Shown here: positions 1 through 64,000 of the stretch, in pieces | Layout of the letters: the number at the start of each line of letters is the position of its first letter | How positions within the stretch are numbered: position 1 is the stretch's first letter | NCBI RefSeq assembly: GCF_004341395.1 | Contig: NZ_SLXT01000004.1 | Coordinates: 1-64,000 of the forward strand | Direction of reading: 5' to 3' | Length of the DNA stretch: 64,000 nucleotides | From: Heliophilum fasciatum | GTDB taxonomy: Bacteria > Bacillota > Desulfitobacteriia > Heliobacteriales > Heliobacteriaceae | Program-made: the position numbers and the translations under genes | The notes under the pieces: model-generated | What the model was told of the DNA's origin: nothing | Seen by the model: only the letters and a program-made list of their open reading frames with translations | Databases searched by the model: none

Positions 1-328
1 CGCCGAAGTTCGCATGATCAATGCCGGGATCGTCGAGGGCCATGCCTAATGCATATTTGACTTCGAGATTGACACGGGTCTGCACTTCCATTCCGCGATC
101 GGTTTCATTTAGCATTTGCTGCAATAAACAAGCCATCGTCATCCGTAACGCAGCATGGCTGGGACGCCCATTGTCGAGGCTGTATCGGCCGATAAAGTCA
201 TCCGGTTGAATTAAGATCGGCGCGAATTCACGAAACAGGCGAAATACCGAATCGTTGGGAATCAACGTATCCCATAGGCCGTCATGATTATAAAAGCTAC
301 CTTGGGGATCATCATCATATCGAAACAT
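1..328 (-). mobile_element. IS transposase N-terminal part (IS1182/DUF772-like), cut by window edge
   Basis: Translating the minus strand from the ATG at 328-326 gives about 109 residues without a stop, running off the left edge. The protein begins MFRYDDDPQGSFYNHDG and contains SLDNGRPSHAALRMTMACL, then VNLEVKYALGMALDDPGI. This pattern (early DNGRPS motif, then an LDDP motif) is typical of the N-terminal DUF772/InsH domain of IS1182- and IS5-type DDE transposases, which cut and paste their own element. The catalytic DDE core lies outside the window, so integrity cannot be judged. The element ends somewhere between 329 and about 434, next to a gene lacking its 5' end. Confidence 0.75.
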
Positions 329-340
329 GGAGAAAACCTC

Positions 341-413
341 GCTTTCGAATCGATCTTTTCTTCATTTGATTCGACAAGCGAAGCCAAAATACCTTTAAAT
401 GGCACAAAATACC
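341..413. repeat. Short repeats at the IS end: inverted TCGAATC and direct CAAAATACC
   Basis: Between the transposase start and the downstream gene, TCGAATC at 345-351 faces GATTCGA at 368-374, flanked by GCTT and AAGC, forming an imperfect hairpin. CAAAATACC occurs at 385-393 and again at 405-413, 20 bp apart. These are probably subterminal sequences of the insertion element (transposase contacts or a shield against read-through). The exact terminal inverted repeat cannot be fixed because the other end is outside the window. Confidence 0.35.
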
Positions 414-434
414 ATTGAATACTGAGTTTTATGA

Positions 435-1904
435 ATCGACCCTTGGGATGCGGAGGTTTTTAGACAGACTCATGTAAGCCGCGTCAATGATGCCATCGCC
501 ATGGGCATTGATGTCGCCCGCGATGGACGTGGTCAAGTGTGGTTGGCGCCCGATGAAATCGTTGTCGGGTCGGTCAGTGAAGATCGCCTGGCCTTACTGG
601 TACAAGAATTGCGCCGTGAGCATATTCTCGGCAAAAACCGTGGGCAGGGACCTTTCCGGTTGCCGGAGATGGCCAATTATCTTTTTCGTGAAGGCACCTA
701 CCAGACTTTTGCAGAACTGCTGGAAGCTTGGCAGGGACGGCTCCACGACAGTTTGATCTGGCCGGAAGGCTGGGGCAACGATCAAGGGGACCAAGATCCG
801 GTGGCCCGGGCGCTGGCGCAGATGGCGCAGATTGGATCGTTGCTGACGCAATTTGTGCAGTGGCGCTTTATGGAAGCCTGGAAGCGGGAATGGCCGATTT
901 TTGTGCGCCAGACGGCCGATCCGGAAAAGCCTTTTGAAGAGCACCCGCAATCGGCGCTGTTCTGGGAATGGTTTGTTTTTGACCGGCGCATGCGCGGCGG
1001 TGTGACGGCATTGCAAGTGTTTTTGCGGGAAATCGGTAAGCACCTGGCCCTACCGCTGCGTCAGGCCGTGGAAATCTGGCTGCAGAACCGCCCCGGTGTG
1101 TACGTGATCGAACGATTGGGCAACGATAGCTTCTGGATCAAGGATTTGTTTACCGATGAAATGTTTGAAATCAAAGATCCCGATTATACAGGCGAGCGCG
1201 CGCCCTATGAAGTGGGCTTTGTGCTTTTTTGTCGCATTCTTCCCTGGGAAGGGGTATACCGGTATGGCGGTGTAGCTTATTTTTTTCCGCCCTGGTACCG
1301 CATGGCCATCATCAACGGCATGCAACGGATTGGCAAGCTGGAAACCAAGGAGCGTGGCGGGAATTTTCAGGAGCTTTGGGTGCGCAAATCGCGGCAGATC
1401 CTCTTTTTCTTTCTGCAGCTGCGCCAAATACCGATTGCACCGCGCTTGTTGACGGTCGAAGGCCATTTGGCCGGCGCATCACGGGCCATCTATCATGTTG
1501 ATGATTATCGCTCCCTCAAAAAAGCCTTGTTGGACGTTCCCGATCTTTTGCTGGTCGAGAGCAAGCGTAAAAAGGGTGAAGGCGAAGTGCTGACCTTTGA
1601 ATGGTTGGATCAGGGCATGTCCGGTCAGTTAATGACCGAACTGCGGCGGCACAGCGTGCCTATTCCTGGTGATGCCGTCGCTTTGCAGGATTTGACCAGT
1701 CAAATCGACGGTCAAGTCGTCAGCCAACTGGGGACATTAACGATCAACAAGGGGTATGCGGTGATCGATACGGTTTCCCGGGAACGGCTGGAGCAACTGA
1801 AAAAAGTCTTATTTAAGTACGGGGGCTTTTTTCTTACCCATCGCGAAGATACCTTTGAGCCGGCGAATGTAACGACGTTGCTTAAACATCAGGAGCATTC
1901 GTGA
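435..1904 (+). pseudogene. Unknown protein, 5'-truncated next to the IS end
   Basis: The frame is open from 435 (after the stop at 432-434) to 1904. The only ATG near the front is at 501; it has no ribosome binding site, and codons 435-500 have no alternative ATG, GTG or TTG. The residues before that ATG (for example HVSRVNDAIA) read on smoothly into MGIDVARDGRGQVWL, so the coding region appears to have started further upstream and lost its 5' end to the IS. From 501 the product would be 467 aa. The middle part (WIKDLFTDEMFEIKDP, then ILPWEG and YFFPPW) recalls SEC-C-associated proteins with KDLLTGEEFEV-like segments, but I cannot name the family. No signal peptide or transmembrane segment is evident. 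Confidence 0.6.
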
Positions 1905-1978
1905 TCGGGCGATAGGATGACAAAGTGGGCGTAATTGGCTAGAATATCCTTATCTTGATGATTGATTGAAGAAGGTGA

Positions 1979-2269
1979 ATGATTGTGTCTTTGACCAAAG
2001 CTGAAGTAGAGCATGTAGCCATGCTCGCCCGCCTGGCCCTGACCGATGACGAAGTGGCCATGTACACGACGCAGTTGAATGCGATTTTAGATTATGCCCA
2101 GCGCTTGGAAGCGCTCGATACATCGGCCGTAGCGCCGACAGCCCATGTGTTTCCGCTCCACAATGTCTTCCGCGATGATGTGGTGAGACCTTCCATGGAG
2201 CAAGCCAAGATCGTGGCCAATGCACCGGAAGAGGAAGATGGCTTTTTCCGTGTACCACGCATCGTCTGA
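1979..2269 (+). CDS. gatC: Asp-tRNA(Asn)/Glu-tRNA(Gln) amidotransferase subunit C
   Basis: Small subunit (96 aa, usual size) of the cytoplasmic GatCAB complex, which converts Glu-tRNA(Gln) or Asp-tRNA(Asn) to the amidated form; GatC stabilises GatA and wraps the GatA/GatB interface. The N-terminal EVEHVAMLARLALTDDE helix and the later ALDTSAVAPTAHVFPL segment and DVVRP motif are family hallmarks. The start is ATG 1979 behind GAAGAAGGTGA; GTG 1985 is a possible alternative. It leads the gatC-gatA-gatB operon, the standard order in Bacillota. Confidence 0.96.
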   Translation: MIVSLTKAEVEHVAMLARLALTDDEVAMYTTQLNAILDYAQRLEALDTSAVAPTAHVFPLHNVFRDDVVRPSMEQAKIVANAPEEEDGFFRVPRIV

Positions 2270-2320
2270 TCAACAACGCCCTGATCGTACGATGGATATG
2301 AAGCGTTGAGGAGGACTATT

Positions 2321-3784
2321 GTGAAGCTCTTTGCCAAACCGGCCCATGAACTTCATGGGCTGCTCGTTCAAAAAGAAATTACAGCAACGGAACTGGTGGA
2401 AGCCCATCTGGGGCGCATCGATACCGTAGAGCCGCAAGTGCAAGCTTATATGACCCGGACCGCGGAGGCCGCTTTGGCCGAAGCCCAACGTGTCGATGCC
2501 AAAGTGGCTGCCGGTGAAGCCATTGGACCGCTGGAAGGCATCCCGATGGCGCTGAAAGACAACCTTTGTACCGATGGCATCAAAACGACTTGTTCGTCCA
2601 AGATGCTCCATAACTTTGTACCACCCTATGATGCGACGGTCGTCAAGAAGCTAAAAGAGGCCGGTGCGCCGCTGCTGGGCAAGTTAAATATGGATGAGTT
2701 CGCCATGGGCTCTTCCACGGAAAACTCGCACTTTTTTCCCACGAAAAACCCTTGGGATCTCAATTGTGTGCCTGGCGGATCGTCCGGTGGCGCTGCTGCT
2801 GCCGTTGCCGCCGGCGAAGCCGTCTTTTCCTTAGGTTCTGACACAGGCGGTTCGATTCGCCAACCGGCAGCTTTTTGTGGAGTCGTCGGGATGAAGCCGA
2901 CTTATGGCGCCGTTTCCCGTTATGGACTGGTGGCGTTTGCTTCTTCTCTCGATCAGATCGGTCCTTTTACCCGTGATGTTCGTGACTGCGCACTGGTGAT
3001 GAATGCCATTGCCGGTCATGATCCCCTTGATTCCACGTCCGCACCGGTGGCTTATCCCGATTACACGGCGCTTTTAGGCCAGTCGATCAAAGGATGGAAA
3101 ATCGGTGTACCCAAAGAGTACATGGGCGAAGGTCTGGAACCGGGAGTGGCCGCTGTGATCGACAAGGCGCTGCAAGTGTTCTGCGATCTCGGCGCCGAAG
3201 TGCAGGAATGCACGTTGCCCCATACAGAATATGCCTTGCCCGTTTACTACTTAATCGCTCCGGCCGAAGCATCATCCAACTTGGCCCGTTATGACGGGGT
3301 GCGCTACGGTTACCGCGCCGAAGGTGCCGATGACATCGTCGAGATGTTCAAAAAGACGCGCGCCGAAGGCTTTGGTGCCGAAGTCAAGCGGCGCATCATG
3401 CTGGGCACCTATGCGCTGTCGTCCGGTTACTACGATGCCTACTATCTGAAAGCGCAAAAAGTGCGTACCTTAATCAAACAAGATTTTGATCAGGCTTTTG
3501 AGCGTTTTGACCTCATCCTATCGCCCACGTCGCCGACGGTGGCCTTTCCCTTTGGTTCCCGTACGGACAACCCCCTGGCGATGTATCTCTCCGACGTCTG
3601 CACCCTGTCGGCGAACCTGGCCGGGATTCCGGGACTGTCGATCAACGGTGGCTTTGCCGGCGGTATGCCCGTAGGGTTGCAGTTGATGGGCAAGGCTTTT
3701 GACGAACCGCGCCTCTTGCAAGCGGCCTATGCCTTTGAGCAGGAGACCGGGTACCACCGGCAGATGCCGCAACTGGGGGAGTAA
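2321..3784 (+). CDS. gatA: Asp-tRNA(Asn)/Glu-tRNA(Gln) amidotransferase subunit A
   Basis: Amidase-signature subunit that hydrolyses glutamine and passes ammonia to GatB. I choose GTG 2321 because GAGGAGG at 2309-2315 sits just upstream; a TTG at 2306 would overlap that site. The 487-aa product carries the Ser-cisSer-Lys triad at K79 (in MALKDN), S154 (in PGGSSGG) and S178 (in [11 protein letters not shown]), the same spacing as characterised GatA proteins. It lies 51 bp after gatC and 3 bp before the gatB start. A full-length, intact enzyme is expected. Confidence 0.97.
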
Positions 3785-3787
3785 GTG

Positions 3788-5305
3788 ATGCAAGAATTTG
3801 AATTTGAAATTGTCATGGGGCTGGAGATTCACTCTGAACTGGCGACCAAGAGCAAGATTTTCTGTGGTTGTACGACCGAGTTCGGCGGTGAGCAAAACAC
3901 CCATGTTTGTCCTGTCTGTCTGGGACTGCCCGGTGTGTTACCGGTTTTAAACCGGCAAGTGGTCGAGTATGCCATGACAGCCGGCCTGGCACTCAACTGT
4001 ACGATTGCTGAGTTTTCTAAGTTTGACCGCAAAAACTATTTTTACCCGGACCTGCCCAAGGCTTATCAAACGTCGCAATATGACTTGCCCATTGCCGAAA
4101 AGGGCTGGGTGGACATCACCACGTCACAAGGAACGAAACGGATCGGTATTACCCGTGTGCACATGGAAGAAGATGCCGGTAAACTCGTTCATGGTGGCGG
4201 AACCTTGGCCGGTGCCGGCTATTCGTTGGCTGACTATAACCGCACGGCTGTGCCCCTCATTGAAATCGTTTCCGAACCCGATATCCGTTCCGTCGAAGAA
4301 GCCATCGCTTATATGGAACATGTGAAGGCGATCCTCGAATATACGGGCGTTTCCGACTGTAAGATGGAACAGGGCAGTTTGCGCTGTGATGCCAACATCT
4401 CCCTGCGCCCTTGGGGCCAAAAAGAGTTTGGCGTGCGGTCAGAGCTCAAGAATATGAACTCGTTCAAGACGCTGCAAAAAGCGCTAGAGTATGAAATCGA
4501 GCGGCAAGCCGAGATCCTCCGCGACGGCGGTGTTGTCGTGCAAGAAACGCGCATGTGGGATGACGCCAAAGGCGTCACCATCTCCTTGCGCAGCAAAGAA
4601 GAAGCCCACGACTACCGGTACTTCCCGGAACCCGATCTGGTGCCGATCATCATTTCCCGGGAGTGGGTGGATCGGGTGCGGGCGGCGTTGCCGGAATTGC
4701 CGGAAGCCCGTCATGAACGCCTCGTCGCTGCCTATGGGCTGCCTTCCTATGATGCCGGCATCATTACCGATTCCAAAGCCATGGCCGATTATTTTGATGC
4801 CGCTTGCCGTCACTACGGCATCGAACCGTCGCCCATTGCCGATGACGACGGCTATCGCCAAGCTGATCAGCAAGGGAAGGATCGAGCCAAACAGATCTCG
4901 AACTATATGATGGGTGAACTGACCCGTCTCGTTAAAGAAGACGGCAAGGGCTTTGAAGATTGCCCGATCTCGCCGGAGAACTTGGTCGGTCTTTTGCAAC
5001 TGCTGGAAGCCGGCACGATCTCCAGCAAAATTGCCAAAACCGTCTTTGAAACGATGTATGCCACCGGTAAGGAAGCCAAAGTGATCGTCGAAGAAAAAGG
5101 TCTGGTCCAGATCTCCGATGAAGGGGCCATTGCCAAGATCGTTGCTGAAATTGTCGATAAAAACCCCAATGTTGTTGCTGATTATAAAGCAGGCAAAGAA
5201 AAAGCCGTGGGCTTCTTTGTCGGTCAGATCATGAAAGCGACCAAAGGCAAAGCCAATCCCGGCGTTGTCAATCAACTACTGAAAGCAGAACTGGACCGTC
5301 GTTAG
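3788..5305 (+). CDS. gatB: Asp-tRNA(Asn)/Glu-tRNA(Gln) amidotransferase subunit B
   Basis: Kinase and tRNA-binding subunit that activates the misacylated aminoacyl-tRNA and amidates it with ammonia from GatA. The ATG at 3788 follows the gatA stop and GGGGAG; GTG 3785 is an in-frame alternative. The N-terminus ([12 protein letters not shown]) is the family signature. The paired cysteines FCGC and CPVC, about 16 residues apart, form the zinc site. The cradle domain and the C-terminal helical YqeY-like tail (residues about 360-505, ending [12 protein letters not shown]) are complete. Length of 505 aa is above the usual size by little. Last gene of the gat operon. Confidence 0.97.
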
Positions 5306-5323
5306 ACGGAACGAAACGAAGTA

Positions 5324-5359
5324 ACGCCCTCCGCTGTGATTACCGCTGCGTGAGGGCGT
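5324..5359 (+). terminator. Hairpin after gatB, no U-tract
   Basis: ACGCCCTC at 5324-5331 pairs with GAGGGCGT at 5352-5359, with a partly paired interior. No T-run follows (TATATTC), so it is not a classical intrinsic terminator. It may be an mRNA-stabilising or Rho-linked structure separating gatCAB from yhaM. Confidence 0.35.
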
Positions 5360-5420
5360 CTATATTCGTAGCGCGGAAGCAACGCAGCGAAAAACTGCGC
5401 GAGAAAGGATCGACCGTTTG

Positions 5421-6428
5421 ATGGGAAACGAACGTAACGAAGGTAAGGGCACAGGGAATCCGGAAGTGCGGGTCTGGGTCAAAGACATCGCTGGCGGCAA
5501 ATTATTTGAAGGCCAACTGGTGGTGCGCCGCTTTGCTCAAGTGCCCTACCGCGATACCAGTAAAGGCCATTACCTGAGCATGCTCTTGGAGGATCGGACC
5601 GGCAAGATTGAAGGGCGTGTCTGGGAAAAAGGCGATCTCGTTCCTCGTATCGCCCAGGTCCTTCAGGAGAACCGGGTGTACCGCGTACGGGGCCTTGCTT
5701 CGGAGTATCAAGGCAGTACACAACTGCATCTGCAAATGGTCGAACCTGTCGATCCGCTGACGATCGATTGGGAAGTTTTTTTACCGGTCACTCCTTGTAA
5801 TCGTCAGGAACTCTGGCGCCGTTGCACTGAAGCGATGGGCGCAGTAGAACAACCGCATTTGCGGGCACTGCTTCAAGGTCTCCTTGACGATCCGGCGGTG
5901 CGCCGTGCCTACACGACGGCGCCGGCGGCCATGACGCACCATCAAGCCTATATCGGCGGTTTGTTGGAGCATTCGCTTGGCGTTGTCGACGTGGCGTTGC
6001 GTCTGGCCGAGACGGCGCCCATGGCCGATCGTGATTTGCTGATCGCCGGTGCCTTGCTTCATGACATCGGCAAGATTGATGAACTGCAGTATGATACGCT
6101 GATCGGCTATACCGATGAAGGTAACTTGCTCGGTCATATTGTCATCGGCATCATGCGCGTCGAACGGGCCATCGAACGAGTTGCCGGGTTTCCTGCTGAA
6201 CTACGCTTGCAGTTACTGCACATTATCGCCAGTCATCACGGTGAGTATGAATATCAATCACCGAAGCGGCCCAAAACCATGGAAAGCTTGATCTTGCACA
6301 TGGCCGATCGCTTTGATGCGGAAAAAGATAAAGTGCTCCGTGGTATCGATGAAGCGCGAGACAACTGGACACCGTGGCTAAAAGGCATGGACCGCAAATT
6401 TTATGTAGGTACAGGTAAGGAACGATGA
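5421..6428 (+). CDS. yhaM: 3'-5' exoribonuclease YhaM family (OB fold plus HD domain)
   Basis: Cytoplasmic exonuclease family that trims RNA (and single-stranded DNA) from the 3' end. The N-terminal part (residues about 15-110, WVKDIAGGKLFEGQLVV to LHLQMVEPVDP) is an OB-fold nucleic-acid-binding domain. The C-terminal HD domain carries H214-D215 in LLHDIGKIDEL, a second conserved stretch ASHHGEYEY, and HMADRFDAEKDK. The ATG at 5421 follows GAAAGGA; TTG 5418 is adjacent. At 335 aa it is slightly longer than Bacillus YhaM. Its stop overlaps the addB start by 4 nt (ATGA), so it shares a transcript with the recombination genes. Confidence 0.9.
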   Translation: MGNERNEGKGTGNPEVRVWVKDIAGGKLFEGQLVVRRFAQVPYRDTSKGHYLSMLLEDRTGKIEGRVWEKGDLVPRIAQVLQENRVYRVRGLASEYQGSTQLHLQMVEPVDPLTIDWEVFLPVTPCNRQELWRRCTEAMGAVEQPHLRALLQGLLDDPAVRRAYTTAPAAMTHHQAYIGGLLEHSLGVVDVALRLAETAPMADRDLLIAGALLHDIGKIDELQYDTLIGYTDEGNLLGHIVIGIMRVERAIERVAGFPAELRLQLLHIIASHHGEYEYQSPKRPKTMESLILHMADRFDAEKDKVLRGIDEARDNWTPWLKGMDRKFYVGTGKER

Positions 6429-9400
6429 GTGTACGCTTGATTCTCGGCCGGGCCGGCAGCGGCAAGACACAGTATTGCTTGCAAGCGATGGCAGAAGCCT
6501 TGCATCAAGCGCCTGCCGGCGATCCTTTGCTCTTGATCGTACCGGAACAAATGACTTTTAACGCGGAACGGGCCTTGCTCGCTGCGGTGCCCGGTGGTGT
6601 GATGGTGCGGGCGCAAGTGTACAGTTTCCGCCGCCTTGCTCACCGGGTGCTCCAGGAAAAGGGCGGCAGTGCGCGCTTGCCCATTGGCGAGTTGGGCAAG
6701 CGCATGATCTTGCGGCACTTGCTGGACAGCAAAAAAGAAGAACTTTGCCTTTTTGACCGTTCCGCGGAGCGCATCGGTTTTACTGATGCCTTGAGCACGA
6801 TGCTCACAGAACTCAAAGCGTATCGCATCGACCAACCGGTCTTGGAAAATTGCATGGATCAACTGGCCCATGTGCCGGGAACGGGATTGTTGCGTGATAA
6901 GCTTCATGATCTGGCTGTCATGGCGGCGGCCATGCAAGAAGCGCTGGCCGGGCGCTATACCGACCCTGACGATTATCTCGATCTCCTGGCGGAACGGCTG
7001 CAAGAATGGTCGGTCGGGCAAGTCTGGATCGATGGCTTTACCCGCTTTATGCCCCAAGAGCGGCGGGTCATTGCCGCCCTTTTGCGTAAAGGTTGGGATG
7101 TACATATTACCTTGACCATGGACGGTGGTAAACTGCAGGCGGCAGCGGCTGATCCTTTTCATGGCGCTGTTGAGACCTATCATCGCTTGTTGCAGATCGC
7201 GGTCGAGACAGGAGCCCAGGTGTTGCCGCCGGTGATTCTCGACAAAAGGGATGGTGCGCCGCGGTTTGCCGGTGCTCCGGAACTGCAGCACTTGGAACGA
7301 ACTTATTTTGCGCCGTCCCTGACGCCGTGGCCATCAGCGGCACCGGCGGTGGCTGTAGCGATAGCGGCGAACCGGCGCGCCGAGGTGGAAGGGGCGGCGC
7401 GGGAGATTGTGCGCCTTTGCCGGGAAGAAGGCTATCGCTGGCAGGAGATGGCGATCTTGACGCGCGATCTCGCACCGTACCTGGACTTGCTTTTGACGGT
7501 TTTCGATGATCTGCAGATTCCCTTTTTTCTCGATCACCAGCGGTCGGTCATCCATCATCCGCTGGTGGAACTGCTGCGATCGGCTTGTGAAATCATCGAA
7601 AGTGATTGGGCCGATGAGCCGATTTTTCGTTATTTGAAAACGGACTTGATACCGGTAACCCGGGATGCCGCCGATCAGTTGGAAAACTATGTACTGGCTC
7701 ATGGGTTGCGTGGTTTTCGCTGGCGTGACAGCCATGATTGGGGCTACCGTCGCCGCTTTACCGTCGATGAAACGGCGGAATTAGGCGCCCGAGAATTGCG
7801 GGACTTGGCTGCTGTCAACACCACCCGTGATCAAGTGCGGGCACCATTACTGCGTTTTGAACAGGCGATTAAGGGGGCCAGGGACGCCAGGACTTTTTCC
7901 GCCGCACTCTATCAACTGTTGTTGGATTTGGACGTGCCCGGTCAGTTAGCCTTATGGAGCGAACAGGCCGAAGCGTCGGGGCAAGTGGAACGGGCGCGGG
8001 CGTACCGGCAAATCTGGACGGCTGCCCTTGATGTATTGGACCAACTGGTGGAAGCGCTCGGTGATCAACCGGTGGATCTGGCCATGTACCGGACGGTCTT
8101 AGATGCCGGTCTGGAGACACTGCGGCTCCGGCTGATCCCGCCGGAATTAAATCAAGTGTTGATCGGTACGCTCGATCGTTCTCGCAATCCTCAGGCCAAG
8201 GTTGTTTTTGTCCTGGGCGTTACCGAGGGAGGATTGCCGGCGCGACTGCGTGAAGATGGTGTTTTTGACGATCGCGAGCGCGAATTGATCAGCCAGGCGG
8301 CGCAGATTGAAATGGCACCTGGGCACCGGCGGCGGCTCTTTGATGAACAAACCCATGTGTATATGGCCTTGACCCGGGCATCGGCGCGGCTGATTCTCAG
8401 TTATCCCATGGCCGATGAGGAAGGGCGGGCGATGGCACCGTCTTTCGTGATTCATCGTGTGCGTCAGGTGGTGCCGGCGTTGACGTCGTTGGATTGGCCC
8501 CTATCACCGCCTGTCGGTGACGAAGCGGCCGGTCGCGCTTTTCTGTGCCCGCCGCCGAAGGTGATCGACTACTTGATCGGGCAACTGCGGGAGGGACGCA
8601 ACGGCCATGACATCGCGCCCTATTGGTGGCAAGTCTACTCATGGCTTGTCGTACATCCCCAATGGCGTCCCCGGCTGGCGACGATGCTGCCGGGCTTGTG
8701 GCATCGCAACCGCGAACATCCTTTGCCGGGGGAGCGAACGCGCCACTTGATCGGTTCGCGCTTGCAAGCCAGTATCTCACGCATCGAAAGTTATCTGGCC
8801 TGTCCTTTTCGTCACTTTGCTGCCTATGGTTTGCGCTTGCGGGAGCGTTCCCAGTATCGCTTGCAAGCACCGGAGGTCGGCCAGTTTCATCATGCCGCGC
8901 TTAAGCGCTTTGGTGATCAACTGCAAGCGGATCAACTGGACTGGGGCCGTCTCAGTCGAGAGGAGCAGGTGCGCCGTGTGGAGCAGGTGATGGCCCATCT
9001 GGCGCCGCAACTGCAAAATGAGATTTTGCTCAGTTCGGCGCGCTATCGCTATTTGCAAGGGCGTTTACGCAAGACCTTGCTGCGCGTCGTCCAGGTCTTA
9101 AGTGAACATGGCCGGTCAGGGCGGTTTCAACCGATTGGCCTGGAAATCCCCTTTGGCCTCGGCGACGCTTGGCCGCCTGTCTTGGTTCCCTTGAGCCAGG
9201 GGCGGCAGATGGAACTGGTCGGTCGCATTGACCGCCTGGACGCCTTTCGGGCACCATTGAGTGCAGCGTCCCTGCCGCTTGATACGCCGCCGGCGCCGGG
9301 CGAACTGGCTACATGGCTGCGGATCATTGATTATAAGTCCAGCAAGACTGCTTTTGATCTGGGCGGTGTTTATCATGGACTGCAACTGCAGCTTTTGACC

Positions 9401-9943
9401 TATCTCGATGTAGCTCTGCAAAACATGGCCCGCGCCGTTCAAGGCACAGTGCTGCCGGCAGGTATGCTTTATTTTGGCCTCAAACAACCGATCGTGACGG
9501 CTGACGGTCCCTTACCGCTCAGTGAAGTGCAGCAGCGCCAGATGAAAAGCATGCGCATGGAAGGCATGGTGCTGCACGATTTGACCATCGCCGGGTGGAT
9601 GGATGAAGGGCTTCAACCGGGCAACAGTTCGCTGCTGGTTCCCCTCGGTGTCAAAAAAGACGGTGATTTCACGGCTGCCAGCCGCAAGGCTTTGCTGACG
9701 CTGGAGCAGTTTGCGCAGTTACGCAATCACAGTTACCGGATTTTCACAGAAGCCGGTGAAGCGATTTTTGCCGGTCACATTGATATCTCGCCGTACCGAC
9801 GCCAGCAACATGTGGCTTGCACCTTTTGTCCCTATCAACCGGTTTGTCAGTTTGACCCGACGCTGCCGGACAATGACTATCGCTTACTGATCGATCCGCC
9901 ACCCGATCAGATCTGGCAATGTCTAAAAGACCTGAAGCGCTAG
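6425..9943 (+). CDS. addB: ATP-dependent helicase/nuclease subunit B (AddB)
   Basis: AddB pairs with AddA to resect double-strand breaks up to a Chi-type site and load recombinase. The 1172-aa protein begins with a Walker A-like motif (GRAGSGKT, residues 8-15) and ends with a RecB-family nuclease domain (IIDYKSSK). An iron-sulfur staple is formed by C793 (YLACPFRHF), C1132, C1135 and C1141 (CTFCPYQPVC), the pattern of Bacillus AddB. It overlaps yhaM by 4 nt and is followed 10 bp later by addA. Length and motifs are normal. Confidence 0.96.
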   Translation: MSVRLILGRAGSGKTQYCLQAMAEALHQAPAGDPLLLIVPEQMTFNAERALLAAVPGGVMVRAQVYSFRRLAHRVLQEKGGSARLPIGELGKRMILRHLLDSKKEELCLFDRSAERIGFTDALSTMLTELKAYRIDQPVLENCMDQLAHVPGTGLLRDKLHDLAVMAAAMQEALAGRYTDPDDYLDLLAERLQEWSVGQVWIDGFTRFMPQERRVIAALLRKGWDVHITLTMDGGKLQAAAADPFHGAVETYHRLLQIAVETGAQVLPPVILDKRDGAPRFAGAPELQHLERTYFAPSLTPWPSAAPAVAVAIAANRRAEVEGAAREIVRLCREEGYRWQEMAILTRDLAPYLDLLLTVFDDLQIPFFLDHQRSVIHHPLVELLRSACEIIESDWADEPIFRYLKTDLIPVTRDAADQLENYVLAHGLRGFRWRDSHDWGYRRRFTVDETAELGARELRDLAAVNTTRDQVRAPLLRFEQAIKGARDARTFSAALYQLLLDLDVPGQLALWSEQAEASGQVERARAYRQIWTAALDVLDQLVEALGDQPVDLAMYRTVLDAGLETLRLRLIPPELNQVLIGTLDRSRNPQAKVVFVLGVTEGGLPARLREDGVFDDRERELISQAAQIEMAPGHRRRLFDEQTHVYMALTRASARLILSYPMADEEGRAMAPSFVIHRVRQVVPALTSLDWPLSPPVGDEAAGRAFLCPPPKVIDYLIGQLREGRNGHDIAPYWWQVYSWLVVHPQWRPRLATMLPGLWHRNREHPLPGERTRHLIGSRLQASISRIESYLACPFRHFAAYGLRLRERSQYRLQAPEVGQFHHAALKRFGDQLQADQLDWGRLSREEQVRRVEQVMAHLAPQLQNEILLSSARYRYLQGRLRKTLLRVVQVLSEHGRSGRFQPIGLEIPFGLGDAWPPVLVPLSQGRQMELVGRIDRLDAFRAPLSAASLPLDTPPAPGELATWLRIIDYKSSKTAFDLGGVYHGLQLQLLTYLDVALQNMARAVQGTVLPAGMLYFGLKQPIVTADGPLPLSEVQQRQMKSMRMEGMVLHDLTIAGWMDEGLQPGNSSLLVPLGVKKDGDFTAASRKALLTLEQFAQLRNHSYRIFTEAGEAIFAGHIDISPYRRQQHVACTFCPYQPVCQFDPTLPDNDYRLLIDPPPDQIWQCLKDLKR

Positions 9944-9953
9944 GAGGTTTCCC

Positions 9954-12900
9954 ATGAAAAGAGACAGTCGATGGACCGATGCCCAGTGGCAAGCGATTAC
10001 GGCGCGCGGCGGTGATCTGCTGGTGGCGGCCGGTGCCGGTGCGGGCAAGACGGCCGTGCTGGTGGAGCGCATTCTGGGCCGGATCCGTGAGGGCGTTGAT
10101 ATTGACCGCATGCTGATCGTTACGTTTACCAATGCGGCAGCGGCGGAGATGCGTGAGCGCATCGGCAAGGCTTTGGAGCACGAAGCCGCTCAGCTTGAGG
10201 GAACTGCAGCCGGGCGGATGCGCGAGCAAGTGATTTTGCTGGGGCGGGCGCCGATCACGACGCTTCATTCCTTTTGCTTGGATCTGATGCGTAAAAATTA
10301 CTATCGCCTGGGGCTGGATCCGGCTTTTCGCGTGGCCGATGATACGGAAACGGAACTGCTACGGGCTGATGTATTGGAGCAGGTGATCGAAAGGGCTCAT
10401 GAAGCGGACGGTGCAAGTACTGCCGATGTAAGTGGCGCTGGTGCAAATGCCGCCGGTGCAGGAACTGCCGATGAAACGGCCCAGGAAGCGCTGGGGGAAG
10501 CCGGTTCTTTTGCTCGTCTTGCCGATGCCTACGGCAGTGACCGCGATGACAGTGGTTTGTTCGCCGTGATCATGCAGATCGATCGACAAGCGATGAGCCA
10601 ACCCTGGCCGCGCCGGTGGCTGGAAGCGGCCGCCGAAGCCTTTGAGCGTATTGATCAGGATAATTTTGAAGACCATCCTTGGTTTCAAGCGTTGCGCCGC
10701 CAGATCTGCGAGGACTTGGCCGATGCCGGTGACGCTTTAGCCCAAGCCTTGCGGATCACCGATGAGCCGGGGGGACCGGCAGCCTATAAGGTTAACTTGC
10801 TGCAAGAGCAAGCGATGGTGCAGCAACTGGAGCAAGCAGCCCAGCGTTCCTGGAAGGCCCTTTATGCAGCGCTACCGGAAGCGACGTTTGGCCGGTTAAA
10901 AGCAGTGCGCAACGTTGATGAAGAGTTGAAAAAAGCGGCGCAAACGCAGCGGGATAAAGCCAAAAAAGTGCTCAAAGATCTCGTGCAAAAATACGCCAAG
11001 CGCCCGCCTGCCGCTTGGGTCGACGATCTGCGCCGCATTGCGCCGGATGTACGTACTCTGGTGAATACGGTGCTGGCTTTTCAAGAAGCCTATCGGCAGG
11101 CCAAAGCAGCCAAGCGCATCGTTGATTTTGCTGATCTGGAGCACTTTGCGCTGCGCTTGCTGCTCGATCCGGCATCGACGCCGGACCAGCCCATGCCTTC
11201 GGAAGCGGCTTTAGAATTGCGCCGTCACTTCAGCGAAGTGCTGACCGATGAATATCAAGATATCAATGCTGTCCAAGAAATGGTCTTGACGATGGTCGCC
11301 CAGCAAAACCGGTTCATGGTTGGCGATGTCAAGCAAAGCATCTACCGCTTTCGCCTGGCCGACCCGGGGTTGTTTTTAACGAGATATCGCTGTTTTGCCG
11401 GTGCCGGTGCTACCGAAAACTCGGCAACAGCGCAAGAGACGGCGGGACGGCCGGCGGAACTGTCGCCGGGACGAGCGATTGACCTGGCAAAAAACTTTCG
11501 CAGCCGCGCGGAAATCATTGATGCTGTCAATGATCTGTTTCGACTGATCATGCGCCGGGAAGTTGCCGATATGGATTATGACAGCCGGGCCGAACTGGTA
11601 AGTGGCGCTCTTTATCCGCCGCTGCCCGGAGGCGGTCCTTTGGTGGAACTTCGTTTGCTAGGCGCCGAGGAACAAAGTGAGACAACCAATGACGTGCTAT
11701 TCATGGATGCACTCGACGGTCTTCAGAGCGATGAAGGGCAAAACCCAACAGAAAGTGATGCCGAAGCGGAAGGGATTCTTGACGCCGAACGCGATGAGAT
11801 CGAAGCGCGCACCGTCGTAGAAAGCATCCGGGCGCTTATGGAAGCGGGAACAGAAGTGTACGATCGCGACCTTGGCGGCATGCGGCCCCTGCGCTATCGT
11901 GATATCGTGGTGTTGCTGCGCAGCACGAAAAACCGGGCACCGATCTATATGGAAGCTTTCCGTCAGGCCCAATTGCCGGCCTACGCAGAGTTGGGTACAG
12001 GCTACTTGGCTACAACGGAGATCACTGTCATGCTATCCTTATTGCAGTTGATCGATAATCCCCAGCAAGACATTCCCCTGGCGGCGGTGTTGCGGTCTCC
12101 TTTGTTCGGTTTTGCCGCCGATACATTGGCACGAATCCGTTTGGCTGCGCCGGCCGAAAATTATTACCGGGCCTTGCAGCACTGTCTGGAACCAGGCGTC
12201 TTGTCCGACGGTGATCAACTGGTGCCGCAGTTACAGCGATTTTTGACGCAGTTGGAAGCGTGGCGCACGCAAGCGCGCCAAGGCACCGTGACCGATCTGA
12301 TCTGGCAGATCTATCGGGATACGGGCTACTTCGCTTATGTCAGCGCCATGCCCGGGGGATTACAGCGGCAAGCCAATTTACGGGCGCTCCATGACCGGGC
12401 ACGCCAGTTTGAAGCGACGAGTTATCGCGGGTTATTTCGCTTTTTACGCTTTATTCGCCGCTTGCAGGAAAAGGGCGATGATCTTGGCGCTGCCCGTGCG
12501 CTCGGCGAGACGGAAGACGTCGTGCGCATCATGAGCATCCACAAAAGCAAGGGATTGGAGTTTCCTGTTGTTTTCCTACCGGCCATCGGCAGCCGGTTTA
12601 ACCGTCAAGATTTACGTCAACCCTTGTTAATTCACCAAGAGCTAGGTCTGGGACCCATGGTCTTTGATACGGAAGCGGGTTTGCGTTATCCAACCGTGGC
12701 CAAATGGGCCATTGCCGGGCAAGTGCAGCGTGAAACCTTAGCTGAAGAGATGCGGATTCTCTACGTGGCCCTGACAAGGGCAAAAGAACGGTTGATTCTC
12801 TTGGGTACCCTGACCGATCCGGAAAAACAACTGGCTGACTGGCGCGGGATAGAGCCCGATGATGGGCGCTTGCCGGCGCGTCCTTTGCAGCGTGCCAACA

Positions 12901-13799
12901 GTTTTCTTGACTGGATTAGCCCGGCCGTTGTCGGCTGCCAACCGCCTTCATGGAAGCTTTGCTTGGGCGGTGCTACCGATTCAGCGCCGGAAGTGCCGAT
13001 ACCGGTTCAACAAGATCCACGATGGACCCAAGTACAGGCACTGGAACCGGTCGTTGATGGCAGCGCCATGGCACCGCTGTTGGCCTGGCACGATCCCTGG
13101 GCGGACCGACGAGGGATCGCCGCCAAGATCACCGTTACGGAACTCAAGCGTTTGACTAAGCAACATCCAATCAATGAGGAAGCACAACCGCTGCTGGCGC
13201 AACGTCGTCCCTGGCGGGAGCGGCCGCGCTTTTTGCAAGCGCAACAGGCGCTGACGGCCAGTGAACGAGGGACGGCCATGCACCTGGCCATGCAGCATGT
13301 CGATCACCGGCGCGCCGTAACATCAGGTGATCTGGCTGAGCAGTTGGATCACTTGGTGCACTGTGAATTGATGACCCCGCAGCAGCGCCAAGCGATCGAC
13401 GTAGCGACGATCGAACAGTTTTACCGGAGCGACCTGGCAGAGCGGATGTTCAAGGCACGTACGGTGATGCGGGAAGTTCCTTTCAGCATGGCCTTGCCGC
13501 TGACGACGGTGGCCCCCGGGATCGCCGGCGATGGGCAGCATCGGGAGCATGTAGTGATGCAAGGTGTCATCGATTGTTTGTTTGATGAAGGCGATGGATG
13601 GGTCTTGGTCGACTATAAAACCGATCGGCCCCCTGCGCTACCGGCAGACGGGACAAGTAACCCGTGGCTGGAGCAGATCCGTCAGCGCTATGCTGTCCAG
13701 ATCGAGTGGTACCGGCGAGCGGCCAGTGCCGTGTTCACGACGGGTGTCAAAGAAAGCTATCTTTATTTGTTTGCTGCGGCTCAGGCGATGAAAATGTAA
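9954..13799 (+). CDS. addA: ATP-dependent helicase/nuclease subunit A (AddA)
   Basis: UvrD-like 3'-5' helicase with a C-terminal RecB-family nuclease; partner of AddB. Seen: WTDAQWQAI Q-motif, Walker A AAGAGAGKT (near residues 23-31), Walker B-like LTDEYQDIN, the VGDVKQSIYRFR motif, IMSIHKSKGLEFPVVF, VALTRAKE, and the nuclease core VLVDYKTD near the C-terminus. The ATG follows AGGAGGTTTCCC. The 1281-aa length fits the family. Oddity: residues about 145-175 (DNA 10400-10490) hold a low-complexity run rich in Ala, Gly, Thr and Asp, inserted between helicase motifs. Last gene of the yhaM-addB-addA operon. Confidence 0.97.
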   Translation: MKRDSRWTDAQWQAITARGGDLLVAAGAGAGKTAVLVERILGRIREGVDIDRMLIVTFTNAAAAEMRERIGKALEHEAAQLEGTAAGRMREQVILLGRAPITTLHSFCLDLMRKNYYRLGLDPAFRVADDTETELLRADVLEQVIERAHEADGASTADVSGAGANAAGAGTADETAQEALGEAGSFARLADAYGSDRDDSGLFAVIMQIDRQAMSQPWPRRWLEAAAEAFERIDQDNFEDHPWFQALRRQICEDLADAGDALAQALRITDEPGGPAAYKVNLLQEQAMVQQLEQAAQRSWKALYAALPEATFGRLKAVRNVDEELKKAAQTQRDKAKKVLKDLVQKYAKRPPAAWVDDLRRIAPDVRTLVNTVLAFQEAYRQAKAAKRIVDFADLEHFALRLLLDPASTPDQPMPSEAALELRRHFSEVLTDEYQDINAVQEMVLTMVAQQNRFMVGDVKQSIYRFRLADPGLFLTRYRCFAGAGATENSATAQETAGRPAELSPGRAIDLAKNFRSRAEIIDAVNDLFRLIMRREVADMDYDSRAELVSGALYPPLPGGGPLVELRLLGAEEQSETTNDVLFMDALDGLQSDEGQNPTESDAEAEGILDAERDEIEARTVVESIRALMEAGTEVYDRDLGGMRPLRYRDIVVLLRSTKNRAPIYMEAFRQAQLPAYAELGTGYLATTEITVMLSLLQLIDNPQQDIPLAAVLRSPLFGFAADTLARIRLAAPAENYYRALQHCLEPGVLSDGDQLVPQLQRFLTQLEAWRTQARQGTVTDLIWQIYRDTGYFAYVSAMPGGLQRQANLRALHDRARQFEATSYRGLFRFLRFIRRLQEKGDDLGAARALGETEDVVRIMSIHKSKGLEFPVVFLPAIGSRFNRQDLRQPLLIHQELGLGPMVFDTEAGLRYPTVAKWAIAGQVQRETLAEEMRILYVALTRAKERLILLGTLTDPEKQLADWRGIEPDDGRLPARPLQRANSFLDWISPAVVGCQPPSWKLCLGGATDSAPEVPIPVQQDPRWTQVQALEPVVDGSAMAPLLAWHDPWADRRGIAAKITVTELKRLTKQHPINEEAQPLLAQRRPWRERPRFLQAQQALTASERGTAMHLAMQHVDHRRAVTSGDLAEQLDHLVHCELMTPQQRQAIDVATIEQFYRSDLAERMFKARTVMREVPFSMALPLTTVAPGIAGDGQHREHVVMQGVIDCLFDEGDGWVLVDYKTDRPPALPADGTSNPWLEQIRQRYAVQIEWYRRAASAVFTTGVKESYLYLFAAAQAMKM

Positions 13800-13819
13800 G
13801 CACAAGGACAGCTTCCAAA

Positions 13820-13857
13820 CAGGCAGCTACCCGGAAATATTTCCGGGTAGCTGCCTG
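13820..13857. repeat. Perfect 38-nt palindrome followed by A10
   Basis: The sequence 13820-13857 is identical to its own reverse complement over all 38 positions, with centre GGAAATATTTCC, and is followed by an A-rich run (AATAAAAAAAAAATA, 13858-13872). It lies 20 bp after the addA stop. As RNA it would fold into a strong hairpin, but on the plus strand the tail is A rather than U, so it is not a textbook terminator for addA. A T-tract terminator would read on the minus strand only if a transcript came from upstream of the A-run, which is not the usual geometry. Confidence 0.75.
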
Positions 13858-13996
13858 AATAAAAAAAAAATAGCTGCAAGCAGGAAGTTTCAAAGTTATT
13901 GGCGAATACCTATTGTCGTAGATCAACAGAACATTCAGTAAATTCAGCCAATCTTCCCAGCAATTTTTTCGTGATCACTATACTCTGGAGGTAAGC

Positions 13997-14473
13997 ATGA
14001 TGGCAGATATCCTTGCCGGTCAACCTGCCCCTTTGTTTACGCTACCGGCCAGTGACGGAAGCACTGTTGAACTGGCTCAGTTGTGCGGGCAATACGTCGT
14101 TCTTTATTTTTACCCCAAGGACAATACGCCAGGGTGCACATTGGAAACACGCCAATTTGGAGAACTTCACGAGCAGTTTCAAGCTGCCAACGCGGTGATC
14201 CTGGGGATCAGTCGAGATTCCATCAAAAGCCATCAGAAGTTTATCGAAAAACTGTGTACTCCTTTTTTGCTACTCAGTGACAGCGACAGCGTTGTTTGCA
14301 CGCTCTATGATGTTTTGAAAGAAAAAAACATGTATGGGAAGAAATCCATCGGTGTAGAGCGAACAACCGTGCTCATCGATCCCGAAGGAAATGTTGTGCA
14401 AGTCTGGCGGAAAGTAAAAGCCGATGGGCATGCCGGCGCTGTTCTGGCGGCACTTCAATCGGTGACGTCCTGA
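13997..14473 (+). CDS. bcp: Bcp/PrxQ-type thiol peroxidase
   Basis: Thioredoxin-dependent peroxiredoxin that reduces H2O2 and organic peroxides in the cytoplasm. The peroxidatic cysteine is C47 in YPKDNTPGCTLE. Many Bcp proteins have a resolving Cys five residues later; here that position is Arg (CTLETRQF). A cysteine at 87 (KLCTPFLLLSD) is close to the alpha-3 resolving position known from the PrxQ subgroup with a distal Cys pair, so an alpha-3-type enzyme is inferred. Length 158 aa is normal. The start is ATG 13997 (or 14000) behind TGGAGG. It is separated from addA by the palindrome. Confidence 0.92.
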   Translation: MMADILAGQPAPLFTLPASDGSTVELAQLCGQYVVLYFYPKDNTPGCTLETRQFGELHEQFQAANAVILGISRDSIKSHQKFIEKLCTPFLLLSDSDSVVCTLYDVLKEKNMYGKKSIGVERTTVLIDPEGNVVQVWRKVKADGHAGAVLAALQSVTS

Positions 14474-14503
14474 GGTGTAGCCGCTTGTAAAGGATACCGT
14501 GAG

Positions 14504-14731
14504 GTGGAAAAAGAAATGGCCCTACATCGAGCAGGAGTTTACCACCAAATTGAGCAGGCCATTGCTCAAGAGCGCAACGTCATGATTCAGTTTCAAGACG
14601 GAAGTAAGCGCTGTTATCAGGTGGAGTCATTGGAACCGCCCTTTGCCCATATTATTCCCTTAGATCTGCCAAGTGCACAAAAACAAGTGATTGCTTTGGA
14701 TCGGGTTGTATCGGTTACGTTGTTGCCATAA
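14504..14731 (+). CDS. Small unknown protein
   Basis: A 75-aa product if begun at GTG 14504 (AAAGGA 8 nt upstream), or 71 aa from ATG 14516 (GAGGTGG upstream); both starts are credible. The sequence has an N-terminal amphipathic helix (VYHQIEQAIAQE) followed by beta-type segments (VMIQFQDGSKRCYQV, QVIALDRVVSVTLLP) that look like a small barrel, reminiscent of WYL- or SH3-like folds. I do not recognise a family. It lies 30 bp after bcp in the same direction and could be co-transcribed. Confidence 0.65.
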   Translation: MEKEMALHRAGVYHQIEQAIAQERNVMIQFQDGSKRCYQVESLEPPFAHIIPLDLPSAQKQVIALDRVVSVTLLP

Positions 14732-14775
14732 AAGTAAAAACGTAGCAGTGTATACAGCTAAAGTCTAGGGGGTTA

Positions 14776-14804
14776 TTGCTATTTGGCCATCCTATTGTTA
14801 AAAT
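14776..14804 (+). promoter_or_regulatory. Sigma-A-like promoter for nifV
   Basis: TTGCTA (14776-14781) and TAAAAT (14799-14804) are separated by exactly 17 bp, about 45 bp upstream of the nifV start. The match to the housekeeping consensus suggests that homocitrate synthase is transcribed on its own rather than from a nif operon promoter. No sigma-54-type GG-N10-GC element was seen. Confidence 0.6.
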
Positions 14805-14850
14805 AGAGGCACTTTGGGTAAAAATCAAATTAGTGAAAGGTGTGGAAGTC

Positions 14851-15993
14851 GTGACAAAAAAACATATCACTATCGTTGATACCACGTTACGCGACGGAGA
14901 ACAAACAGCTGGAGTCGTTTTTGCGAACAAAGAAAAAATCCGGATTGCCCGGATGTTAGATGAAGTCGGTGTTCACCAGATCGAAGCCGGTATTCCGGTC
15001 ATGGGTGGCGATGAAGAAGAAGCTATCAAAGCCATCTGTAAACTCGGTCTCAAAGCCAGCATCATGGGCTGGAACCGGGCGGTGATCAAAGACATCGAAA
15101 AATCCATCGGTTGCGGTGTTGACGCCGTAGCGATTTCTATTTCTACTTCCGATATTCACATTCAACATAAGCTGCGTACCACCCGGGAATGGGTTCTGGA
15201 ATCGATGATCAAAGCCACGGAATTTGCCAAAAAAGAAGGCATGTACATTTCCGTGAACGCAGAAGATGCTTCCCGCTCGGACATTAACTTCCTGATTCAG
15301 TTTGCCACGGAAGCGAAAAAAGCCGGAGCCGACCGCATTCGTTTCTGCGACACCGTAGGTATCCTGGAGCCATTCCTCACCTATGAGCGGATTAAAGCCC
15401 TCCGTGATGCTGTCGATATCGACATTGAAATGCATACGCACGATGATTTCGGTATGGCTACGGCCAATGCTTTGGCCGGTGTTCGCGCCGGTGCTACCCA
15501 CGTGGGTGTTACCGTCAACGGTCTCGGTGAGCGCGCCGGCAACTCGGCTTTGGAAGAAGTCGTTATGGCCCTTAAGTATCTCGATGATACCGACCTCAAC
15601 TTCAAAACCGACAAATTTGTTGAGCTCTGCGACTATGTCGCCAAGGCTTCGGGCCGCTTCCTGCCCTCCTGGAAAGCCATCGTCGGTACGAACATGTTTG
15701 CTCACGAATCGGGCATTCATGCTGACGGCGCGCTGAAAAATCCTCAAACCTATGAAGTGATCACTCCGGAAGAAGTGGGCTTGGCTCGTCAGATCGTCAT
15801 CGGCAAACACTCCGGTACGGCCTCGATCAAAGCTAAATTCCGCGAGTTTGAAATCGATATAACGGAAGGGCAAGCATCGGAAATTCTGGAGCGCGTTCGT
15901 TCCGCTGCGGTTGAACTCAAGCGGACGCTCTTCGACAAGGAAATCATGTACATCTACGAAGAACTTTACGGATATCCTGTCACTCACCACTAA
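14851..15993 (+). CDS. nifV: Homocitrate synthase (NifV type)
   Basis: Condenses acetyl-CoA with 2-oxoglutarate to homocitrate, the organic ligand of the nitrogenase FeMo cofactor. The 380-aa protein begins HITIVDTTLRDGEQTAGVVF, the DRE-TIM metallolyase signature, followed by the HTHDDFGMATAN metal-binding motif and GLGERAGN. The length matches NifV and lacks the C-terminal LeuA-type regulatory domain, which argues against isopropylmalate synthase. GTG 14851 is chosen because the -10 box lies at 14799-14804 and any earlier start would fall in the promoter. No other nif gene is in the window. An AksA-like or lysine-pathway role cannot be fully excluded. Confidence 0.88.
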   Translation: MTKKHITIVDTTLRDGEQTAGVVFANKEKIRIARMLDEVGVHQIEAGIPVMGGDEEEAIKAICKLGLKASIMGWNRAVIKDIEKSIGCGVDAVAISISTSDIHIQHKLRTTREWVLESMIKATEFAKKEGMYISVNAEDASRSDINFLIQFATEAKKAGADRIRFCDTVGILEPFLTYERIKALRDAVDIDIEMHTHDDFGMATANALAGVRAGATHVGVTVNGLGERAGNSALEEVVMALKYLDDTDLNFKTDKFVELCDYVAKASGRFLPSWKAIVGTNMFAHESGIHADGALKNPQTYEVITPEEVGLARQIVIGKHSGTASIKAKFREFEIDITEGQASEILERVRSAAVELKRTLFDKEIMYIYEELYGYPVTHH

Positions 15994-16033
15994 TTGCTGC
16001 TGTTTCAAGCGGCCTCAAACTGTCTCAAACCAA

Positions 16034-16077
16034 AAACTGTCCGCAGTATAAACTGCCGGGCAGTTTTTTTGCTTTTT
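16034..16077 (+). terminator. Intrinsic terminator after nifV
   Basis: AAACTGTCCGCAGT pairs with ACTGCCGGGCAGTTT around a short AT loop, followed by a T-run (16064-16070) and a second T5. A strong Rho-independent terminator ending the nifV transcript. Confidence 0.85.
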
Positions 16078-16173
16078 CACAGCCTCCATGGTCGCCTTCG
16101 GTCATAGCTTGCCCCGGATCTTCGCATACTAGCAATGGTGGAACCGTTGCCACTTCTATGAAGGAGGTTAAAT

Positions 16174-16542
16174 ATGTCGAATCTCAAGTACAGCAATTTC
16201 GAGGAAGACAATCGTATCGAAGCGATGGCCAATCACACTTATCCCGGTGGCGTACGTGTTGACCCCATGCCGATTACGGCCGGACAAGACGTGACGATTC
16301 TGTACTCCGGTTTGCTCGCCAATAGCGGTGCCGATCAAGTATTTCTTCATCTTGGCTATGGTGATTCCGACAAATGGGAAGATACGCAAGAGCTGCGTAT
16401 GGAAAAACTCGGTTGGGGCTGGGCCAAAGTGATCAGCGCTGACGATTGGGGCCGCACCATGAACCTTTGTTTTCGCGACTCGGCCTCTAACTGGGACAAC
16501 AACAGCGGTCATAACTGGAGCTTCCAGATTCATAACGGTTAA
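16174..16542 (+). CDS. Free-standing starch-binding protein (CBM25-like)
   Basis: A 122-aa protein with a perfect AAGGAGG site 8 nt before ATG 16174. The core (VDPMPITAGQDVTILYSGLLANSGADQ then VFLHLGYGDSDKWEDTQE) and the end (FRDSASNWDNNSGHNWSFQI) match the beta-sandwich of family 25/53 carbohydrate-binding modules, with conserved tryptophans and the WDNN-type loop that stack on alpha-glucans. It has no catalytic domain and no signal peptide, so a cytoplasmic role on glycogen-like granules is inferred. It is followed 33 bp later by a glycosyltransferase and sits opposite a GH57 branching enzyme. Confidence 0.82.
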   Translation: MSNLKYSNFEEDNRIEAMANHTYPGGVRVDPMPITAGQDVTILYSGLLANSGADQVFLHLGYGDSDKWEDTQELRMEKLGWGWAKVISADDWGRTMNLCFRDSASNWDNNSGHNWSFQIHNG

Positions 16543-16575
16543 ACCGCCACAATCAAAGCAGACAGGGGGAAAGAC

Positions 16576-17841
16576 ATGCGGATTCTCATGCTTTCCTGGG
16601 AATACCCGCCGAAAAGCGTAGGCGGACTGGCACCGCACGTTCACGGCCTCGCCGGGGAATTAGTACGGCAAGGTCATGAAGTTCATGTTGTAACTCAAGG
16701 CGATGATCAATTGCCGGCGCTTGACCATGATCGTGGCGTTGTAGTTCATCGCATTCAAGCGAATTCCATTTGGTCCCTTGATTTTATCGGCGGCATTCAC
16801 CAGTTGAATTTTGTTTTCTTAGAAAAGGCGATGACCTTACCGTCTCAATACGGCCCCTTTGATATCGTCCATGCTCATGATTGGCTTGTCGCCTTTGCCG
16901 GACGGGCGTTGAAAAATGCCTGGGAGGTACCGATGATCGCCACGATTCACGCCACCGAGTGGGGACGCCACAACGGACTGCACACCGATTTGCAGCGGTA
17001 CATCAGCCAAATCGAATGGTGGCTTTGTTATGAATCATGGCGCGTCATTGTCTGTAGTCAAGCGATGCAAGGCGAACTGCAGCGCATCTTCCAAGTTCCG
17101 GCGGATAAGTTGAGCGTCATCCCTAACGGTGTGCATGCGGAAGACTTTAGGGCTGATAAAGTGAGCCCTGATTTCAACCGCAATTGGTACGCCAGCGATC
17201 ACGAACGGATTTTGCTTTATGTGGGCCGCTTAGTTTGGGAAAAAGGCATACAAGTGGCGATTGAAGCGATGCCGGAAATCCTGCATACCCATCCGCAAGT
17301 CAAGCTCGTCATTGGTGGCAGCGGTGTACAGCGCGGTTACCTGGAAGCGCTGGCGCGCCAACGCGGTGTGGCCCACAAAGTGCATTTTGCCGGTTATCTG
17401 GAGCATGGCCCCAAGGTGGGCTTGCTGCGCGCTGCTGAAGTGGCGCTCTTTCCCAGCTTGTATGAGCCCTTTGGCATTGTCGCCTTAGAAGCGATGGCTT
17501 CCAATACGCCGGTGCTCGTATCCGATACGGGCGGTCTGGGCGAGATTATCCAGCATCGGGTCAACGGTGTCAAAGCGCATGTGAACAACCCGGGATCGGT
17601 AGCCTACCAAGTCCGACAATTGCTCAGTGACGACCGACTAGCCCATGCAGTGACCAAACAAGCTGCCAAAGATGTAACCCAGAAATACTCCTGGCAGGCG
17701 ATTGCACGGACGACGGGACAACTGTATGAAACGGTGCTGCAGCAACAGCCCAAAACAACGGTTGCTGCCAACAAAAGTTTCTTGAATTTGTGGCCTTTGG
17801 GACGCACGGCTGACCAAGCGGTTTCTCGTCGTCGCAAATAA
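16576..17841 (+). CDS. GT4-family glycosyltransferase, glycogen-synthase-like
   Basis: A 421-aa GT-B fold enzyme. The N-terminus MRILMLSWEYPPKSVGGL with HVHGLAGELVRQGHEVHVVT is the nucleotide-free Rossmann half. The C-terminal half has LLYVGRLVWEKGIQ and FPSLYEPFGIVALEAMAS, including the EPFGIVALE nucleotide-sugar motif of GT4. It most likely adds glucose from ADP- or UDP-glucose to an alpha-1,4-glucan, given the CBM25 gene just upstream and the GH57 branching enzyme downstream on the other strand. RBS AGGGGGAAAGAC precedes ATG 16576. A trehalose- or lipid-directed GT4 activity cannot be ruled out from sequence alone. Confidence 0.85.
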   Translation: MRILMLSWEYPPKSVGGLAPHVHGLAGELVRQGHEVHVVTQGDDQLPALDHDRGVVVHRIQANSIWSLDFIGGIHQLNFVFLEKAMTLPSQYGPFDIVHAHDWLVAFAGRALKNAWEVPMIATIHATEWGRHNGLHTDLQRYISQIEWWLCYESWRVIVCSQAMQGELQRIFQVPADKLSVIPNGVHAEDFRADKVSPDFNRNWYASDHERILLYVGRLVWEKGIQVAIEAMPEILHTHPQVKLVIGGSGVQRGYLEALARQRGVAHKVHFAGYLEHGPKVGLLRAAEVALFPSLYEPFGIVALEAMASNTPVLVSDTGGLGEIIQHRVNGVKAHVNNPGSVAYQVRQLLSDDRLAHAVTKQAAKDVTQKYSWQAIARTTGQLYETVLQQQPKTTVAANKSFLNLWPLGRTADQAVSRRRK

Positions 17842-17893
17842 GTTTAAGGTTAGAATCATTAGAACCGTTAGAACCATTGAAATCACATTTACC

Positions 17894-17933
17894 TGATAAA
17901 AAAACAACCCGCAAATGGGTTGTTTTTTTATCA
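17894..17933. terminator. Bidirectional intrinsic terminator between convergent glucan genes
   Basis: A 17-bp perfect stem (17894-17910 with 17917-17933) around a 6-nt loop, flanked on each strand by a T7 tract inside the stem. It terminates the GT4 transcript on plus and the GH57 transcript on minus. A second T8 tract follows at 17942-17951. Confidence 0.88.
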
Positions 17934-17951
17934 GTGTTGTTATTTTTTTTA

Positions 17952-19565
17952 TCAGTGTTGCGCTTGTGTTTGATAGATACGATAATCAATCGATGGAAAG
18001 ACATTGTTACGGTCTTCCATGTCATTCAATTCTTCGAGCCATGCACCGTGCAACCCATTGTCGCAGTTGCGCAACATCTCTTCCAGACGAGTACAATTAT
18101 TTAAATGGTACAGACTGCGGTTGGTGGCGTATTTGACCGTCGTGCCTGTTTTCATGATAAAAGCCCAGTCACTGCTCTGGGCAAGCAATAACTCCCGCGC
18201 CATTTGATTTAAGATGCGGTGCTGCCAACCGTCAGGATGATGATAACGACTGGCCAGATCGACCATGCGATCGGCTGCTTGATGCAAGTGGCGATAAAGC
18301 CAGTGGTTCGTTTCGTTGAGCCAGACTTGATGACAACCGTCGGCTCCCCAACTGGATTCACAAGGTTCGGCCGGTTGAATCGGCAACCCGCTTTTTAAGT
18401 AATCACCGGGTGTGGCCATCTGCAGTTCCGGTGCGACTCGCGCCCGGCAGCGGAAAACTTGATCAATAAATTGAGGGCCTTCGTACCACCAGTGACCGAA
18501 CAACTCGGCATCGTAAGGAGAAAGGATCATCGGCGGTCGATCCATCAGTCCATTGAGATAGCGCACTTGTTGTTGACGGTTGAAAATAAAATTTTCCGCG
18601 TGCTGCCGCGCTTTACCGGCAGCCCATTCCGGCACATAGGCCTCCTTGTGATGGCCTTCGCGTTCGGTGATGCGATGATATTTAAATCCCGTATGCAAGC
18701 GAATCCCTTCCGGATGAATAAAGGGACGAAGATACTCGAAATCTTGATCATAGCCTACATCCCGATAGTATTCACGATAATCGACGTCACCGGGATAGCC
18801 TTCGTCTTTACTCCAGACTTGCCGCGATGATTCCATGTCACGACCGAAGGCGGCCGCACCGTGCGGTGTGCGCAGTGGCGCGAAAAGCCCATAACGCGGT
18901 TGGGGCGTAGCGTATAAGATGCCATGAGCGTCGGTAATAAAATAACCGATCCCCTTTTCCATGAGCAACTGATCTAAGCCGGGATGATAAGCACACTCCG
19001 ATAGCCAGATGCCCAGGGGGGCACGATTAAAATATTGCCAATACACATCAACGGCAACTTGCAGTTGCGCCCGTTGTGCCTGAGGATTGTCTTTCATCAA
19101 GGGCAAATAGCCATGCGTAGCCGGGCAGGGGATAATTTCCAGAATCCCTTGATCCATGAGGCGACGAAAAGCGCCGATCAAGTCACGGCCGTATTCATGT
19201 TCAAAGCGATGCAAGTGATGAGCAAAGCGATCATGATACATGATCGCCAGAGGATGAAACTGATCATCACCGCGCGTGCGCTCGATTTCCAGTTCACCAA
19301 GTAACAGCAGTCGTTCCATGTGTTGACGATAACGATCTTGCAAAAGCGGATCAGCAAGCATATTGAGCAAGGGAGGACTCATGGTCAGTGTTAAACGAGC
19401 GGGAATCTGATCACGAACCCAGCCTTCAAAGACACTCAGAAGTGGCAAATAACATTCAGTAATGGCTTCAAAAAGCCAGCGTTCTTCCAGATAATCATGC
19501 CGATCAGGGTGGCGTATAAAGGGGAGATGGGCATGTAAGACAAAGGCCAACCAACCTGCGGGCAT
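17952..19565 (-). CDS. GH57 1,4-alpha-glucan branching enzyme
   Basis: Cuts alpha-1,4-glucan and rejoins it as an alpha-1,6 branch in the cytoplasm. From the ATG at 19565 the product is 537 aa. GH57 motifs in order: HAHLPFIRHP (residues 11-20), GIWLSECAY with the likely nucleophile E190, and SPYDAELFGHWW with the likely acid D352; the spacing is close to the characterised Thermus GH57 branching enzyme. The C-terminal DUF1957 helical part (residues about 440-537, ESSWGADGCHQVWLNETNHW) is present. The start overlaps the DUF4912 gene stop by one base (TGATG) with GGAGGAAG upstream; a longer upstream reading frame would lie inside that gene's repeats. Confidence 0.93.
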   Translation of the reverse strand: MPAGWLAFVLHAHLPFIRHPDRHDYLEERWLFEAITECYLPLLSVFEGWVRDQIPARLTLTMSPPLLNMLADPLLQDRYRQHMERLLLLGELEIERTRGDDQFHPLAIMYHDRFAHHLHRFEHEYGRDLIGAFRRLMDQGILEIIPCPATHGYLPLMKDNPQAQRAQLQVAVDVYWQYFNRAPLGIWLSECAYHPGLDQLLMEKGIGYFITDAHGILYATPQPRYGLFAPLRTPHGAAAFGRDMESSRQVWSKDEGYPGDVDYREYYRDVGYDQDFEYLRPFIHPEGIRLHTGFKYHRITEREGHHKEAYVPEWAAGKARQHAENFIFNRQQQVRYLNGLMDRPPMILSPYDAELFGHWWYEGPQFIDQVFRCRARVAPELQMATPGDYLKSGLPIQPAEPCESSWGADGCHQVWLNETNHWLYRHLHQAADRMVDLASRYHHPDGWQHRILNQMARELLLAQSSDWAFIMKTGTTVKYATNRSLYHLNNCTRLEEMLRNCDNGLHGAWLEELNDMEDRNNVFPSIDYRIYQTQAQH

Positions 19566-20362
19566 CAGCTGCTTCCTCCTGTTTCGGGATTTGCCCAAGC
19601 GCCTTGGGGCGACGAAGGCGCACCGGACCATGGGCCTTGTGGTGACGACCAGGCACCTTGTGGTGATGACCAAGCACCTTGCGGCGAGGAAGGCAGCGCT
19701 GACCAGGCGCGTTGTGGCGATGTCGGCACGTCACCGTCCTCCTGTGGTACGAATGCTCCAACAAAACCGGGCATGAGACCGGCAATGGGCGGCCACAGCG
19801 GATCGATGATGGATGAAGGTGCGGCCGGTGGCGTTTTGACAATGCCGGAGATTAATAAAGGAATGAACTTATCAGACAAGATCCGGCCCACTAAGACTTG
19901 ATACTGGGTAGAAGGTACCAAACCATGAAAGAACCAGTGATCGCTTCCCGGCAACAAAGCATGCTCTTGATGCGATGCGACGGTCCAATCCTGGCCGCTC
20001 GTCACATCGTATAAGCGCAAGACCATGGGGGCACTGTCCCAGATTTCCCGGGGATAAGCGAGACTGGCTGCCGCTTCCCGTGCCGCCGTCAGTTCCCAAT
20101 ATACATACAGGGAATCGGCCGAACGCACCAATACCGTTAAGCAATCATTACCTAATTGCTGCGGTAACGGTGGCAGTGCGCTGTCAAAGCGATGCCGCAA
20201 CGGCGGAAATAAGGATAGTTCTTCGGAAAATTCGGTAAGACCAAACTGGCTGCCCCGGGGACCTTGCTTTTCACGGGCAGATCCCATACGCATCCATCGA
20301 GGCATCCAAAAGGCAAGGAAAAAAACCAGCGTGAGGAACAAACTAAGCGATAGAAAATTCAT
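19565..20362 (-). CDS. DUF4912 protein with N-terminal anchor and SPQGAW repeats
   Basis: A 265-aa protein. Residues 3-20 form a hydrophobic segment (FLSLSLFLTLVFFLAFW), likely a membrane anchor or signal. Residues about 70-190 are the DUF4912 domain (DCLTVLVRSADSLYVYWELT, LRLYDVT, HWFFHGLVPSTQYQVLVGRI), an immunoglobulin-like fold often found beside GH57 genes in Bacillota. The tail (residues about 215-260) is a Ser/Pro/Gly/Trp-rich set of SPQGAWS-type repeats, five full or near copies. It is transcribed first and is translationally coupled to the branching enzyme. Function is unknown; a scaffold for glucan metabolism is only a guess. Confidence 0.85.
   Translation of the reverse strand: MNFLSLSLFLTLVFFLAFWMPRWMRMGSAREKQGPRGSQFGLTEFSEELSLFPPLRHRFDSALPPLPQQLGNDCLTVLVRSADSLYVYWELTAAREAAASLAYPREIWDSAPMVLRLYDVTSGQDWTVASHQEHALLPGSDHWFFHGLVPSTQYQVLVGRILSDKFIPLLISGIVKTPPAAPSSIIDPLWPPIAGLMPGFVGAFVPQEDGDVPTSPQRAWSALPSSPQGAWSSPQGAWSSPQGPWSGAPSSPQGAWANPETGGSS
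19619..19720 (-). repeat. Tandem repeats encoding SPQGAW in the DUF4912 gene
   Basis: The 3' part of the DUF4912 gene carries direct repeats whose plus-strand core is CACCTTGTGGTGA/CGACCA, at 18- to 24-bp spacing. In frame they encode SPQRAWS, SPQGAWS, SPQGAWS, SPQGPWS and SPQGAW. Copy number in such tracts tends to vary between strains. Confidence 0.75.
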
Positions 20363-20480
20363 AGGGTTGCCACCTCCTGTCTAGCTTGATCTAGTATTTC
20401 CCCGTTCGTAGCGCTTAATTTCATGACGGGGCAGGGATTTTTCACCGATATCGCGAAAACCAAAGAGGGAGTGATGGAGG

Positions 20481-21071
20481 ATGTCATCATTACTGCTGAA
20501 AAGTGCATTCACTTCCGCTTTGCTTTTCGCGATTGCTTATGTTGGATCGCGTTGGTTCCGGCGCAAGACCGGGGAAAGTACGGATCAGTCGTCTCTGTTG
20601 CTTTTGCCCTTTAAAGTACATGCCCGCGCTTTTTACCGCGGCATTGGGCTGGCAGGGGTGCTTCTGAGCGGCGGCATCGTCCTTGGGGCGATCTTGTCTT
20701 TGTTGAACCCGCCGCCCCAAGCAGCGGAACAAGTTCTACGCCGGGCAATGGCCGAAGCCGCAACGGGGGGAGCTTTCTTAAGCGTTGTCCTGCTGGCACC
20801 ATGGAGTGAGGAAGCGTTATTTCGTGGATTTCTTTTGCCCGCCTTGGCCGCACGTTGGGGTGAGCGCAAAGCTTTACATGGTTCAGCACTCCTTTTTGCG
20901 GCGCTTCATCTGGATCTGTTTCGTTTGCCGCTCCTTTACTTGGCTGCTTGGCTACTTGGCCGAGAAGCGCTGCGAGAGAGAAATCTCCTCTCGGTGACCG
21001 TAGCGCATAGTATCTGGAACGGATGTAATTTTATTCTTTTATGGCTAAGTGCCGGAGGAGGAACGGCATGA
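20481..21071 (+). CDS. CPBP-family intramembrane metalloprotease
   Basis: A 196-aa multi-spanning membrane protein of the CAAX-protease/bacteriocin-processing (ABI) family. The three motifs are present: EEALFRGFL (residues 110-118), FAALHLD (HxxxH-type second motif) and VAHSIWNGCNF near the C-terminus. Hydrophobic helices are visible at residues 5-22, 52-76, 96-106 and 140-196. The ATG at 20481 has GAGGGAG about 10 nt upstream; an ATG at 20474 is in another frame. The stop overlaps the next gene's start by 4 nt (ATGA), so protease and downstream amidohydrolase-like protein are translationally coupled. Substrate unknown. Confidence 0.88.
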   Translation: MSSLLLKSAFTSALLFAIAYVGSRWFRRKTGESTDQSSLLLLPFKVHARAFYRGIGLAGVLLSGGIVLGAILSLLNPPPQAAEQVLRRAMAEAATGGAFLSVVLLAPWSEEALFRGFLLPALAARWGERKALHGSALLFAALHLDLFRLPLLYLAAWLLGREALRERNLLSVTVAHSIWNGCNFILLWLSAGGGTA

Positions 21072-22783
21072 GACGACTGATCGTCTTGATTGCGGGACTA
21101 ATCTTTTTGTTTGCAGGATCGTTCACCGGCGTTTACTTTGGCCTGGGCTGGCTGGCGGAGCAGGGTTTTGCATGGGCGGAGAAGCCGATGAATTACGACT
21201 TTGTGCTCAAAAACGGTACGGTGATCGATGGAACAGGAAAACCGCGATATCAAGCGGATGTGGCCATTCAAAGAGGAAAAATTGCTTTTATCGGCTACAT
21301 TGAGCCACCGGAAGGGATAACTGTGATTGATGCGACGGGCATGTTCATCCTGCCCGGATTTTTCGATCTTTACTCACGAATTGATGGCGTGGAAGACGAT
21401 GGGACAAAATTGGACATGCTGATTCGCCAGGGCGTCACGACCATGCTCTTCGACCATGGGACCAAGACGGAAGAAACGATTGCTCAGCACCTGCAAAAAG
21501 CCGGTCAGGCCAAGCTTTCCCTCAATTATGGAGTGCTTACCGGTCATCAAGATCTGTTTGTTCTGCCGGAAGCGGCAGAGGAAGAAGCGTTGCCGGAAGA
21601 AGAATTACCCGAAGAAGAATTACCCGAAGAAGAGTTGCCAGAAGAAGCGTCGCCGGAAGAAGCAGCGAAAAAAGCAGAAGCGGCCAAAAAAGCGGAAACC
21701 GCGAAAAAAGCCGCAGCAGCCAAAAAGGCAGAAGCAACCAAACCACGGCCGGCACTGGCCGATCTGGAAAGAGAACTTGATGCCAACTTGGAGCAAGGCG
21801 CTTTTGGCTTATCCGTTAATTTTGATGACGAAATCGGCCAGCAGATCACCTATGAAGAAGTCTTAGCCTTGGCGAAAATCCTCAAGGAGCGCGGCGCGTT
21901 GCTCGCCATGACGCTTCCGGCAGAAACACCCGATCCGGAAGCGCTCCTGCGCCGCGTCGTTGAATTGCATCGCGTCAGCGGCGCATCGGTCATGCTGGCC
22001 CCTTGGCCTTACTGGGAAAGCGGCCCCCCAGCCAAGATCGACAGCATGCTGGCATCGTTAAAAAGTGCCTATGCCGACGGCAATCGCTTTTACGTTTGCC
22101 TTTATCCCGGGATGCGTCAAACCGTAGAAGTGCGACAGACCTTGCAGCGTGCGCTTTCGCGGTACCCCCTGGAGCGCATCGAAATTGCTCAGGCCGGTGT
22201 AGCTGCCGAAGGCTATATCGGAAAAACCATCACGGAAGTGGCCATGGAGACGCTCCGAACGCCGGCAGAAGTGGTGCGTGCCTTGAGCGCTGATTCGACC
22301 GTTCAAGTAACCTTGCGAACGGCCAATCCGGAGCGCTTGCAAGCGATCAGTGCTGCCCCTTATGCGGCCCTGACGGTCGAGCCGGGAACAGGATATACCA
22401 ATGGTGACAAAGAAGTGATCCGGGATTTTCTTTTGCATACCGTGCAGACACAAGGCCGGATTCTCTGGGAAGAAGTTGCCGTCAAGCTGGCGGCTCGTCC
22501 GGCACAGTTGCTGCGCATCGCTGATCGCGGCACCCTGGAAAAAGGCAAATGGGCCGACGTCGTTGTGGTTGATCCCTTGATCCTCAATGGCCAGGCCCGA
22601 GACAAAAATCCCATGCGCTATGTCTGGGTCAATGGGAAGCTCATCTATAGCCAAGGTCGCATCTCCGACAAGGATCGAGGACACGGCAAAGTCTTACGCT
22701 TTAAGGCGCAGCCCCTCGTACTGGAACCGGTCGTTAAAGCAACCGCAACCGAAAAGGAAAAGGCTAACAAAGTGGATCAGTAA
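21068..22783 (+). CDS. Membrane-anchored amidohydrolase homologue (D-aminoacylase-like), probably without metal site
   Basis: From ATG 21068 (GGAGGAGG upstream) the product is 571 aa. Residues 1-25 are a membrane anchor (MRRLIVLIAGLIFLFAGS). The body follows the N-acyl-D-amino-acid deacylase pattern: YDFVLKNGTVIDGTGKP, VIDATGMFILPGFFDLYSRID, and near the end LEKGKWADVVVVDP with RYVWVNGKLIYSQG. In active enzymes the strand after PGF ends in D-x-H-x-H; here it reads DLYSRID, so both metal-binding histidines are absent. An insert of ELPEE repeats followed by a KKAEAAKKA run (residues about 168-225) divides the barrel. A non-catalytic extracytoplasmic role is inferred. Confidence 0.8.
   Translation: MRRLIVLIAGLIFLFAGSFTGVYFGLGWLAEQGFAWAEKPMNYDFVLKNGTVIDGTGKPRYQADVAIQRGKIAFIGYIEPPEGITVIDATGMFILPGFFDLYSRIDGVEDDGTKLDMLIRQGVTTMLFDHGTKTEETIAQHLQKAGQAKLSLNYGVLTGHQDLFVLPEAAEEEALPEEELPEEELPEEELPEEASPEEAAKKAEAAKKAETAKKAAAAKKAEATKPRPALADLERELDANLEQGAFGLSVNFDDEIGQQITYEEVLALAKILKERGALLAMTLPAETPDPEALLRRVVELHRVSGASVMLAPWPYWESGPPAKIDSMLASLKSAYADGNRFYVCLYPGMRQTVEVRQTLQRALSRYPLERIEIAQAGVAAEGYIGKTITEVAMETLRTPAEVVRALSADSTVQVTLRTANPERLQAISAAPYAALTVEPGTGYTNGDKEVIRDFLLHTVQTQGRILWEEVAVKLAARPAQLLRIADRGTLEKGKWADVVVVDPLILNGQARDKNPMRYVWVNGKLIYSQGRISDKDRGHGKVLRFKAQPLVLEPVVKATATEKEKANKVDQ
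21570..21745 (+). repeat. In-frame charged repeats: ELPEE units then Lys/Ala units
   Basis: A GAAGAATTACCC-type 15-bp unit is repeated at least three times (21599-21643) and encodes ELPEE; an adjoining stretch rich in AAAAAAGCAGAAGC encodes KKAEA and KKAAA units. The result is a highly acidic spacer followed by a basic/alanine helix inside the amidohydrolase-like protein. Slipped-strand expansion is a likely origin. Confidence 0.8.
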
Positions 22784-22794
22784 TGAGGCAAGCA

Positions 22795-23859
22795 TTAGCG
22801 GATCTCAGGCATACGAAGACACCGGCAAGGTACACCCTTTGCCGGTGTTTGTGTATAGTAACGTTCCCCATCCCACCAGAGATCATCCAAGAAAGCGCTC
22901 ATCCCGGTGAGTAACTCCATGCCCTTTAAGATGCGTAGTTTTTTTTGCTCCACTTGATAAACGATCTGCGACTGAACGGTATTTTCCGGAAAAGGGCGCG
23001 AGTGAAACCCACCATCTTCACGGTCAAGGATAAACCGATACTGGATGGGGTGCTTTTCGCCCAGCGCAAAGATCCAGAAAGTGATGGTCAGAGAAGAAAT
23101 GGTTTCGCTGAGCGCCGGCGCACTGGTACCGGCCAAAGGAATCTCAATATTGCGCTGTAGGGGAACCGGTTTTTTGGTGATCGGATCGGCAGGAAATTGT
23201 AGGCGCAATTCCCCCCAAGCCCATAGCGCAAGGCCGGGGGCAGAGAGGATATAAAAAAAGTCATCAAAGGAAAGCTCTTCTTTGAGCCGCAGTTCGCCAT
23301 CCGGTTGAATCACCAGGGCCAAACGAGCTTGCTGAATCATGGAGCGTACCGACACATTGACATACCGTGACAAGTAGGAAACGGAGCGTAGCTGATCCGG
23401 CGGAGGAATAATCGCATTGAAAAGTTCGTTGCCAGTGGGGTTGATGCTGTGCTGAAGCAGGCGGCGAAACAAGAGAAAGTTCCCTGCGATTAAGAAAAGC
23501 AAGAGCCCCTGAATTACTAGTTGGTTGCCTAACGGCGGTTGTAGTCCCTGCAAAAGCACAAACATCCAGATACCGCCGATCAGTGCCAGTGTAAAATCAA
23601 GATAAAAAAGCAACGTTTGGCTGGGTCCATGGGGAAAAAGGTAATACATCTGATATTTGCGCACCAAGTTGGCCATCGGGCCGGTTAAATTTTTATTTTC
23701 AAAATAGGGCAGCTCAAGAAATTCTTCCAGCACATCTTGCAGGCGCTCCACCCGTCGCTGTACAAGCAGCGATACAAAAATACCGGTCGATCCCAGCAAG
23801 GCCAAGAGGGCGCCCGAAACCGTCCAGAGAAAGGTCACATAAATCTCTTGATCGAACAC
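22795..23859 (-). CDS. Unknown membrane protein
   Basis: A 354-aa protein from GTG 23859, with GGAGG 8 nt upstream. Seen: an N-terminal hydrophobic segment (VTFLWTVSGALLALLGSTGIFVSLLV), a cytoplasmic-looking coiled stretch (RVERLQDVLEEFLELPYF), and two more membrane segments around residues 85-130 (FYLDFTLALIGGIWMFVLL and LVIQGLLLFLIAGNFLLF). The C-terminal half is soluble and beta-rich with no recognisable catalytic motif. It begins 3 bp after the stop of the upstream gene, so the two form an operon. I do not recognise the family. Confidence 0.75.
   Translation of the reverse strand: MFDQEIYVTFLWTVSGALLALLGSTGIFVSLLVQRRVERLQDVLEEFLELPYFENKNLTGPMANLVRKYQMYYLFPHGPSQTLLFYLDFTLALIGGIWMFVLLQGLQPPLGNQLVIQGLLLFLIAGNFLLFRRLLQHSINPTGNELFNAIIPPPDQLRSVSYLSRYVNVSVRSMIQQARLALVIQPDGELRLKEELSFDDFFYILSAPGLALWAWGELRLQFPADPITKKPVPLQRNIEIPLAGTSAPALSETISSLTITFWIFALGEKHPIQYRFILDREDGGFHSRPFPENTVQSQIVYQVEQKKLRILKGMELLTGMSAFLDDLWWDGERYYTQTPAKGVPCRCLRMPEIR
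22820..22849 (-). terminator. Hairpin inside the 3' end of the minus-strand gene
   Basis: ACACCGGCAA (22820-22829) pairs with TTGCCGGTGT (22840-22849) around a 10-nt loop. It lies within the last codons of the gene ending at 22795 and between two convergent genes. Only a weak T-rich flank exists (TTTGTGTATAG on plus), so termination in either direction is plausible but not certain. Confidence 0.5.
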
Positions 23860-23862
23860 ACC

Positions 23863-24711
23863 TCACACCTCCAGGGTAAAACGCAGATTCTTGGCCAGTT
23901 GAGCGATCTCCGGTGCATTCCCGGACAAGCAGGCGCTTTCGAGGCGGCGGAGCAGGTGTTGCAGCGGTGCCGTCGGCAAGCCTTCCCGCGCTGCTTGTCG
24001 CCCCATGGCCGCCGTTTCCGTTATTAAAACGGCCAAAGCGGACCATTGCCGGTGCTCTGCCAGGGTCAAGCCAACGGAACGCAGGCAATCGCTGAAGTAA
24101 CCCCACAAGCTGTCACGATAGGGAAAACGAGAGGACTGGCAATACTCAAAGATGAGACTGAGGATATCCATGTACCGCCTTGTCAGTTCATCGGGATCCG
24201 GGGCGGGACAGTGCGTTGACTCGCCGGTGTTGCTGTAGCTGGGGGCAGGGCTGTGGGCAAGGCCAGGGAAGGTGCCGGGAGCAGACAGTCCCAGCAAACT
24301 GCGAAGGTAATCTTTCAATAGTTCGTTAATCCCTGCGCGTAGCCGTGACCAGCGCTGTTGAACCATCACTTCCAGCAATTGATCCAGTGCCAAGTCCAGG
24401 CGGTCACAGCGTGGCTCATCGGCGCTGCATAACTGTTCCACGGTAGGAAGTGTACTTCCTAAATCGAGATAAGCATGATCGGCAAGCAAGGGTACGCTTG
24501 GTTCCGGTATCGACGCGTCAGCTTCGGTTTTGCTATCGGCAACGGCTAAGCGATCCGGCAACGGCACTGCCGGCTTGTCGAGCAGACAATAAGGATATAA
24601 CTGTACTGTTGATGATGCACAGGGTGGAAGGGACTTTTCCTCGCTGGCCGGCATCGCCAGCAGACGGCGAAAATTAAGAATCCATTGACGCAAACAAACA
24701 AATTCATTCAT
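23863..24711 (-). CDS. Unknown soluble helical protein
   Basis: About 282 aa from ATG 24711 (MNEFVCLRQWILNF); an ATG at 24744 would add 11 residues. Neither has a clear ribosome binding site, so the start is uncertain. The protein is cysteine-bearing and mostly helical in its second half (LDLALDQLLEVMVQQRWSR to LRFTLEV), with a Pro/Ser/Ala-rich linker around residues 140-165. No signal peptide or membrane segment. It is immediately upstream of, and almost contiguous with, the membrane protein gene and probably works with it. Function unknown. Confidence 0.65.
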   Translation of the reverse strand: MNEFVCLRQWILNFRRLLAMPASEEKSLPPCASSTVQLYPYCLLDKPAVPLPDRLAVADSKTEADASIPEPSVPLLADHAYLDLGSTLPTVEQLCSADEPRCDRLDLALDQLLEVMVQQRWSRLRAGINELLKDYLRSLLGLSAPGTFPGLAHSPAPSYSNTGESTHCPAPDPDELTRRYMDILSLIFEYCQSSRFPYRDSLWGYFSDCLRSVGLTLAEHRQWSALAVLITETAAMGRQAAREGLPTAPLQHLLRRLESACLSGNAPEIAQLAKNLRFTLEV

Positions 24712-24786
24712 ACTGCCTAGTATCGGCAAAGGGAAACGGATCAAACCATCCGAACGGTGCTGGTTTTTTTATACATTGGAAAGGAA

Positions 24787-26199
24787 ATGATGCGCGTGCA
24801 ACTAGGGCAGGAACTGGAGATAATCGGAGAGAATATTAGCTTACAAGGTGACGGCATTGCTCGGCCACAAGGAATCACTTGTTTTGTGCCGGGGCTACTG
24901 CCAGGGGAGAAAGCCCGTGTCAAGATTACACAAGTCAAAAAAAATTACCTGCGGGCGCAGGTCATCGAGCGAAAAAGTGCTGCTCCAGAGCGAGTAGAAC
25001 CGCGTTGCTCTAGTTTTGGTCTTTGCGGCGGTTGCCAATTCCAGATGCTTGATTATGCCAGTCAATTGGCTCTGAAACGGCAAGCTGTTGTTGATGCCTT
25101 ACAACGGTTGGCCCACCTTCACGATGTAGACGTACAGCCTGTCCAGGGCATGGATCATCCCTGGCGTTATCGCAACCGCGTACAACTGCATTTTCAGGCA
25201 TCCCAGCAAGGGTGGCGCCTGGGCCATTACCAAGCCGGTTCACGGCAAGTCGTGGAAAATGACGACTGTCCCTTGCTACCGATCCCTTTAACCGAGGTGA
25301 TTACCGAACTGCGTGGGCAACTGGCCAAACACGATCCGGAGTGTCGCTGGCCCCTGACGCATGCGGTGATCAAGTCCGTGCGTACAAACGCCCGGACCGG
25401 AAATGAAGCGGCTGCCGGTGAAAAAAAGGCCGATGCCGGTATCGAGCTCATGCTGATCATCGTAGTGAGCAAGGCCACTGCTGACCTTCGCGAGCGCTGG
25501 GCAGCGATAGCCGATGCGATGATAGAGCGTAACCCGCTGCTGACCTCGGTCGTGCTTAACCTCAATCCCCACAGTAACGGTGAAGTGCTGGGACGGCGCT
25601 ATCTGAACACATGGGGAAAGAAGCGCCTCGTCGAGCATACAGCGGCACGATTGCAGTTGGAAGTGGGAGCAGCCAGTTTTCAACAAGTCAACCCTACACA
25701 GGCTGATGTGTTGCTTCAGGTTATCGGCGCAGCTTGCGCCTTGACTGGTAGTGAGACGGTCATCGATGCGTACTGTGGCGTCGGCGCGATCAGTCTTTAT
25801 CTAGCCCAAAGAGCCAAGGCAGTGGTCGGCATTGAAGAAGTTGCCCCGGCCGTTGATGATGCCCGGCGCAATGCGTTGATCAATGCCTGTACCAATGCAA
25901 CCTTTCATGTGGCTGCTGTGGAAGAAATGCTGCCTAATTACATTAAAGAAGGCAAGGCTTGCGATGTGCTGGTGCTTGACCCGCCGCGGCGCGGTTGTGA
26001 TCCACGGGTGATCGATGCGATCGCTGAAGCTGAGATCCAGCGGATTGTCTATGTCTCTTGTGATCCGGCCAGCATGGCCCGGGATGTGGGACGATTGGTT
26101 GTAGCGGGGTACCGCGTTGGTTCTGTACAACCGGTGGACATGTTCCCCCAGACGGGACATGTAGAGACGGTAGTGTTGATGTCAAGGGTGGAGAAGTGA
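24787..26199 (+). CDS. rlmD: 23S rRNA (uracil-5-)-methyltransferase RlmD/RlmCD type
   Basis: SAM-dependent RNA m5U methyltransferase. Start ATG 24787 (or 24790) behind GGAAAGGAA; upstream codons back to 24757 lack a site. Domains: TRAM RNA-binding domain (residues about 5-60, including GDGIARPQGITCFVPGLLPGE), iron-sulfur cysteines (CSSFGLCGGCQFQ), central domain, then the Rossmann fold with VIDAYCGVGAISLYLA, VLDPPRRGCD and the catalytic cysteine in VYVSCDPASMARD. About 470 aa, usual length. Bacillota often have one or two such paralogues, so the exact target uridine (U1939, U747 or both) is not assigned. Confidence 0.92.
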   Translation: MMRVQLGQELEIIGENISLQGDGIARPQGITCFVPGLLPGEKARVKITQVKKNYLRAQVIERKSAAPERVEPRCSSFGLCGGCQFQMLDYASQLALKRQAVVDALQRLAHLHDVDVQPVQGMDHPWRYRNRVQLHFQASQQGWRLGHYQAGSRQVVENDDCPLLPIPLTEVITELRGQLAKHDPECRWPLTHAVIKSVRTNARTGNEAAAGEKKADAGIELMLIIVVSKATADLRERWAAIADAMIERNPLLTSVVLNLNPHSNGEVLGRRYLNTWGKKRLVEHTAARLQLEVGAASFQQVNPTQADVLLQVIGAACALTGSETVIDAYCGVGAISLYLAQRAKAVVGIEEVAPAVDDARRNALINACTNATFHVAAVEEMLPNYIKEGKACDVLVLDPPRRGCDPRVIDAIAEAEIQRIVYVSCDPASMARDVGRLVVAGYRVGSVQPVDMFPQTGHVETVVLMSRVEK

Positions 26200-26212
26200 A
26201 TGTGTGGGAAGT

Positions 26213-26231
26213 CCAGTAATACTGGTTTTTT
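26213..26231 (+). terminator. Weak intrinsic terminator after rlmD
   Basis: CCAGT-AAT-ACTGG (26213-26225) followed by T6 (26226-26231). The stem is only 5 bp, so efficiency is doubtful, but the position 14 bp after the rlmD stop fits. Confidence 0.5.
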
Positions 26232-26343
26232 CGAGGTTTGAGAGTAAAAATTCGATGTGTAAATATCGTGAAAATATTACTTCGTTATAGCAAATAAACA
26301 GCGGCCGGGTGAGTTTAAAAAATCATACTTAGGAGTGAGTAGA

Positions 26344-29076
26344 ATGAATCGGACTGTGTTGAAACAAAGTACCAAGCATAGAGCGGATCACCAGGAAACC
26401 GCCGGCGCAATGCGTGCCGGAATATTCCGGTGCAAGAAAATTTCCTTGCTTCTGACGCTGATGATCCTCGTGAACCTGGTGCCGCTGGGCGTATTTGCCG
26501 CATCTGCCGCATCTGCGACCTTGACGGGAACCGTGACCATTCCGCAAGCTGTTCCGGATGGGCAGAAGGTGATAATCGAATTAAGCGCGAATCACGACAT
26601 GGGCAGTACGGAGGTTATCCTGAACCCGGGGCAGACGACGGCATCGTATGTTATTACGCTAAACCTCGCCGACCACCAAGATACCTATCTCCGCTACAGT
26701 ATTACCGATAGTGGCGGCATTGACATGGTGTCGTCTGGCATCTACAAGAACGATGCTGGCCACAGCATCTGCTATAGCGAATCAGAAATCTCCGCGATGT
26801 TCGATCCGATTTCCGCTGGGCAGACAATCATCGCGGACTTCGCGGTTCCTTTGGGATACCCGATTCAGGGGACCATTTTTTTGCCCGAGGAAGAAGTGGC
26901 CCCTGAGGGAGGCCTTCAGTACCAGATCACCTCAGGATTAGGGGTGACGCTGCCTGCCAAAGTCATGGCACAGGGCAGCTCTTCAGCGACATACCGAATC
27001 GTCATGCCGCCGAGCGCCACTAGCACAGTGGGGTGTATTCTGTCCAATCAAGACCGTTACTGCAAAGCGAACTACTATAGTCCTGAGGGAACAGCTCCGC
27101 ATTACAACGGAGGTAAGGTCCTGAACATTGCCAATCCGCTATCCAATGTCGATATCCAGTTGATTTCGGCATATCTCATTTCGGGGAAGGTTTATCTGCC
27201 AAGCGGGATTTCCAACACCGGGGTCACGACGGCAACATCCGCTATCATAGCAACCGGCCCTTCCTACAGCCTGACTGGTGAAGCCTGTTTTCCTCCGGGA
27301 GCAGAATTCTCCACATACCAGCTGCTTGTTCCAAGGAATTTCAATGTACAGACCTTGATGGCCAATGCCCCGACCGGAGGAACGATTGCGGGGATGTTCA
27401 TGCCGTCCTATTACAGCACCGATGCGCTGTCCACAATGTGGCCAGGGGCGACTGGATTCAGCGTGACAGACAATATGACAAAGAACATCGCCATAATTCT
27501 GTACCCGGCAACGACCGCTGTAGTACCGGTGACGACTCATACTGTTACCTATGACCGGAACGGTGGGGATACAGATGCGAACCCTGTTTCCCACAGTGTT
27601 GTCTCCGGCAGCGCAGTGGGCTCTTTGCCAACGGCGCCGACACGCTCCGGGTATTCCTTTACCGGATGGAATACGGTTTCGAACGGCAGTGGATCCGAAT
27701 TCACGGCGGGAACCGCGGTTTCACAGAATACGACGGTATATGCCCAGTGGTCGGTGGAGCCGGTGCAGACATATACGGTTACCTATGACCGGAACGGTGG
27801 GGATACAGATGCGGACCCTGTTTCCCACAGTGTTATCTCCGGCAGCACAGTGGAATCTTTGCCAACGGCGCCGACACGCTCTGGGTATTCCTTTACCGGA
27901 TGGAATACGGTTTCGAACGGCAGTGGATCAGTCTTTACTCATGCCACTGTAGTTTTGGCTGACCTTAAAGTTTATGCTCAATGGACGTTCAACCGCAGAG
28001 ACGGTGGCGGGAAGGCAAGACAGCCTGCCGCTCCCGTCAGCAATATTAATAGCGGTGCAAGCCTCGCCCAAGCCGACATGAAGCAGCTGGCATCCATGGG
28101 AAGCACCCTCACGGTGAACAGCCAGGATGGAAGCAGGCTGGTGTTCGACGCCGAGGCCGTAAAGGGTATTGCGAACCAGGCCGGTAGCAGCGTTCAGGCA
28201 ACGATGCAGAACGTATCCGCCCAGTATCAAACCAGCCACCCCGGCCGGGTGGTGTATTCCCTCACTGTTACCTCGGAAGGGAAGACCATCAGCCAGTTCG
28301 GAGGAAGCGTCACAGTGACTCTGCCCTACACCCTGAAACCGGGAGAAGACCCCAGTCGGGTGGCCATCTGGCACTTGGCGGCTGACGGCATCCTTACGGA
28401 GATCCCCTGTAGCTACGATGTAGCCACCGGTCGTGTAACCTTCAAGGTGAGCCATTTCGCGCTCTATATGATCGGCCTTAACCAGGCGACGGGCCAACCA
28501 GCCGCAGGCACCCGCTCCAAGAGCTTTGCCGATATGAAGGCCGATGAATGGTTCAGTGGGGCCGTGCAGTACATGACCGACAGGGGCCTGATGGAGGGCA
28601 CCGATGCCAACAGTTTCGGCCCACAGGGAGACGTCACCCGGGCCATGATCGTGACCATCCTTTGGCGTATGGAGGGCAAGCCCGCTCCGGCTTCATCGGC
28701 GGCCTTTGCCGATGTGCCCGCAGGGGAATACTACACCCAGGCAGTGGCCTGGGCAGCTAAGGAGGGCATCGTCAAAGGCCACAGCGCCGACCGATTCGCT
28801 CCCCAACAGAGCATCACCCGGGAGCAATTGGTCGCCATGCTGTTCCGCTACGCCCAGTATAAGAAGCAGGACACTTCCCAGGGCAGCATGTCCAGTCGGG
28901 AGTATGCCGATTACGGCAACATATCGGAATACGCAGCCCCGGCAGTAGCCTGGGCAGTGCACAAAGGCCTGCTGTTGGGCAGCGACAACCAGCTGCTGCC
29001 TGGCGGAAACACTACCCGTGCGCAAGTGGCGGCACTGCTTCAGCGCTTCGACGAAAGCCACAGGTTGGAACCCTGA
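26344..29076 (+). CDS. SLH-domain surface protein with InlB-type repeats
   Basis: A 910-aa exported protein; ATG 26344 follows AGGAG by 9 nt (GTG 26335 is an alternative). Signal peptide near residues 28-55 (CKKISLLLTLMILVNLVPLGVFAASA). Then a beta-rich region, two Listeria/Bacteroides-type (Flg_new, InlB B-like) repeats at about 400-475 and 478-553 (VTYDRNGGDTD, then GYSFTGWNTVSNGSGS, then VYAQW), a conserved pre-SLH domain, and three SLH modules from about residue 726 (SFADMKADEWFSGAVQYM; AFADVPAGEYYTQAVAWAA; YADYGNISEYAAPAVAWAV). SLH modules bind pyruvylated cell-wall polymer. Codon use and style resemble gut Clostridia more than the neighbouring genes, hinting at transfer. Confidence 0.92.
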   Translation: MNRTVLKQSTKHRADHQETAGAMRAGIFRCKKISLLLTLMILVNLVPLGVFAASAASATLTGTVTIPQAVPDGQKVIIELSANHDMGSTEVILNPGQTTASYVITLNLADHQDTYLRYSITDSGGIDMVSSGIYKNDAGHSICYSESEISAMFDPISAGQTIIADFAVPLGYPIQGTIFLPEEEVAPEGGLQYQITSGLGVTLPAKVMAQGSSSATYRIVMPPSATSTVGCILSNQDRYCKANYYSPEGTAPHYNGGKVLNIANPLSNVDIQLISAYLISGKVYLPSGISNTGVTTATSAIIATGPSYSLTGEACFPPGAEFSTYQLLVPRNFNVQTLMANAPTGGTIAGMFMPSYYSTDALSTMWPGATGFSVTDNMTKNIAIILYPATTAVVPVTTHTVTYDRNGGDTDANPVSHSVVSGSAVGSLPTAPTRSGYSFTGWNTVSNGSGSEFTAGTAVSQNTTVYAQWSVEPVQTYTVTYDRNGGDTDADPVSHSVISGSTVESLPTAPTRSGYSFTGWNTVSNGSGSVFTHATVVLADLKVYAQWTFNRRDGGGKARQPAAPVSNINSGASLAQADMKQLASMGSTLTVNSQDGSRLVFDAEAVKGIANQAGSSVQATMQNVSAQYQTSHPGRVVYSLTVTSEGKTISQFGGSVTVTLPYTLKPGEDPSRVAIWHLAADGILTEIPCSYDVATGRVTFKVSHFALYMIGLNQATGQPAAGTRSKSFADMKADEWFSGAVQYMTDRGLMEGTDANSFGPQGDVTRAMIVTILWRMEGKPAPASSAAFADVPAGEYYTQAVAWAAKEGIVKGHSADRFAPQQSITREQLVAMLFRYAQYKKQDTSQGSMSSREYADYGNISEYAAPAVAWAVHKGLLLGSDNQLLPGGNTTRAQVAALLQRFDESHRLEP
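27541..27927 (+). repeat. Near-identical DNA duplication of InlB-type repeat
   Basis: Segments 27541-27693 and 27775-27927 (period 234 bp, 78 codons) differ at only a handful of positions by eye, including synonymous ones. Such similarity implies recent duplication or gene conversion, and the tract can expand or contract by recombination. Confidence 0.85.
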
Positions 29077-29127
29077 ATGTGATAGAATCGCCACAAGGAA
29101 CCATTCAATAAATATCCAACTATAGTT

Positions 29128-29175
29128 CAATCCCTCTGACTGGCGTTTAAACACTGGACAGAGGGATTGTTTTCT
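29128..29175 (+). terminator. Intrinsic terminator after the SLH gene
   Basis: CAATCCCTCTG (29128-29138) pairs with CAGAGGGATTG (29159-29169) and is followed by TTTTCTT. An 11-bp stem with a 20-nt loop that itself can pair partially. Confidence 0.75.
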
Positions 29176-29304
29176 TATGAGGATAGGGGGCTCATTCTGA
29201 GAAGTAGGCCCAGAAATGGCTGAAATCAAAGGCTTCAAGTGAATAAAGTATGAGCTTTTGCACAAAATAAAAAATGAAGTCATAGCTAATAAGGAGATAT
29301 AAGT

Positions 29305-29418
29305 ATGGATAAACCCGTGGTTGCTGGAAAATCACCTATTCCAGTTGAGATTAAAAAGGGTGCCTGCAAGCAAACTAAGAACCCTCCATACTGTGATGGT
29401 TCACACCAAAATCTTTAA
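29305..29418 (+). CDS. Shortened CDGSH iron-sulfur protein
   Basis: A 37-aa product with AAGGAG 8 nt before ATG 29305. It reads KPVVAGKSPIPVEIKKG, then ACKQTKNPPYCDGSH. Full CDGSH proteins have C-x-C-x2-(S/T)-x3-P-x-C-D-G-(S/A)-H, giving three Cys and one His for a 2Fe-2S cluster. Here the last two cysteines and the His are kept but the residue two before the CKQT cysteine is Gly, and the usual linker between the N-terminal strand and the motif is missing, as though about eight to ten codons were deleted. It may be non-functional or bind metal differently. AT-rich like the next gene. Confidence 0.7.
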   Translation: MDKPVVAGKSPIPVEIKKGACKQTKNPPYCDGSHQNL

Positions 29419-29433
29419 TAATTGATTATAAGA

Positions 29434-29465
29434 GTCTATGTATCTTATACATAGGCTTTTTATAT
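29434..29465 (+). terminator. Intrinsic terminator after the CDGSH gene
   Basis: A 10-bp stem (29434-29443 with 29447-29456, one G-T pair) with a 3-nt loop, followed by TTTTTATAT. It separates the CDGSH gene from the dioxygenase-family gene. Confidence 0.7.
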
Positions 29466-29528
29466 ATTTCCCTAGAGGTTTTTTAGCGATTATCATAAAT
29501 ATATAATTACAGAAAAGGAAGTGAAAAG

Positions 29529-30293
29529 ATGATTCCTTCGATATTTTTATGCCATGGCGGACCGACACTTGTGGTGGAAAAAAACGAATATACTGATTTT
29601 CTTAAAGACTTGGGCAAAAAACTAACACCTAAAGCTGTTGTCATATTTACAGCCCATTGGGAAAGTGAAATTACAACAATCTCATCAATGGATGATACCT
29701 ACGATATGATCTATGACTTTTCCGGATTCCCAAAAGAATTATATTCAATAAAATATCCTGCCAAGGGTTCTGTAGAAGTAGCTTCAAAGCTCAAATCCAT
29801 GTTGGGTAATAATGGCATTGAAAGCAAGTTTAACGAAAACAGAGGATTGGATCATGGTGCGTGGGATGTTCTTTACTTAATGTATCCAAATGCAACGATA
29901 CCTGTTGTTCAAGTATCAGTAAATCCCTATTTGGCGATGGAAAAGCAATATGAGATAGGAAGGGCCATTAAAGAACTGGGAGAAGAGGATATTCTGGTAA
30001 TAGGAAGCGGTTCGACCGTTCATAACCTTGCTACAGTAGATTGGAATTCTACAAAGGTGGAAGAATGGGCAGTAGAGTTTGACAATTGGCTTATAGAAAA
30101 AGTAGAGAATAATGATAAAGAAGTTCTGTTTAATTACAGGGAGACAGCACCATATGCTAAACGTGCCATACCACGTGAGGAGCACATAGTTCCTATGTTT
30201 ATAGCCATGGGATGCGGTAACAAAGACAAGCCAAAGCTTTTACACCAAAGCTATGTATATGGAACTTTAAGTTATATATGTTTTGAGTTCTAA
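29529..30293 (+). CDS. Class III extradiol dioxygenase / DODA-family protein, AT-rich copy
   Basis: A 254-aa protein of the LigB/DODA (YgiD-like) family. Seen: N-terminal FLCHGGPTLVVE, the metal-binding region FTAHWES, the conserved RGLDHGAWDVLYLMYP, and GSGSTVHNLATV. The histidines in CHGG, AHWE, LDHG and VHN match the usual metal and proton-transfer residues. Family members cleave catecholic rings such as DOPA, but bacterial substrates are mostly unknown. The gene is clearly more AT-rich than its surroundings and uses codons such as ATA and AAA heavily, so it was probably acquired. A GC-typical paralogue lies at 41681-42460. RBS AAAAGGAAGTG precedes ATG 29529. Confidence 0.88.
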   Translation: MIPSIFLCHGGPTLVVEKNEYTDFLKDLGKKLTPKAVVIFTAHWESEITTISSMDDTYDMIYDFSGFPKELYSIKYPAKGSVEVASKLKSMLGNNGIESKFNENRGLDHGAWDVLYLMYPNATIPVVQVSVNPYLAMEKQYEIGRAIKELGEEDILVIGSGSTVHNLATVDWNSTKVEEWAVEFDNWLIEKVENNDKEVLFNYRETAPYAKRAIPREEHIVPMFIAMGCGNKDKPKLLHQSYVYGTLSYICFEF

Positions 30294-30371
30294 AATAAAT
30301 CCAAAAAACTCGTAAACGTCAGCACAGGGACGATCACGCCGGAATAGGTTGATAGCGGGGGGAATGCGCTT

Positions 30372-30668
30372 ATGGAATTCTATAACGTATTGGTATCCAC
30401 CGCTATCGAAATCACCGCTTTTGTTGTCCTCGTGTTGTCCATCGTGGCCTACAATCAATTCAAGCCGAAGGTAGAAGCTTTTCTGGAAGCAAATTTAACC
30501 CAGCAGCAATTGGCGACACTCAAGCAACTCTGTGATTTTGCCGTCGTTGCTGCCCGAGAGAGGTTCAAGACGATGGACGGAAAAGCACAGTATGAAGCGG
30601 CTGTCGAATTGGTAGTTGGTGGACTGCAGGCAAAAGGCATCTTTTTGGACGAAGAAGTGGTTAAGTAG
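30372..30668 (+). CDS. Phage holin-like protein (LLH type) ending at an in-frame TAG
   Basis: A 98-aa product with one N-terminal membrane segment (VLVSTAIEITAFVVLVLSIVAY) and a helical cytoplasmic part (FAVVAARERFKTMDGKAQYEAAVELVVGGLQAKGIFLDEEVVK). This matches the LLH-type phage holin family, whose members form pores that release lysin. Immediately after the TAG at 30666-30668 the same frame continues for 21 sense codons (AVERAYQEAKSQGIVQ, then SLATE) to TAA at 30732-30734, and that continuation looks like the normal family C-terminus. The gene seems to be a holin shortened by an amber mutation; no endolysin or other phage gene adjoins it. Confidence 0.7.
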   Translation: MEFYNVLVSTAIEITAFVVLVLSIVAYNQFKPKVEAFLEANLTQQQLATLKQLCDFAVVAARERFKTMDGKAQYEAAVELVVGGLQAKGIFLDEEVVK

Positions 30669-30734
30669 GCAGTGGAAAGAGCTTATCAAGAAGCAAAAAG
30701 CCAAGGTATTGTTCAGTCACTGGCAACTGAATAA
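30669..30734 (+). pseudogene. Detached C-terminal codons of the holin-like gene
   Basis: In frame with the holin-like gene beyond its TAG: 21 sense codons, then TAA. The residues AVERAYQEAKSQG extend the preceding DEEVVK helix in the pattern LLH holins show at their C-terminus. No start codon with a ribosome binding site is present, so this part is expressed only by read-through, if at all. Confidence 0.6.
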
Positions 30735-30778
30735 ATGAAGAAGCCTCGATCGCAAGCAAGATCGAGGCTTCTTCATTT
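30733..30778 (+). terminator. 19-bp hairpin after the holin-like gene
   Basis: AAATGAAGAAGCCTCGATC (30733-30751) pairs perfectly with 30760-30778 around an 8-nt loop. The flank is TTTATTG, a weak U-tract. It overlaps the TAA that would end the unbroken holin frame, which supports the view that the gene originally ended there. Confidence 0.75.
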
Positions 30779-30887
30779 ATTGTTGGTAAGTCACTGTGCA
30801 CCAAATATTTGTTTTTATCCACTGTTATGAGATAATCAGGTTGTATTTTACAGGTGATCAGACAGCCATGAATATTTCGCTCTAAGA

Positions 30888-30937
30888 GAGCCATTGTGTC
30901 AGCGAACCAGAGCCATGATCACGGAAAAATAGAGCCA
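30888..30937. repeat. Three GAGCCA direct repeats at 22-bp period, possible IS21-type end
   Basis: GAGCCA begins at 30888, 30910 and 30932, exactly 22 bp apart, with TGTCAGCGAACCA and ACGGAAAAAT between them. Multiple short direct repeats near a TGTxxx terminus are how IS21-family ends bind their transposase. No istA/istB gene is present, so this would be a solo remnant. The rest of 30779-31043 (about 265 bp) shows no convincing gene. Confidence 0.4.
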
Positions 30938-31043
30938 CCTTCATGGAGCGGCGATCCACCCGTTTGCAGGTAGATAGGAAAGCCGACGTAAGAAATGAAT
31001 GGATATCGTTCATACTATTGAAGTACAAGAGCGAAGGAGTGTT

Positions 31044-31742
31044 ATGATGAATAAAGTGACCGTAGAGTTTTTCCATGACGTAATATGTAGCTTTTGCTTC
31101 CCCATGTCATATCGGATGCGTCAACTCCAAAAAATGATGCCAGAAGTTCAAATCGTGCATCGATCCTATGCGCTGGTCAAATCAGAACGCGATTTTGACG
31201 AAATGTTTGGTTCAAGAGCAGCGGCCAAGGCCGAAATTCTGAGCCATTGGGAACAGGCCAATCAAAATGATGATCTGCACCGGTTTAACATCTCGGGAAT
31301 GTATCAGGCAGATTTTCCCTTCCCGACTTCCCTGAAAGCGCTTACTGCCTGTAAAGCGGCATACTTCACCGCAGGCGACGCTGGCTATTGGGATGTTTTT
31401 GACGCTCTGCAACATGCCTTGTTCGTACAAAACCGCAACATTGAAGAACGGGATATCATTAATGACTGCATCAGGCAAAGTGGTATCGACTTTGCAACAT
31501 GGGAGCAGCATTATAACAGTGATGATACCAAGGAAGCGGTGGAGAAAGATTTAATTCTTGCAAAACAATATGGCGTCCACGCGGTTCCATGCCTGATCAT
31601 CGAAGGAAAATATCGCATCAGCGGTGCCCAGCCTCTTGCGCAAATTATCCAGGCCATCGGCAGCGCTGTGGAAACACAAGAGCAAACTCCTCCTGCCGGT
31701 GCGTCCTGCCGATTGGATGGCAGTAAAATCAAATGCGATTGA
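31044..31742 (+). CDS. DsbA-family (FrnE-like) thiol oxidoreductase
   Basis: A 232-aa cytoplasmic thioredoxin-fold protein of the FrnE/2-hydroxychromene isomerase-like branch. ATG 31044 (or 31047) follows GAAGGAG. The active-site motif is CSFC in VEFFHDVICSFCFP, the cis-proline is in VHAVPCLIIEGKYRISGAQP, and the helical insertion lies between. The C-terminal tail adds two cysteines (ASCRLDGSKIKCD). Without a signal peptide it probably acts on cytoplasmic substrates; some FrnE homologues protect against oxidative stress or act in polyketide synthesis, but no partner gene is nearby. Monocistronic, with its own terminator. Confidence 0.88.
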   Translation: MMNKVTVEFFHDVICSFCFPMSYRMRQLQKMMPEVQIVHRSYALVKSERDFDEMFGSRAAAKAEILSHWEQANQNDDLHRFNISGMYQADFPFPTSLKALTACKAAYFTAGDAGYWDVFDALQHALFVQNRNIEERDIINDCIRQSGIDFATWEQHYNSDDTKEAVEKDLILAKQYGVHAVPCLIIEGKYRISGAQPLAQIIQAIGSAVETQEQTPPAGASCRLDGSKIKCD

Positions 31743-31819
31743 TTAATTTGCCGATGAATATAGGAGACTCGTGTCCTTTTCAAGCGTTACTAATAAAAAC
31801 AGTTACAGCCGCCTCAAAA

Positions 31820-31857
31820 GCACTCTACGGCCAATGTTGTAGAGTGCATTTTTTTAT
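31820..31857 (+). terminator. Intrinsic terminator after the DsbA-family gene
   Basis: GCACTCTAC (31820-31828) pairs with GTAGAGTGC (31839-31847) and is followed by ATTTTTTTAT. A standard Rho-independent terminator. Confidence 0.87.
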
Positions 31858-31898
31858 GCCACCTGCGCCAATCGTTAATGAGTAGAGATAATTTACAA

Positions 31899-31928
31899 TT
31901 GAAAATTGGATGGATTATGAAGTATGAT
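31899..31928 (+). promoter_or_regulatory. Sigma-A-like promoter for the RsbQ-like/GGDEF pair
   Basis: TTGAAA (31899-31904), an 18-bp spacer and TATGAT (31923-31928), about 50 bp upstream of the hydrolase start at 31979. The preceding terminator makes this the likely start of the two-gene transcript. Confidence 0.5.
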
Positions 31929-31978
31929 CAAACTAACGATCATCCCGTGTGCAACTCGTTATTGGAGGAGGGGAATTA

Positions 31979-32800
31979 ATGAAAAACATTTTATCACGCA
32001 ACAATGTCAACATCCTTGGAAAAGGAAAAAAAACGATCCTATTCGGCCACGGTTTTGGCTGTGATCAAAATATCTGGCGGCTCATGATTCCCTATTTTGA
32101 AGACGACTACCGAATTGTCCTCTTTGACTATGTTGGGTCAGGGAAGGCCGATGTTGCCGCTTATGATCCGCAACGTTACAGCACTCTGCATGGGTATGCC
32201 CGGGATGTCATCGAGATTTTAGAAGCTCTCGCTGGTGACCCCGTCATCTTCATCGGGCACTCCGTCAGTGGTATGCTCGGTTTGCTGGCGTCGATCCAAA
32301 GACCGGGGTTATTTGCAGCGCTGATCATGCTCGGTGCTTCACCGAGGTATATCAATGACCTGCCCGATTATTATGGTGGCTTTACGGATGATGAAGTCAG
32401 CCAGTTGCTGGACATGATGGAGCAAAATTTTGTGGGCTGGGCAAGCGTCAATGCCGCTGCCTTGATGAACCAGCCCGAACAGCCTCACCTGACTGAGCAA
32501 TTAAAAGCGGCCCTTTCTGCGGAGAACGCCTTAGTGATGCATAATTTTGCTAAAGCCATCTTTTTATCGGATCACCGGAAGTACTTGGCCGAGGCTACAG
32601 TCCCGACTTTAATTGTGCAATGTTCGGAAGACAGCATCGTGCCAATCGAGGTTGGAACCTATCTGCATAACCATATCAAGAACAGTGTGCTGAAAGTTAC
32701 AGATACCAAAGGACATTACCCTCATATCAGTCAACCGCAGGAAACGGCAAAAATGATCTTGAACTACATAACTGGCACTAGCGTTTCCGGAGAACCATAA
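31979..32800 (+). CDS. RsbQ-like alpha/beta hydrolase
   Basis: A 273-aa alpha/beta hydrolase from ATG 31979 with GGAGGAGGGG upstream. The catalytic triad is S95 (FIGHSVSGML), D218 (VQCSEDSIVP) and H246 (GHYPHIS), within one residue of the S96/D219/H247 triad I recall for Bacillus subtilis RsbQ. The oxyanion region LFGHGFGCDQNIW is also RsbQ-like. RsbQ generates or binds an unknown small hydrophobic ligand that is sensed by the PAS domain of RsbP; the fold is shared with plant karrikin/strigolactone receptors. Here the next gene, 15 bp downstream, is a PAS-GGDEF protein rather than a PP2C phosphatase. A signalling rather than metabolic role is inferred. Confidence 0.88.
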   Translation: MKNILSRNNVNILGKGKKTILFGHGFGCDQNIWRLMIPYFEDDYRIVLFDYVGSGKADVAAYDPQRYSTLHGYARDVIEILEALAGDPVIFIGHSVSGMLGLLASIQRPGLFAALIMLGASPRYINDLPDYYGGFTDDEVSQLLDMMEQNFVGWASVNAAALMNQPEQPHLTEQLKAALSAENALVMHNFAKAIFLSDHRKYLAEATVPTLIVQCSEDSIVPIEVGTYLHNHIKNSVLKVTDTKGHYPHISQPQETAKMILNYITGTSVSGEP

Positions 32801-32815
32801 AAGAAAGATGGGATC

Positions 32816-34453
32816 ATGGTGAACTGTCGGATGACCAACGCCCCCTGTGGCTACCTTACCGTAACATCGCAAGGGTTGATCAAGGATGTCAATCAAACCT
32901 TATTAACTATGCTGGGATATGAACAAGATGATTTGTTACATCAACACATGGAATCGCTTTTAACATCTGCCAGTAAAATGGTCTTTCACTCCTTGTTTTT
33001 TCTTCAATTGCAACTTAAGGGGCAAATTGAAGAGATCTATGTCACTTTGAAAGGTAAAAATCGGGAAGAGATACCGGTTTTAATGCTGGGGAACAAAGTA
33101 ACTGATGATACTGATGCAATGATCGATTGTATGGTTGTTAAGATGGCCAAACGCAATGAATACGAAAAGGAACTCCGGCAGGTCAAAAAAGAATTAGAGA
33201 GAGCGTACAAAAAAGAAAATGAACTGCGCAGCCTCTTTGAAACCACCCTTTTTTCGATCAATGAAGGCATCATTGTTACCGACAAAGAGGGGAAAATCAC
33301 CCTCATGAATCGAATGGCCGAAATATTTACCGGATGGCCGCAGGCATCGGTGATCGGCCAAGCATTTGCCGACATATTTCTAACTTATCATCGTCAGACA
33401 AGAGAAAAAAAACCAGTCATTATCGACGATATGGTCTGTGTGGGATGCCAGGGCAGCATCGATGATGTGATATTAGTTTCCCGCGATGGAACAGAACGCT
33501 TTATCATGGGAACGGTAGCCAACATGGTGGCGAAAGATGGCGGAATTACCGGCGTCGTGATTTCGTTCCGCGATATCACCAAAGAATATCTCCAAGCCAA
33601 AGAGATCGACGGGTTTTTGAATGTAAATTTAGATATGCTTTGCGTGACTGATTTAGCTGCTAATTTTCATAAGGTCAATAAAAAATTTGAAGAGATTCTG
33701 GGTTATAAAACGGAAGAATTGGTAGGGGAAAGTTATCTTTCCTTTATCCATGAAGAAGATATTCCCGGCACGCTCGATGCAATGAAAGCGCTGACCAATC
33801 AAAATGCCCTATCGGGCTTTACCAATCGCTATCGATGCAAGGACGGTTCCTATAAATATATCGAATGGCACAGCCAACCGGGTGTCGGAGGATTTATCTA
33901 TTCCTCGGCTCGGGACGTAACGGAAAAGAAACAAAAAGAAGAGCAATTGCTAAAAATTGCTGTCCGCGATCAATTAACCGGTCTTTATAACCGTCATTAC
34001 TTTAATATGATTCTCGGTGAAGAAATGGAAAAAGCCGATCGCTATCAGCAACCGCTGACCTTAGCCATCTTAGATTTAGATCATTTCAAATATGTCAATG
34101 ACACATGGGGTCATCCGATTGGCGATGAACTCCTCAAGCTGACGGCCGCAACTGCCAAAAAGCAGTTGCGCGGCGCTGATTTACTGATCCGATTCGGCGG
34201 CGAAGAATTTGTCGTATTGATGCCGCAGACATCCACCCAGGGTGCGATCAAGGCATTGGAAAAAATCCGTCTGGCCATCGAAAACACCGATCACCCCGTT
34301 ACGGGCAAACGAACGGTCAGCATCGGTGTGGCCGAGCGAGCCACAACCGAAGCGTTTCGTGACTGGTATCAACGTGCTGACGAAGCGTTATATCGCGCCA
34401 AACAAAAAGGACGCAACCGTGTTGTCGCATACGAATTGGGAAAATCGAAATGA
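32816..34453 (+). CDS. PAS-PAS-PAS-GGDEF protein, diguanylate cyclase with RsbP-like N-terminus
   Basis: A 545-aa cytoplasmic protein without membrane segments. Residues 7-115 form a PAS domain (APCGYLTVTSQGLIKDVNQ, then IEEIYVTLKGKNREEIPVLM) that closely recalls the RsbP sensor domain. A short coiled coil (about 115-140) leads to a second PAS (about 140-260, ending VVISFRDITKEY), a third PAS/PAC (about 265-375, RYRCKDGSYKYIEWHSQP), and a GGDEF domain (about 385-540). The active site is GGEEF at 461-465 with the upstream DLDHFKYVND metal motif, so cyclic di-GMP synthesis from GTP is expected. An RxxD inhibitory site is not obvious at the expected place. It is co-transcribed with the RsbQ-like hydrolase. 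Confidence 0.92.
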   Translation: MVNCRMTNAPCGYLTVTSQGLIKDVNQTLLTMLGYEQDDLLHQHMESLLTSASKMVFHSLFFLQLQLKGQIEEIYVTLKGKNREEIPVLMLGNKVTDDTDAMIDCMVVKMAKRNEYEKELRQVKKELERAYKKENELRSLFETTLFSINEGIIVTDKEGKITLMNRMAEIFTGWPQASVIGQAFADIFLTYHRQTREKKPVIIDDMVCVGCQGSIDDVILVSRDGTERFIMGTVANMVAKDGGITGVVISFRDITKEYLQAKEIDGFLNVNLDMLCVTDLAANFHKVNKKFEEILGYKTEELVGESYLSFIHEEDIPGTLDAMKALTNQNALSGFTNRYRCKDGSYKYIEWHSQPGVGGFIYSSARDVTEKKQKEEQLLKIAVRDQLTGLYNRHYFNMILGEEMEKADRYQQPLTLAILDLDHFKYVNDTWGHPIGDELLKLTAATAKKQLRGADLLIRFGGEEFVVLMPQTSTQGAIKALEKIRLAIENTDHPVTGKRTVSIGVAERATTEAFRDWYQRADEALYRAKQKGRNRVVAYELGKSK

Positions 34454-34503
34454 TTCCTGCCAATAAATCCACCGAATGCGAGGAAAAAGGGAGGGCTATT
34501 CCC

Positions 34504-34569
34504 ATGAGAGAGGCGTTGACCAAGCGAATCTTAAAGAACGGCAATCGTGTGGAGATGGCTACGATCTAA
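34504..34569 (+). CDS. 22-codon open frame with good ribosome site
   Basis: GGGAGGG lies about 9 nt before ATG 34504, which opens a 21-aa frame (MREALTKRILKNGNRVEMAT, then I). It may be a leader peptide or the leftover start of a decayed gene between the GGDEF and DUF554 genes. I see no homologue pattern I can name. Low confidence that it is expressed. Confidence 0.25.
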   Translation: MREALTKRILKNGNRVEMATI

Positions 34570-34631
34570 GTAGGATAGGTCAGTCTGAATCATTGCCGAT
34601 CGAGAAAGAATCCAAACGTAAGGAGAAAACA

Positions 34632-35324
34632 GTGTTAGGAACGCTTGTAAATACCCTGGCGATTATCATCGGAGGAACATTAGGGCTTTGGTTTGGCCAT
34701 GCTGTGCCGGAAAAAATGAAAGAGACGGTGCTCCAAGGATTGGGATTGGCCGTTTTGCTGATTGGCGGCAGCATGGCTTTAAAGACCAACAATGTCCTTG
34801 TGGTCATTGGCGCGTTAGTGATCGGCGGAATGATCGGCGAGTTTGTGGACATCGAACAGAAGTTAAAGAACTTCGGCCATTGGGTGGAAAACAAAATCGC
34901 CCGTGGTGAAGATGGGCGATTTACCAAAGCTTTTGTCAGCACAAGCCTCATTTATTGTGTGGGGGCGATGGCGATCATGGGCTCCATCGAAAGCGGCGTT
35001 AACGGTGATCATCGTATCTTGATGGTGAAATCGCTGTTGGACGGCATATCGTCCATTGTGTTTGCTTCTTCCCTGGGGATCGGCGTGTTGGCTTCGGCGA
35101 TTCCGGTATTTTTGTATCAAGGGGCCATTACATTGGCTGCCGGTTTGTTACAAACGATTCTTTCTTCGTCCATCATTACGGAAATGAGTGCTACCGGCGG
35201 ATTGCTCATCGTAGGCATCGGCCTGACGATGTTAGAGATTAAAGAAATCAAAGTGGGTAATCTGTTACCGGCCATATTTGTGGCGATCCCGCTGAGCGCT
35301 CTGGTTACCCGCTTGAATATCTAA
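34632..35324 (+). CDS. DUF554 family membrane protein
   Basis: A 230-aa integral membrane protein of the YdfK/YqgA-like DUF554 family. GTG 34632 follows AAGGAGAAAACA, and translation begins VLGTLVNTLAIIIGGTLGLWFG; the frame extends upstream without a site. About six hydrophobic helices can be seen (for example GLAVLLIGGSMAL, VVIGALVIGGMIGEFVDIE, AFVSTSLIYCVGAMAIMGSIESG, LLQTILSSSIITEMSATGGLLIVGIGLTML). The glycine-rich GEFVDIEQKL loop and SLIYCVGAMAIMGS are family hallmarks. Transport is assumed for the family but no substrate is established. Followed by the hairpin at 35404. Confidence 0.88.
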   Translation: MLGTLVNTLAIIIGGTLGLWFGHAVPEKMKETVLQGLGLAVLLIGGSMALKTNNVLVVIGALVIGGMIGEFVDIEQKLKNFGHWVENKIARGEDGRFTKAFVSTSLIYCVGAMAIMGSIESGVNGDHRILMVKSLLDGISSIVFASSLGIGVLASAIPVFLYQGAITLAAGLLQTILSSSIITEMSATGGLLIVGIGLTMLEIKEIKVGNLLPAIFVAIPLSALVTRLNI

Positions 35325-35403
35325 AAAAGTATTTGACCGCTACTTTCACGATTGGTATCATGGGATCAACATAGGAGAGCCAAAAGGGTATAGAGCGAGA
35401 TTG

Positions 35404-35455
35404 CGACAGTCCTGTTTTGTCAACTTTGAGCAAGGCGGGACTGTCGGATTTTTTT
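35404..35455 (+). terminator. Intrinsic terminator between DUF554 and pentapeptide genes
   Basis: CGACAGTCC (35404-35412) pairs with GGACTGTCG (35438-35446), followed by GATTTTTTT. The T-run ends about 30 bp before the pentapeptide gene, so it could also act as an attenuator for that gene. Confidence 0.78.
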
Positions 35456-35486
35456 GGGCGAAAAAAGGAAGGCGGTGAGCGATTCC

Positions 35487-36446
35487 ATGGCCAATGATCA
35501 GCATGTCGATATACTATTGAAAGGTGTAGATGTTTGGAATCGGTGGCGAAAAGAGAACCCGGAGATTGCCCCCGATCTCAGCGGTGCCAAGTTAAGCAAC
35601 CGGGATTTTTCGAAAGCGAATTTCAATGGAACCAACTTCAGTAATACAGAATTAAGCAAAGCAACTTTCTACAAAAGTAATTTAACAGGTACCATATTCA
35701 ACGGTTCCAGTATGTGTAACGCCAAAATCATTGAATCCAATTTTTGTTTCGCCAACCTTAAGCAAACCAACATGGAAAGCGTATATGTCGTCAAAAGCAG
35801 AATGATGGGTGCTCATTTTAACGGAGCAGTTTTGGTTAAATCGTTGATCGCCGAGACTACCTTCGCACGGTCCAAGTTTCACGCCACAGATCTGGAAAAT
35901 GCCAATCTAACGATCGTAAACATGGAAAAGACCGATATTGATGAATCTTTTTTTTATCGCGCCAACCTTAACAAAGCATCCTTGCGCTGGTCCCGTTTGC
36001 GCAAAAACAATGTAAGTCAGGCCTATCTCATCGATACTGACTTTTCGGGCACCTATATTTACGATAGCAATTTCAGTGAGGCTAACCTCAGCAACGCAAA
36101 GTTTTATTATTCTTTCCTTTGTAAAGTGGATTTGAGTGAAACTAACCTTGGTAAAGCTGGTTTTTCGGAAGCGGCTCTTAATGTCATCAATCTTAAAGGT
36201 GCATCGCTGGAAAATTCACAGTTATCATCTGTTTTTCTAAGTGGTGTAAATTTGAGGAATGCGAACCTCCAGGCATTACGTTTGGAAAAAGCTGATCTTT
36301 ATCAATTAGACTTTAACGGGGCAGACCTGCGTGGAGCCAATTTATCCGGTTCTGTTCTTAATCAAGCCAATCTGGGTAATACAAATCTGTCCGGCGTAAC
36401 CATCCATGATATGGAGTTTAATAACATTAATTTTAATGCTTTTTGA
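35487..36446 (+). CDS. Pentapeptide-repeat protein
   Basis: A 319-aa protein from ATG 35487, with AAGGCGGTGAG upstream. The N-terminal helix (VDILLKGVDVWNRWRKENPEIAPDLSGAKL) is a leader seen in many pentapeptide proteins. From residue about 32 to the end, A(N/D)LXX-type repeats run almost without a break (ANFNG, SNLTG, ANLKQ, ANLTI, ANLNK, ANLSN, ADLRGANLSG), predicting a right-handed quadrilateral beta-helix of about 13 coils. No signal peptide or membrane segment. Some pentapeptide proteins mimic DNA and protect gyrase, but nothing here proves this. Standing alone between terminators. Confidence 0.92.
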   Translation: MANDQHVDILLKGVDVWNRWRKENPEIAPDLSGAKLSNRDFSKANFNGTNFSNTELSKATFYKSNLTGTIFNGSSMCNAKIIESNFCFANLKQTNMESVYVVKSRMMGAHFNGAVLVKSLIAETTFARSKFHATDLENANLTIVNMEKTDIDESFFYRANLNKASLRWSRLRKNNVSQAYLIDTDFSGTYIYDSNFSEANLSNAKFYYSFLCKVDLSETNLGKAGFSEAALNVINLKGASLENSQLSSVFLSGVNLRNANLQALRLEKADLYQLDFNGADLRGANLSGSVLNQANLGNTNLSGVTIHDMEFNNINFNAF

Positions 36447-36530
36447 TCAAATAACCGCTGATGCCAGAGAAGTTCATAAGGGATGTTTGTTTCAAGCACG
36501 TAAAAAGCTCCCGGTTAAGGAGGGTCACTG

Positions 36531-36968
36531 TTGTTTTTAAAAAAAATTGCGACAACTTTCATCGCTACCGCCTTGCTTACGACACTTTTATCAGGTTGCG
36601 GGGACGGCAACACCAACAAGCCCGCTACGACAACCTCGCTTAGTTCAGCCCCCAAAACCTGCGGAGCCAGTGAACCGACGTTGCACAGTACGGAAGGAAC
36701 CCAAACCCGTCCCGGTGCCAGCTTCATGCTAACCTTGGATTATAAGGAGCAAGTGACCAAAGAACAAATCCAAATCAAGGTCGGCGACAAACCGGCTACC
36801 ATCAAAAGCTGCACGAATAATCAAGTGTCGGTGATTACACCGGACGGTTTACCCCTGGGCACCCATGCCATCACTGCTACCGTCGACGGCAAGCCATGGA
36901 AAGATTGCCAACGCTGTGAAGGGGAGATGGCCATTGAGGTCATCGGCCCTGCTCAAGAAAAATACTGA
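36531..36968 (+). CDS. Small lipoprotein with IPT/TIG-like domain
   Basis: TTG 36531 follows AAGGAGGGTCACTG. The 145-aa protein has a lipoprotein signal (KKIATTFIATALLTTLLSGC, lipobox cysteine at about residue 23), so the mature protein is anchored on the outer face of the membrane. A Thr/Ser-rich linker leads to a beta-sandwich-like domain (TRPGASFMLTLDYKEQVTKEQ, KVGDKPATIKSC, VITPDGLPLGTHAITATVDG) resembling IPT/TIG folds. Four additional cysteines suggest disulfides. It precedes the exported membrane protein gene but is separated from it by a terminator. Function unknown. Confidence 0.75.
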   Translation: MFLKKIATTFIATALLTTLLSGCGDGNTNKPATTTSLSSAPKTCGASEPTLHSTEGTQTRPGASFMLTLDYKEQVTKEQIQIKVGDKPATIKSCTNNQVSVITPDGLPLGTHAITATVDGKPWKDCQRCEGEMAIEVIGPAQEKY

Positions 36969-36977
36969 TACGATCAG

Positions 36978-37006
36978 CCCCACAACTCCGGTTGTGGGGT
37001 GTTTTT
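36978..37006 (+). terminator. Intrinsic terminator after the lipoprotein gene
   Basis: CCCCACAAC-TCCG-GTTGTGGGG (36978-36999) followed by TGTTTTT. A 9-bp GC-rich stem with a stable tetraloop. Confidence 0.88.
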
Positions 37007-37080
37007 CGTTGTTCTTGAAATATTTTGATTTACCGCCCCCACGATGGCTTTAGCCGATTTGCCCATAAGGAGAGATTGTC

Positions 37081-39240
37081 TTGATAACGACGAAATTAAG
37101 ACATAAGATCATTGCTCAAAAGATTATCGCCATGATATCGATATTGATGGTCAGCTCATTTTTTTCTTTACCGTTGATCGCCAATGCGGTAGAACCGGTG
37201 CAACCGGAAGAGCCCGATGCCTATGTAGTATATCAACGTGGTTCATGGAAAGCAGATCATCTGCGCTTCGGTAATGATGATCAAACCCGCTTGGTTATAC
37301 GTTATCAAGGGAACCGGGAAATAGAAACGGCACCAAACCGGGATGCCAACCAAGAATTCCTTCACTTTGACATCAAGGAAACGACACTGCTGCGGACGAT
37401 TTGTCTGCCTTTTACCTACCCTGCCGATGATCCTCGGATTCGCAGGGTCAACTTTTATATCCATGATTCCGAGGGTAATATCTATGGCATGGGAAAGACA
37501 ACGCCGGCCGATCCTGGGATTAAAGATCAACCTTTTGATCAAATTTTTAAGGATCACTTTTTTAGCGCTGAATCGGCGATCGTCCTGCCGCCAGGCACGT
37601 ATTCCTTACGTACCGATGATGATGCCCAATGGGTCCGTAATCGCGAAACAGACTTCCAAGGCGCAGTTTTGATTACCGGCATCGATTATGCTGCGTGGCA
37701 GAAGTATAAGGCCAAGATGCTCCAGCAAGCCGATCTGGCGACCGGTGATCGCCCCCAACCCGCACGCACCCCCATCGACAGTCCGCTCCCGCTTTATCTT
37801 GAAGGAAGCAAATCGCTGGCGCGCTGGCGCGAGAACCCGGAAAAATATCAGGCACCGGCGGAGTCATCAGCATCGCCGCAACCAGCCACGATTTCCTTAG
37901 CCTCTTCCACTTTTATCAATGAGATTGTTTTTAATACATATAACGATGGCAAAGGGGCAGCGCCGGGGGTTATTTCGATTATCGATGTACAAGACCAATT
38001 GGCCGGTCGTTTCCAAGCCTATGGGGCCAGGTTAGGGACCGTCGTCAACGGCATGTGGATTGCCGGTCCCGGTGTGGTGCTGCCGGCCGGGGAATATCGG
38101 CTGATCGCCTCCAACATGCCCGTTGTCGCATGCAACGAAAAAGGGGTTCCTGATTTTTATATCACGATGGCCCCCTTGACACCGCAACCCACTGACTTTA
38201 CCGGACGTTATAAGCTTAATCTGGATAGGCAGTTCGGCGGCGCCGTTACAGGAGAAAGCAGCGAGCCGAGCGGCAACGAGCTGAGCAGTAACGAGCCGAG
38301 CAGTAACCGGCCGAGCGACCTTAACCTACGGGATCAAGAAATGGTCATCCTTGATCGGGGTGATACGATTGAATTGGTAGGTAAGTATCAAGATACAACC
38401 TATTCACAAGTCTGTGAGGTTACGGAAAGGCAGTCCAACGGCCTCCGGGGGAATGTAAAAATTACGCTGGACCTAATGAATTTGCCCGGACAACCAAAGC
38501 TGGAGATCACCGGATACATCCTTTTGCAAAAGCTGCCGGGCCTGCCGGCGCAGATGAATTTGCAGGGGCTGGCCACGTATCGGCAAGAGTCTTCCCCAGG
38601 TTCTCAAACAACGGCGGCCAGTTTACGGCAATTCCCAGTCAAAGCTGGCGGGAGCTTGTATACGCAGGATCTGCCTGCTTATGTCCTGGAAGTTCCAGAG
38701 GTAAAAACGGTTTTTGATGATCAGCCCAAACGATGGGTTCTGATCACCGGAATGGTACTTTTTACATTTCTTCTCGGAGGGAGTGCCTATCTGCTGAAAA
38801 AGCGTATACCCCCCATTGTTCAACAACCGGTGATCGGCGTGGAACCGGTCTCCTCAATGATCAACTCCTCGATTATCAATTCCAGTGAAGTAAAGTCGAA
38901 TATTGATCAATGGAGCAAGGCGCTAGCCATACAAACGCTTTTCGCGAGCGACGAAATGAGGACCCCGCAAATCCCTGTTTCCAAGGTGATTGCTAACAAA
39001 GGCCAAGATCATGTGCCTGGCGGCGTCGGCAGTACTGGCAGTGCCGGCAATACCTGGGCAAGCATAGTCGGGAAGGCTATCTTTATCGGCGCTTTGCCCG
39101 GGGGCAAAAAGCATACTTTGACACTGGTGGAAGCGTTTGATGATATGAAAAAAGCGTTACATGCAGAGATTTCTCTTGGTGCCCATGATGATTCCCTTGG
39201 TGCCCATGACGATCCGGGAAAGGGTGGTAGGTCCTGGTGA
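37081..39240 (+). CDS. Unknown exported protein with one C-terminal membrane helix
   Basis: A 719-aa protein from TTG 37081, preceded by AAGGAGAGATTGTC. Signal peptide at residues about 15-37 (IIAMISILMVSSFFSLPLIANA). An extracytoplasmic part of about 510 residues has two similar beta-rich blocks, each ending in a PPGTYSLRTDD / LPAGEYRLIASN motif, then a Ser/Asn/Pro-rich linker (EPSGNELSSNEPSSN) and a further domain. A single helix at about 551-573 (RWVLITGMVLFTFLLGGSAYLL) leaves a cytoplasmic tail of about 145 residues ending in a doubled SLGAHDD. The stop overlaps the next gene. The layout suggests a sensor or anchor coupling outside to inside; family not recognised. Confidence 0.75.
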   Translation: MITTKLRHKIIAQKIIAMISILMVSSFFSLPLIANAVEPVQPEEPDAYVVYQRGSWKADHLRFGNDDQTRLVIRYQGNREIETAPNRDANQEFLHFDIKETTLLRTICLPFTYPADDPRIRRVNFYIHDSEGNIYGMGKTTPADPGIKDQPFDQIFKDHFFSAESAIVLPPGTYSLRTDDDAQWVRNRETDFQGAVLITGIDYAAWQKYKAKMLQQADLATGDRPQPARTPIDSPLPLYLEGSKSLARWRENPEKYQAPAESSASPQPATISLASSTFINEIVFNTYNDGKGAAPGVISIIDVQDQLAGRFQAYGARLGTVVNGMWIAGPGVVLPAGEYRLIASNMPVVACNEKGVPDFYITMAPLTPQPTDFTGRYKLNLDRQFGGAVTGESSEPSGNELSSNEPSSNRPSDLNLRDQEMVILDRGDTIELVGKYQDTTYSQVCEVTERQSNGLRGNVKITLDLMNLPGQPKLEITGYILLQKLPGLPAQMNLQGLATYRQESSPGSQTTAASLRQFPVKAGGSLYTQDLPAYVLEVPEVKTVFDDQPKRWVLITGMVLFTFLLGGSAYLLKKRIPPIVQQPVIGVEPVSSMINSSIINSSEVKSNIDQWSKALAIQTLFASDEMRTPQIPVSKVIANKGQDHVPGGVGSTGSAGNTWASIVGKAIFIGALPGGKKHTLTLVEAFDDMKKALHAEISLGAHDDSLGAHDDPGKGGRSW

Positions 39241-40397
39241 GAATAAAAAAAAGCGGAGATTTCTTGAAAACTACACCGGCATATCAAGTGGATGGCGGTG
39301 CTTTGCATTACCTCGTCCGGAATGTATATAAACTACCGTTGAACAGCTTGTCACCGTTGCATTCCTTGCCGGAAGGCAGCCAGTCCTCGACCGATACGAT
39401 GGCCCTGGCCGAAGAGTCCCGGTGTAAGGCGATGGTAAACGTACTGGCCCAACCGGAGATCAAAATCGAAATCCGGCAGGGTGGACATCCAGGGCCATTG
39501 ACAGTTTCATCAGTATTGATTAAAAATGACCGTGATGTAGCGCAGATCGTGGAACTACAGAAGGGCCGGAGCAGCCTGACAGCGCGTCTGTTTGAAAGCA
39601 TTGATCATTATGGAGCATATTTTGCGGCCCAACATACGACACCGGTAAACAGCGCACCGGCCAATTTGCTCAAACTGACGTTGTCGTTAGAAGTGCTTGT
39701 GTTTATGTTCAACTTGATTGACTGCTACCGCCGGGCCTACTTGTATGAAATGCTGGATCATTCCACAAACTTGGTGGAAGCGATCTATGAAGATGAATTT
39801 GTATCGACACTGCAGCAAGCGCTCAAAAGCAATGATCTGCGCTGGGCGGTGCCTTCCTTGTTACGGCTCGTTCCTGGGCTCAGTAACAGTGTCTTGGAGT
39901 TTCAAAGTGAATACCTAAATATTGCTGAACATCTACAACTGTTTGCGCGCACCGTTGCCGGTGAGAGCGGGCGGCGGTTATTTTGCTTGGGTTCGACCGG
40001 TAAGTATTTGGGAATGGAATTTGCGCTCTCCTGGAAACAAGCCAGTGGTCTAGAAGTTACCTTATTAAATAACCAGGGGCAAGTGGTGAGCGTCGGTCGC
40101 TATTATCTCGCATCGACCGATGAAGCCAACCATTGGATCAGCCTGACGCAACTGCCCAGCAAAACAGAATTTACCCATCTCTCCTTGACGCAGTCAGAGA
40201 CCGTCGATGAAATCAAGAACATTCTCCGCAAGCATCTGTCCATACTGGGAGAGAAGCAGAAAAAGTCTGATGCTGAAGTTATACATAAGTACTGCATAAA
40301 ATGTGGCTGCAAGCTCAACGCCGGTGCTTTGTTTTGTTCACAGTGCGGGACAAAGATTAACAGGGATGGGCCATCGCCGGCGATGGATGATTTGTAA
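39237..40397 (+). CDS. Unknown protein with C-terminal zinc ribbon
   Basis: A 386-aa cytoplasmic protein. GTG 39237 overlaps the upstream stop by 4 nt; TTG 39264 behind GCGGAG is a good alternative. The N-terminal 330 residues are mixed alpha/beta with a hydrophobic stretch (LLKLTLSLEVLVFMFNLIDCYRRA) that may be buried or peripheral. The last 30 residues form a zinc ribbon with two CxxC knuckles (YCIKCGCKLNAGALFCSQCGTKI). Translational coupling to the exported membrane protein suggests that it is that protein's cytoplasmic partner. I do not recognise the main domain. Confidence 0.75.
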   Translation: MRIKKSGDFLKTTPAYQVDGGALHYLVRNVYKLPLNSLSPLHSLPEGSQSSTDTMALAEESRCKAMVNVLAQPEIKIEIRQGGHPGPLTVSSVLIKNDRDVAQIVELQKGRSSLTARLFESIDHYGAYFAAQHTTPVNSAPANLLKLTLSLEVLVFMFNLIDCYRRAYLYEMLDHSTNLVEAIYEDEFVSTLQQALKSNDLRWAVPSLLRLVPGLSNSVLEFQSEYLNIAEHLQLFARTVAGESGRRLFCLGSTGKYLGMEFALSWKQASGLEVTLLNNQGQVVSVGRYYLASTDEANHWISLTQLPSKTEFTHLSLTQSETVDEIKNILRKHLSILGEKQKKSDAEVIHKYCIKCGCKLNAGALFCSQCGTKINRDGPSPAMDDL

Positions 40398-40497
40398 CGC
40401 TCTGATGGTTTGCCTTGTGATCGTCTGCTCGCGGCAGGAAGAATTCCGGCCTATGTCGAAAGAGTAACAAGTTACGAGATAAAGGAAGGTGTTTTTC

Positions 40498-41604
40498 TTG
40501 GCAAGCAAAGTGTATTTTGCCAACTTTCGTGCACGTAAACCAAAGCACAATAAAATCGAAAAGATCCGCCGCCTTTTTGCCATGGCCGGCTTTGATCAGA
40601 TGATTGGGCAAGATGATCTGACGGCGATAAAGCTCCATTTTGGTGAGCGCGGCAATGATACCCACATTAACCCAGTGCTGGTGCGCCCGGTTGTGGAACA
40701 GATCAAAGCAAGAGGCGGCAAGCCTTTTTTGACCGATACCAACACCTTATATTCCGGCAGTCGCCATAACTCCGTTGATCATCTGCTGACAGCGCTGGAA
40801 CATGGCTTTGGCTTCGAGGTGACCGGTGCGCCCATGATCATCGCTGACGGTTTGCGCAGTGATCATGTCGTTGAAGTGCCGATCGGCCAAAAGCATTTTC
40901 AATCGGTCAAAATGGCTCGGGATATCGTGACTGCTGACAGCATGATTGTGCTTTCCCACGTCAAAGGCCATGAAATGGCCGGTTTTGGTGGAGCCATCAA
41001 GAACCTGGCCATGGGCTGTGCACCGGCGGCAGGGAAAAAAGCACAGCATGATGCGAAGTTTGTGGTTAACCCTGAACCTTGTACGGGTTGCTCCACTTGC
41101 ATCAAAGTTTGCCCGGAACAAGCGATCACGCTGACGGACAAAAAAGCTGCGATTGATCCGGCTCGCTGCATCGGTTGCGGCGAATGCATGACTGTTTGTC
41201 CTGTCAAAGCGATCGGCATGGACTGGGAAACGGAATTACCGCCTTTTTTGGAGCGTATGACCGAGTATGCCTACGGAGCGATCAAAGGCAAAGAAGGCAA
41301 GGTGGGCTTCATCAACTTCTTGACCAATATTACCCCGGACTGTGATTGTTGCTCCTGGAGCGATGCACCGATCGTTCCGGATATTGGTTTTCTCGCTTCG
41401 GCTGACCCGGTGGCCATCGATAAGGCCAGCTATGATCTGGTCAACCAGCAGGCGGGGTTGCGCCATTCGCTGCTCCAGTGCAACCATGACCATGGCGAAG
41501 ACAAATTTCGCGGGGTCTGGGATTATGTAGACGGTACACTGCAATTCCGTTACGGTGCCCAGATCGGTATGGGCAGCCTTGATTATGAACTGATCGAAAT
41601 CTAA
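40498..41604 (+). CDS. DUF362 protein with two 4Fe-4S clusters
   Basis: A 368-aa cytoplasmic protein. TTG 40498 is preferred (AAGGAAGG 8 nt upstream); GTG 40489 touches that site. The N-terminal DUF362 domain (KVYFANFRAR, TAIKLHFGERGN, FLTDTNTLY) and VKGHEMAGFGGAIKNLAMG are typical. Two ferredoxin motifs follow, CTGCSTCIKVCP and CIGCGECMTVCP, then a second DUF362 block with a CDCC motif (TPDCDCCSW). Such proteins are frequent in anaerobes and are thought to handle low-potential electrons, but their reaction is undefined. It is followed by a dioxygenase-family gene and a flavoprotein gene. Confidence 0.9.
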   Translation: MASKVYFANFRARKPKHNKIEKIRRLFAMAGFDQMIGQDDLTAIKLHFGERGNDTHINPVLVRPVVEQIKARGGKPFLTDTNTLYSGSRHNSVDHLLTALEHGFGFEVTGAPMIIADGLRSDHVVEVPIGQKHFQSVKMARDIVTADSMIVLSHVKGHEMAGFGGAIKNLAMGCAPAAGKKAQHDAKFVVNPEPCTGCSTCIKVCPEQAITLTDKKAAIDPARCIGCGECMTVCPVKAIGMDWETELPPFLERMTEYAYGAIKGKEGKVGFINFLTNITPDCDCCSWSDAPIVPDIGFLASADPVAIDKASYDLVNQQAGLRHSLLQCNHDHGEDKFRGVWDYVDGTLQFRYGAQIGMGSLDYELIEI

Positions 41605-41680
41605 CGGGCGATCTTCACCGGGCTTCTTAAAAACCAGGTTCCAATGCGATCGATTCCAACAAAATATTGTAGCAGGGACT

Positions 41681-42460
41681 GTGGCAAACTTGACAACAAA
41701 GATGCCCACATTATTTATTGGACACGGCTCCCCGATGAATGCAATTGAAGAGAATCGCTATACCTTAAATTGGATGAAAGCTGCCGTGAGGATGCCCAAG
41801 CCGGAAGCCATCCTAGCCATTTCTGCGCACTGGTATACGATTGGAACCCGTATTATGGACGAAGCTGTTCCCCGGATGATTTATGACATGTATGGCTATC
41901 CTGAAAGGGTCTACCGGGTGTCGTATCAGCCCAAAGGTGCGCCGGAGTTTGCTCATTTGACCCAAGATTTGCTCAAGCGGGACGTGAAGATCGATAACAG
42001 TTGGGGGCTTGACCACGGTACTTGGTCGGTGCTTTGTCGTATGTACCCGCAGGCCGACATTCCGGTCTACCAGCTTAGTGTGCATGGCAGCGCCAATATT
42101 GAAACACACTTTCAAATTGGCCGCGAACTCGGCCCCCTTCGTGAGAAGGGCGTGTTGATCCTCGGCAGCGGCAATGTGGTCCATAATTTTTCTAAAATCA
42201 ATATTGCCATGAAAGAGCCTTATTCTTGGGCTGTTGATTTTGATAACTATATCAAAGAGAAGATCATGGCCAAGCAATATGATGATGTTCTTCATTATGA
42301 AGGAGCAGGGAAGTCGGCGGAACTGGCTTTTTTTACACCGGAACATTTTTATCCGCTGCTCTACATCTTGGGCGCGTCCCGCGACGATGATACGCTGACC
42401 GTTTTCAACAATTCTTGCACCATGGGAGCCATGTCCATGACCAGCTACTTATTCGAGTAA
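41681..42460 (+). CDS. Class III extradiol dioxygenase / DODA-family protein
   Basis: A 259-aa member of the LigB/DODA family from GTG 41681 (GCAGGGA upstream; ATG 41702 possible). It shows TLFIGHGSPMNAIE, AISAHWYTIGTRI, SWGLDHGTWSVLCRMYP and LGSGNVVHNFSKI, so the metal-ligand histidines of the family are in place. It is the paralogue of the AT-rich gene at 29529-30293 (about 40% identical by eye) but has local codon use. In an anaerobe an oxygen-dependent ring cleavage is unexpected; the true activity is open. Terminated by the hairpin at 42508. Confidence 0.9.
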   Translation: MANLTTKMPTLFIGHGSPMNAIEENRYTLNWMKAAVRMPKPEAILAISAHWYTIGTRIMDEAVPRMIYDMYGYPERVYRVSYQPKGAPEFAHLTQDLLKRDVKIDNSWGLDHGTWSVLCRMYPQADIPVYQLSVHGSANIETHFQIGRELGPLREKGVLILGSGNVVHNFSKINIAMKEPYSWAVDFDNYIKEKIMAKQYDDVLHYEGAGKSAELAFFTPEHFYPLLYILGASRDDDTLTVFNNSCTMGAMSMTSYLFE

Positions 42461-42507
42461 AGCAAATTTACGCCGCTCATGAGCCGATCTCGAAGGATAA
42501 TCAAGTT

Positions 42508-42558
42508 CAAACCATGCTGATTCGGTGAAATACGCCGTTCAGGATGGTTTGTTTTTTT
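42508..42558 (+). terminator. Intrinsic terminator after the dioxygenase-family gene
   Basis: CAAACCATGCTGA (42508-42520) pairs with TCAGGATGGTTTG (42539-42551) with one mismatch, followed by T7. It ends the 40498-42460 transcript before the flavoprotein gene. Confidence 0.8.
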
Positions 42559-42649
42559 GCCGAGCGATCGTGGCAGGCAGGAGAACGATCGAGGGGAACG
42601 AACCTTCAAAGAGGTAGGCAATCAGAAATTTATCGATTGGGGTGTAAAA

Positions 42650-43246
42650 ATGAAGTATTTGATTCTTATGGGCAGTCCCAGAAAAAACGGCAATACGCAA
42701 GCGTTGCTAACGCCGTTGATGGAGGAATTAGCGGAGTCCGGTGCTGAGGTAGATATGATCTGGCTCCATGACAAGCAGATCAATCCCTGTATCGCTTGCC
42801 GGAGTTGTCAAAAAGATTGGTCATTTTTTGGCTGTATTCATGGTGACGATATGCAAGAGATTTTTGATCAAACCTTGGCCAGTGACTGCATTATTCTCGC
42901 TACGCCCATTTATTCATGGTTTTGTACGCCCCCGATGAAAGCCTTGCTGGATCGCTGGGTCTATGGGATGAATAAGTATTATGGTGACGAAATCGGTCCT
43001 TCCCTGTGGGCAGGGAAGCGCTGCGCCATTGTGACGACCTGTGGCTACCGACCGGAAAAAGGTGCCGATCTTTTTGAGGAAGGAATTATCCGCTATTGTA
43101 AGCACTCAAAATTAACCTATGTAGGCATGCTGGCGGCGCGGCATGCCAGCTATAAGACGGAGTTTTTGACAGAGGAAAAAATACAACAAGCCCGGGATTT
43201 TGGCCGGCAATTGGTAGCGCGTTCAAAGGAAGGGGGGAAAGCGTAG
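42650..43246 (+). CDS. Flavodoxin-fold reductase with cysteine cluster (iron-sulfur flavoprotein type)
   Basis: A 198-aa protein from ATG 42650 behind GGGGTG; the longer frame from 42557 lacks a site. The N-terminal KYLILMGSPRKNGNTQALL is the FMN phosphate-binding loop of NADPH-dependent FMN reductases. The motif CIACRSCQKDWSFFGC (C-x2-C-x2-C-x7-C) matches the compact cluster of archaeal/clostridial iron-sulfur flavoproteins, so a 4Fe-4S cluster is plausible. TPIYSWFCTPPMKALLDR is also typical. Such proteins pass electrons or reduce oxygen species in anaerobes. Own terminator upstream, lspA 77 bp downstream. Confidence 0.87.
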   Translation: MKYLILMGSPRKNGNTQALLTPLMEELAESGAEVDMIWLHDKQINPCIACRSCQKDWSFFGCIHGDDMQEIFDQTLASDCIILATPIYSWFCTPPMKALLDRWVYGMNKYYGDEIGPSLWAGKRCAIVTTCGYRPEKGADLFEEGIIRYCKHSKLTYVGMLAARHASYKTEFLTEEKIQQARDFGRQLVARSKEGGKA

Positions 43247-43323
43247 CTCAGGCAGAGCAATTGCGCTAGCGTTGTAGCTGTGCTAAAATTAGGAAAGTTT
43301 TTTTCGAGGAGATGAAAGTACTG

Positions 43324-43857
43324 ATGAAGTTGCCCCGCGTTACGGGCAGCGTTTTTGCAGGCACCGCCCTTACTGTGCTGGCGCTCGATCGCTGGAGCAA
43401 ATATCTCGTCCAATCGCGCATGGCTGAACATGAGTCGATTCCGCTTTGGCCGGATGTTTTCCATCTCACCTATATATTGAATCCCGGCGCCGCTTTTGGC
43501 ATCTTTGCTCACCAACGCTGGCTGTTTATCGGCATCACTGTACTTGTGCTGCTGGGCATCCTTTTGGCTGCCTGGAAGCTGACGGACGATCACGTTCTCT
43601 TGCGCCTGGGCTTGGCCTTGCAAGCCGGCGGGGCCGTGGGCAACTTCATTGACCGTGTGCAAAGCGGCTTGGTCATCGATTTTCTCGATTTCCGGATCTG
43701 GCCGATTTTCAACATTGCCGATATTGCCATCACCGTCGGTGTGGCTCTGCTGATCATCGGCATCTTGATGATGCCTGATGAAGAGCGCGACAATCGGCCC
43801 AACCAAGAGTGCGGCAACGATGACCCTAAGCGGGAAAATCAACAGGCAATTCAATAG
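43324..43857 (+). CDS. lspA: Lipoprotein signal peptidase
   Basis: Integral-membrane aspartyl protease that removes signal peptides from prolipoproteins after diacylglyceryl transfer. ATG 43324 is preferred, since GAGGAG lies 12 nt before it but abuts the alternative ATG 43312. Catalytic aspartates are D110 (GNFIDRVQSG) and D133 (FNIADIAITVG); the NPGAAFGIF motif is also present. Four membrane helices are visible. The hydrophilic C-terminal tail (EERDNRPNQECGNDDPKREN) is longer than usual. Likely substrates in the window include the lipoprotein at 36531. Followed 16 bp later by the pseudouridine synthase gene. Confidence 0.95.
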   Translation: MKLPRVTGSVFAGTALTVLALDRWSKYLVQSRMAEHESIPLWPDVFHLTYILNPGAAFGIFAHQRWLFIGITVLVLLGILLAAWKLTDDHVLLRLGLALQAGGAVGNFIDRVQSGLVIDFLDFRIWPIFNIADIAITVGVALLIIGILMMPDEERDNRPNQECGNDDPKRENQQAIQ

Positions 43858-43873
43858 ATGGAGGCTAAGGCCC

Positions 43874-44809
43874 ATGAATGAACCTTGGATCGTTACCGAA
43901 GCCATGGCCGGTGTGCGCATCGACCAGTGGCTGTTTCAGCAAGAACTTGTTCCCTCGCGGGCTCACGGCCAGCACTGGATCAAAGCCGGTCATGTCACCG
44001 TCAACGGGGCACCTTGCAAGGCCAATCACAAACTGCGCCTTGGTGAGCACATTCTTGTGCAGCCGCCGGAACCGGCTCCGACGGAACTGGTCCCCGAAAA
44101 TATCCCCCTCGATATCGTCTATCAAGATCAAGATGTGGTCGTGATCAACAAGCCGGCCGGTCTCGTCGTTCACCCGGCCGAAGGCCATGGCAGCGGCACC
44201 CTTGTCCATGGGTTGCTTTATCACATTACCGATCTTTCCGGCATCAACGGCGAACTGCGCCCCGGCATCGTCCACCGCATTGACAAGGACACATCAGGGT
44301 TGCTGGTCGTAGCCAAAAACGACGAAGCCCATATCGCTTTGACGGAGCAAGTCAAAGCTCATGAGGTGCAGCGCGAGTATCTGGCGCTGGCTCATGGTAT
44401 CGTCCAGGCCGAAACGGGCCGTATTGAAGCGCCCATCGGTCGTGATCCCAAGGACCGGCAGCGCATGGCCGTTGTCGCCGGCGGTAAACCGTCAGTGACT
44501 CATTTTCGTGTACGCCAGCGCTTTGGGGCCGAGCCCTTTACGTTGCTCCACTGCACCTTGGAGACGGGACGCACCCACCAGATTCGGGTGCATCTCGCCT
44601 ACATTGGTCATCCTGTCGCCGGCGATCCCAAGTATGGTCCCCGGAAGATCGCCTTTGGCTTGCCCGGTCAAGCCTTGCATGCTTGGTGCTTACGCTTTAC
44701 CCATCCCCGTGACGGGCGGGAGATGCGCTTTGAAGCGCCGCTGCCACCGCTGTTTGCGCAAACTCTGGAGCAACTTCAAGCCAAAAAAGAAGCTTCTTTA
44801 GGAACATAA
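43874..44809 (+). CDS. rluD: RluA-family pseudouridine synthase (RluD type)
   Basis: Isomerises uridines in 23S rRNA helix 69 if RluD proper. ATG 43874 follows TGGAGGC; the longer frame from 43778 runs through lspA. Domains: S4 RNA-binding (residues about 14-60, RIDQWLFQQELVPSRAHGQHWI) and the synthase domain, with catalytic D137 in GIVHRIDKDTSGLLVVAKN and the later RTHQIRVHL motif. 311 aa, normal. The gene pair lspA-rluD directly upstream of pyrR is a common Bacillota arrangement. RluA versus RluD specificity cannot be proved from sequence alone. Confidence 0.93.
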   Translation: MNEPWIVTEAMAGVRIDQWLFQQELVPSRAHGQHWIKAGHVTVNGAPCKANHKLRLGEHILVQPPEPAPTELVPENIPLDIVYQDQDVVVINKPAGLVVHPAEGHGSGTLVHGLLYHITDLSGINGELRPGIVHRIDKDTSGLLVVAKNDEAHIALTEQVKAHEVQREYLALAHGIVQAETGRIEAPIGRDPKDRQRMAVVAGGKPSVTHFRVRQRFGAEPFTLLHCTLETGRTHQIRVHLAYIGHPVAGDPKYGPRKIAFGLPGQALHAWCLRFTHPRDGREMRFEAPLPPLFAQTLEQLQAKKEASLGT

Positions 44810-44820
44810 ACGCCGCCGCA

Positions 44821-44850
44821 TTGACAAAGATCGACAAGCTGTTTTACAAT
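44821..44850 (+). promoter_or_regulatory. pyr operon promoter
   Basis: Consensus TTGACA (44821-44826), an 18-bp spacer and TACAAT (44845-44850). A start near 44857 would give a leader of about 240 nt containing the PyrR loop and attenuator. Confidence 0.82.
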
Positions 44851-44878
44851 AAACAGAGTGAGTCCCCTCCTTTAATTC

Positions 44879-44899
44879 GGTCCTGTGAGGCCAGCAAGG
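44879..44899 (+). promoter_or_regulatory. PyrR-binding loop (anti-antiterminator) in the pyr leader
   Basis: The core TCCTGTGAGGCCAGCAAGG matches the conserved PyrR RNA recognition loop (TCCAGAGAGGCTxxxAAGG). PyrR bound to UMP stabilises this structure and promotes termination at 44971. A second hairpin, GACGGG (44929-44934) with GCCCGTC (44943-44949), lies between loop and terminator and may form part of the alternative fold. Confidence 0.85.
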
Positions 44900-44953
44900 T
44901 GGGCTATACGGCGGATGTCAACCTCAATGACGGGAATACTATGCCCGTCATGA

Positions 44954-45640
<687 letters not shown>

Positions 45641-45655
45641 AAGGGGGCGTCCACC

Positions 45656-46594
45656 ATGGTTTGGCGACGCAAGGATCTTCTGGGACTGCGTGGACTGAGC
45701 CACCAGGAAATCGGTAAACTGCTCGATACGGCCGTGCCGATGAAAGAAATCATCCAACGGGACATCAAAAAAGTACCGACGTTACGCGGAAAATCGATGG
45801 TTTGTCTTTTCTACGAAGCTTCCACGCGTACGCGCACTTCCTTTGAATTAGCCGGCAAGTATATGAGCGCCGATACCGTCAATATTGCTGCTTCGTCTTC
45901 ATCGGTCGTTAAAGGCGAGTCCTTGATTGACACAGGGCGGACGATTGATGCGATGGGTGCTGACATCATTGTCATGCGCCACAGCGCATCGGGGGCAGCG
46001 CAACTTCTCGCCGGCGAAGTCAAAGCGCGGGTGATCAATGCCGGTGACGGTGCCCATGAACACCCGACGCAGGGACTGCTCGACATGTTTACCATTCGTG
46101 AGAAAAAAGGCAAGCTTGCCGGATTAACCGTGACGATTCTCGGCGACATTCTCCATTCGCGGGTCGCCCGTTCGAACATCTGGGGCTTGACGACGATGGG
46201 CGCCCGGGTGCGGGTGTGCGGACCGTCGACGCTCTTGCCGCCGGAAATCGCTGCCCTCGGTGTGGAAGCGACGACCGATATCGAAGCGGCGCTGCGCGGC
46301 GCTGACGTGGTGAACGTGCTGCGCTTGCAGTTAGAACGGCAGCAAAAGGGGCTCTTCCCGACGATTCGTGAATATGGCCGGCTTTTTGGTCTCAATCGCG
46401 ATCGCCTGCGTCTCTGCAAGCAAGATGTGCTTGTCTTACACCCCGGCCCGATGAATCGCGGTGTAGAGATCGCCGATGATGTGGCTGATGGTGATCAGGC
46501 ATCCATTGAAGAACAAGTAACCAACGGTGTTGCTGTACGCATGGCGGCGCTGTACTTGATGATGGGAGGCAACAACGATGGCGTTGGTAATTAA
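45656..46594 (+). CDS. pyrB: Aspartate carbamoyltransferase catalytic subunit
   Basis: Joins carbamoyl phosphate and aspartate into carbamoyl aspartate. The 312-aa protein carries [15 protein letters not shown] (carbamoyl phosphate loop), [12 protein letters not shown] and [13 protein letters not shown]. No pyrI regulatory subunit is next to it, in line with the Bacillus-type unregulated trimer. ATG 45656 lies 15 bp after pyrR with GGGGGCG upstream. Its 3' end overlaps pyrC by 17 nt, so the two are translationally coupled. Confidence 0.97.
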
Positions 46595-47876
46595 AAACGG
46601 CCGCGTTCTTGATCCGGCCCAGCGGATCGATCATGTCCTGGACATTCGTGTCGACAAAGGTATCATTGTTGCTTGCGGGCCGAATCTTGCTGACCATGCG
46701 GAGGAAAGCGATCAAATCATCGATGCTACCGGTAAGCTCGTAATTCCCGGCTTAATCGATGTTCACTGTCACCTGCGGGAACCGGGCGGTGAGGCCAAGG
46801 AAACCTTGGCGACGGGAACACGGGCCGGGGCGCGCGGCGGTTTTACGGCCCTTTGTGCCATGCCCAATACGTCGCCTGTTTGTGACAACCAAACCGGTGT
46901 GGAGTTTTTAAAGAGCCGTGCCCAAGCGACCGGTGTGGTGCGAGTCTATCCCATCGGCGCCATCAGCAAAGGCTTGCAAGGGCAGGAACTGGCGGAAATG
47001 GGCGACATGGCCGAGTGCGGTGCCGTCGCTTTTTCTGATGACGGTAAATCGGTGTTGCGGGCCGACTTGATGCGCCAGGCCTTGAGTTATGCCACCATGT
47101 GCAAGCGGATCATCACGGCGCATTGTGAAGATAAAGATCTGGCAACGGACGGGGCCATGAACGAAGGATACTGGTCCACCCTGCTGGGGCTCCGCGGCTT
47201 GCCGGCTGTGGCCGAAGATGTTTTTGTCGCTCGTGATATTTTACTGGCCGAAAGTGTCGGTGCACCGGTGCATATTGCCCACGTTTCGACGATGGGTGCT
47301 GTGAATTTAATCCGGCAAGCGCAGGCGCGCGGTGTGGACGTAACGGGAGAAGTTTGTCCCCATCATCTTGCCTTGACCGATGCAGCCGTAGAAGGATATA
47401 ACACGGCCACCAAAGTGAGCCCGCCGCTGCGTACCGAGCGGGACCGGGTGGCCTTGAAAGACGGTCTGGCTGACGGCACATTAACCATCTTGGCGACGGA
47501 TCATGCGCCCCATACACCGGAAGAGAAAAAACGGGAGTATGCCTATGCCCCTTTTGGTATTTCCGGTTTAGAGACAGCTTGGCCGGTTTTTTGGCGGGAA
47601 CTGATTGAATCAGGTATTTTGACGCTTCATCAACTGGTGGCCGCCTTGACGATTCACCCGGCGAAGCGCTTTGGCTTACCTGGCGGTGATTTGACGGTTG
47701 GTTCGGCAGCCGATATCACGATCATTGATACAGGACACCGGGAAAAAGTCAGTCTTGACGGATGGCAATCGAAAGGACTAAACACACCCTTCTTAGGTTG
47801 GGAACTGACCTCTTGGCCAATCACGACGATTGTTGGGGGTACGGTGGTCATGCGCGATCGGCAGATGTTGATCTAG
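46578..47876 (+). CDS. pyrC: Dihydroorotase
   Basis: Zinc enzyme closing carbamoyl aspartate to dihydroorotate. The 432-aa type I (PyrC/PyrC-like) protein has [20 protein letters not shown] (HxH metal site), [12 protein letters not shown], and [15 protein letters not shown] with the catalytic Asp. ATG 46578 lies inside the pyrB 3' end, preceded by GGGAGGC. Length and motifs are complete. Confidence 0.97.
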
Positions 47877-47937
47877 TTCATGACCTTGAGATAAAGCAGC
47901 TTGGAACTTTTGTTGACGACGATAGGAGGGCCTGTTT

Positions 47938-49023
47938 TTGAAAGGATACTTAATACTTGAAGACGGCACGATCTGGGAAGGGCAAGCCTTTGGGGCTACG
48001 GAACAACGCACAGGCGAAGTAGTATTTAATACAGGGATGACCGGTTATCAAGAACTGCTGACCGATCCCTCCTACTGCGCGCAGATTGTGGTCATGACTT
48101 ATCCCTTGATCGGCAATTACGGCATCAATCCGGAAGATTTTGAGGCTCGTCGTCCTTTTTTGCGGGGCTTTGTCGTCCGTGAGTGGGCCGAAGCACCGTC
48201 GAACTGGCGTTGTACGGAAACGCTCGATGCTTATCTCAAACGGGTCGGCGTCATCGGCCTGGCCGGTGTGGACACACGGGCGCTGACACGGCGCTTGCGC
48301 AACCACGGCACGATGCGTGGCATCATCAGCTGCACTGAAAACCCGAATTTTGCTGAATTGCAGCAACTGGCCCTGGAAGCGCCGACGCTTTCCGGGCAGC
48401 CGCTTATCGATGAAGTGACGACGCCGGAAAGCTACCGCCTGCCCGGTGACGGCCCGAAAGTGGCGCTGCTCGACTTTGGCGCCAAAGATAACATTGCCCG
48501 CTCGCTCAACCAACGGGGCTGCGATGTGACGGTTTTACCGGCACGTACTACGGCTGAAGCAATCCTGGCCATGAATCCGGAAGGCGTAATGCTTTCCAAC
48601 GGCCCTGGCGATCCTCAGGATGTGCCTTATGCTGTGGAAACGGTGCGCCAATTGATCGGCAAACTGCCCATCTTCGGCATTTGCTTAGGCCATCAGATCT
48701 TGGGCCTCGCTGCCGGGGTAATTACGGAGAAACTGCCCTTTGGTCATCGCGGATCGAACCATCCCGTCAAAGATTTGAAAACGGGCCGTGTCTACATTAC
48801 CAGCCAAAACCACGGCTATGTTGTTCGGCCGGACAGCGTTCCTGCCGGCGTTGAAATCTCTCATATCAACCTCAATGATGGTTCCGTCGAAGGGTTACAG
48901 TTCACGGAAATCCCTGCTTTTTCGGTGCAATACCATCCGGAAGCCAGCCCGGGCCCCGATGATTCTGACTACTTGTTTGACCGGTTTATGGCCATGATGG
49001 CGGAAGCGAAAGGAAGGGCGTAA
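47938..49023 (+). CDS. carA: Carbamoyl phosphate synthase small subunit
   Basis: Glutaminase subunit delivering ammonia to CarB. TTG 47938 follows ATAGGAGGGCC. The 361-aa protein has the N-terminal CarA domain ([30 protein letters not shown] by position 10-40) and a class I amidotransferase domain with C249 in [11 protein letters not shown] and the distal His/Glu in [11 protein letters not shown]. Within the pyr operon it serves pyrimidine synthesis; the spacing to carB is 2 bp. Confidence 0.97.
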
Positions 49024-49025
49024 TC

Positions 49026-52000
49026 ATGCCAAAAGATATGACATTAAAAAAAGTAATGGTCATCGGCTCCGGCCCCATCATCATCGGCCAGGCCGCTGAA
49101 TTTGACTATGCCGGCACCCAAGCCTGTCGATCGCTGAAAGAAGAAGGCATTGAAGTCGTCCTGGTCAACTCCAACCCAGCGACGATCATGACCGATGCCA
49201 ACATGGCCGATCGGGTCTACATTGAGCCGCTGACACCGGAATTTGTCGCTAAGATCTTACGCCAAGAGCGGCCTGACGGCTTGCTGCCGACACTGGGCGG
49301 CCAAGTAGGCCTGAACATAGCCCGCGAACTGGCCAAGAGCGGTATCCTGGAAGAACTGGGTGTGCGTCTCCTGGGCACCCAACTGGACGCCATCGAAAAA
49401 GCGGAAGACCGCGAGCTGTTCAAAGCGATGATGGAAGAGATCGGTGAGCCTGTACCGGAATCGACGATTGTGGAAACGGTCGAAGACGCCATGGCTTTTG
49501 CCGAGAAAGTAGGCTATCCCTTGATCGTCCGTCCCGCCTATACCTTGGGCGGCACCGGCGGTGGGATCGCGACCAATGATGAAGAACTGCGCGCCACGGC
49601 GATTCGCGGTATCAAGCACTCGGTGATCAATCAGATCCTCGTCGAGCGCAGCGTTGCCGGCTGGAAAGAGATCGAGTATGAAGTGATGCGCGACAGCGCC
49701 GACAACTGCATCACCATCTGTAATATGGAAAACCTTGACCCCGTCGGTATTCACACCGGTGACTCCATTGTTGTGGCACCGTCGCAAACCTTGGCCGACA
49801 AAGAATATCAAATGCTGCGTTCCGCTTCGTTGAAGATCATTCGCGCTCTGGGCATTCAAGGCGGCTGCAACGTTCAGTATGCATTGGATCCCCATTCTTA
49901 TAAGTACATCGTCATCGAAGTGAACCCGCGCGTCAGCCGTTCGTCGGCGCTGGCTTCCAAAGCGACGGGCTACCCGATCGCTAAAGTGGCTGCCAAGATC
50001 GCCATCGGCAAGACCCTCGACGAGATCCAAAACGCCGTGACCGGCAAGACCTATGCTTGCTTTGAACCGGCCCTCGATTATTGTGTCATGAAGATTCCCC
50101 GCTGGCCTTTTGATAAATTTGCCGATGCTCGCCGTATCTTAGGCACGCAAATGAAAGCGACCGGCGAAGTCATGGCCATTGACCGTGCTTTTGAACCGGC
50201 TCTACTCAAGGCCGTCCGTTCGCTGGAAATGGGTGTTGTCGGCTTATGGCAAAAAGGCATCGATGCGCAGACGGACGAGCAACTGGAAATTGGGCTGGTT
50301 GAAGCTGACGATAACCGCCTCTTTGTCCTTGCCGAAGCGCTGCGCCGCGGTTGGACGCTGGAGCGCATCCATAACTTAACGAAGATCGATTACTTTTTCC
50401 TCCATAAGATCAACAATATCATTCAAATGGAAGCACGCCTGGCGGAACAAGCCGGTAAAAGTGCCGATGAATTGCCGGAAGCACTGCTCAAAGAAGCGAA
50501 AAAGCTTGGTTTTGCTGATGCCGATATTGCCCGTATCTTGCAGATGGACGAACTGGCGCTGCGCGCTTGGCGTAAAGCCCGCCAGATTCGCCCCGTCTAT
50601 AAGATGGTCGATACTTGCGCCGCTGAGTTTGAAGCGCAGACTCCTTATTTTTACTCTTCCTATGACAAAGAAAATGAAGCGGAGCCGACGGATCGCAAGA
50701 AGATTGTTGTTCTTGGTTCGGGACCGATTCGTATCGGACAAGGGATTGAGTTTGACTACTGCTCGGTCCACTCGGTCTGGGGGATTCGCGAAGCCGGGTA
50801 CGAAGCGATCATCATCAACAACAACCCGGAAACAGTGTCGACGGACTTTGATACATCGGACCGTCTTTATTTCGAACCGCTCTTGCCGGAAGATGTAGTT
50901 CATATCTTAGAGCAAGAGCAACCGGAAGGGGTCATCGTGCAGTTTGGCGGTCAGACAGCAATCAACCTGGCCAAGCCTTTGGAAAAAGCCGGTTTCCGCA
51001 TCCTCGGCACATCGGTTGAGGATATTGACCGCTCGGAAGATCGCGATCGCTTTGACCAAGTGTTGATTGAACTGGGCATTCCCAAACCGCCGGGGCGCAC
51101 AGCTACATCGGTAGAAGAAGCGTTGACCATTGCCAGTGAGATCGGCTATCCCGTGCTGGTGCGGCCTTCCTATGTGCTGGGCGGCCGGGCCATGGAGATC
51201 GTCTACAGTGACGCAGAACTGGTTGGTTATATGTCGAACGCAGTCAAGGTCAACCCCGATCATCCTGTGCTGGTTGACAAGTATCTGACCGGTAAAGAGA
51301 TCGAAGTCGACGGCATCGCTGACGGCGAACAAGTGTTGATCCCGGGAATCATGGAGCACGTGGAGCGTGCCGGTGTACACTCCGGTGACTCGATTGCTGT
51401 CTATCCCGTCAACAACCTCGATCCGGCCATCCGTGATGCCATTGTGGATTACACCACCAAGTTGGGTCTCCATCTCAACATCCGTGGTCTCTTCAACATC
51501 CAATATGTTTTGCATGAAAATCAAGTTTATGTGATCGAAGTGAACCCCCGTTCCAGCCGGACAGTGCCCTTCCTGTCCAAAGTGACCGGTGTGCCCATGG
51601 TCAACATTGCGACGCGGATCATTCTCGGCGAGTCGCTGGCGGCGCAAGGTTATCAAGGCGGCCTGCGGCCGACACCGCCCTTCATCGCTGTCAAAGCGCC
51701 GGTCTTCTCCTTCGGCAAGCTGTTAGAAGTAGAGCCTTCGCTGGGACCGGAAATGAAATCAACTGGTGAAGTTATGGGCGTCGATGCAGATTTCCACAAA
51801 GCCTTTTATAAAGCGCTCGTGGCGGCAGGGATGGAAATTCCGACGGCCGGCACGATTCTGGCGACGATCGCCGACAAGGACAAAGAAGAAGCGTTGCCGC
51901 TGTTGCAGGAATTTGCTGCTTTGGGCTATCGCTTGATCGCGACAGCCGGTACGGCCGAGAAGCTGCGCCAGGTCGGTGTGGAAGTGGAAACGGTCAATAA

Positions 52001-52253
52001 GATCGATGAAGGTTCGCCGCATTTGCTCGACGTGGTCCGTGAAGGCAAAGTGCAGATGATCATCAATACGCTGACGCGGGGCAAACAACCGGAACGTGAC
52101 GGTTTCCGCATCCGCCGGGCAGCGGTGGAGCATGCTATCCCCTGTCTCACGTCGCTCGATACAGCACAGGTGCTCTTGCAGACGCTTCGTTCCATCCGGG
52201 GCGGCGAGACGTTCTCCATGGTACCGCTGCAAGAATACTGCATAGAGGGGTAA
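49026..52253 (+). CDS. carB: Carbamoyl phosphate synthase large subunit
   Basis: Makes carbamoyl phosphate from bicarbonate, ammonia and two ATP. The 1075-aa protein has two homologous ATP-grasp halves, each starting with the same motif ([21 protein letters not shown] near residue 10 and [18 protein letters not shown] near residue 560), an oligomerisation domain between them, and an MGS-like allosteric domain at the end ([18 protein letters not shown]). ATG 49026 is 2 bp after carA. Full length with no visible defect. Confidence 0.98.
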
Positions 52254-52257
52254 TCCC

Positions 52258-53082
52258 ATGAACGATCAAGCCTGCAAAGTCGAGGCTGCCGTTCTTCGCC
52301 ACGAAGCGGTGTGCCCGGGTTTTTATTGCTTAGAATTGGATGCACCGCTGATTGCCACGAAAGCGCAGCCAGGCCAATTTGTACAGGTGCGGGTCAGCCG
52401 GGGGCTTGATCCGCTCCTCCCGCGGCCGATTAGTTTTTTCGGCATTGATGCTGCCGCCGGTACGGTGCGTTTGTTGTATGCCGCCATTGGCAAAGGCACG
52501 CAGTTACTCGCCGAACTAGCTGTAGGTGAAAAGGTGACGCTCTGGGGGCCCCTCGGTCAAGGATGGGCCTTACCAGAGGCGATCACGGCTGCCGGGGAAG
52601 TGATGCCGGTCTTTGTCGCCGGCGGGATCGGGATTGCGCCGCTCTTGCCGCTGGCGGCAGCCTGGGCCAAGGCCGGACAACCGGGCATGCTGCTTTACGG
52701 CGGCCGCTCGCAAAGCTTAATGCCGGCGATCGGGGATTTTGAAGCACTTGGCGTCAAGGTGGCACTGGCGACGGAAGACGGTTCTGCCGGTCATCAAGGC
52801 TATGTGACGGGATTGCTCGATCAAGTCGCCCAAGCGTCGGGTGAACAAACGCCGTTGCTATATGTATGTGGTCCGCACCCGATGCTCAACGCCGTTCAGC
52901 AGGCCGCTGCAGCGCGGAACTGGCGATGCCAAGTGTCCATGGAAGAGCGGATGTGCTGCGGTCTTGGCGCTTGTCTTTCTTGTGTTTGTAAGCATCAAGC
53001 AGAGGGTGCCCCCTGGACCTATGCCAAAGTTTGTACCGACGGGCCGGTTTTTTGGCGGGAAGAGGTGATCTGGGATGATTGA
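52258..53082 (+). CDS. pyrK: Dihydroorotate dehydrogenase B, electron-transfer subunit
   Basis: Passes electrons from dihydroorotate dehydrogenase PyrD to NAD+. The 274-aa protein has an FAD-binding barrel with RPISFFGID (RxxS/T motif), a ferredoxin-reductase NAD domain ([18 protein letters not shown]), and C-terminal 2Fe-2S ligands in [17 protein letters not shown] plus the later VCTDGPVF cysteine. Its 3' end overlaps pyrD by 8 nt, so both are made in a coupled way, as the heterotetramer requires. Confidence 0.96.
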
Positions 53083-53983
53083 TTTGAGTGTTAAGCTGGG
53101 CCCTTTGGCCATGAAAAATCCGATCACCACAGCTTCGGGAACCTTTGGTTTTGGCCTGGAATTTGCATCGATGGTCGATCTGGGACGGTTAGGAGCGATT
53201 GTCGTTAAAGGGACAACGCTGGAACCGCGGGAAGGCAATCCCGTGCCTCGTATGGCCGAAACGCCGGGAGGCATGCTGAATTCGATTGGTTTGCAAAACC
53301 CCGGTGTCGATGCTTTTATCCGGGACTACCTGCCGCCGTTGCGGGCCATCGATACACCGATCATTGTCAATATCAGCGGGAATACCGTAGAAGAGTATGG
53401 TGAGTTGGCGGCCAAGCTCGATCAAGCTGACGGTGTGGCGGCGTTAGAAGTCAACGTGTCTTGCCCCAATGTCAAGCACGGCGGCATTCAGTTTGGTACC
53501 ATGCCGGAGTCAGCGGCCGAAGTGACGCGGGCGGTGCGGGCAGGAACCAAAAAACCGGTCATCGTCAAGCTGTCACCGAATGTAACCGATATTGTGGTCA
53601 TGGCCGAAGCGGTTGCTGACGCCGGTGCTGATGCGGTAGCACTGATCAACACGTTGCTGGGCATGGCCATTGATGTGAAAAAGCGCCGGCCTGTGCTGGC
53701 CAACTGCTTTGGCGGCCTTTCCGGTCCGGCCGTCAAGCCGGTGGCGTTGCGCATGATTTATCAAGTCCATCGCGCAGTAAAGATACCTATCTTGGGTATG
53801 GGCGGTGTGATGAACAGCACCGATGCACTGGAGATGATCATGGCGGGGGCTACGGCCGTTGCTGTCGGGACGGCAAATTTCTGCAATCCCACAGCCACCA
53901 TGGAGATCATCGACGGTCTGCAAGATTTTTGCCGGCGCGAAGGTGTGCGTTCGATGGAGGAACTGATCGGGGCGGCTCACTGA
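53075..53983 (+). CDS. pyrD: Dihydroorotate dehydrogenase B, catalytic subunit
   Basis: FMN enzyme oxidising dihydroorotate to orotate with NAD+ through PyrK. The 302-aa class 1B protein begins [24 protein letters not shown] and contains the catalytic C130 in [12 protein letters not shown], followed by the FMN phosphate site [20 protein letters not shown] 53075 overlaps pyrK. It is the last pyr gene here; pyrF and pyrE, which usually follow, are absent from the window. Confidence 0.97.
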
Positions 53984-54042
53984 TTTTTCGACATGAGTTT
54001 TGGCATTTACGACATTGAGATTTTGGTCTATCATAAGAGATA

Positions 54043-54120
54043 GCCGATAAGCGGTCGCCGATAAGTGATTGTGGATAAACGATTGCCGATAAGCGATTGC
54101 AGATAAGCGATTGCATAAGG
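54043..54120 (+). repeat. Five imperfect 14-bp tandem repeats
   Basis: Units of form GCCGATAAGCGATT repeat at 54043, 54057, 54071, 54085 and 54099, with a partial sixth at 54113. Each copy differs from the consensus at 0-4 positions. The array lies in the 159-bp gap between pyrD and the phosphodiesterase-family gene, ending about 15 bp before its ribosome site. It may be slippage-generated or a protein-binding array; no hairpin of terminator type occupies the gap. Confidence 0.85.
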
Positions 54121-54142
54121 ATTCCTGGGGAGGTGAAACGCA

Positions 54143-55681
54143 GTGCGGCGCAAAAAGGTGATCATGTTTATCATTGATTCTTTTCACCCTCAGGTGCTGG
54201 ACGATGTCACAGCCGATGGATCAGCCCCGGCACTTTCTTTTTTGCGCAAGCAAGGATTTAGCCACAGCGGCGTCGTATCTGCGTTCCCAACGATGACTCC
54301 GACGGCCTTGAGTTCGATCGCGACGGGTACCTATGCCGATAAACATAAGGTGCCCGGTTTTATTTGGCTTTCGGAGATCAGCCATTGGCTGGTTAATTAT
54401 GGAGCCACGCCAGGCTCCATTTTAAAGCTTGGTGTTTTTCAATCGGTCAAGAATTTGCTCTACGGCTTAAACCAGGAACATGTGAGTCCCCTGGTGAAAA
54501 CCGTACATGAAGCGTTGGAAGAACGAGGCTACTCCTCGGGAAATATTAACTTTTTTATTTACCGGGGACGCAAACGTCGGGAAGCTAAAGTGCCTTGGTT
54601 GGTGCGCCTGGCTGCTTGGCTCCGCTTGCAGGGGGGGCCCATCCTCGGTCCCGAGAGCTTGGCACTTGGTGAGTTTTGTCTGTCGCCATCGCTGAAAAAT
54701 TTTCGCGGTCCTGTGGGCTTGTTCAATAAATTCGGTTTTAATGATCGCTTTTCGTGCTTGGCGGCACGGGAGTTGATCAAGCGTGGCAAGCAACCGGATT
54801 TTATGATGGTCTACTTGCCGGACAATGACCGCTTTTCTCACCGTGTTGGCCCGATGAATACTCATCCTTGTATTCGTGAAGCCGATAAGCTGATTCAATA
54901 TGTGCTGGATGCTTTTCCCTCTTGGGAACATGCGCTGGAGCACAACGCGATTTTGGTAGCGGGCGATCATTCGCAGTGCCAGATCGTCAAAAAACATAAT
55001 TTGATTCGTCTCGACCGGGCGCTTCAAAAGTTTACCCAAGTTTCGATGCTTTCCGGCCGCGTGCGCAGCCGTGATGATGTGGCGATCTGCCCCAATGAGC
55101 GTATGGCGATTATCTATGTGTTAAAGAATCCCGGTGAGATCTTACCGCGTATCGTCGACGCTTTTATCGGCGAGGATCGCATCAGCCAGATCATGTGGAA
55201 AGAGCACGACCATTATCGAGTCATCGAAGGTGGCACGGGGCGTTCTTTGACCTTCTGGCGCGGCGATATTCCGACCGATGGAACGTCTGAACATAGGACG
55301 GATGAGTTTGCCTTGAGGCCGGTAGTAGTCGTTGACCAATATGGTCAACGGTGGGGTTATGAAGGTGATCTGGCTGTGATTGACGGGCGCCTCGACGGAG
55401 AAGTATTACGTTTTGGTGAGTACCCCGATGCGTTGGCCCGCATTGCTTCGGCCCTCGATTGTCAACGGACGCCGCGGGTGCTGCTTTCGGCACGGCCTGG
55501 TTATGAATTTTATGGTGAGGAAGCGCCGATTTTTCCGGGCGGCGGCAGCCATGGCTCGCTGCATCAAAGTGATTCTCTGGTGCCGGCCCTGATCGCCGGT
55601 TCGGATTATGACTTGGCCAGCCCGCGCATCATTGAATTTTATAATTGGTTGATGAAGCAACTGCCGGAGCGGCGCTGGTAG
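54143..55681 (+). CDS. Type I phosphodiesterase / nucleotide pyrophosphatase-family protein
   Basis: A 512-aa alkaline-phosphatase-fold protein. GTG 54143 follows GGGGAGGTGAAACGCA. The N-terminal metal site is MFIIDSFHPQVL, followed by the nucleophile region FPTMTPTALSSIATG (threonine in PTMTPT); further ligands occur in YLPDNDRFSHRVG, VAGDHSQCQ and GGGSHGSLHQSD. No signal peptide is visible, unlike many exported relatives, so a cytoplasmic or unconventional location is possible. Substrate unknown. Same strand as the pyr operon but probably separate from it. Confidence 0.88.
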   Translation: MRRKKVIMFIIDSFHPQVLDDVTADGSAPALSFLRKQGFSHSGVVSAFPTMTPTALSSIATGTYADKHKVPGFIWLSEISHWLVNYGATPGSILKLGVFQSVKNLLYGLNQEHVSPLVKTVHEALEERGYSSGNINFFIYRGRKRREAKVPWLVRLAAWLRLQGGPILGPESLALGEFCLSPSLKNFRGPVGLFNKFGFNDRFSCLAARELIKRGKQPDFMMVYLPDNDRFSHRVGPMNTHPCIREADKLIQYVLDAFPSWEHALEHNAILVAGDHSQCQIVKKHNLIRLDRALQKFTQVSMLSGRVRSRDDVAICPNERMAIIYVLKNPGEILPRIVDAFIGEDRISQIMWKEHDHYRVIEGGTGRSLTFWRGDIPTDGTSEHRTDEFALRPVVVVDQYGQRWGYEGDLAVIDGRLDGEVLRFGEYPDALARIASALDCQRTPRVLLSARPGYEFYGEEAPIFPGGGSHGSLHQSDSLVPALIAGSDYDLASPRIIEFYNWLMKQLPERRW

Positions 55682-55684
55682 ACG

Positions 55685-55733
55685 GCATCGGTCCGTAGCG
55701 TCGGTAAATGGCGCCGGTAAATAGCGCCGGCCA
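55685..55733 (+). repeat. Short imperfect 13-bp repeats after the phosphodiesterase gene
   Basis: CGTCGGTAAATGG, CGCCGGTAAATAG and CGCCGGCCAATAC follow one another. They resemble in style, but not in sequence, the 14-bp array upstream of the same gene. Probably slippage products. Confidence 0.45.
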
Positions 55734-55740
55734 ATACAGA

Positions 55741-55779
55741 AAAGCCCTTGATCGTTAGAAGCGATCAAGGGCTTTTTTT
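55741..55779. terminator. Bidirectional intrinsic terminator
   Basis: AAAGCCCTTGATCG (55741-55754) pairs with CGATCAAGGGCTTT (55762-55775) around 7 nt, with T7 on plus and an A3 flank (T3 on minus). It separates the convergent phosphodiesterase and coiled-coil genes. Confidence 0.88.
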
Positions 55780-55834
55780 GATCTTCAGATGCTTTTTCTT
55801 GAAGCTTAAAGCGGTGCTTTGCGGCGGTGCCGGA

Positions 55835-56329
55835 TTAGACAGGCTGGCGACGGAGGGAGCGAATCTTCACATCGTGCTCGCCGAGCATGGCTTGCATGGA
55901 TAGTTGATCTTCGCGAATTTCTTTCAAAGCAGCCAGGGTTTGTTGATGATTTTGTTCCATTTTGCGTTCCGTCGCGTCCATCCGCGACTCCAGCCGTTGG
56001 AACTGTCCTTTCATGAACGATACGTCTTCAACGACAGTGACCAACTGGGCTGTGTTTTCTTCGACGCGGTGTTCTAACGCGTTGACCAAAGCAAAAAGTT
56101 CTTTTTGACCGGATTGAAGCCCTGCTTGACCTTCTTCCAATTTGGATAAGCGGTGATCCATGGAAGTAACTTTTTGATCGAGGGAGGAAACTTTCTGATC
56201 AAGGGAGGAGACTTTTTGGTCGAGGGAGGAGACTTTTTGGTCGAGGGAGGAGACTTTTTGGTCGAGGGAGGAGACTTTTTGGTCGAGGGAGGAGACTTTT
56301 TCGAGGATCAGTTTTAAGGTGTTTTCCAT
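55835..56329 (-). CDS. Coiled-coil protein with KVSSLDQ heptads
   Basis: A 164-aa cytoplasmic protein from ATG 56329 with AAAAAGGAGAG upstream. After a short N-terminus (MENTLKLILE) come six near-perfect heptads KVSSLDQ, then degenerate heptads (VTSMDHRLSKLEEGQ) and a long predicted coiled coil to the end. Val and Leu fall in the a and e/d-type positions expected of a parallel coiled coil. No signal peptide or catalytic motif. Resembles DUF-type phage/plasmid coiled-coil proteins but has no assignable function. Convergent with the phosphodiesterase gene. Confidence 0.85.
   Translation of the reverse strand: MENTLKLILEKVSSLDQKVSSLDQKVSSLDQKVSSLDQKVSSLDQKVSSLDQKVTSMDHRLSKLEEGQAGLQSGQKELFALVNALEHRVEENTAQLVTVVEDVSFMKGQFQRLESRMDATERKMEQNHQQTLAALKEIREDQLSMQAMLGEHDVKIRSLRRQPV
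56168..56301 (-). repeat. 21-bp tandem repeat array encoding heptads
   Basis: Six 21-bp units run from 56168 to 56293, the last four identical, with a partial seventh at 56294-56301. On plus the unit reads GACTTTTTGGTCGAGGGAGG plus A. Each unit encodes one KVSSLDQ heptad, so changes in copy number keep the frame and lengthen the coiled coil by one turn pair. Confidence 0.92.
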
Positions 56330-56490
56330 GCGCTTTACTCTCCTTTTTTGTTTCTAATAGGCGACGCATCGACTCAAGTTAACTAAGAGTTCTGTCCCTG
56401 ATGTAAACGTTCTCTGACTTTTCTTGTGATCTTTACGGTCAAGAAAGGGTGGACAAGTTACCTACAGTATAACACAAGCGCGATAAACAA

Positions 56491-56520
56491 TTGAATACTT
56501 TTTGGTTTTTTTCATAAAAA
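56491..56520 (+). promoter_or_regulatory. Possible promoter for the NlpC/P60 gene
   Basis: TTGAAT (56491-56496), 18-bp spacer, TAAAAA (56515-56520), about 95 bp upstream of the start. Both boxes are imperfect. The rest of the 287-bp divergent gap (56330-56616) shows no other clear element. Confidence 0.35.
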
Positions 56521-56616
56521 ATGGTAGGAGAACATAGACAAAGACAAAGCAGTCTTTATTTCAAGTAAGCGATGGCATGAAAGTCGTAAGACTCAATTCA
56601 TGACGGAGGTGTGGCC

Positions 56617-57435
56617 TTGGAAAAGAGCAAAACCGGTGGAGTGATTGGTGTAACCCTGGTCGACGTTTGGGCAGAGCCGGTAGAGAAGGAGCGGGTGACG
56701 CAAGCTTGGTTGGGCAGTACAGCAAAGATCCTGAACCGTTCCCAGGGATGGTGCCAGATTCTACTTCCGGAGCAAGGTAACTATCCCGGTTGGGTGAGGG
56801 AAGCAGTGCTTTGTGAGGATGCAGCAGTACCGGATGAACAAGAGCGCGTCGTTGTGGTAATTCCCAAAGTCTACAGTGATGGACTGCATCTGGTCATGGG
56901 TACGGTACTTCCGATGGAGCGGCAACAAAGCGAGCGGGTGATCTTGACACTGCCCGGTGGAAAAAAAGCAACCTTGCCTAAAGCGGTGGTGCAACCTTGG
57001 CAAGGTTTGGCTAAAGAAGCTATAGGGAAAGAAGAGCAAGAAAAAATCCCGCTTCAGGCTGTTCGCCACGCCCTGCGCCTCCCCCGCATTCCTTATCTCT
57101 GGGGTGGCATGACTGTGGAAGGTATCGATTGTTCCGGCTTGATGTATTTAAGTTACTGGCTTTGCGGTGTGGCGCTGCCCCGTGATGCGGCCGATCAGTT
57201 TGCACAACTTCAACCGATAGAAGAAGCGGAAGTGCAGAGAGGTGATCTGCTTTTTTTCGGTTCCCCTGATGATGGTGTGACTCATGTAGGGATGATCAGC
57301 AGTCTGGAAGGGCCGGGACACTTTGTCCATGCCTCCAGTCGTCTTGGTGGGGTAGTCCGAACGAACCGAGATGATCCCTTTTATCAAGAACGACTTCTCG
57401 GTTATCGGCGCGTGATCGTACCGACTGCGGTATAA
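56617..57435 (+). CDS. NlpC/P60 cysteine peptidase with SH3-type domains (YkfC-like)
   Basis: A 272-aa protein. TTG 56617 is preferred (ACGGAGG 7 nt upstream; GTG 56611 is too close). Two SH3-like segments (VTLVDVWAEPVEKERVTQAWLG and VIPKVYSDGLHLVMGTVLP) precede the NlpC/P60 domain with C172 (GIDCSGLMYL), H223 (VTHVGMISS) and H238 (FVHASSRLGG). These enzymes cut gamma-D-Glu to diamino acid bonds in murein peptides. No signal peptide is visible, so it resembles the cytoplasmic murein-peptide-recycling enzyme YkfC rather than a secreted hydrolase. Confidence 0.9.
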   Translation: MEKSKTGGVIGVTLVDVWAEPVEKERVTQAWLGSTAKILNRSQGWCQILLPEQGNYPGWVREAVLCEDAAVPDEQERVVVVIPKVYSDGLHLVMGTVLPMERQQSERVILTLPGGKKATLPKAVVQPWQGLAKEAIGKEEQEKIPLQAVRHALRLPRIPYLWGGMTVEGIDCSGLMYLSYWLCGVALPRDAADQFAQLQPIEEAEVQRGDLLFFGSPDDGVTHVGMISSLEGPGHFVHASSRLGGVVRTNRDDPFYQERLLGYRRVIVPTAV

Positions 57436-57486
57436 CGCCGAGCGGCACTTGGCTACAGTTCCTTCGTCAATAGTGCCTCACGACAA

Positions 57487-59283
57487 TTAGCTTCCCCGCA
57501 ATGCTTCCGGCACCGCTTGCGGTGACGCCCAGATCGTTTGCTGGTGGTCATAAATCACATAGCCCGGCTTGGCGCCGCCGGGCTTACGCACATAGCGCCG
57601 CTCCGTGTAATCTACAGGCACTTTAGCAGCATCGCGACCGCGGCTGAAATAAGCAGCACAGTTGGCGGCCAGTTCCAAGAGTTCCGGGGTGATCCCGCCT
57701 TTGTCGCGGAGGGGAACCACCACATGAGAACCAGGCATGTCTTTGGCATGAAGCCAGATATCGCCGTCGCGGGCCATCTTCATCGTTAAATAGTCGTTCT
57801 GGCGATTGTTTTTGCCGATCCAGATCAGGCCGCCTTCCGCTGTGGTCCAGACAGTTGGCTGCGGCGGCGCTTCTTTGGGTTTTTTGTCTTTACTGCTGCC
57901 TGGGGTGCCGCGCTTTTTCTGCGGACGGCTGGGTGACTGGGGCGGGAGGTACCCGGATTGCACCAACTCCTGGCGAATCTCCTCGAGAGCAGCGGCATCA
58001 TCGGCCTGCTCTAAAGCAACGAGCACTGAATCCAGATAATGCAATTCCTGCACGGTAGCGGCCAGTTGGGCACCGGCCTGGGTGATCGTGGCCGTTGCTT
58101 TGTTGTAGCGCGCAAAAAAGCGCTGGGCATTTTCGGCGGCCGTCAATGACGGATCAAGGGGGATACGATGGGTCACCGCCGGATCATAAAAATCCTCCGC
58201 ATCGACGCTCACGTCGCCAGGCTGTACGCGATAAAGATTGGCTAACAAAAGTTCGCCCCAAGTGCGGCCGATCCGATCCTTCTCGGCGGCGGCAATGTCT
58301 GCTTCCTGACCGGCGCGCTTGCGGTTGGCCCGTTCCCATTCCAAGCTGATCCGTTTGGCCAGCGTTTGCCGTTGTGCCGCTAAGCGATCAGCGCGATATT
58401 TTTGATCATAAAAGGAAGCGAGGCCATCATTCATCGTTGGCGCCGGTTCTTGGCGTAAACTTGAGAGATGTTCCAACGGCCAAGGGGCAAAGGTTTTTGG
58501 CTGACTCCCTTGCCAGAAGATCAGCGGTGTTGTTTTTCCGTCCTGTACGATCTGTACAAGCTCACCCAGCGTCAGTGCCAGCCGCTGTAATTCATAATGG
58601 CCGCATTCGCCGACTCGGGCCGTTGGAGCCAGGCCGGCGCGGTGCACAAGCTCACGAGCCGTTTCCGGCGCAATGCCGGCCAGGTTGCGTTGCAGCCCAT
58701 CGACGATAAGCACATTTTCTGCCGTACTGTAGATCAACTCACCCAGTGACTGATCATCGAGCGGTGCCAAAGGCTTTTTAGTCGAAGCCGGCGGTGCTAC
58801 ATAAGGCCGGCCTGGCAGTACTTCCCGATGACGGCTGACGGCATGACTGTAGCGGCGCAGGCCGTCGAGAATCATGTTATCGCTGTCGACGAGAATCAAG
58901 TTCGAATGTTTGCCCATGATCTCCAAGATCAATGTCTTGAGCGCTTTCCCGCCCAACTCGTCCGTCGATTCGATCTCAAAAGCGACGATCCGTTCCCAGG
59001 CAGGCTGGATGATCCGGCGGATTCGGCCGTTCTCCAGGTGCTTGCGCAGGACCATGCAAAACATGGGCGGTTGGGTAGGGTTGGGCTTATTTTCTTGGGT
59101 GAAATGAAGACGCGCTTGCGCTGGGTTCGCCGAAAGCAGCAGGCGCCAGTTTTTTCCCAGGTGTCGTCCAAGCAAGTGAACCTCATCGGCCAAGGGTTGA
59201 ACGATGCGATCGATGCGGGCATCGATCAAGCGTGGACGTAATTCATCAACGATCGTAGTTAACGTAATCCCATCGAGAGCCAA
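57487..59283 (-). CDS. rqcH: Rqc2 homologue RqcH (NFACT, fibronectin-binding-like)
   Basis: Ribosome-quality-control factor that binds split 50S subunits with stalled nascent chains and directs alanine tailing. TTG 59283 is chosen (GAGGGGGG about 7 nt upstream); the longer frame to 59403 has no site. The 598-aa protein begins LALDGITLTTIVDELRPRLIDARIDRI, an NFACT-N signature, with the helix-hairpin-helix and coiled-coil middle and a C-terminal NFACT-R domain (LIWIGKNNRQNDYLTMKMA, DIWLHAKDMPGSHVV). An Ala/Pro/Lys-rich linker (SPSRPQKKRGTPGSSKDKKPK) precedes NFACT-R. Divergent from the P-type ATPase gene. Confidence 0.94.
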   Translation of the reverse strand: MALDGITLTTIVDELRPRLIDARIDRIVQPLADEVHLLGRHLGKNWRLLLSANPAQARLHFTQENKPNPTQPPMFCMVLRKHLENGRIRRIIQPAWERIVAFEIESTDELGGKALKTLILEIMGKHSNLILVDSDNMILDGLRRYSHAVSRHREVLPGRPYVAPPASTKKPLAPLDDQSLGELIYSTAENVLIVDGLQRNLAGIAPETARELVHRAGLAPTARVGECGHYELQRLALTLGELVQIVQDGKTTPLIFWQGSQPKTFAPWPLEHLSSLRQEPAPTMNDGLASFYDQKYRADRLAAQRQTLAKRISLEWERANRKRAGQEADIAAAEKDRIGRTWGELLLANLYRVQPGDVSVDAEDFYDPAVTHRIPLDPSLTAAENAQRFFARYNKATATITQAGAQLAATVQELHYLDSVLVALEQADDAAALEEIRQELVQSGYLPPQSPSRPQKKRGTPGSSKDKKPKEAPPQPTVWTTAEGGLIWIGKNNRQNDYLTMKMARDGDIWLHAKDMPGSHVVVPLRDKGGITPELLELAANCAAYFSRGRDAAKVPVDYTERRYVRKPGGAKPGYVIYDHQQTIWASPQAVPEALRGS

Positions 59284-59462
59284 AAAGCATCCCCCCTCAT
59301 TATGGGTGTGATCATAGCATGGGAAGCGCGAGGGGGCAACTTTTCCCACCTTCTGCCGATCAAGAGAGTGTACATGCTGGTATGGACGGGCTGCTTGCTT
59401 CATACCTATGAAAAGAGGAAACTATCTTGAAAATAATGGTATGGGAGGAAGGAGAATAGGCG

Positions 59463-62240
59463 ATGGAAAAACAATGGCATCGCTTGCCGGTACAAGCGCT
59501 GTGGGACAAACTCGAGACGGAGCCCACAGGCTTGCGCACCAAAGAGGCCCAGCGTCGTTTGGCGCAAGTGGGGCCGAACAGTTTAAGTGAAGAAAAGCCG
59601 GTCCCCTTATGGCGTAAGTTTTTGGCGCAGTTTGAAGATGTGATGATTTTGATCTTGGTCGCCGCTACCGTTGTTTCCGCCGCCCTCGGTGAGTGGGTCG
59701 ACGCGGTGACGATCCTGGTGATCGTGCTGATGAATGCGGTGCTGGGCTTGGTGCAGGAATACCGGGCAGAACAGTCACTGGCAGCGTTAAAAAAGCTGAC
59801 CGCACCGGAAGCGCGGGTCTGCCGTGACGGCGAAGAACGGCGCATGGCCGCCAGTGAAGTTGTGCCCGGTGATCTGGTCACGATTGAAGCCGGTGATCGC
59901 GTACCTGCCGATCTGCGCTTGATCGAAGTGAGTGATCTGGCCTTGGACGAGTCCCCCTTGACCGGCGAATCGTTGCCGGTGACCAAGTGTACCGAAGGCT
60001 TGGGTGAAATCGGCATCAGTCTTGGTGATCAACAAAACATGGCCTTTGCCGGGACAAGTGTGACAAGCGGTCGCGGCCGGGGCCTGGTGGTTGCTACGGG
60101 CATGCAAACGGAAATGGGACGCATTGCCCAGATGATCGATGCCGTCGAAGAAGAAGACACACCGCTGCAAAAGCGCCTGGCCCAGTTAGGCCGGACGCTT
60201 GTGGCACTTTGCTTGGTTGTTTGTGCCCTCGTCGTAGCGATCGGCTTGTGGCAAGGTGAAGCCTTTTACCGCATGGTCTTGACCGGTGTCAGCTTGGCCG
60301 TAGCGGCCATTCCTGAAGGCTTGCCGGCCATTGTGACGATTGCCCTGGCCATCGGTGTCCAAAAGATGATTCGCAGCCAAGCGATTGTACGCAAGCTTCC
60401 CGCCGTGGAGACCTTAGGTTGTGTGACCGTGATCGGTTCCGATAAAACCGGTACCCTAACCCAAAATGAAATGACCGTACGCCGCCTTTATGTGGGTGGT
60501 GAAGAAATCGACGTGGAAGGGCGGGGCTATGAACCGATCGGCGCCTTCCTGCGCGGCTCCCGGGTGATCAAGCCGGCCCAAGAAGGATTGCCACCGAAAG
60601 AATGGATGGACGGACATGAAATGATCCAAGCGGCACTGCTTTGCAATAATGCCGAGATTCGCTTGGACGGTGAAGAAAAAGGCAAACGCCGCAAGAGCGC
60701 CGACAAGGCAGGCGGACAAGCATGGAAACTCAACGGTGATCCTACGGAAGGTGCCCTGGTTGTTTTAGCTGCCAAAGCAGGAATTACCCGGGAAGATGTC
60801 GAAAATGAGTTCACTCGCGTTAAAGAAATACCCTTTGATTCCGATCGTAAGTGCATGACCGTTGTTGTACGTACCGCGGGTGGCGGCTTGCGCGTCTATG
60901 TCAAAGGGGCTGTGGAAACGCTGTTGTCGCTCGCTGTTAACGTGCGGCGGCGAGGTTTGGTGGTGCCCCTCGATGATGCTGAAAAAAAGCGTATCATGGC
61001 TGCCAACGACGCCATGGCGTCATCGGCATTGCGGGTGTTGGCCGTAGCTTGCCGTGAACTGCCGCCGTCAACGCGGGATCTCGATGGCATCAACTTGGAA
61101 GCGAATTTGACTTTCCTTGGGCTGGCTGGGATGATGGACCCGCCGCGGCCCGGCGTGCAGCAGGCAGTGGAACGATGCACCCAGGCCGGGATTCGTACGG
61201 TCATGATTACCGGTGACCACCCCGTTACAGCACTGGCTGTCGCTCGGGAACTGACGATCGCTTCCCGGTCGGAAGAAGTGGTTACGGGAGCGCAGTTGGA
61301 TAGCATGGCGCCAGGGGAAGTGTCCGAGGCCGTCGCTCGGGCCAGCGTGTTTGCCCGCGTTTCACCGGAGCACAAGCTGCGCATCGTTCGAACGCTCCGA
61401 GAACGAGGCCATATCGTGGCTATGACCGGTGACGGTGTCAACGATGCGCCGGCCGTGAAAGAAGCCGATATCGGTATCGCCATGGGGCGGACAGGCACCG
61501 ATGTGACGAAGGAAGCGTCGTCGATGGTCCTGGCTGATGACAACTTTGTCACCATCGTGACGGCCGTTGAGCAGGGACGAGCCATCTATGACAATATCCG
61601 CAAGTTTATTCGCTATCTGCTCGCATGCAACACCGGTGAAGTCCTGGTCATGTTTTTGGCCAGCTTGCTGGCCATGCCCCTGCCGCTCTTGCCGGTACAA
61701 CTGCTCTGGGTGAACCTGGTCACGGACGGGTTGCCGGCTATGGCCCTGGGCGTCGAAAAGCCCGATCCCCAAGGGATGCAGCGACCGCCCCGTTCACCGC
61801 GCGAAAGTGTGCTGGCCCGGGGGCTCGGTCGCAGTGTGTTGCTCTGGGGTACCTATTGTGGTATCGTCACCTTGGCCGTCTTTGCCTGGGGATTGATGCT
61901 CGGTGATCTGGCGTTGGCGCGGACCATGGCGCTGACGACGTTAACTTTTTTCCAACTGTTTTATGTTTTTGAATGCCGCTCGGAAACTGCGCCGGTCTTT
62001 GCGATTGGCCTGACGAGCAATCGCTACTTGCTGGGTGCCGTTGTTCTATCGGCAATGATGCAGTTGGCGGTGATCTATGTACCGATCTTTCAAGCGATTT
62101 TTCAAACGGTACCGCTGGAACTTTCGCACTGGCTGGTCATTCTCTTTTTCTCTGGCGGGTGGTTGCTCCTGACCGGTCTTTGGTATTGGATCCGTAAACC
62201 GGCCCGAGCAGTGCGCCGTCAACACCTCCTTCATTCTTAA
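59463..62240 (+). CDS. SERCA-like P-type cation ATPase (probably calcium)
   Basis: A 925-aa P2A-type ATPase in the cytoplasmic membrane. Seen: N-terminal actuator region with TGES ([16 protein letters not shown]), M4 motif [11 protein letters not shown], phosphorylation site D327 in [12 protein letters not shown], the KGA loop (VYVKGAVE), and [22 protein letters not shown]5-M6 have NTGEV and [11 protein letters not shown], supplying the Asn, Glu, Asn and Asp ligands found in both calcium sites of SERCA. RBS GGAAGGAG precedes ATG 59463. Ca2+ export is most likely; Mn2+ is possible. Confidence 0.93.
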
Positions 62241-62251
62241 TCATCAGAAAG

Positions 62252-63121
62252 GTGGCCCTTGAAACAGCAATGAATTTTGTAAAGATGCATGGCCTTGGCA
62301 ACGATTTTGTCCTGATCAACGCAATGAGTGAGCCCAACTGTTCCCGCAATGATTGGGAAGCGGTAGCCCAAAAAATTTGTGACCGTCATTATGGTGTTGG
62401 TGCCGACGGCTTGATTTTGATCTTGCCGGCCCTTGAGCCCGGTAACGATATCCGCTGGCGCATCATCAACCCCGATGGATCGGAGCCGGAAATGTGCGGC
62501 AACGGGATTCGCTGTTTTGCGCGCTACGTCTATGAACAAGGCATTGTTTCCACAGCATCCATGCGGGTGGAGACCTTGGCCGGGATCATCGTACCGGAAG
62601 TGCAAGTTCAAAATGGTGAGATCGTCGGTGTTTGTGTCGACATGGGTGAACCTCGCTTGGAACGCCAGCAGATTCCCATGGCCGGACCAGCTGGCGGCCC
62701 GGTTGTCGGCGAAGCGGTGGAAGTCAACGGTCAAATCGTTCATGTGACGGCTGTTTCTATGGGTAACCCTCACTGCTTGATCTATGTCGATGACATCAAC
62801 AGTGCACCGTTGACCGAACTGGGCCCCTTGATGGAAAAACACCCACTGTTCCCGCAAAAAACCAACGTAGAATTTGTTCAAGTTTGCTCGCCCGATTACG
62901 TCGAGATGCGCGTCTGGGAGCGCGGTGCCGGCCCCACCTTAGCCTGCGGTACCGGTGCTTGTGCTACCGTCGTCGGCTCGGTGCTCAACGGCAAAACGTC
63001 CCGTCTGGCAACAGTCAATCTGGCCGGCGGCCCCCTAACGATTGAGTGGCGTGAAAGTGACAATCATGTCTACATGACCGGCCCGGCCGTCGAAGTGTTT
63101 ACCGGTGAGTGGAAAGAATAA
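62252..63121 (+). CDS. dapF: Diaminopimelate epimerase
   Basis: Converts LL- to meso-diaminopimelate for murein and lysine. The conserved protein starts at ATG 62270 (MNFVKMHGLGNDFVLINA); GTG 62252 adds six residues and neither start has an ideal site, so the extent from 62252 is an upper bound. From ATG 62270 the two catalytic cysteines are C76 (MCGNGIRCF) and C226 (LACGTGACATV), the pair that deprotonates and reprotonates the substrate. About 283 aa, normal. Ends at a strong terminator. Confidence 0.95.
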   Translation: MALETAMNFVKMHGLGNDFVLINAMSEPNCSRNDWEAVAQKICDRHYGVGADGLILILPALEPGNDIRWRIINPDGSEPEMCGNGIRCFARYVYEQGIVSTASMRVETLAGIIVPEVQVQNGEIVGVCVDMGEPRLERQQIPMAGPAGGPVVGEAVEVNGQIVHVTAVSMGNPHCLIYVDDINSAPLTELGPLMEKHPLFPQKTNVEFVQVCSPDYVEMRVWERGAGPTLACGTGACATVVGSVLNGKTSRLATVNLAGGPLTIEWRESDNHVYMTGPAVEVFTGEWKE

Positions 63122-63155
63122 TTCCAGCAGCGAACGGCAAGGTTACATGTTAACA

Positions 63156-63185
63156 AAAAGAGGACCGGCGTACCGGTCCTCTTTT
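63156..63185 (+). terminator. Intrinsic terminator after dapF
   Basis: AAAAGAGGACCGG-CGTA-CCGGTCCTCTTTT (63156-63185), a 13-bp perfect stem with an in-stem T-tract. It can work on both strands. Confidence 0.87.
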
Positions 63186-63247
63186 CCACATGGACCATCG
63201 GCAGTTGCATCCTGTTGTTGTCTGGGAAAGATGAAGGAGAGACAGTT

Positions 63248-64000
63248 GTGATCAAAAGTATGACCGGTTTTGGTCGTGGTGAAGCGAGTGGTTCCGGCAA
63301 ACGTGTGACCATCGAAGCCAAAGCGGTGAATCATCGTTATGCCGAAGTGATTGTCCGCTTGCCCCGTATCTACGGCAGCCTGGAAGAAGGGATCAAGAAA
63401 ATCTTTAGCCAAGCGGTGGCGCGCGGTCGCGTCGATATCGCCGTCAATATCGAAGCGGAGGCGACGATCCCGCAGGTTTCGGTTGACAAAGACTTGGCAC
63501 ACAGGTATTATCATTCGTTGAGAGACTTGGCGGAAAACCTCGATATTCCTTGCGATTTGTCGGTATCCAGCCTTGTTAACCTCCCCGGTGTGATTCAAGT
63601 GGTGGAGCCGCAAGAAGATCTGGAAGGGCTGATGGCCGTGGCCGGACAAGCGGCTGAGCAAGCCTTAGCGTTACTCCTCAAGATGCGACAACAAGAAGGG
63701 GCTTCCTTACTGGCGGACTTGCAGGGGCGATTAGCGATTGTACGCAATTTATTGCATCAAGTGGAAGAACGGGCGCCGCAGATCCCTTCAGGGTATCAGC
63801 AGCGGATCCTTGACCGGTTGCAAGAACTGCTACAAGCGATTCCTGTTGATGAACAGCGCGTAGCGATGGAAGTAGCCTTACTGGCTGATCGCGCCAATGT
63901 GACTGAGGAGATCGTGCGGTTACACAGTCACCTGGAGCAGTTTGATCAGACACTGCAAAGTGATGAACCGGTGGGACGGAAGCTTGACTTTTTGCTGCAA
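63248..64000 (+). CDS. yicC: YicC-family endoribonuclease, cut by window end
   Basis: GTG 63248 follows GAAGGAG; the first 251 codons are present and the 3' end is outside the window. The N-terminal domain (MTGFGRGEASGSGKRVTIEAKAVNHRY, then ARGRVDIAVNIE) and the C-terminal DUF1732 helix (DRANVTEEIVRLHSHLEQF and PVGRKLDFLLQ) are family hallmarks. YicC/YloC proteins are RNases that act on structured or sRNA-bound RNA. It typically heads a conserved cluster with remA/ylzA and gmk, which would be expected just beyond 64000. Confidence 0.95.
   Translation, partial: MIKSMTGFGRGEASGSGKRVTIEAKAVNHRYAEVIVRLPRIYGSLEEGIKKIFSQAVARGRVDIAVNIEAEATIPQVSVDKDLAHRYYHSLRDLAENLDIPCDLSVSSLVNLPGVIQVVEPQEDLEGLMAVAGQAAEQALALLLKMRQQEGASLLADLQGRLAIVRNLLHQVEERAPQIPSGYQQRILDRLQELLQAIPVDEQRVAMEVALLADRANVTEEIVRLHSHLEQFDQTLQSDEPVGRKLDFLLQ

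Follow-up and report, generated by a model that had tools for sequence, protein, structure and literature searches.

A probable RsbQ-PAS sensory module with a predicted diguanylate cyclase output in the heliobacterium Heliophilum fasciatum

The RsbQ-RsbP energy-stress pair of Bacillus subtilis joins an alpha/beta hydrolase to a PAS-domain protein that ends in a PP2C phosphatase acting on the RsbV/sigma-B pathway. A gene pair of Heliophilum fasciatum shares the hydrolase family and the PAS class with that system but carries a GGDEF domain behind two more PAS domains, and this raises the question of whether the two products work as one sensory device that feeds into cyclic di-GMP. The pair lies in a stretch of 64,000 nucleotides (contig NZ_SLXT01000004.1, positions 1 to 64,000), which as a whole is called the window below. 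We consider it quite probable that the two genes make up a bipartite RsbQ-PAS module of the kind described in 2011, a sensory device whose output is a diguanylate cyclase, and that a heliobacterium acquired it.

The precedent for this arrangement comes from Nadezhdin, Brody and Price (PLoS One 2011, PMC3183031), who described 45 cases in which homologues of RsbQ and of the RsbP PAS domain are adjacent; the output is a PP2C phosphatase, a histidine kinase or a diguanylate cyclase, and five of the 45 module proteins have additional PAS domains. In their proposal, a single input is passed through the module to varied outputs, cyclic di-GMP among them (PMC3183031). The first-pass annotation of the locus had implied that the combination of RsbQ, PAS and cyclase was new, and this novelty must be given up because the same idea, with cyclase outputs and extra PAS domains among the examples, was already in the 2011 paper. 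Judged by titles and abstracts, a literature search on heliobacteria and cyclic di-GMP, or on RsbQ and cyclic di-GMP, turned up nothing on this point beyond that paper. What is new here is more modest, namely the heliobacterial host, a clade of three members whose contact helix is altered, and a clade of output-less pairs in the Bacillales.

The upstream gene (31979..32800, plus strand) runs from an ATG at 31979 to a stop codon ending at 32800 and encodes an RsbQ-type alpha/beta hydrolase of 273 aa. The best match among solved structures is B. subtilis RsbQ (1wom; E 3.9e-95, 321.6 bits, residues 1-264), Pfam recognizes an Abhydrolase_1 domain (4e-22), and the protein's place in the hydrolase tree agrees with this assignment. 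The Ser-Asp-His triad is intact as S95, D218 and H246, exactly the positions given when the protein was originally called an RsbQ homologue.

The same annotation pointed to a kinship of fold with the plant karrikin and strigolactone receptors, and this is borne out by matches to KAI2 and KAI2-like chains in the range of 207-223 bits (best KAI2-like chain, 222.8 bits). The hydrolase and the KAI2/D14 receptors share the alpha/beta hydrolase fold, the four-helix cap and the Ser-His-Asp triad; the receptors differ in lacking a PAS domain, and their partners are F-box proteins, unlike the partner of the RsbQ-type hydrolase. One could imagine from this kinship, and from the isolation of H. fasciatum from rice soil (PMC9147875), that the bacterium gained a receptor for plant butenolides, either karrikin or a strigolactone-like compound. 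We regard this as very improbable. The hydrolase is much nearer to RsbQ than to the plant proteins (321.6 vs 222.8 bits), and its position 119 is Gly, as in RsbQ and D14, rather than the Ser found in KAI2 (PMC3548789). Furthermore, a shared fold does not fix the identity of a ligand, and the literature examined gives no ligand for any bacterial RsbQ.

The partner gene (32816..34453, plus strand) follows immediately downstream on the same strand after a gap of 15 nt. Upstream of the pair, between a DsbA-like gene and the hydrolase gene, a pattern scan found a hairpin that resembles an intrinsic terminator by consensus match only (31820..31847, plus strand; 12 bp stem with a T-rich tail), and the hydrolase start codon is preceded by the purine-rich sequence GGAGGAGGGG (31964..31973, plus strand), likely a strong ribosome-binding site. 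Because of these two elements, the two genes plausibly form their own transcription unit. A possible sigma-70-type promoter upstream of the hydrolase gene (31899..31928, plus strand) is a weak candidate from a pattern scan, since its 10/12 matches do not exceed what shuffling of this region leads one to expect. There were no Rfam matches within the window.

Several neighbouring genes deserve a brief mention in their own right. Downstream of the pair is a gene for a DUF554 membrane protein (34476-35324); the first ATG of this reading frame is probably not the true start, and a GTG at 34632 better suits the N-terminus of the family. A pentapeptide-repeat protein of 330 aa (35454-36446) falls under the cut-offs of every named family that it matched. 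On the other side, a LigB-type extradiol dioxygenase gene (29529-30293), whose product resembles 4,5-DOPA dioxygenase (it scores 182.5 bits where the cut-off is 233), is odd for an anaerobe.

The partner is a predicted diguanylate cyclase of 545 aa, arranged as PAS1-helix-PAS2-PAS3-GGDEF. PAS1 (residues about 12-109; 32849..33142, plus strand), delimited by profile, alignment and model, is followed by a helical linker (residues 112-145; 33149..33250, plus strand), which is likely a coiled-coil, a reading taken from the helix in the AlphaFold2 model, where pLDDT is about 45-59 over most of the length. PAS2 (residues about 151-253; 33266..33574, plus strand) is found by Pfam (PF00989 and PF13426) and in the model and is followed by the usual RDIT motif. 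PAS3 (residues about 274-367; 33635..33916, plus strand) is matched by Pfam PAS_3 at 286-355 and also appears in the model, in which a short helix (369-383) joins it to the GGDEF domain. The protein had at first been read as PAS-PAS-GGDEF, a miscount in which PAS3 was overlooked; this architecture was rejected on three PAS stretches in Pfam and three PAS domains in the AlphaFold2 model. The mean pLDDT of that model is 82, and the placement of the domains relative to one another is uncertain given its pTM of 0.40.

The GGDEF domain itself (residues about 385-538; 33959..34429, plus strand) is recognized by Pfam (PF00990, 2.1e-44) and by the genome search. Its GGEEF motif is intact at residue 461, in agreement with the first-pass annotation, and the inhibitory I-site RxxD is intact as RGAD at residue 452. 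With both the GGEEF motif and the GGDEF fold in the model, the protein is predicted to be an active diguanylate cyclase, and its GGDEF domain is one of the three outputs known for the module. No PP2C domain was found in the partner by a Pfam scan, whereas the RsbP of a B. subtilis-group locus (L061), used as a control, does have one; the partner thus lacks the C-terminal PP2C/SpoIIE domain that marks an RsbP. The likeness to the 2011 cyclase modules extends to an RsbQ homologue immediately upstream, an N-terminal RsbP-type PAS domain, a helical linker and, as in some of those proteins, extra PAS domains.

The assignment of PAS1 to the RsbP class rests first on a profile made from the PAS domains of RsbQ neighbours, from which the window and the three rows nearest to it were left out. 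PAS1 scores 127.7 bits against this profile, compared to 7.4 for PAS2 and 11.9 for PAS3, and so is far nearer to the RsbQ-partner PAS domains than are the other two PAS domains of this protein. The published RsbP-type class is missing the DIT motif (PMC3183031), and PAS1 accordingly ends in DCMVVKMAKRNEYEKEL, without DIT; the RDIT of this protein comes only after PAS2. Searches of solved structures with PAS1 returned weak generic PAS matches only. As judged from its sequence, PAS1 is a member of the RsbQ-partner PAS group.

The RsbP of L061 (a locus whose RsbQ shares 88% identity with that of B. subtilis over the part tested) also allowed published RsbP residues to be mapped directly onto PAS1, because all the RsbP residues that PMC3183031 names carry the same numbers in L061. 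The nine residues that distinguish the RsbP-type class are a 75% consensus and not absolute (PMC3183031). PAS1 keeps or conservatively replaces C10, L13, L48, Q53 (as K), C56 (as F), E72 and P86, and it has replaced F55 (V) and Y59 (L), along with the class-conserved P62 (L). These last three correspond to V56, L60 and L63 of PAS1, in the F-alpha helix (residues 51-68; 32966..33019, plus strand) defined by the alignment and the AlphaFold2 model, and they set PAS1 apart from the F-alpha signature of the 2011 modules. The domain had been described as very similar to the PAS of RsbP; the class stands, while the degree of similarity was overstated, given 34.5% identity to the L061 domain and the loss of known RsbQ-contact residues.

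How regularly such a hydrolase is paired with such a PAS domain was judged from 59 RsbQ homologues collected by genome searches, a sample tilted toward window-like sequences and toward Bacillota. A relative of PAS1 is encoded directly downstream in 56 of the 59 loci, with constant gene order across Bacillota, Cyanobacteriota and Pseudomonadota. The outputs of these 56 pairs are GGDEF in 38 (one with EAL), histidine kinase in 5, PP2C in 1 and none in 12. The pairing recurs at plasmid loci of Rhizobium, Streptomyces, Phaeobacter, Sphingobium and Eleftheria, there with a kinase or a phosphatase. This regularity bears on the possibility that two unconnected genes lie side by side by accident, one for an ordinary metabolic esterase and the other for a PAS-GGDEF sensor that works independently of it. 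Such a reading could appeal to the few homologues that have no PAS neighbour (L013, L025 and L028, plus plasmid loci L070 and L072), found in Pseudanabaena, in Hymenobacter (two chromosomal loci, and a plasmid one with a split hydrolase) and on a Deinococcus plasmid. With the pair conserved in the same order in three phyla, we rejected accidental adjacency as extremely unlikely. The hydrolase is thus not often found without its PAS partner, and the central proposal of the first-pass annotation, that an RsbQ-type hydrolase and an RsbP-type PAS domain would feed a diguanylate cyclase, is supported at the level of sequence, having withstood both of the refuting conditions named with it, this one and the comparison of PAS1 with other PAS domains.

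The survey also turned up variants of separate interest. In the two Hymenobacter loci L025 and L028 (about 4974-6351) the gene adjoining the RsbQ homologue encodes a DUF2383 protein, and these homologues may be stand-alone enzymes or receptors. Cyanobacterial modules (L009, L010, L016 and L007) carry a GAF domain between the PAS domain and the GGDEF or kinase output. In twelve Bacillales loci, mostly of Paenibacillus but also of Cohnella and Neobacillus (L015, L017-L022, L024, L030, L031, L037 and L062), the partner of the RsbQ homologue is a short PAS protein (116-185 aa) that lacks any output domain. The 2011 survey contained just two output-less cases, which were ascribed to incomplete or faulty sequence (PMC3183031). 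The twelve found here form one clade in both the hydrolase tree and the PAS tree, which makes sequencing error an unlikely explanation; presumably the PAS protein works in trans, through some other protein.

The window pair itself falls into a clade with loci from Gorillibacterium timonense (L004) and Clostridium chromiireducens (L005), with support of 100/100 in the hydrolase tree and 100/99 in the PAS tree. The recovery of the same three members in both trees argues that the hydrolase and PAS genes travel together. G. timonense, from another class of Bacillota, has the closest pair by hydrolase identity (62%; PAS1, 43%) and an identical PAS-PAS-PAS-GGDEF architecture (546 aa). The C. chromiireducens proteins are 61% (hydrolase) and 47% (PAS1) identical, but here the output is a histidine kinase (HisKA-HATPase) without PAS2 or PAS3. 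This switch of output among clade mates indicates that PAS2 and PAS3 are not needed by the module. The C. chromiireducens kinase gene (L005:5839-7089) is, as one from a Gram-positive, also an exception to a statement of the 2011 survey, in which kinase outputs were confined to Gram-negatives (PMC3183031).

All three members of the clade share the changes in the F-alpha helix: F55 is V or I, Y59 is L, and P62 is L or M. Across the 57 PAS domains of the alignment, in which one duplicate pair is counted, position 55 holds F in 38, position 59 holds Y or H in 51, and position 62 holds P in 52. In B. subtilis, genetics, two-hybrid and pull-down experiments demonstrated a contact of RsbQ with the PAS domain and the importance of F55, and the F55A and Y59A forms of RsbP were null, with the RsbQ interaction disrupted (PMC3183031). 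Since residues needed there are replaced here, as is P62, the contact between hydrolase and PAS1 may differ or be weak.

These replacements, together with the intact triad, are what one would expect if the hydrolase only made or destroyed a diffusible ligand for PAS1 (or for PAS2 or PAS3) and formed no stable complex with PAS1; the loss of contact aromatics would then mirror the loss of docking. Model 1 of the 2011 paper, in which the hydrolase supplies a product to the PAS domain, lends this idea some support, although that model has the product delivered directly (PMC3183031). Against it, the genes stay adjacent and form the same clade in both trees. Moreover, the three clade hydrolases carry specific changes at ten positions that are conserved elsewhere, and 6/10 lie in the lid, set here at residues 132-196 (hypergeometric P 0.02, a modest value), which fits a contact that was changed but retained. 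We therefore judge a purely diffusible ligand to be rather unlikely. The remodelled interface is itself a lead and not proof, as there are only three sequences and they share descent.

On the preferred reading of a bipartite module, the cytoplasmic hydrolase would bind or turn over a small molecule and would signal to PAS1 through direct contact. The PAS1-helix-PAS2-PAS3-helix stack is pictured as a dimer whose geometry PAS1 would in turn alter, and this geometry may control the meeting of two GGDEF domains and thereby the amount of cyclic di-GMP. PAS2 and PAS3 are likely to contribute further inputs or to pass the signal on, and product inhibition through the RxxD site is probable.

The host of this module is an anaerobic phototroph, while the earlier survey credited all 45 of its hosts with a capacity for aerobic respiration (PMC3183031). 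The genome encodes the heliobacterial reaction-centre protein PshA (905.8 bits to 5v8k) and BchL (above the curated cut-off); a search of the assembly for 16S rRNA found none. Heliobacteria are strict anaerobes. The genome also contains a gene for a COX1-family oxidase or nitric oxide reductase (G000 C24:18267-19517, minus strand). A search of 100 relatives, eight of them from the same family, found no counterpart of the hydrolase at E 1e-30, and for this reason the module was probably acquired by horizontal transfer.

With around ten GGDEF proteins and four matches to PilZ, the genome indicates that a cyclic di-GMP network exists and that the output of the module has possible readers. Motile cell bundles have been described as unique to the genus Heliophilum among heliobacteria; those who described the genome could not account for them genetically and suggested biofilm-like behaviour (PMC9147875). 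A higher number of GGDEF proteins was rejected as the cause, as the 11 GGDEF matches of Heliophilum compare with 6-17 in other family members. As a matter of speculation, a module that would make cyclic di-GMP and that occurs only in this species among the sampled family is a candidate for the bundle trait. The combined proposal, that the clade has remodelled its hydrolase-PAS interface, with aliphatic for aromatic F-alpha contacts and matching lid changes, and also that cyclic di-GMP from the Heliophilum module underlies the motile bundles, is a long shot.

The heliobacterium and C. chromiireducens extend the host range of the RsbQ-PAS module, and with a Clostridium and an anaerobic heliobacterium among its carriers, the case for a signal that depends on aerobic respiration is weaker. 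The ligand of RsbQ is a question of more than two decades' standing, and modules with a cyclase offer an output, cyclic di-GMP, that is easily measured. The three-member clade with its altered F-alpha helix provides a natural test of the contact model derived from B. subtilis.
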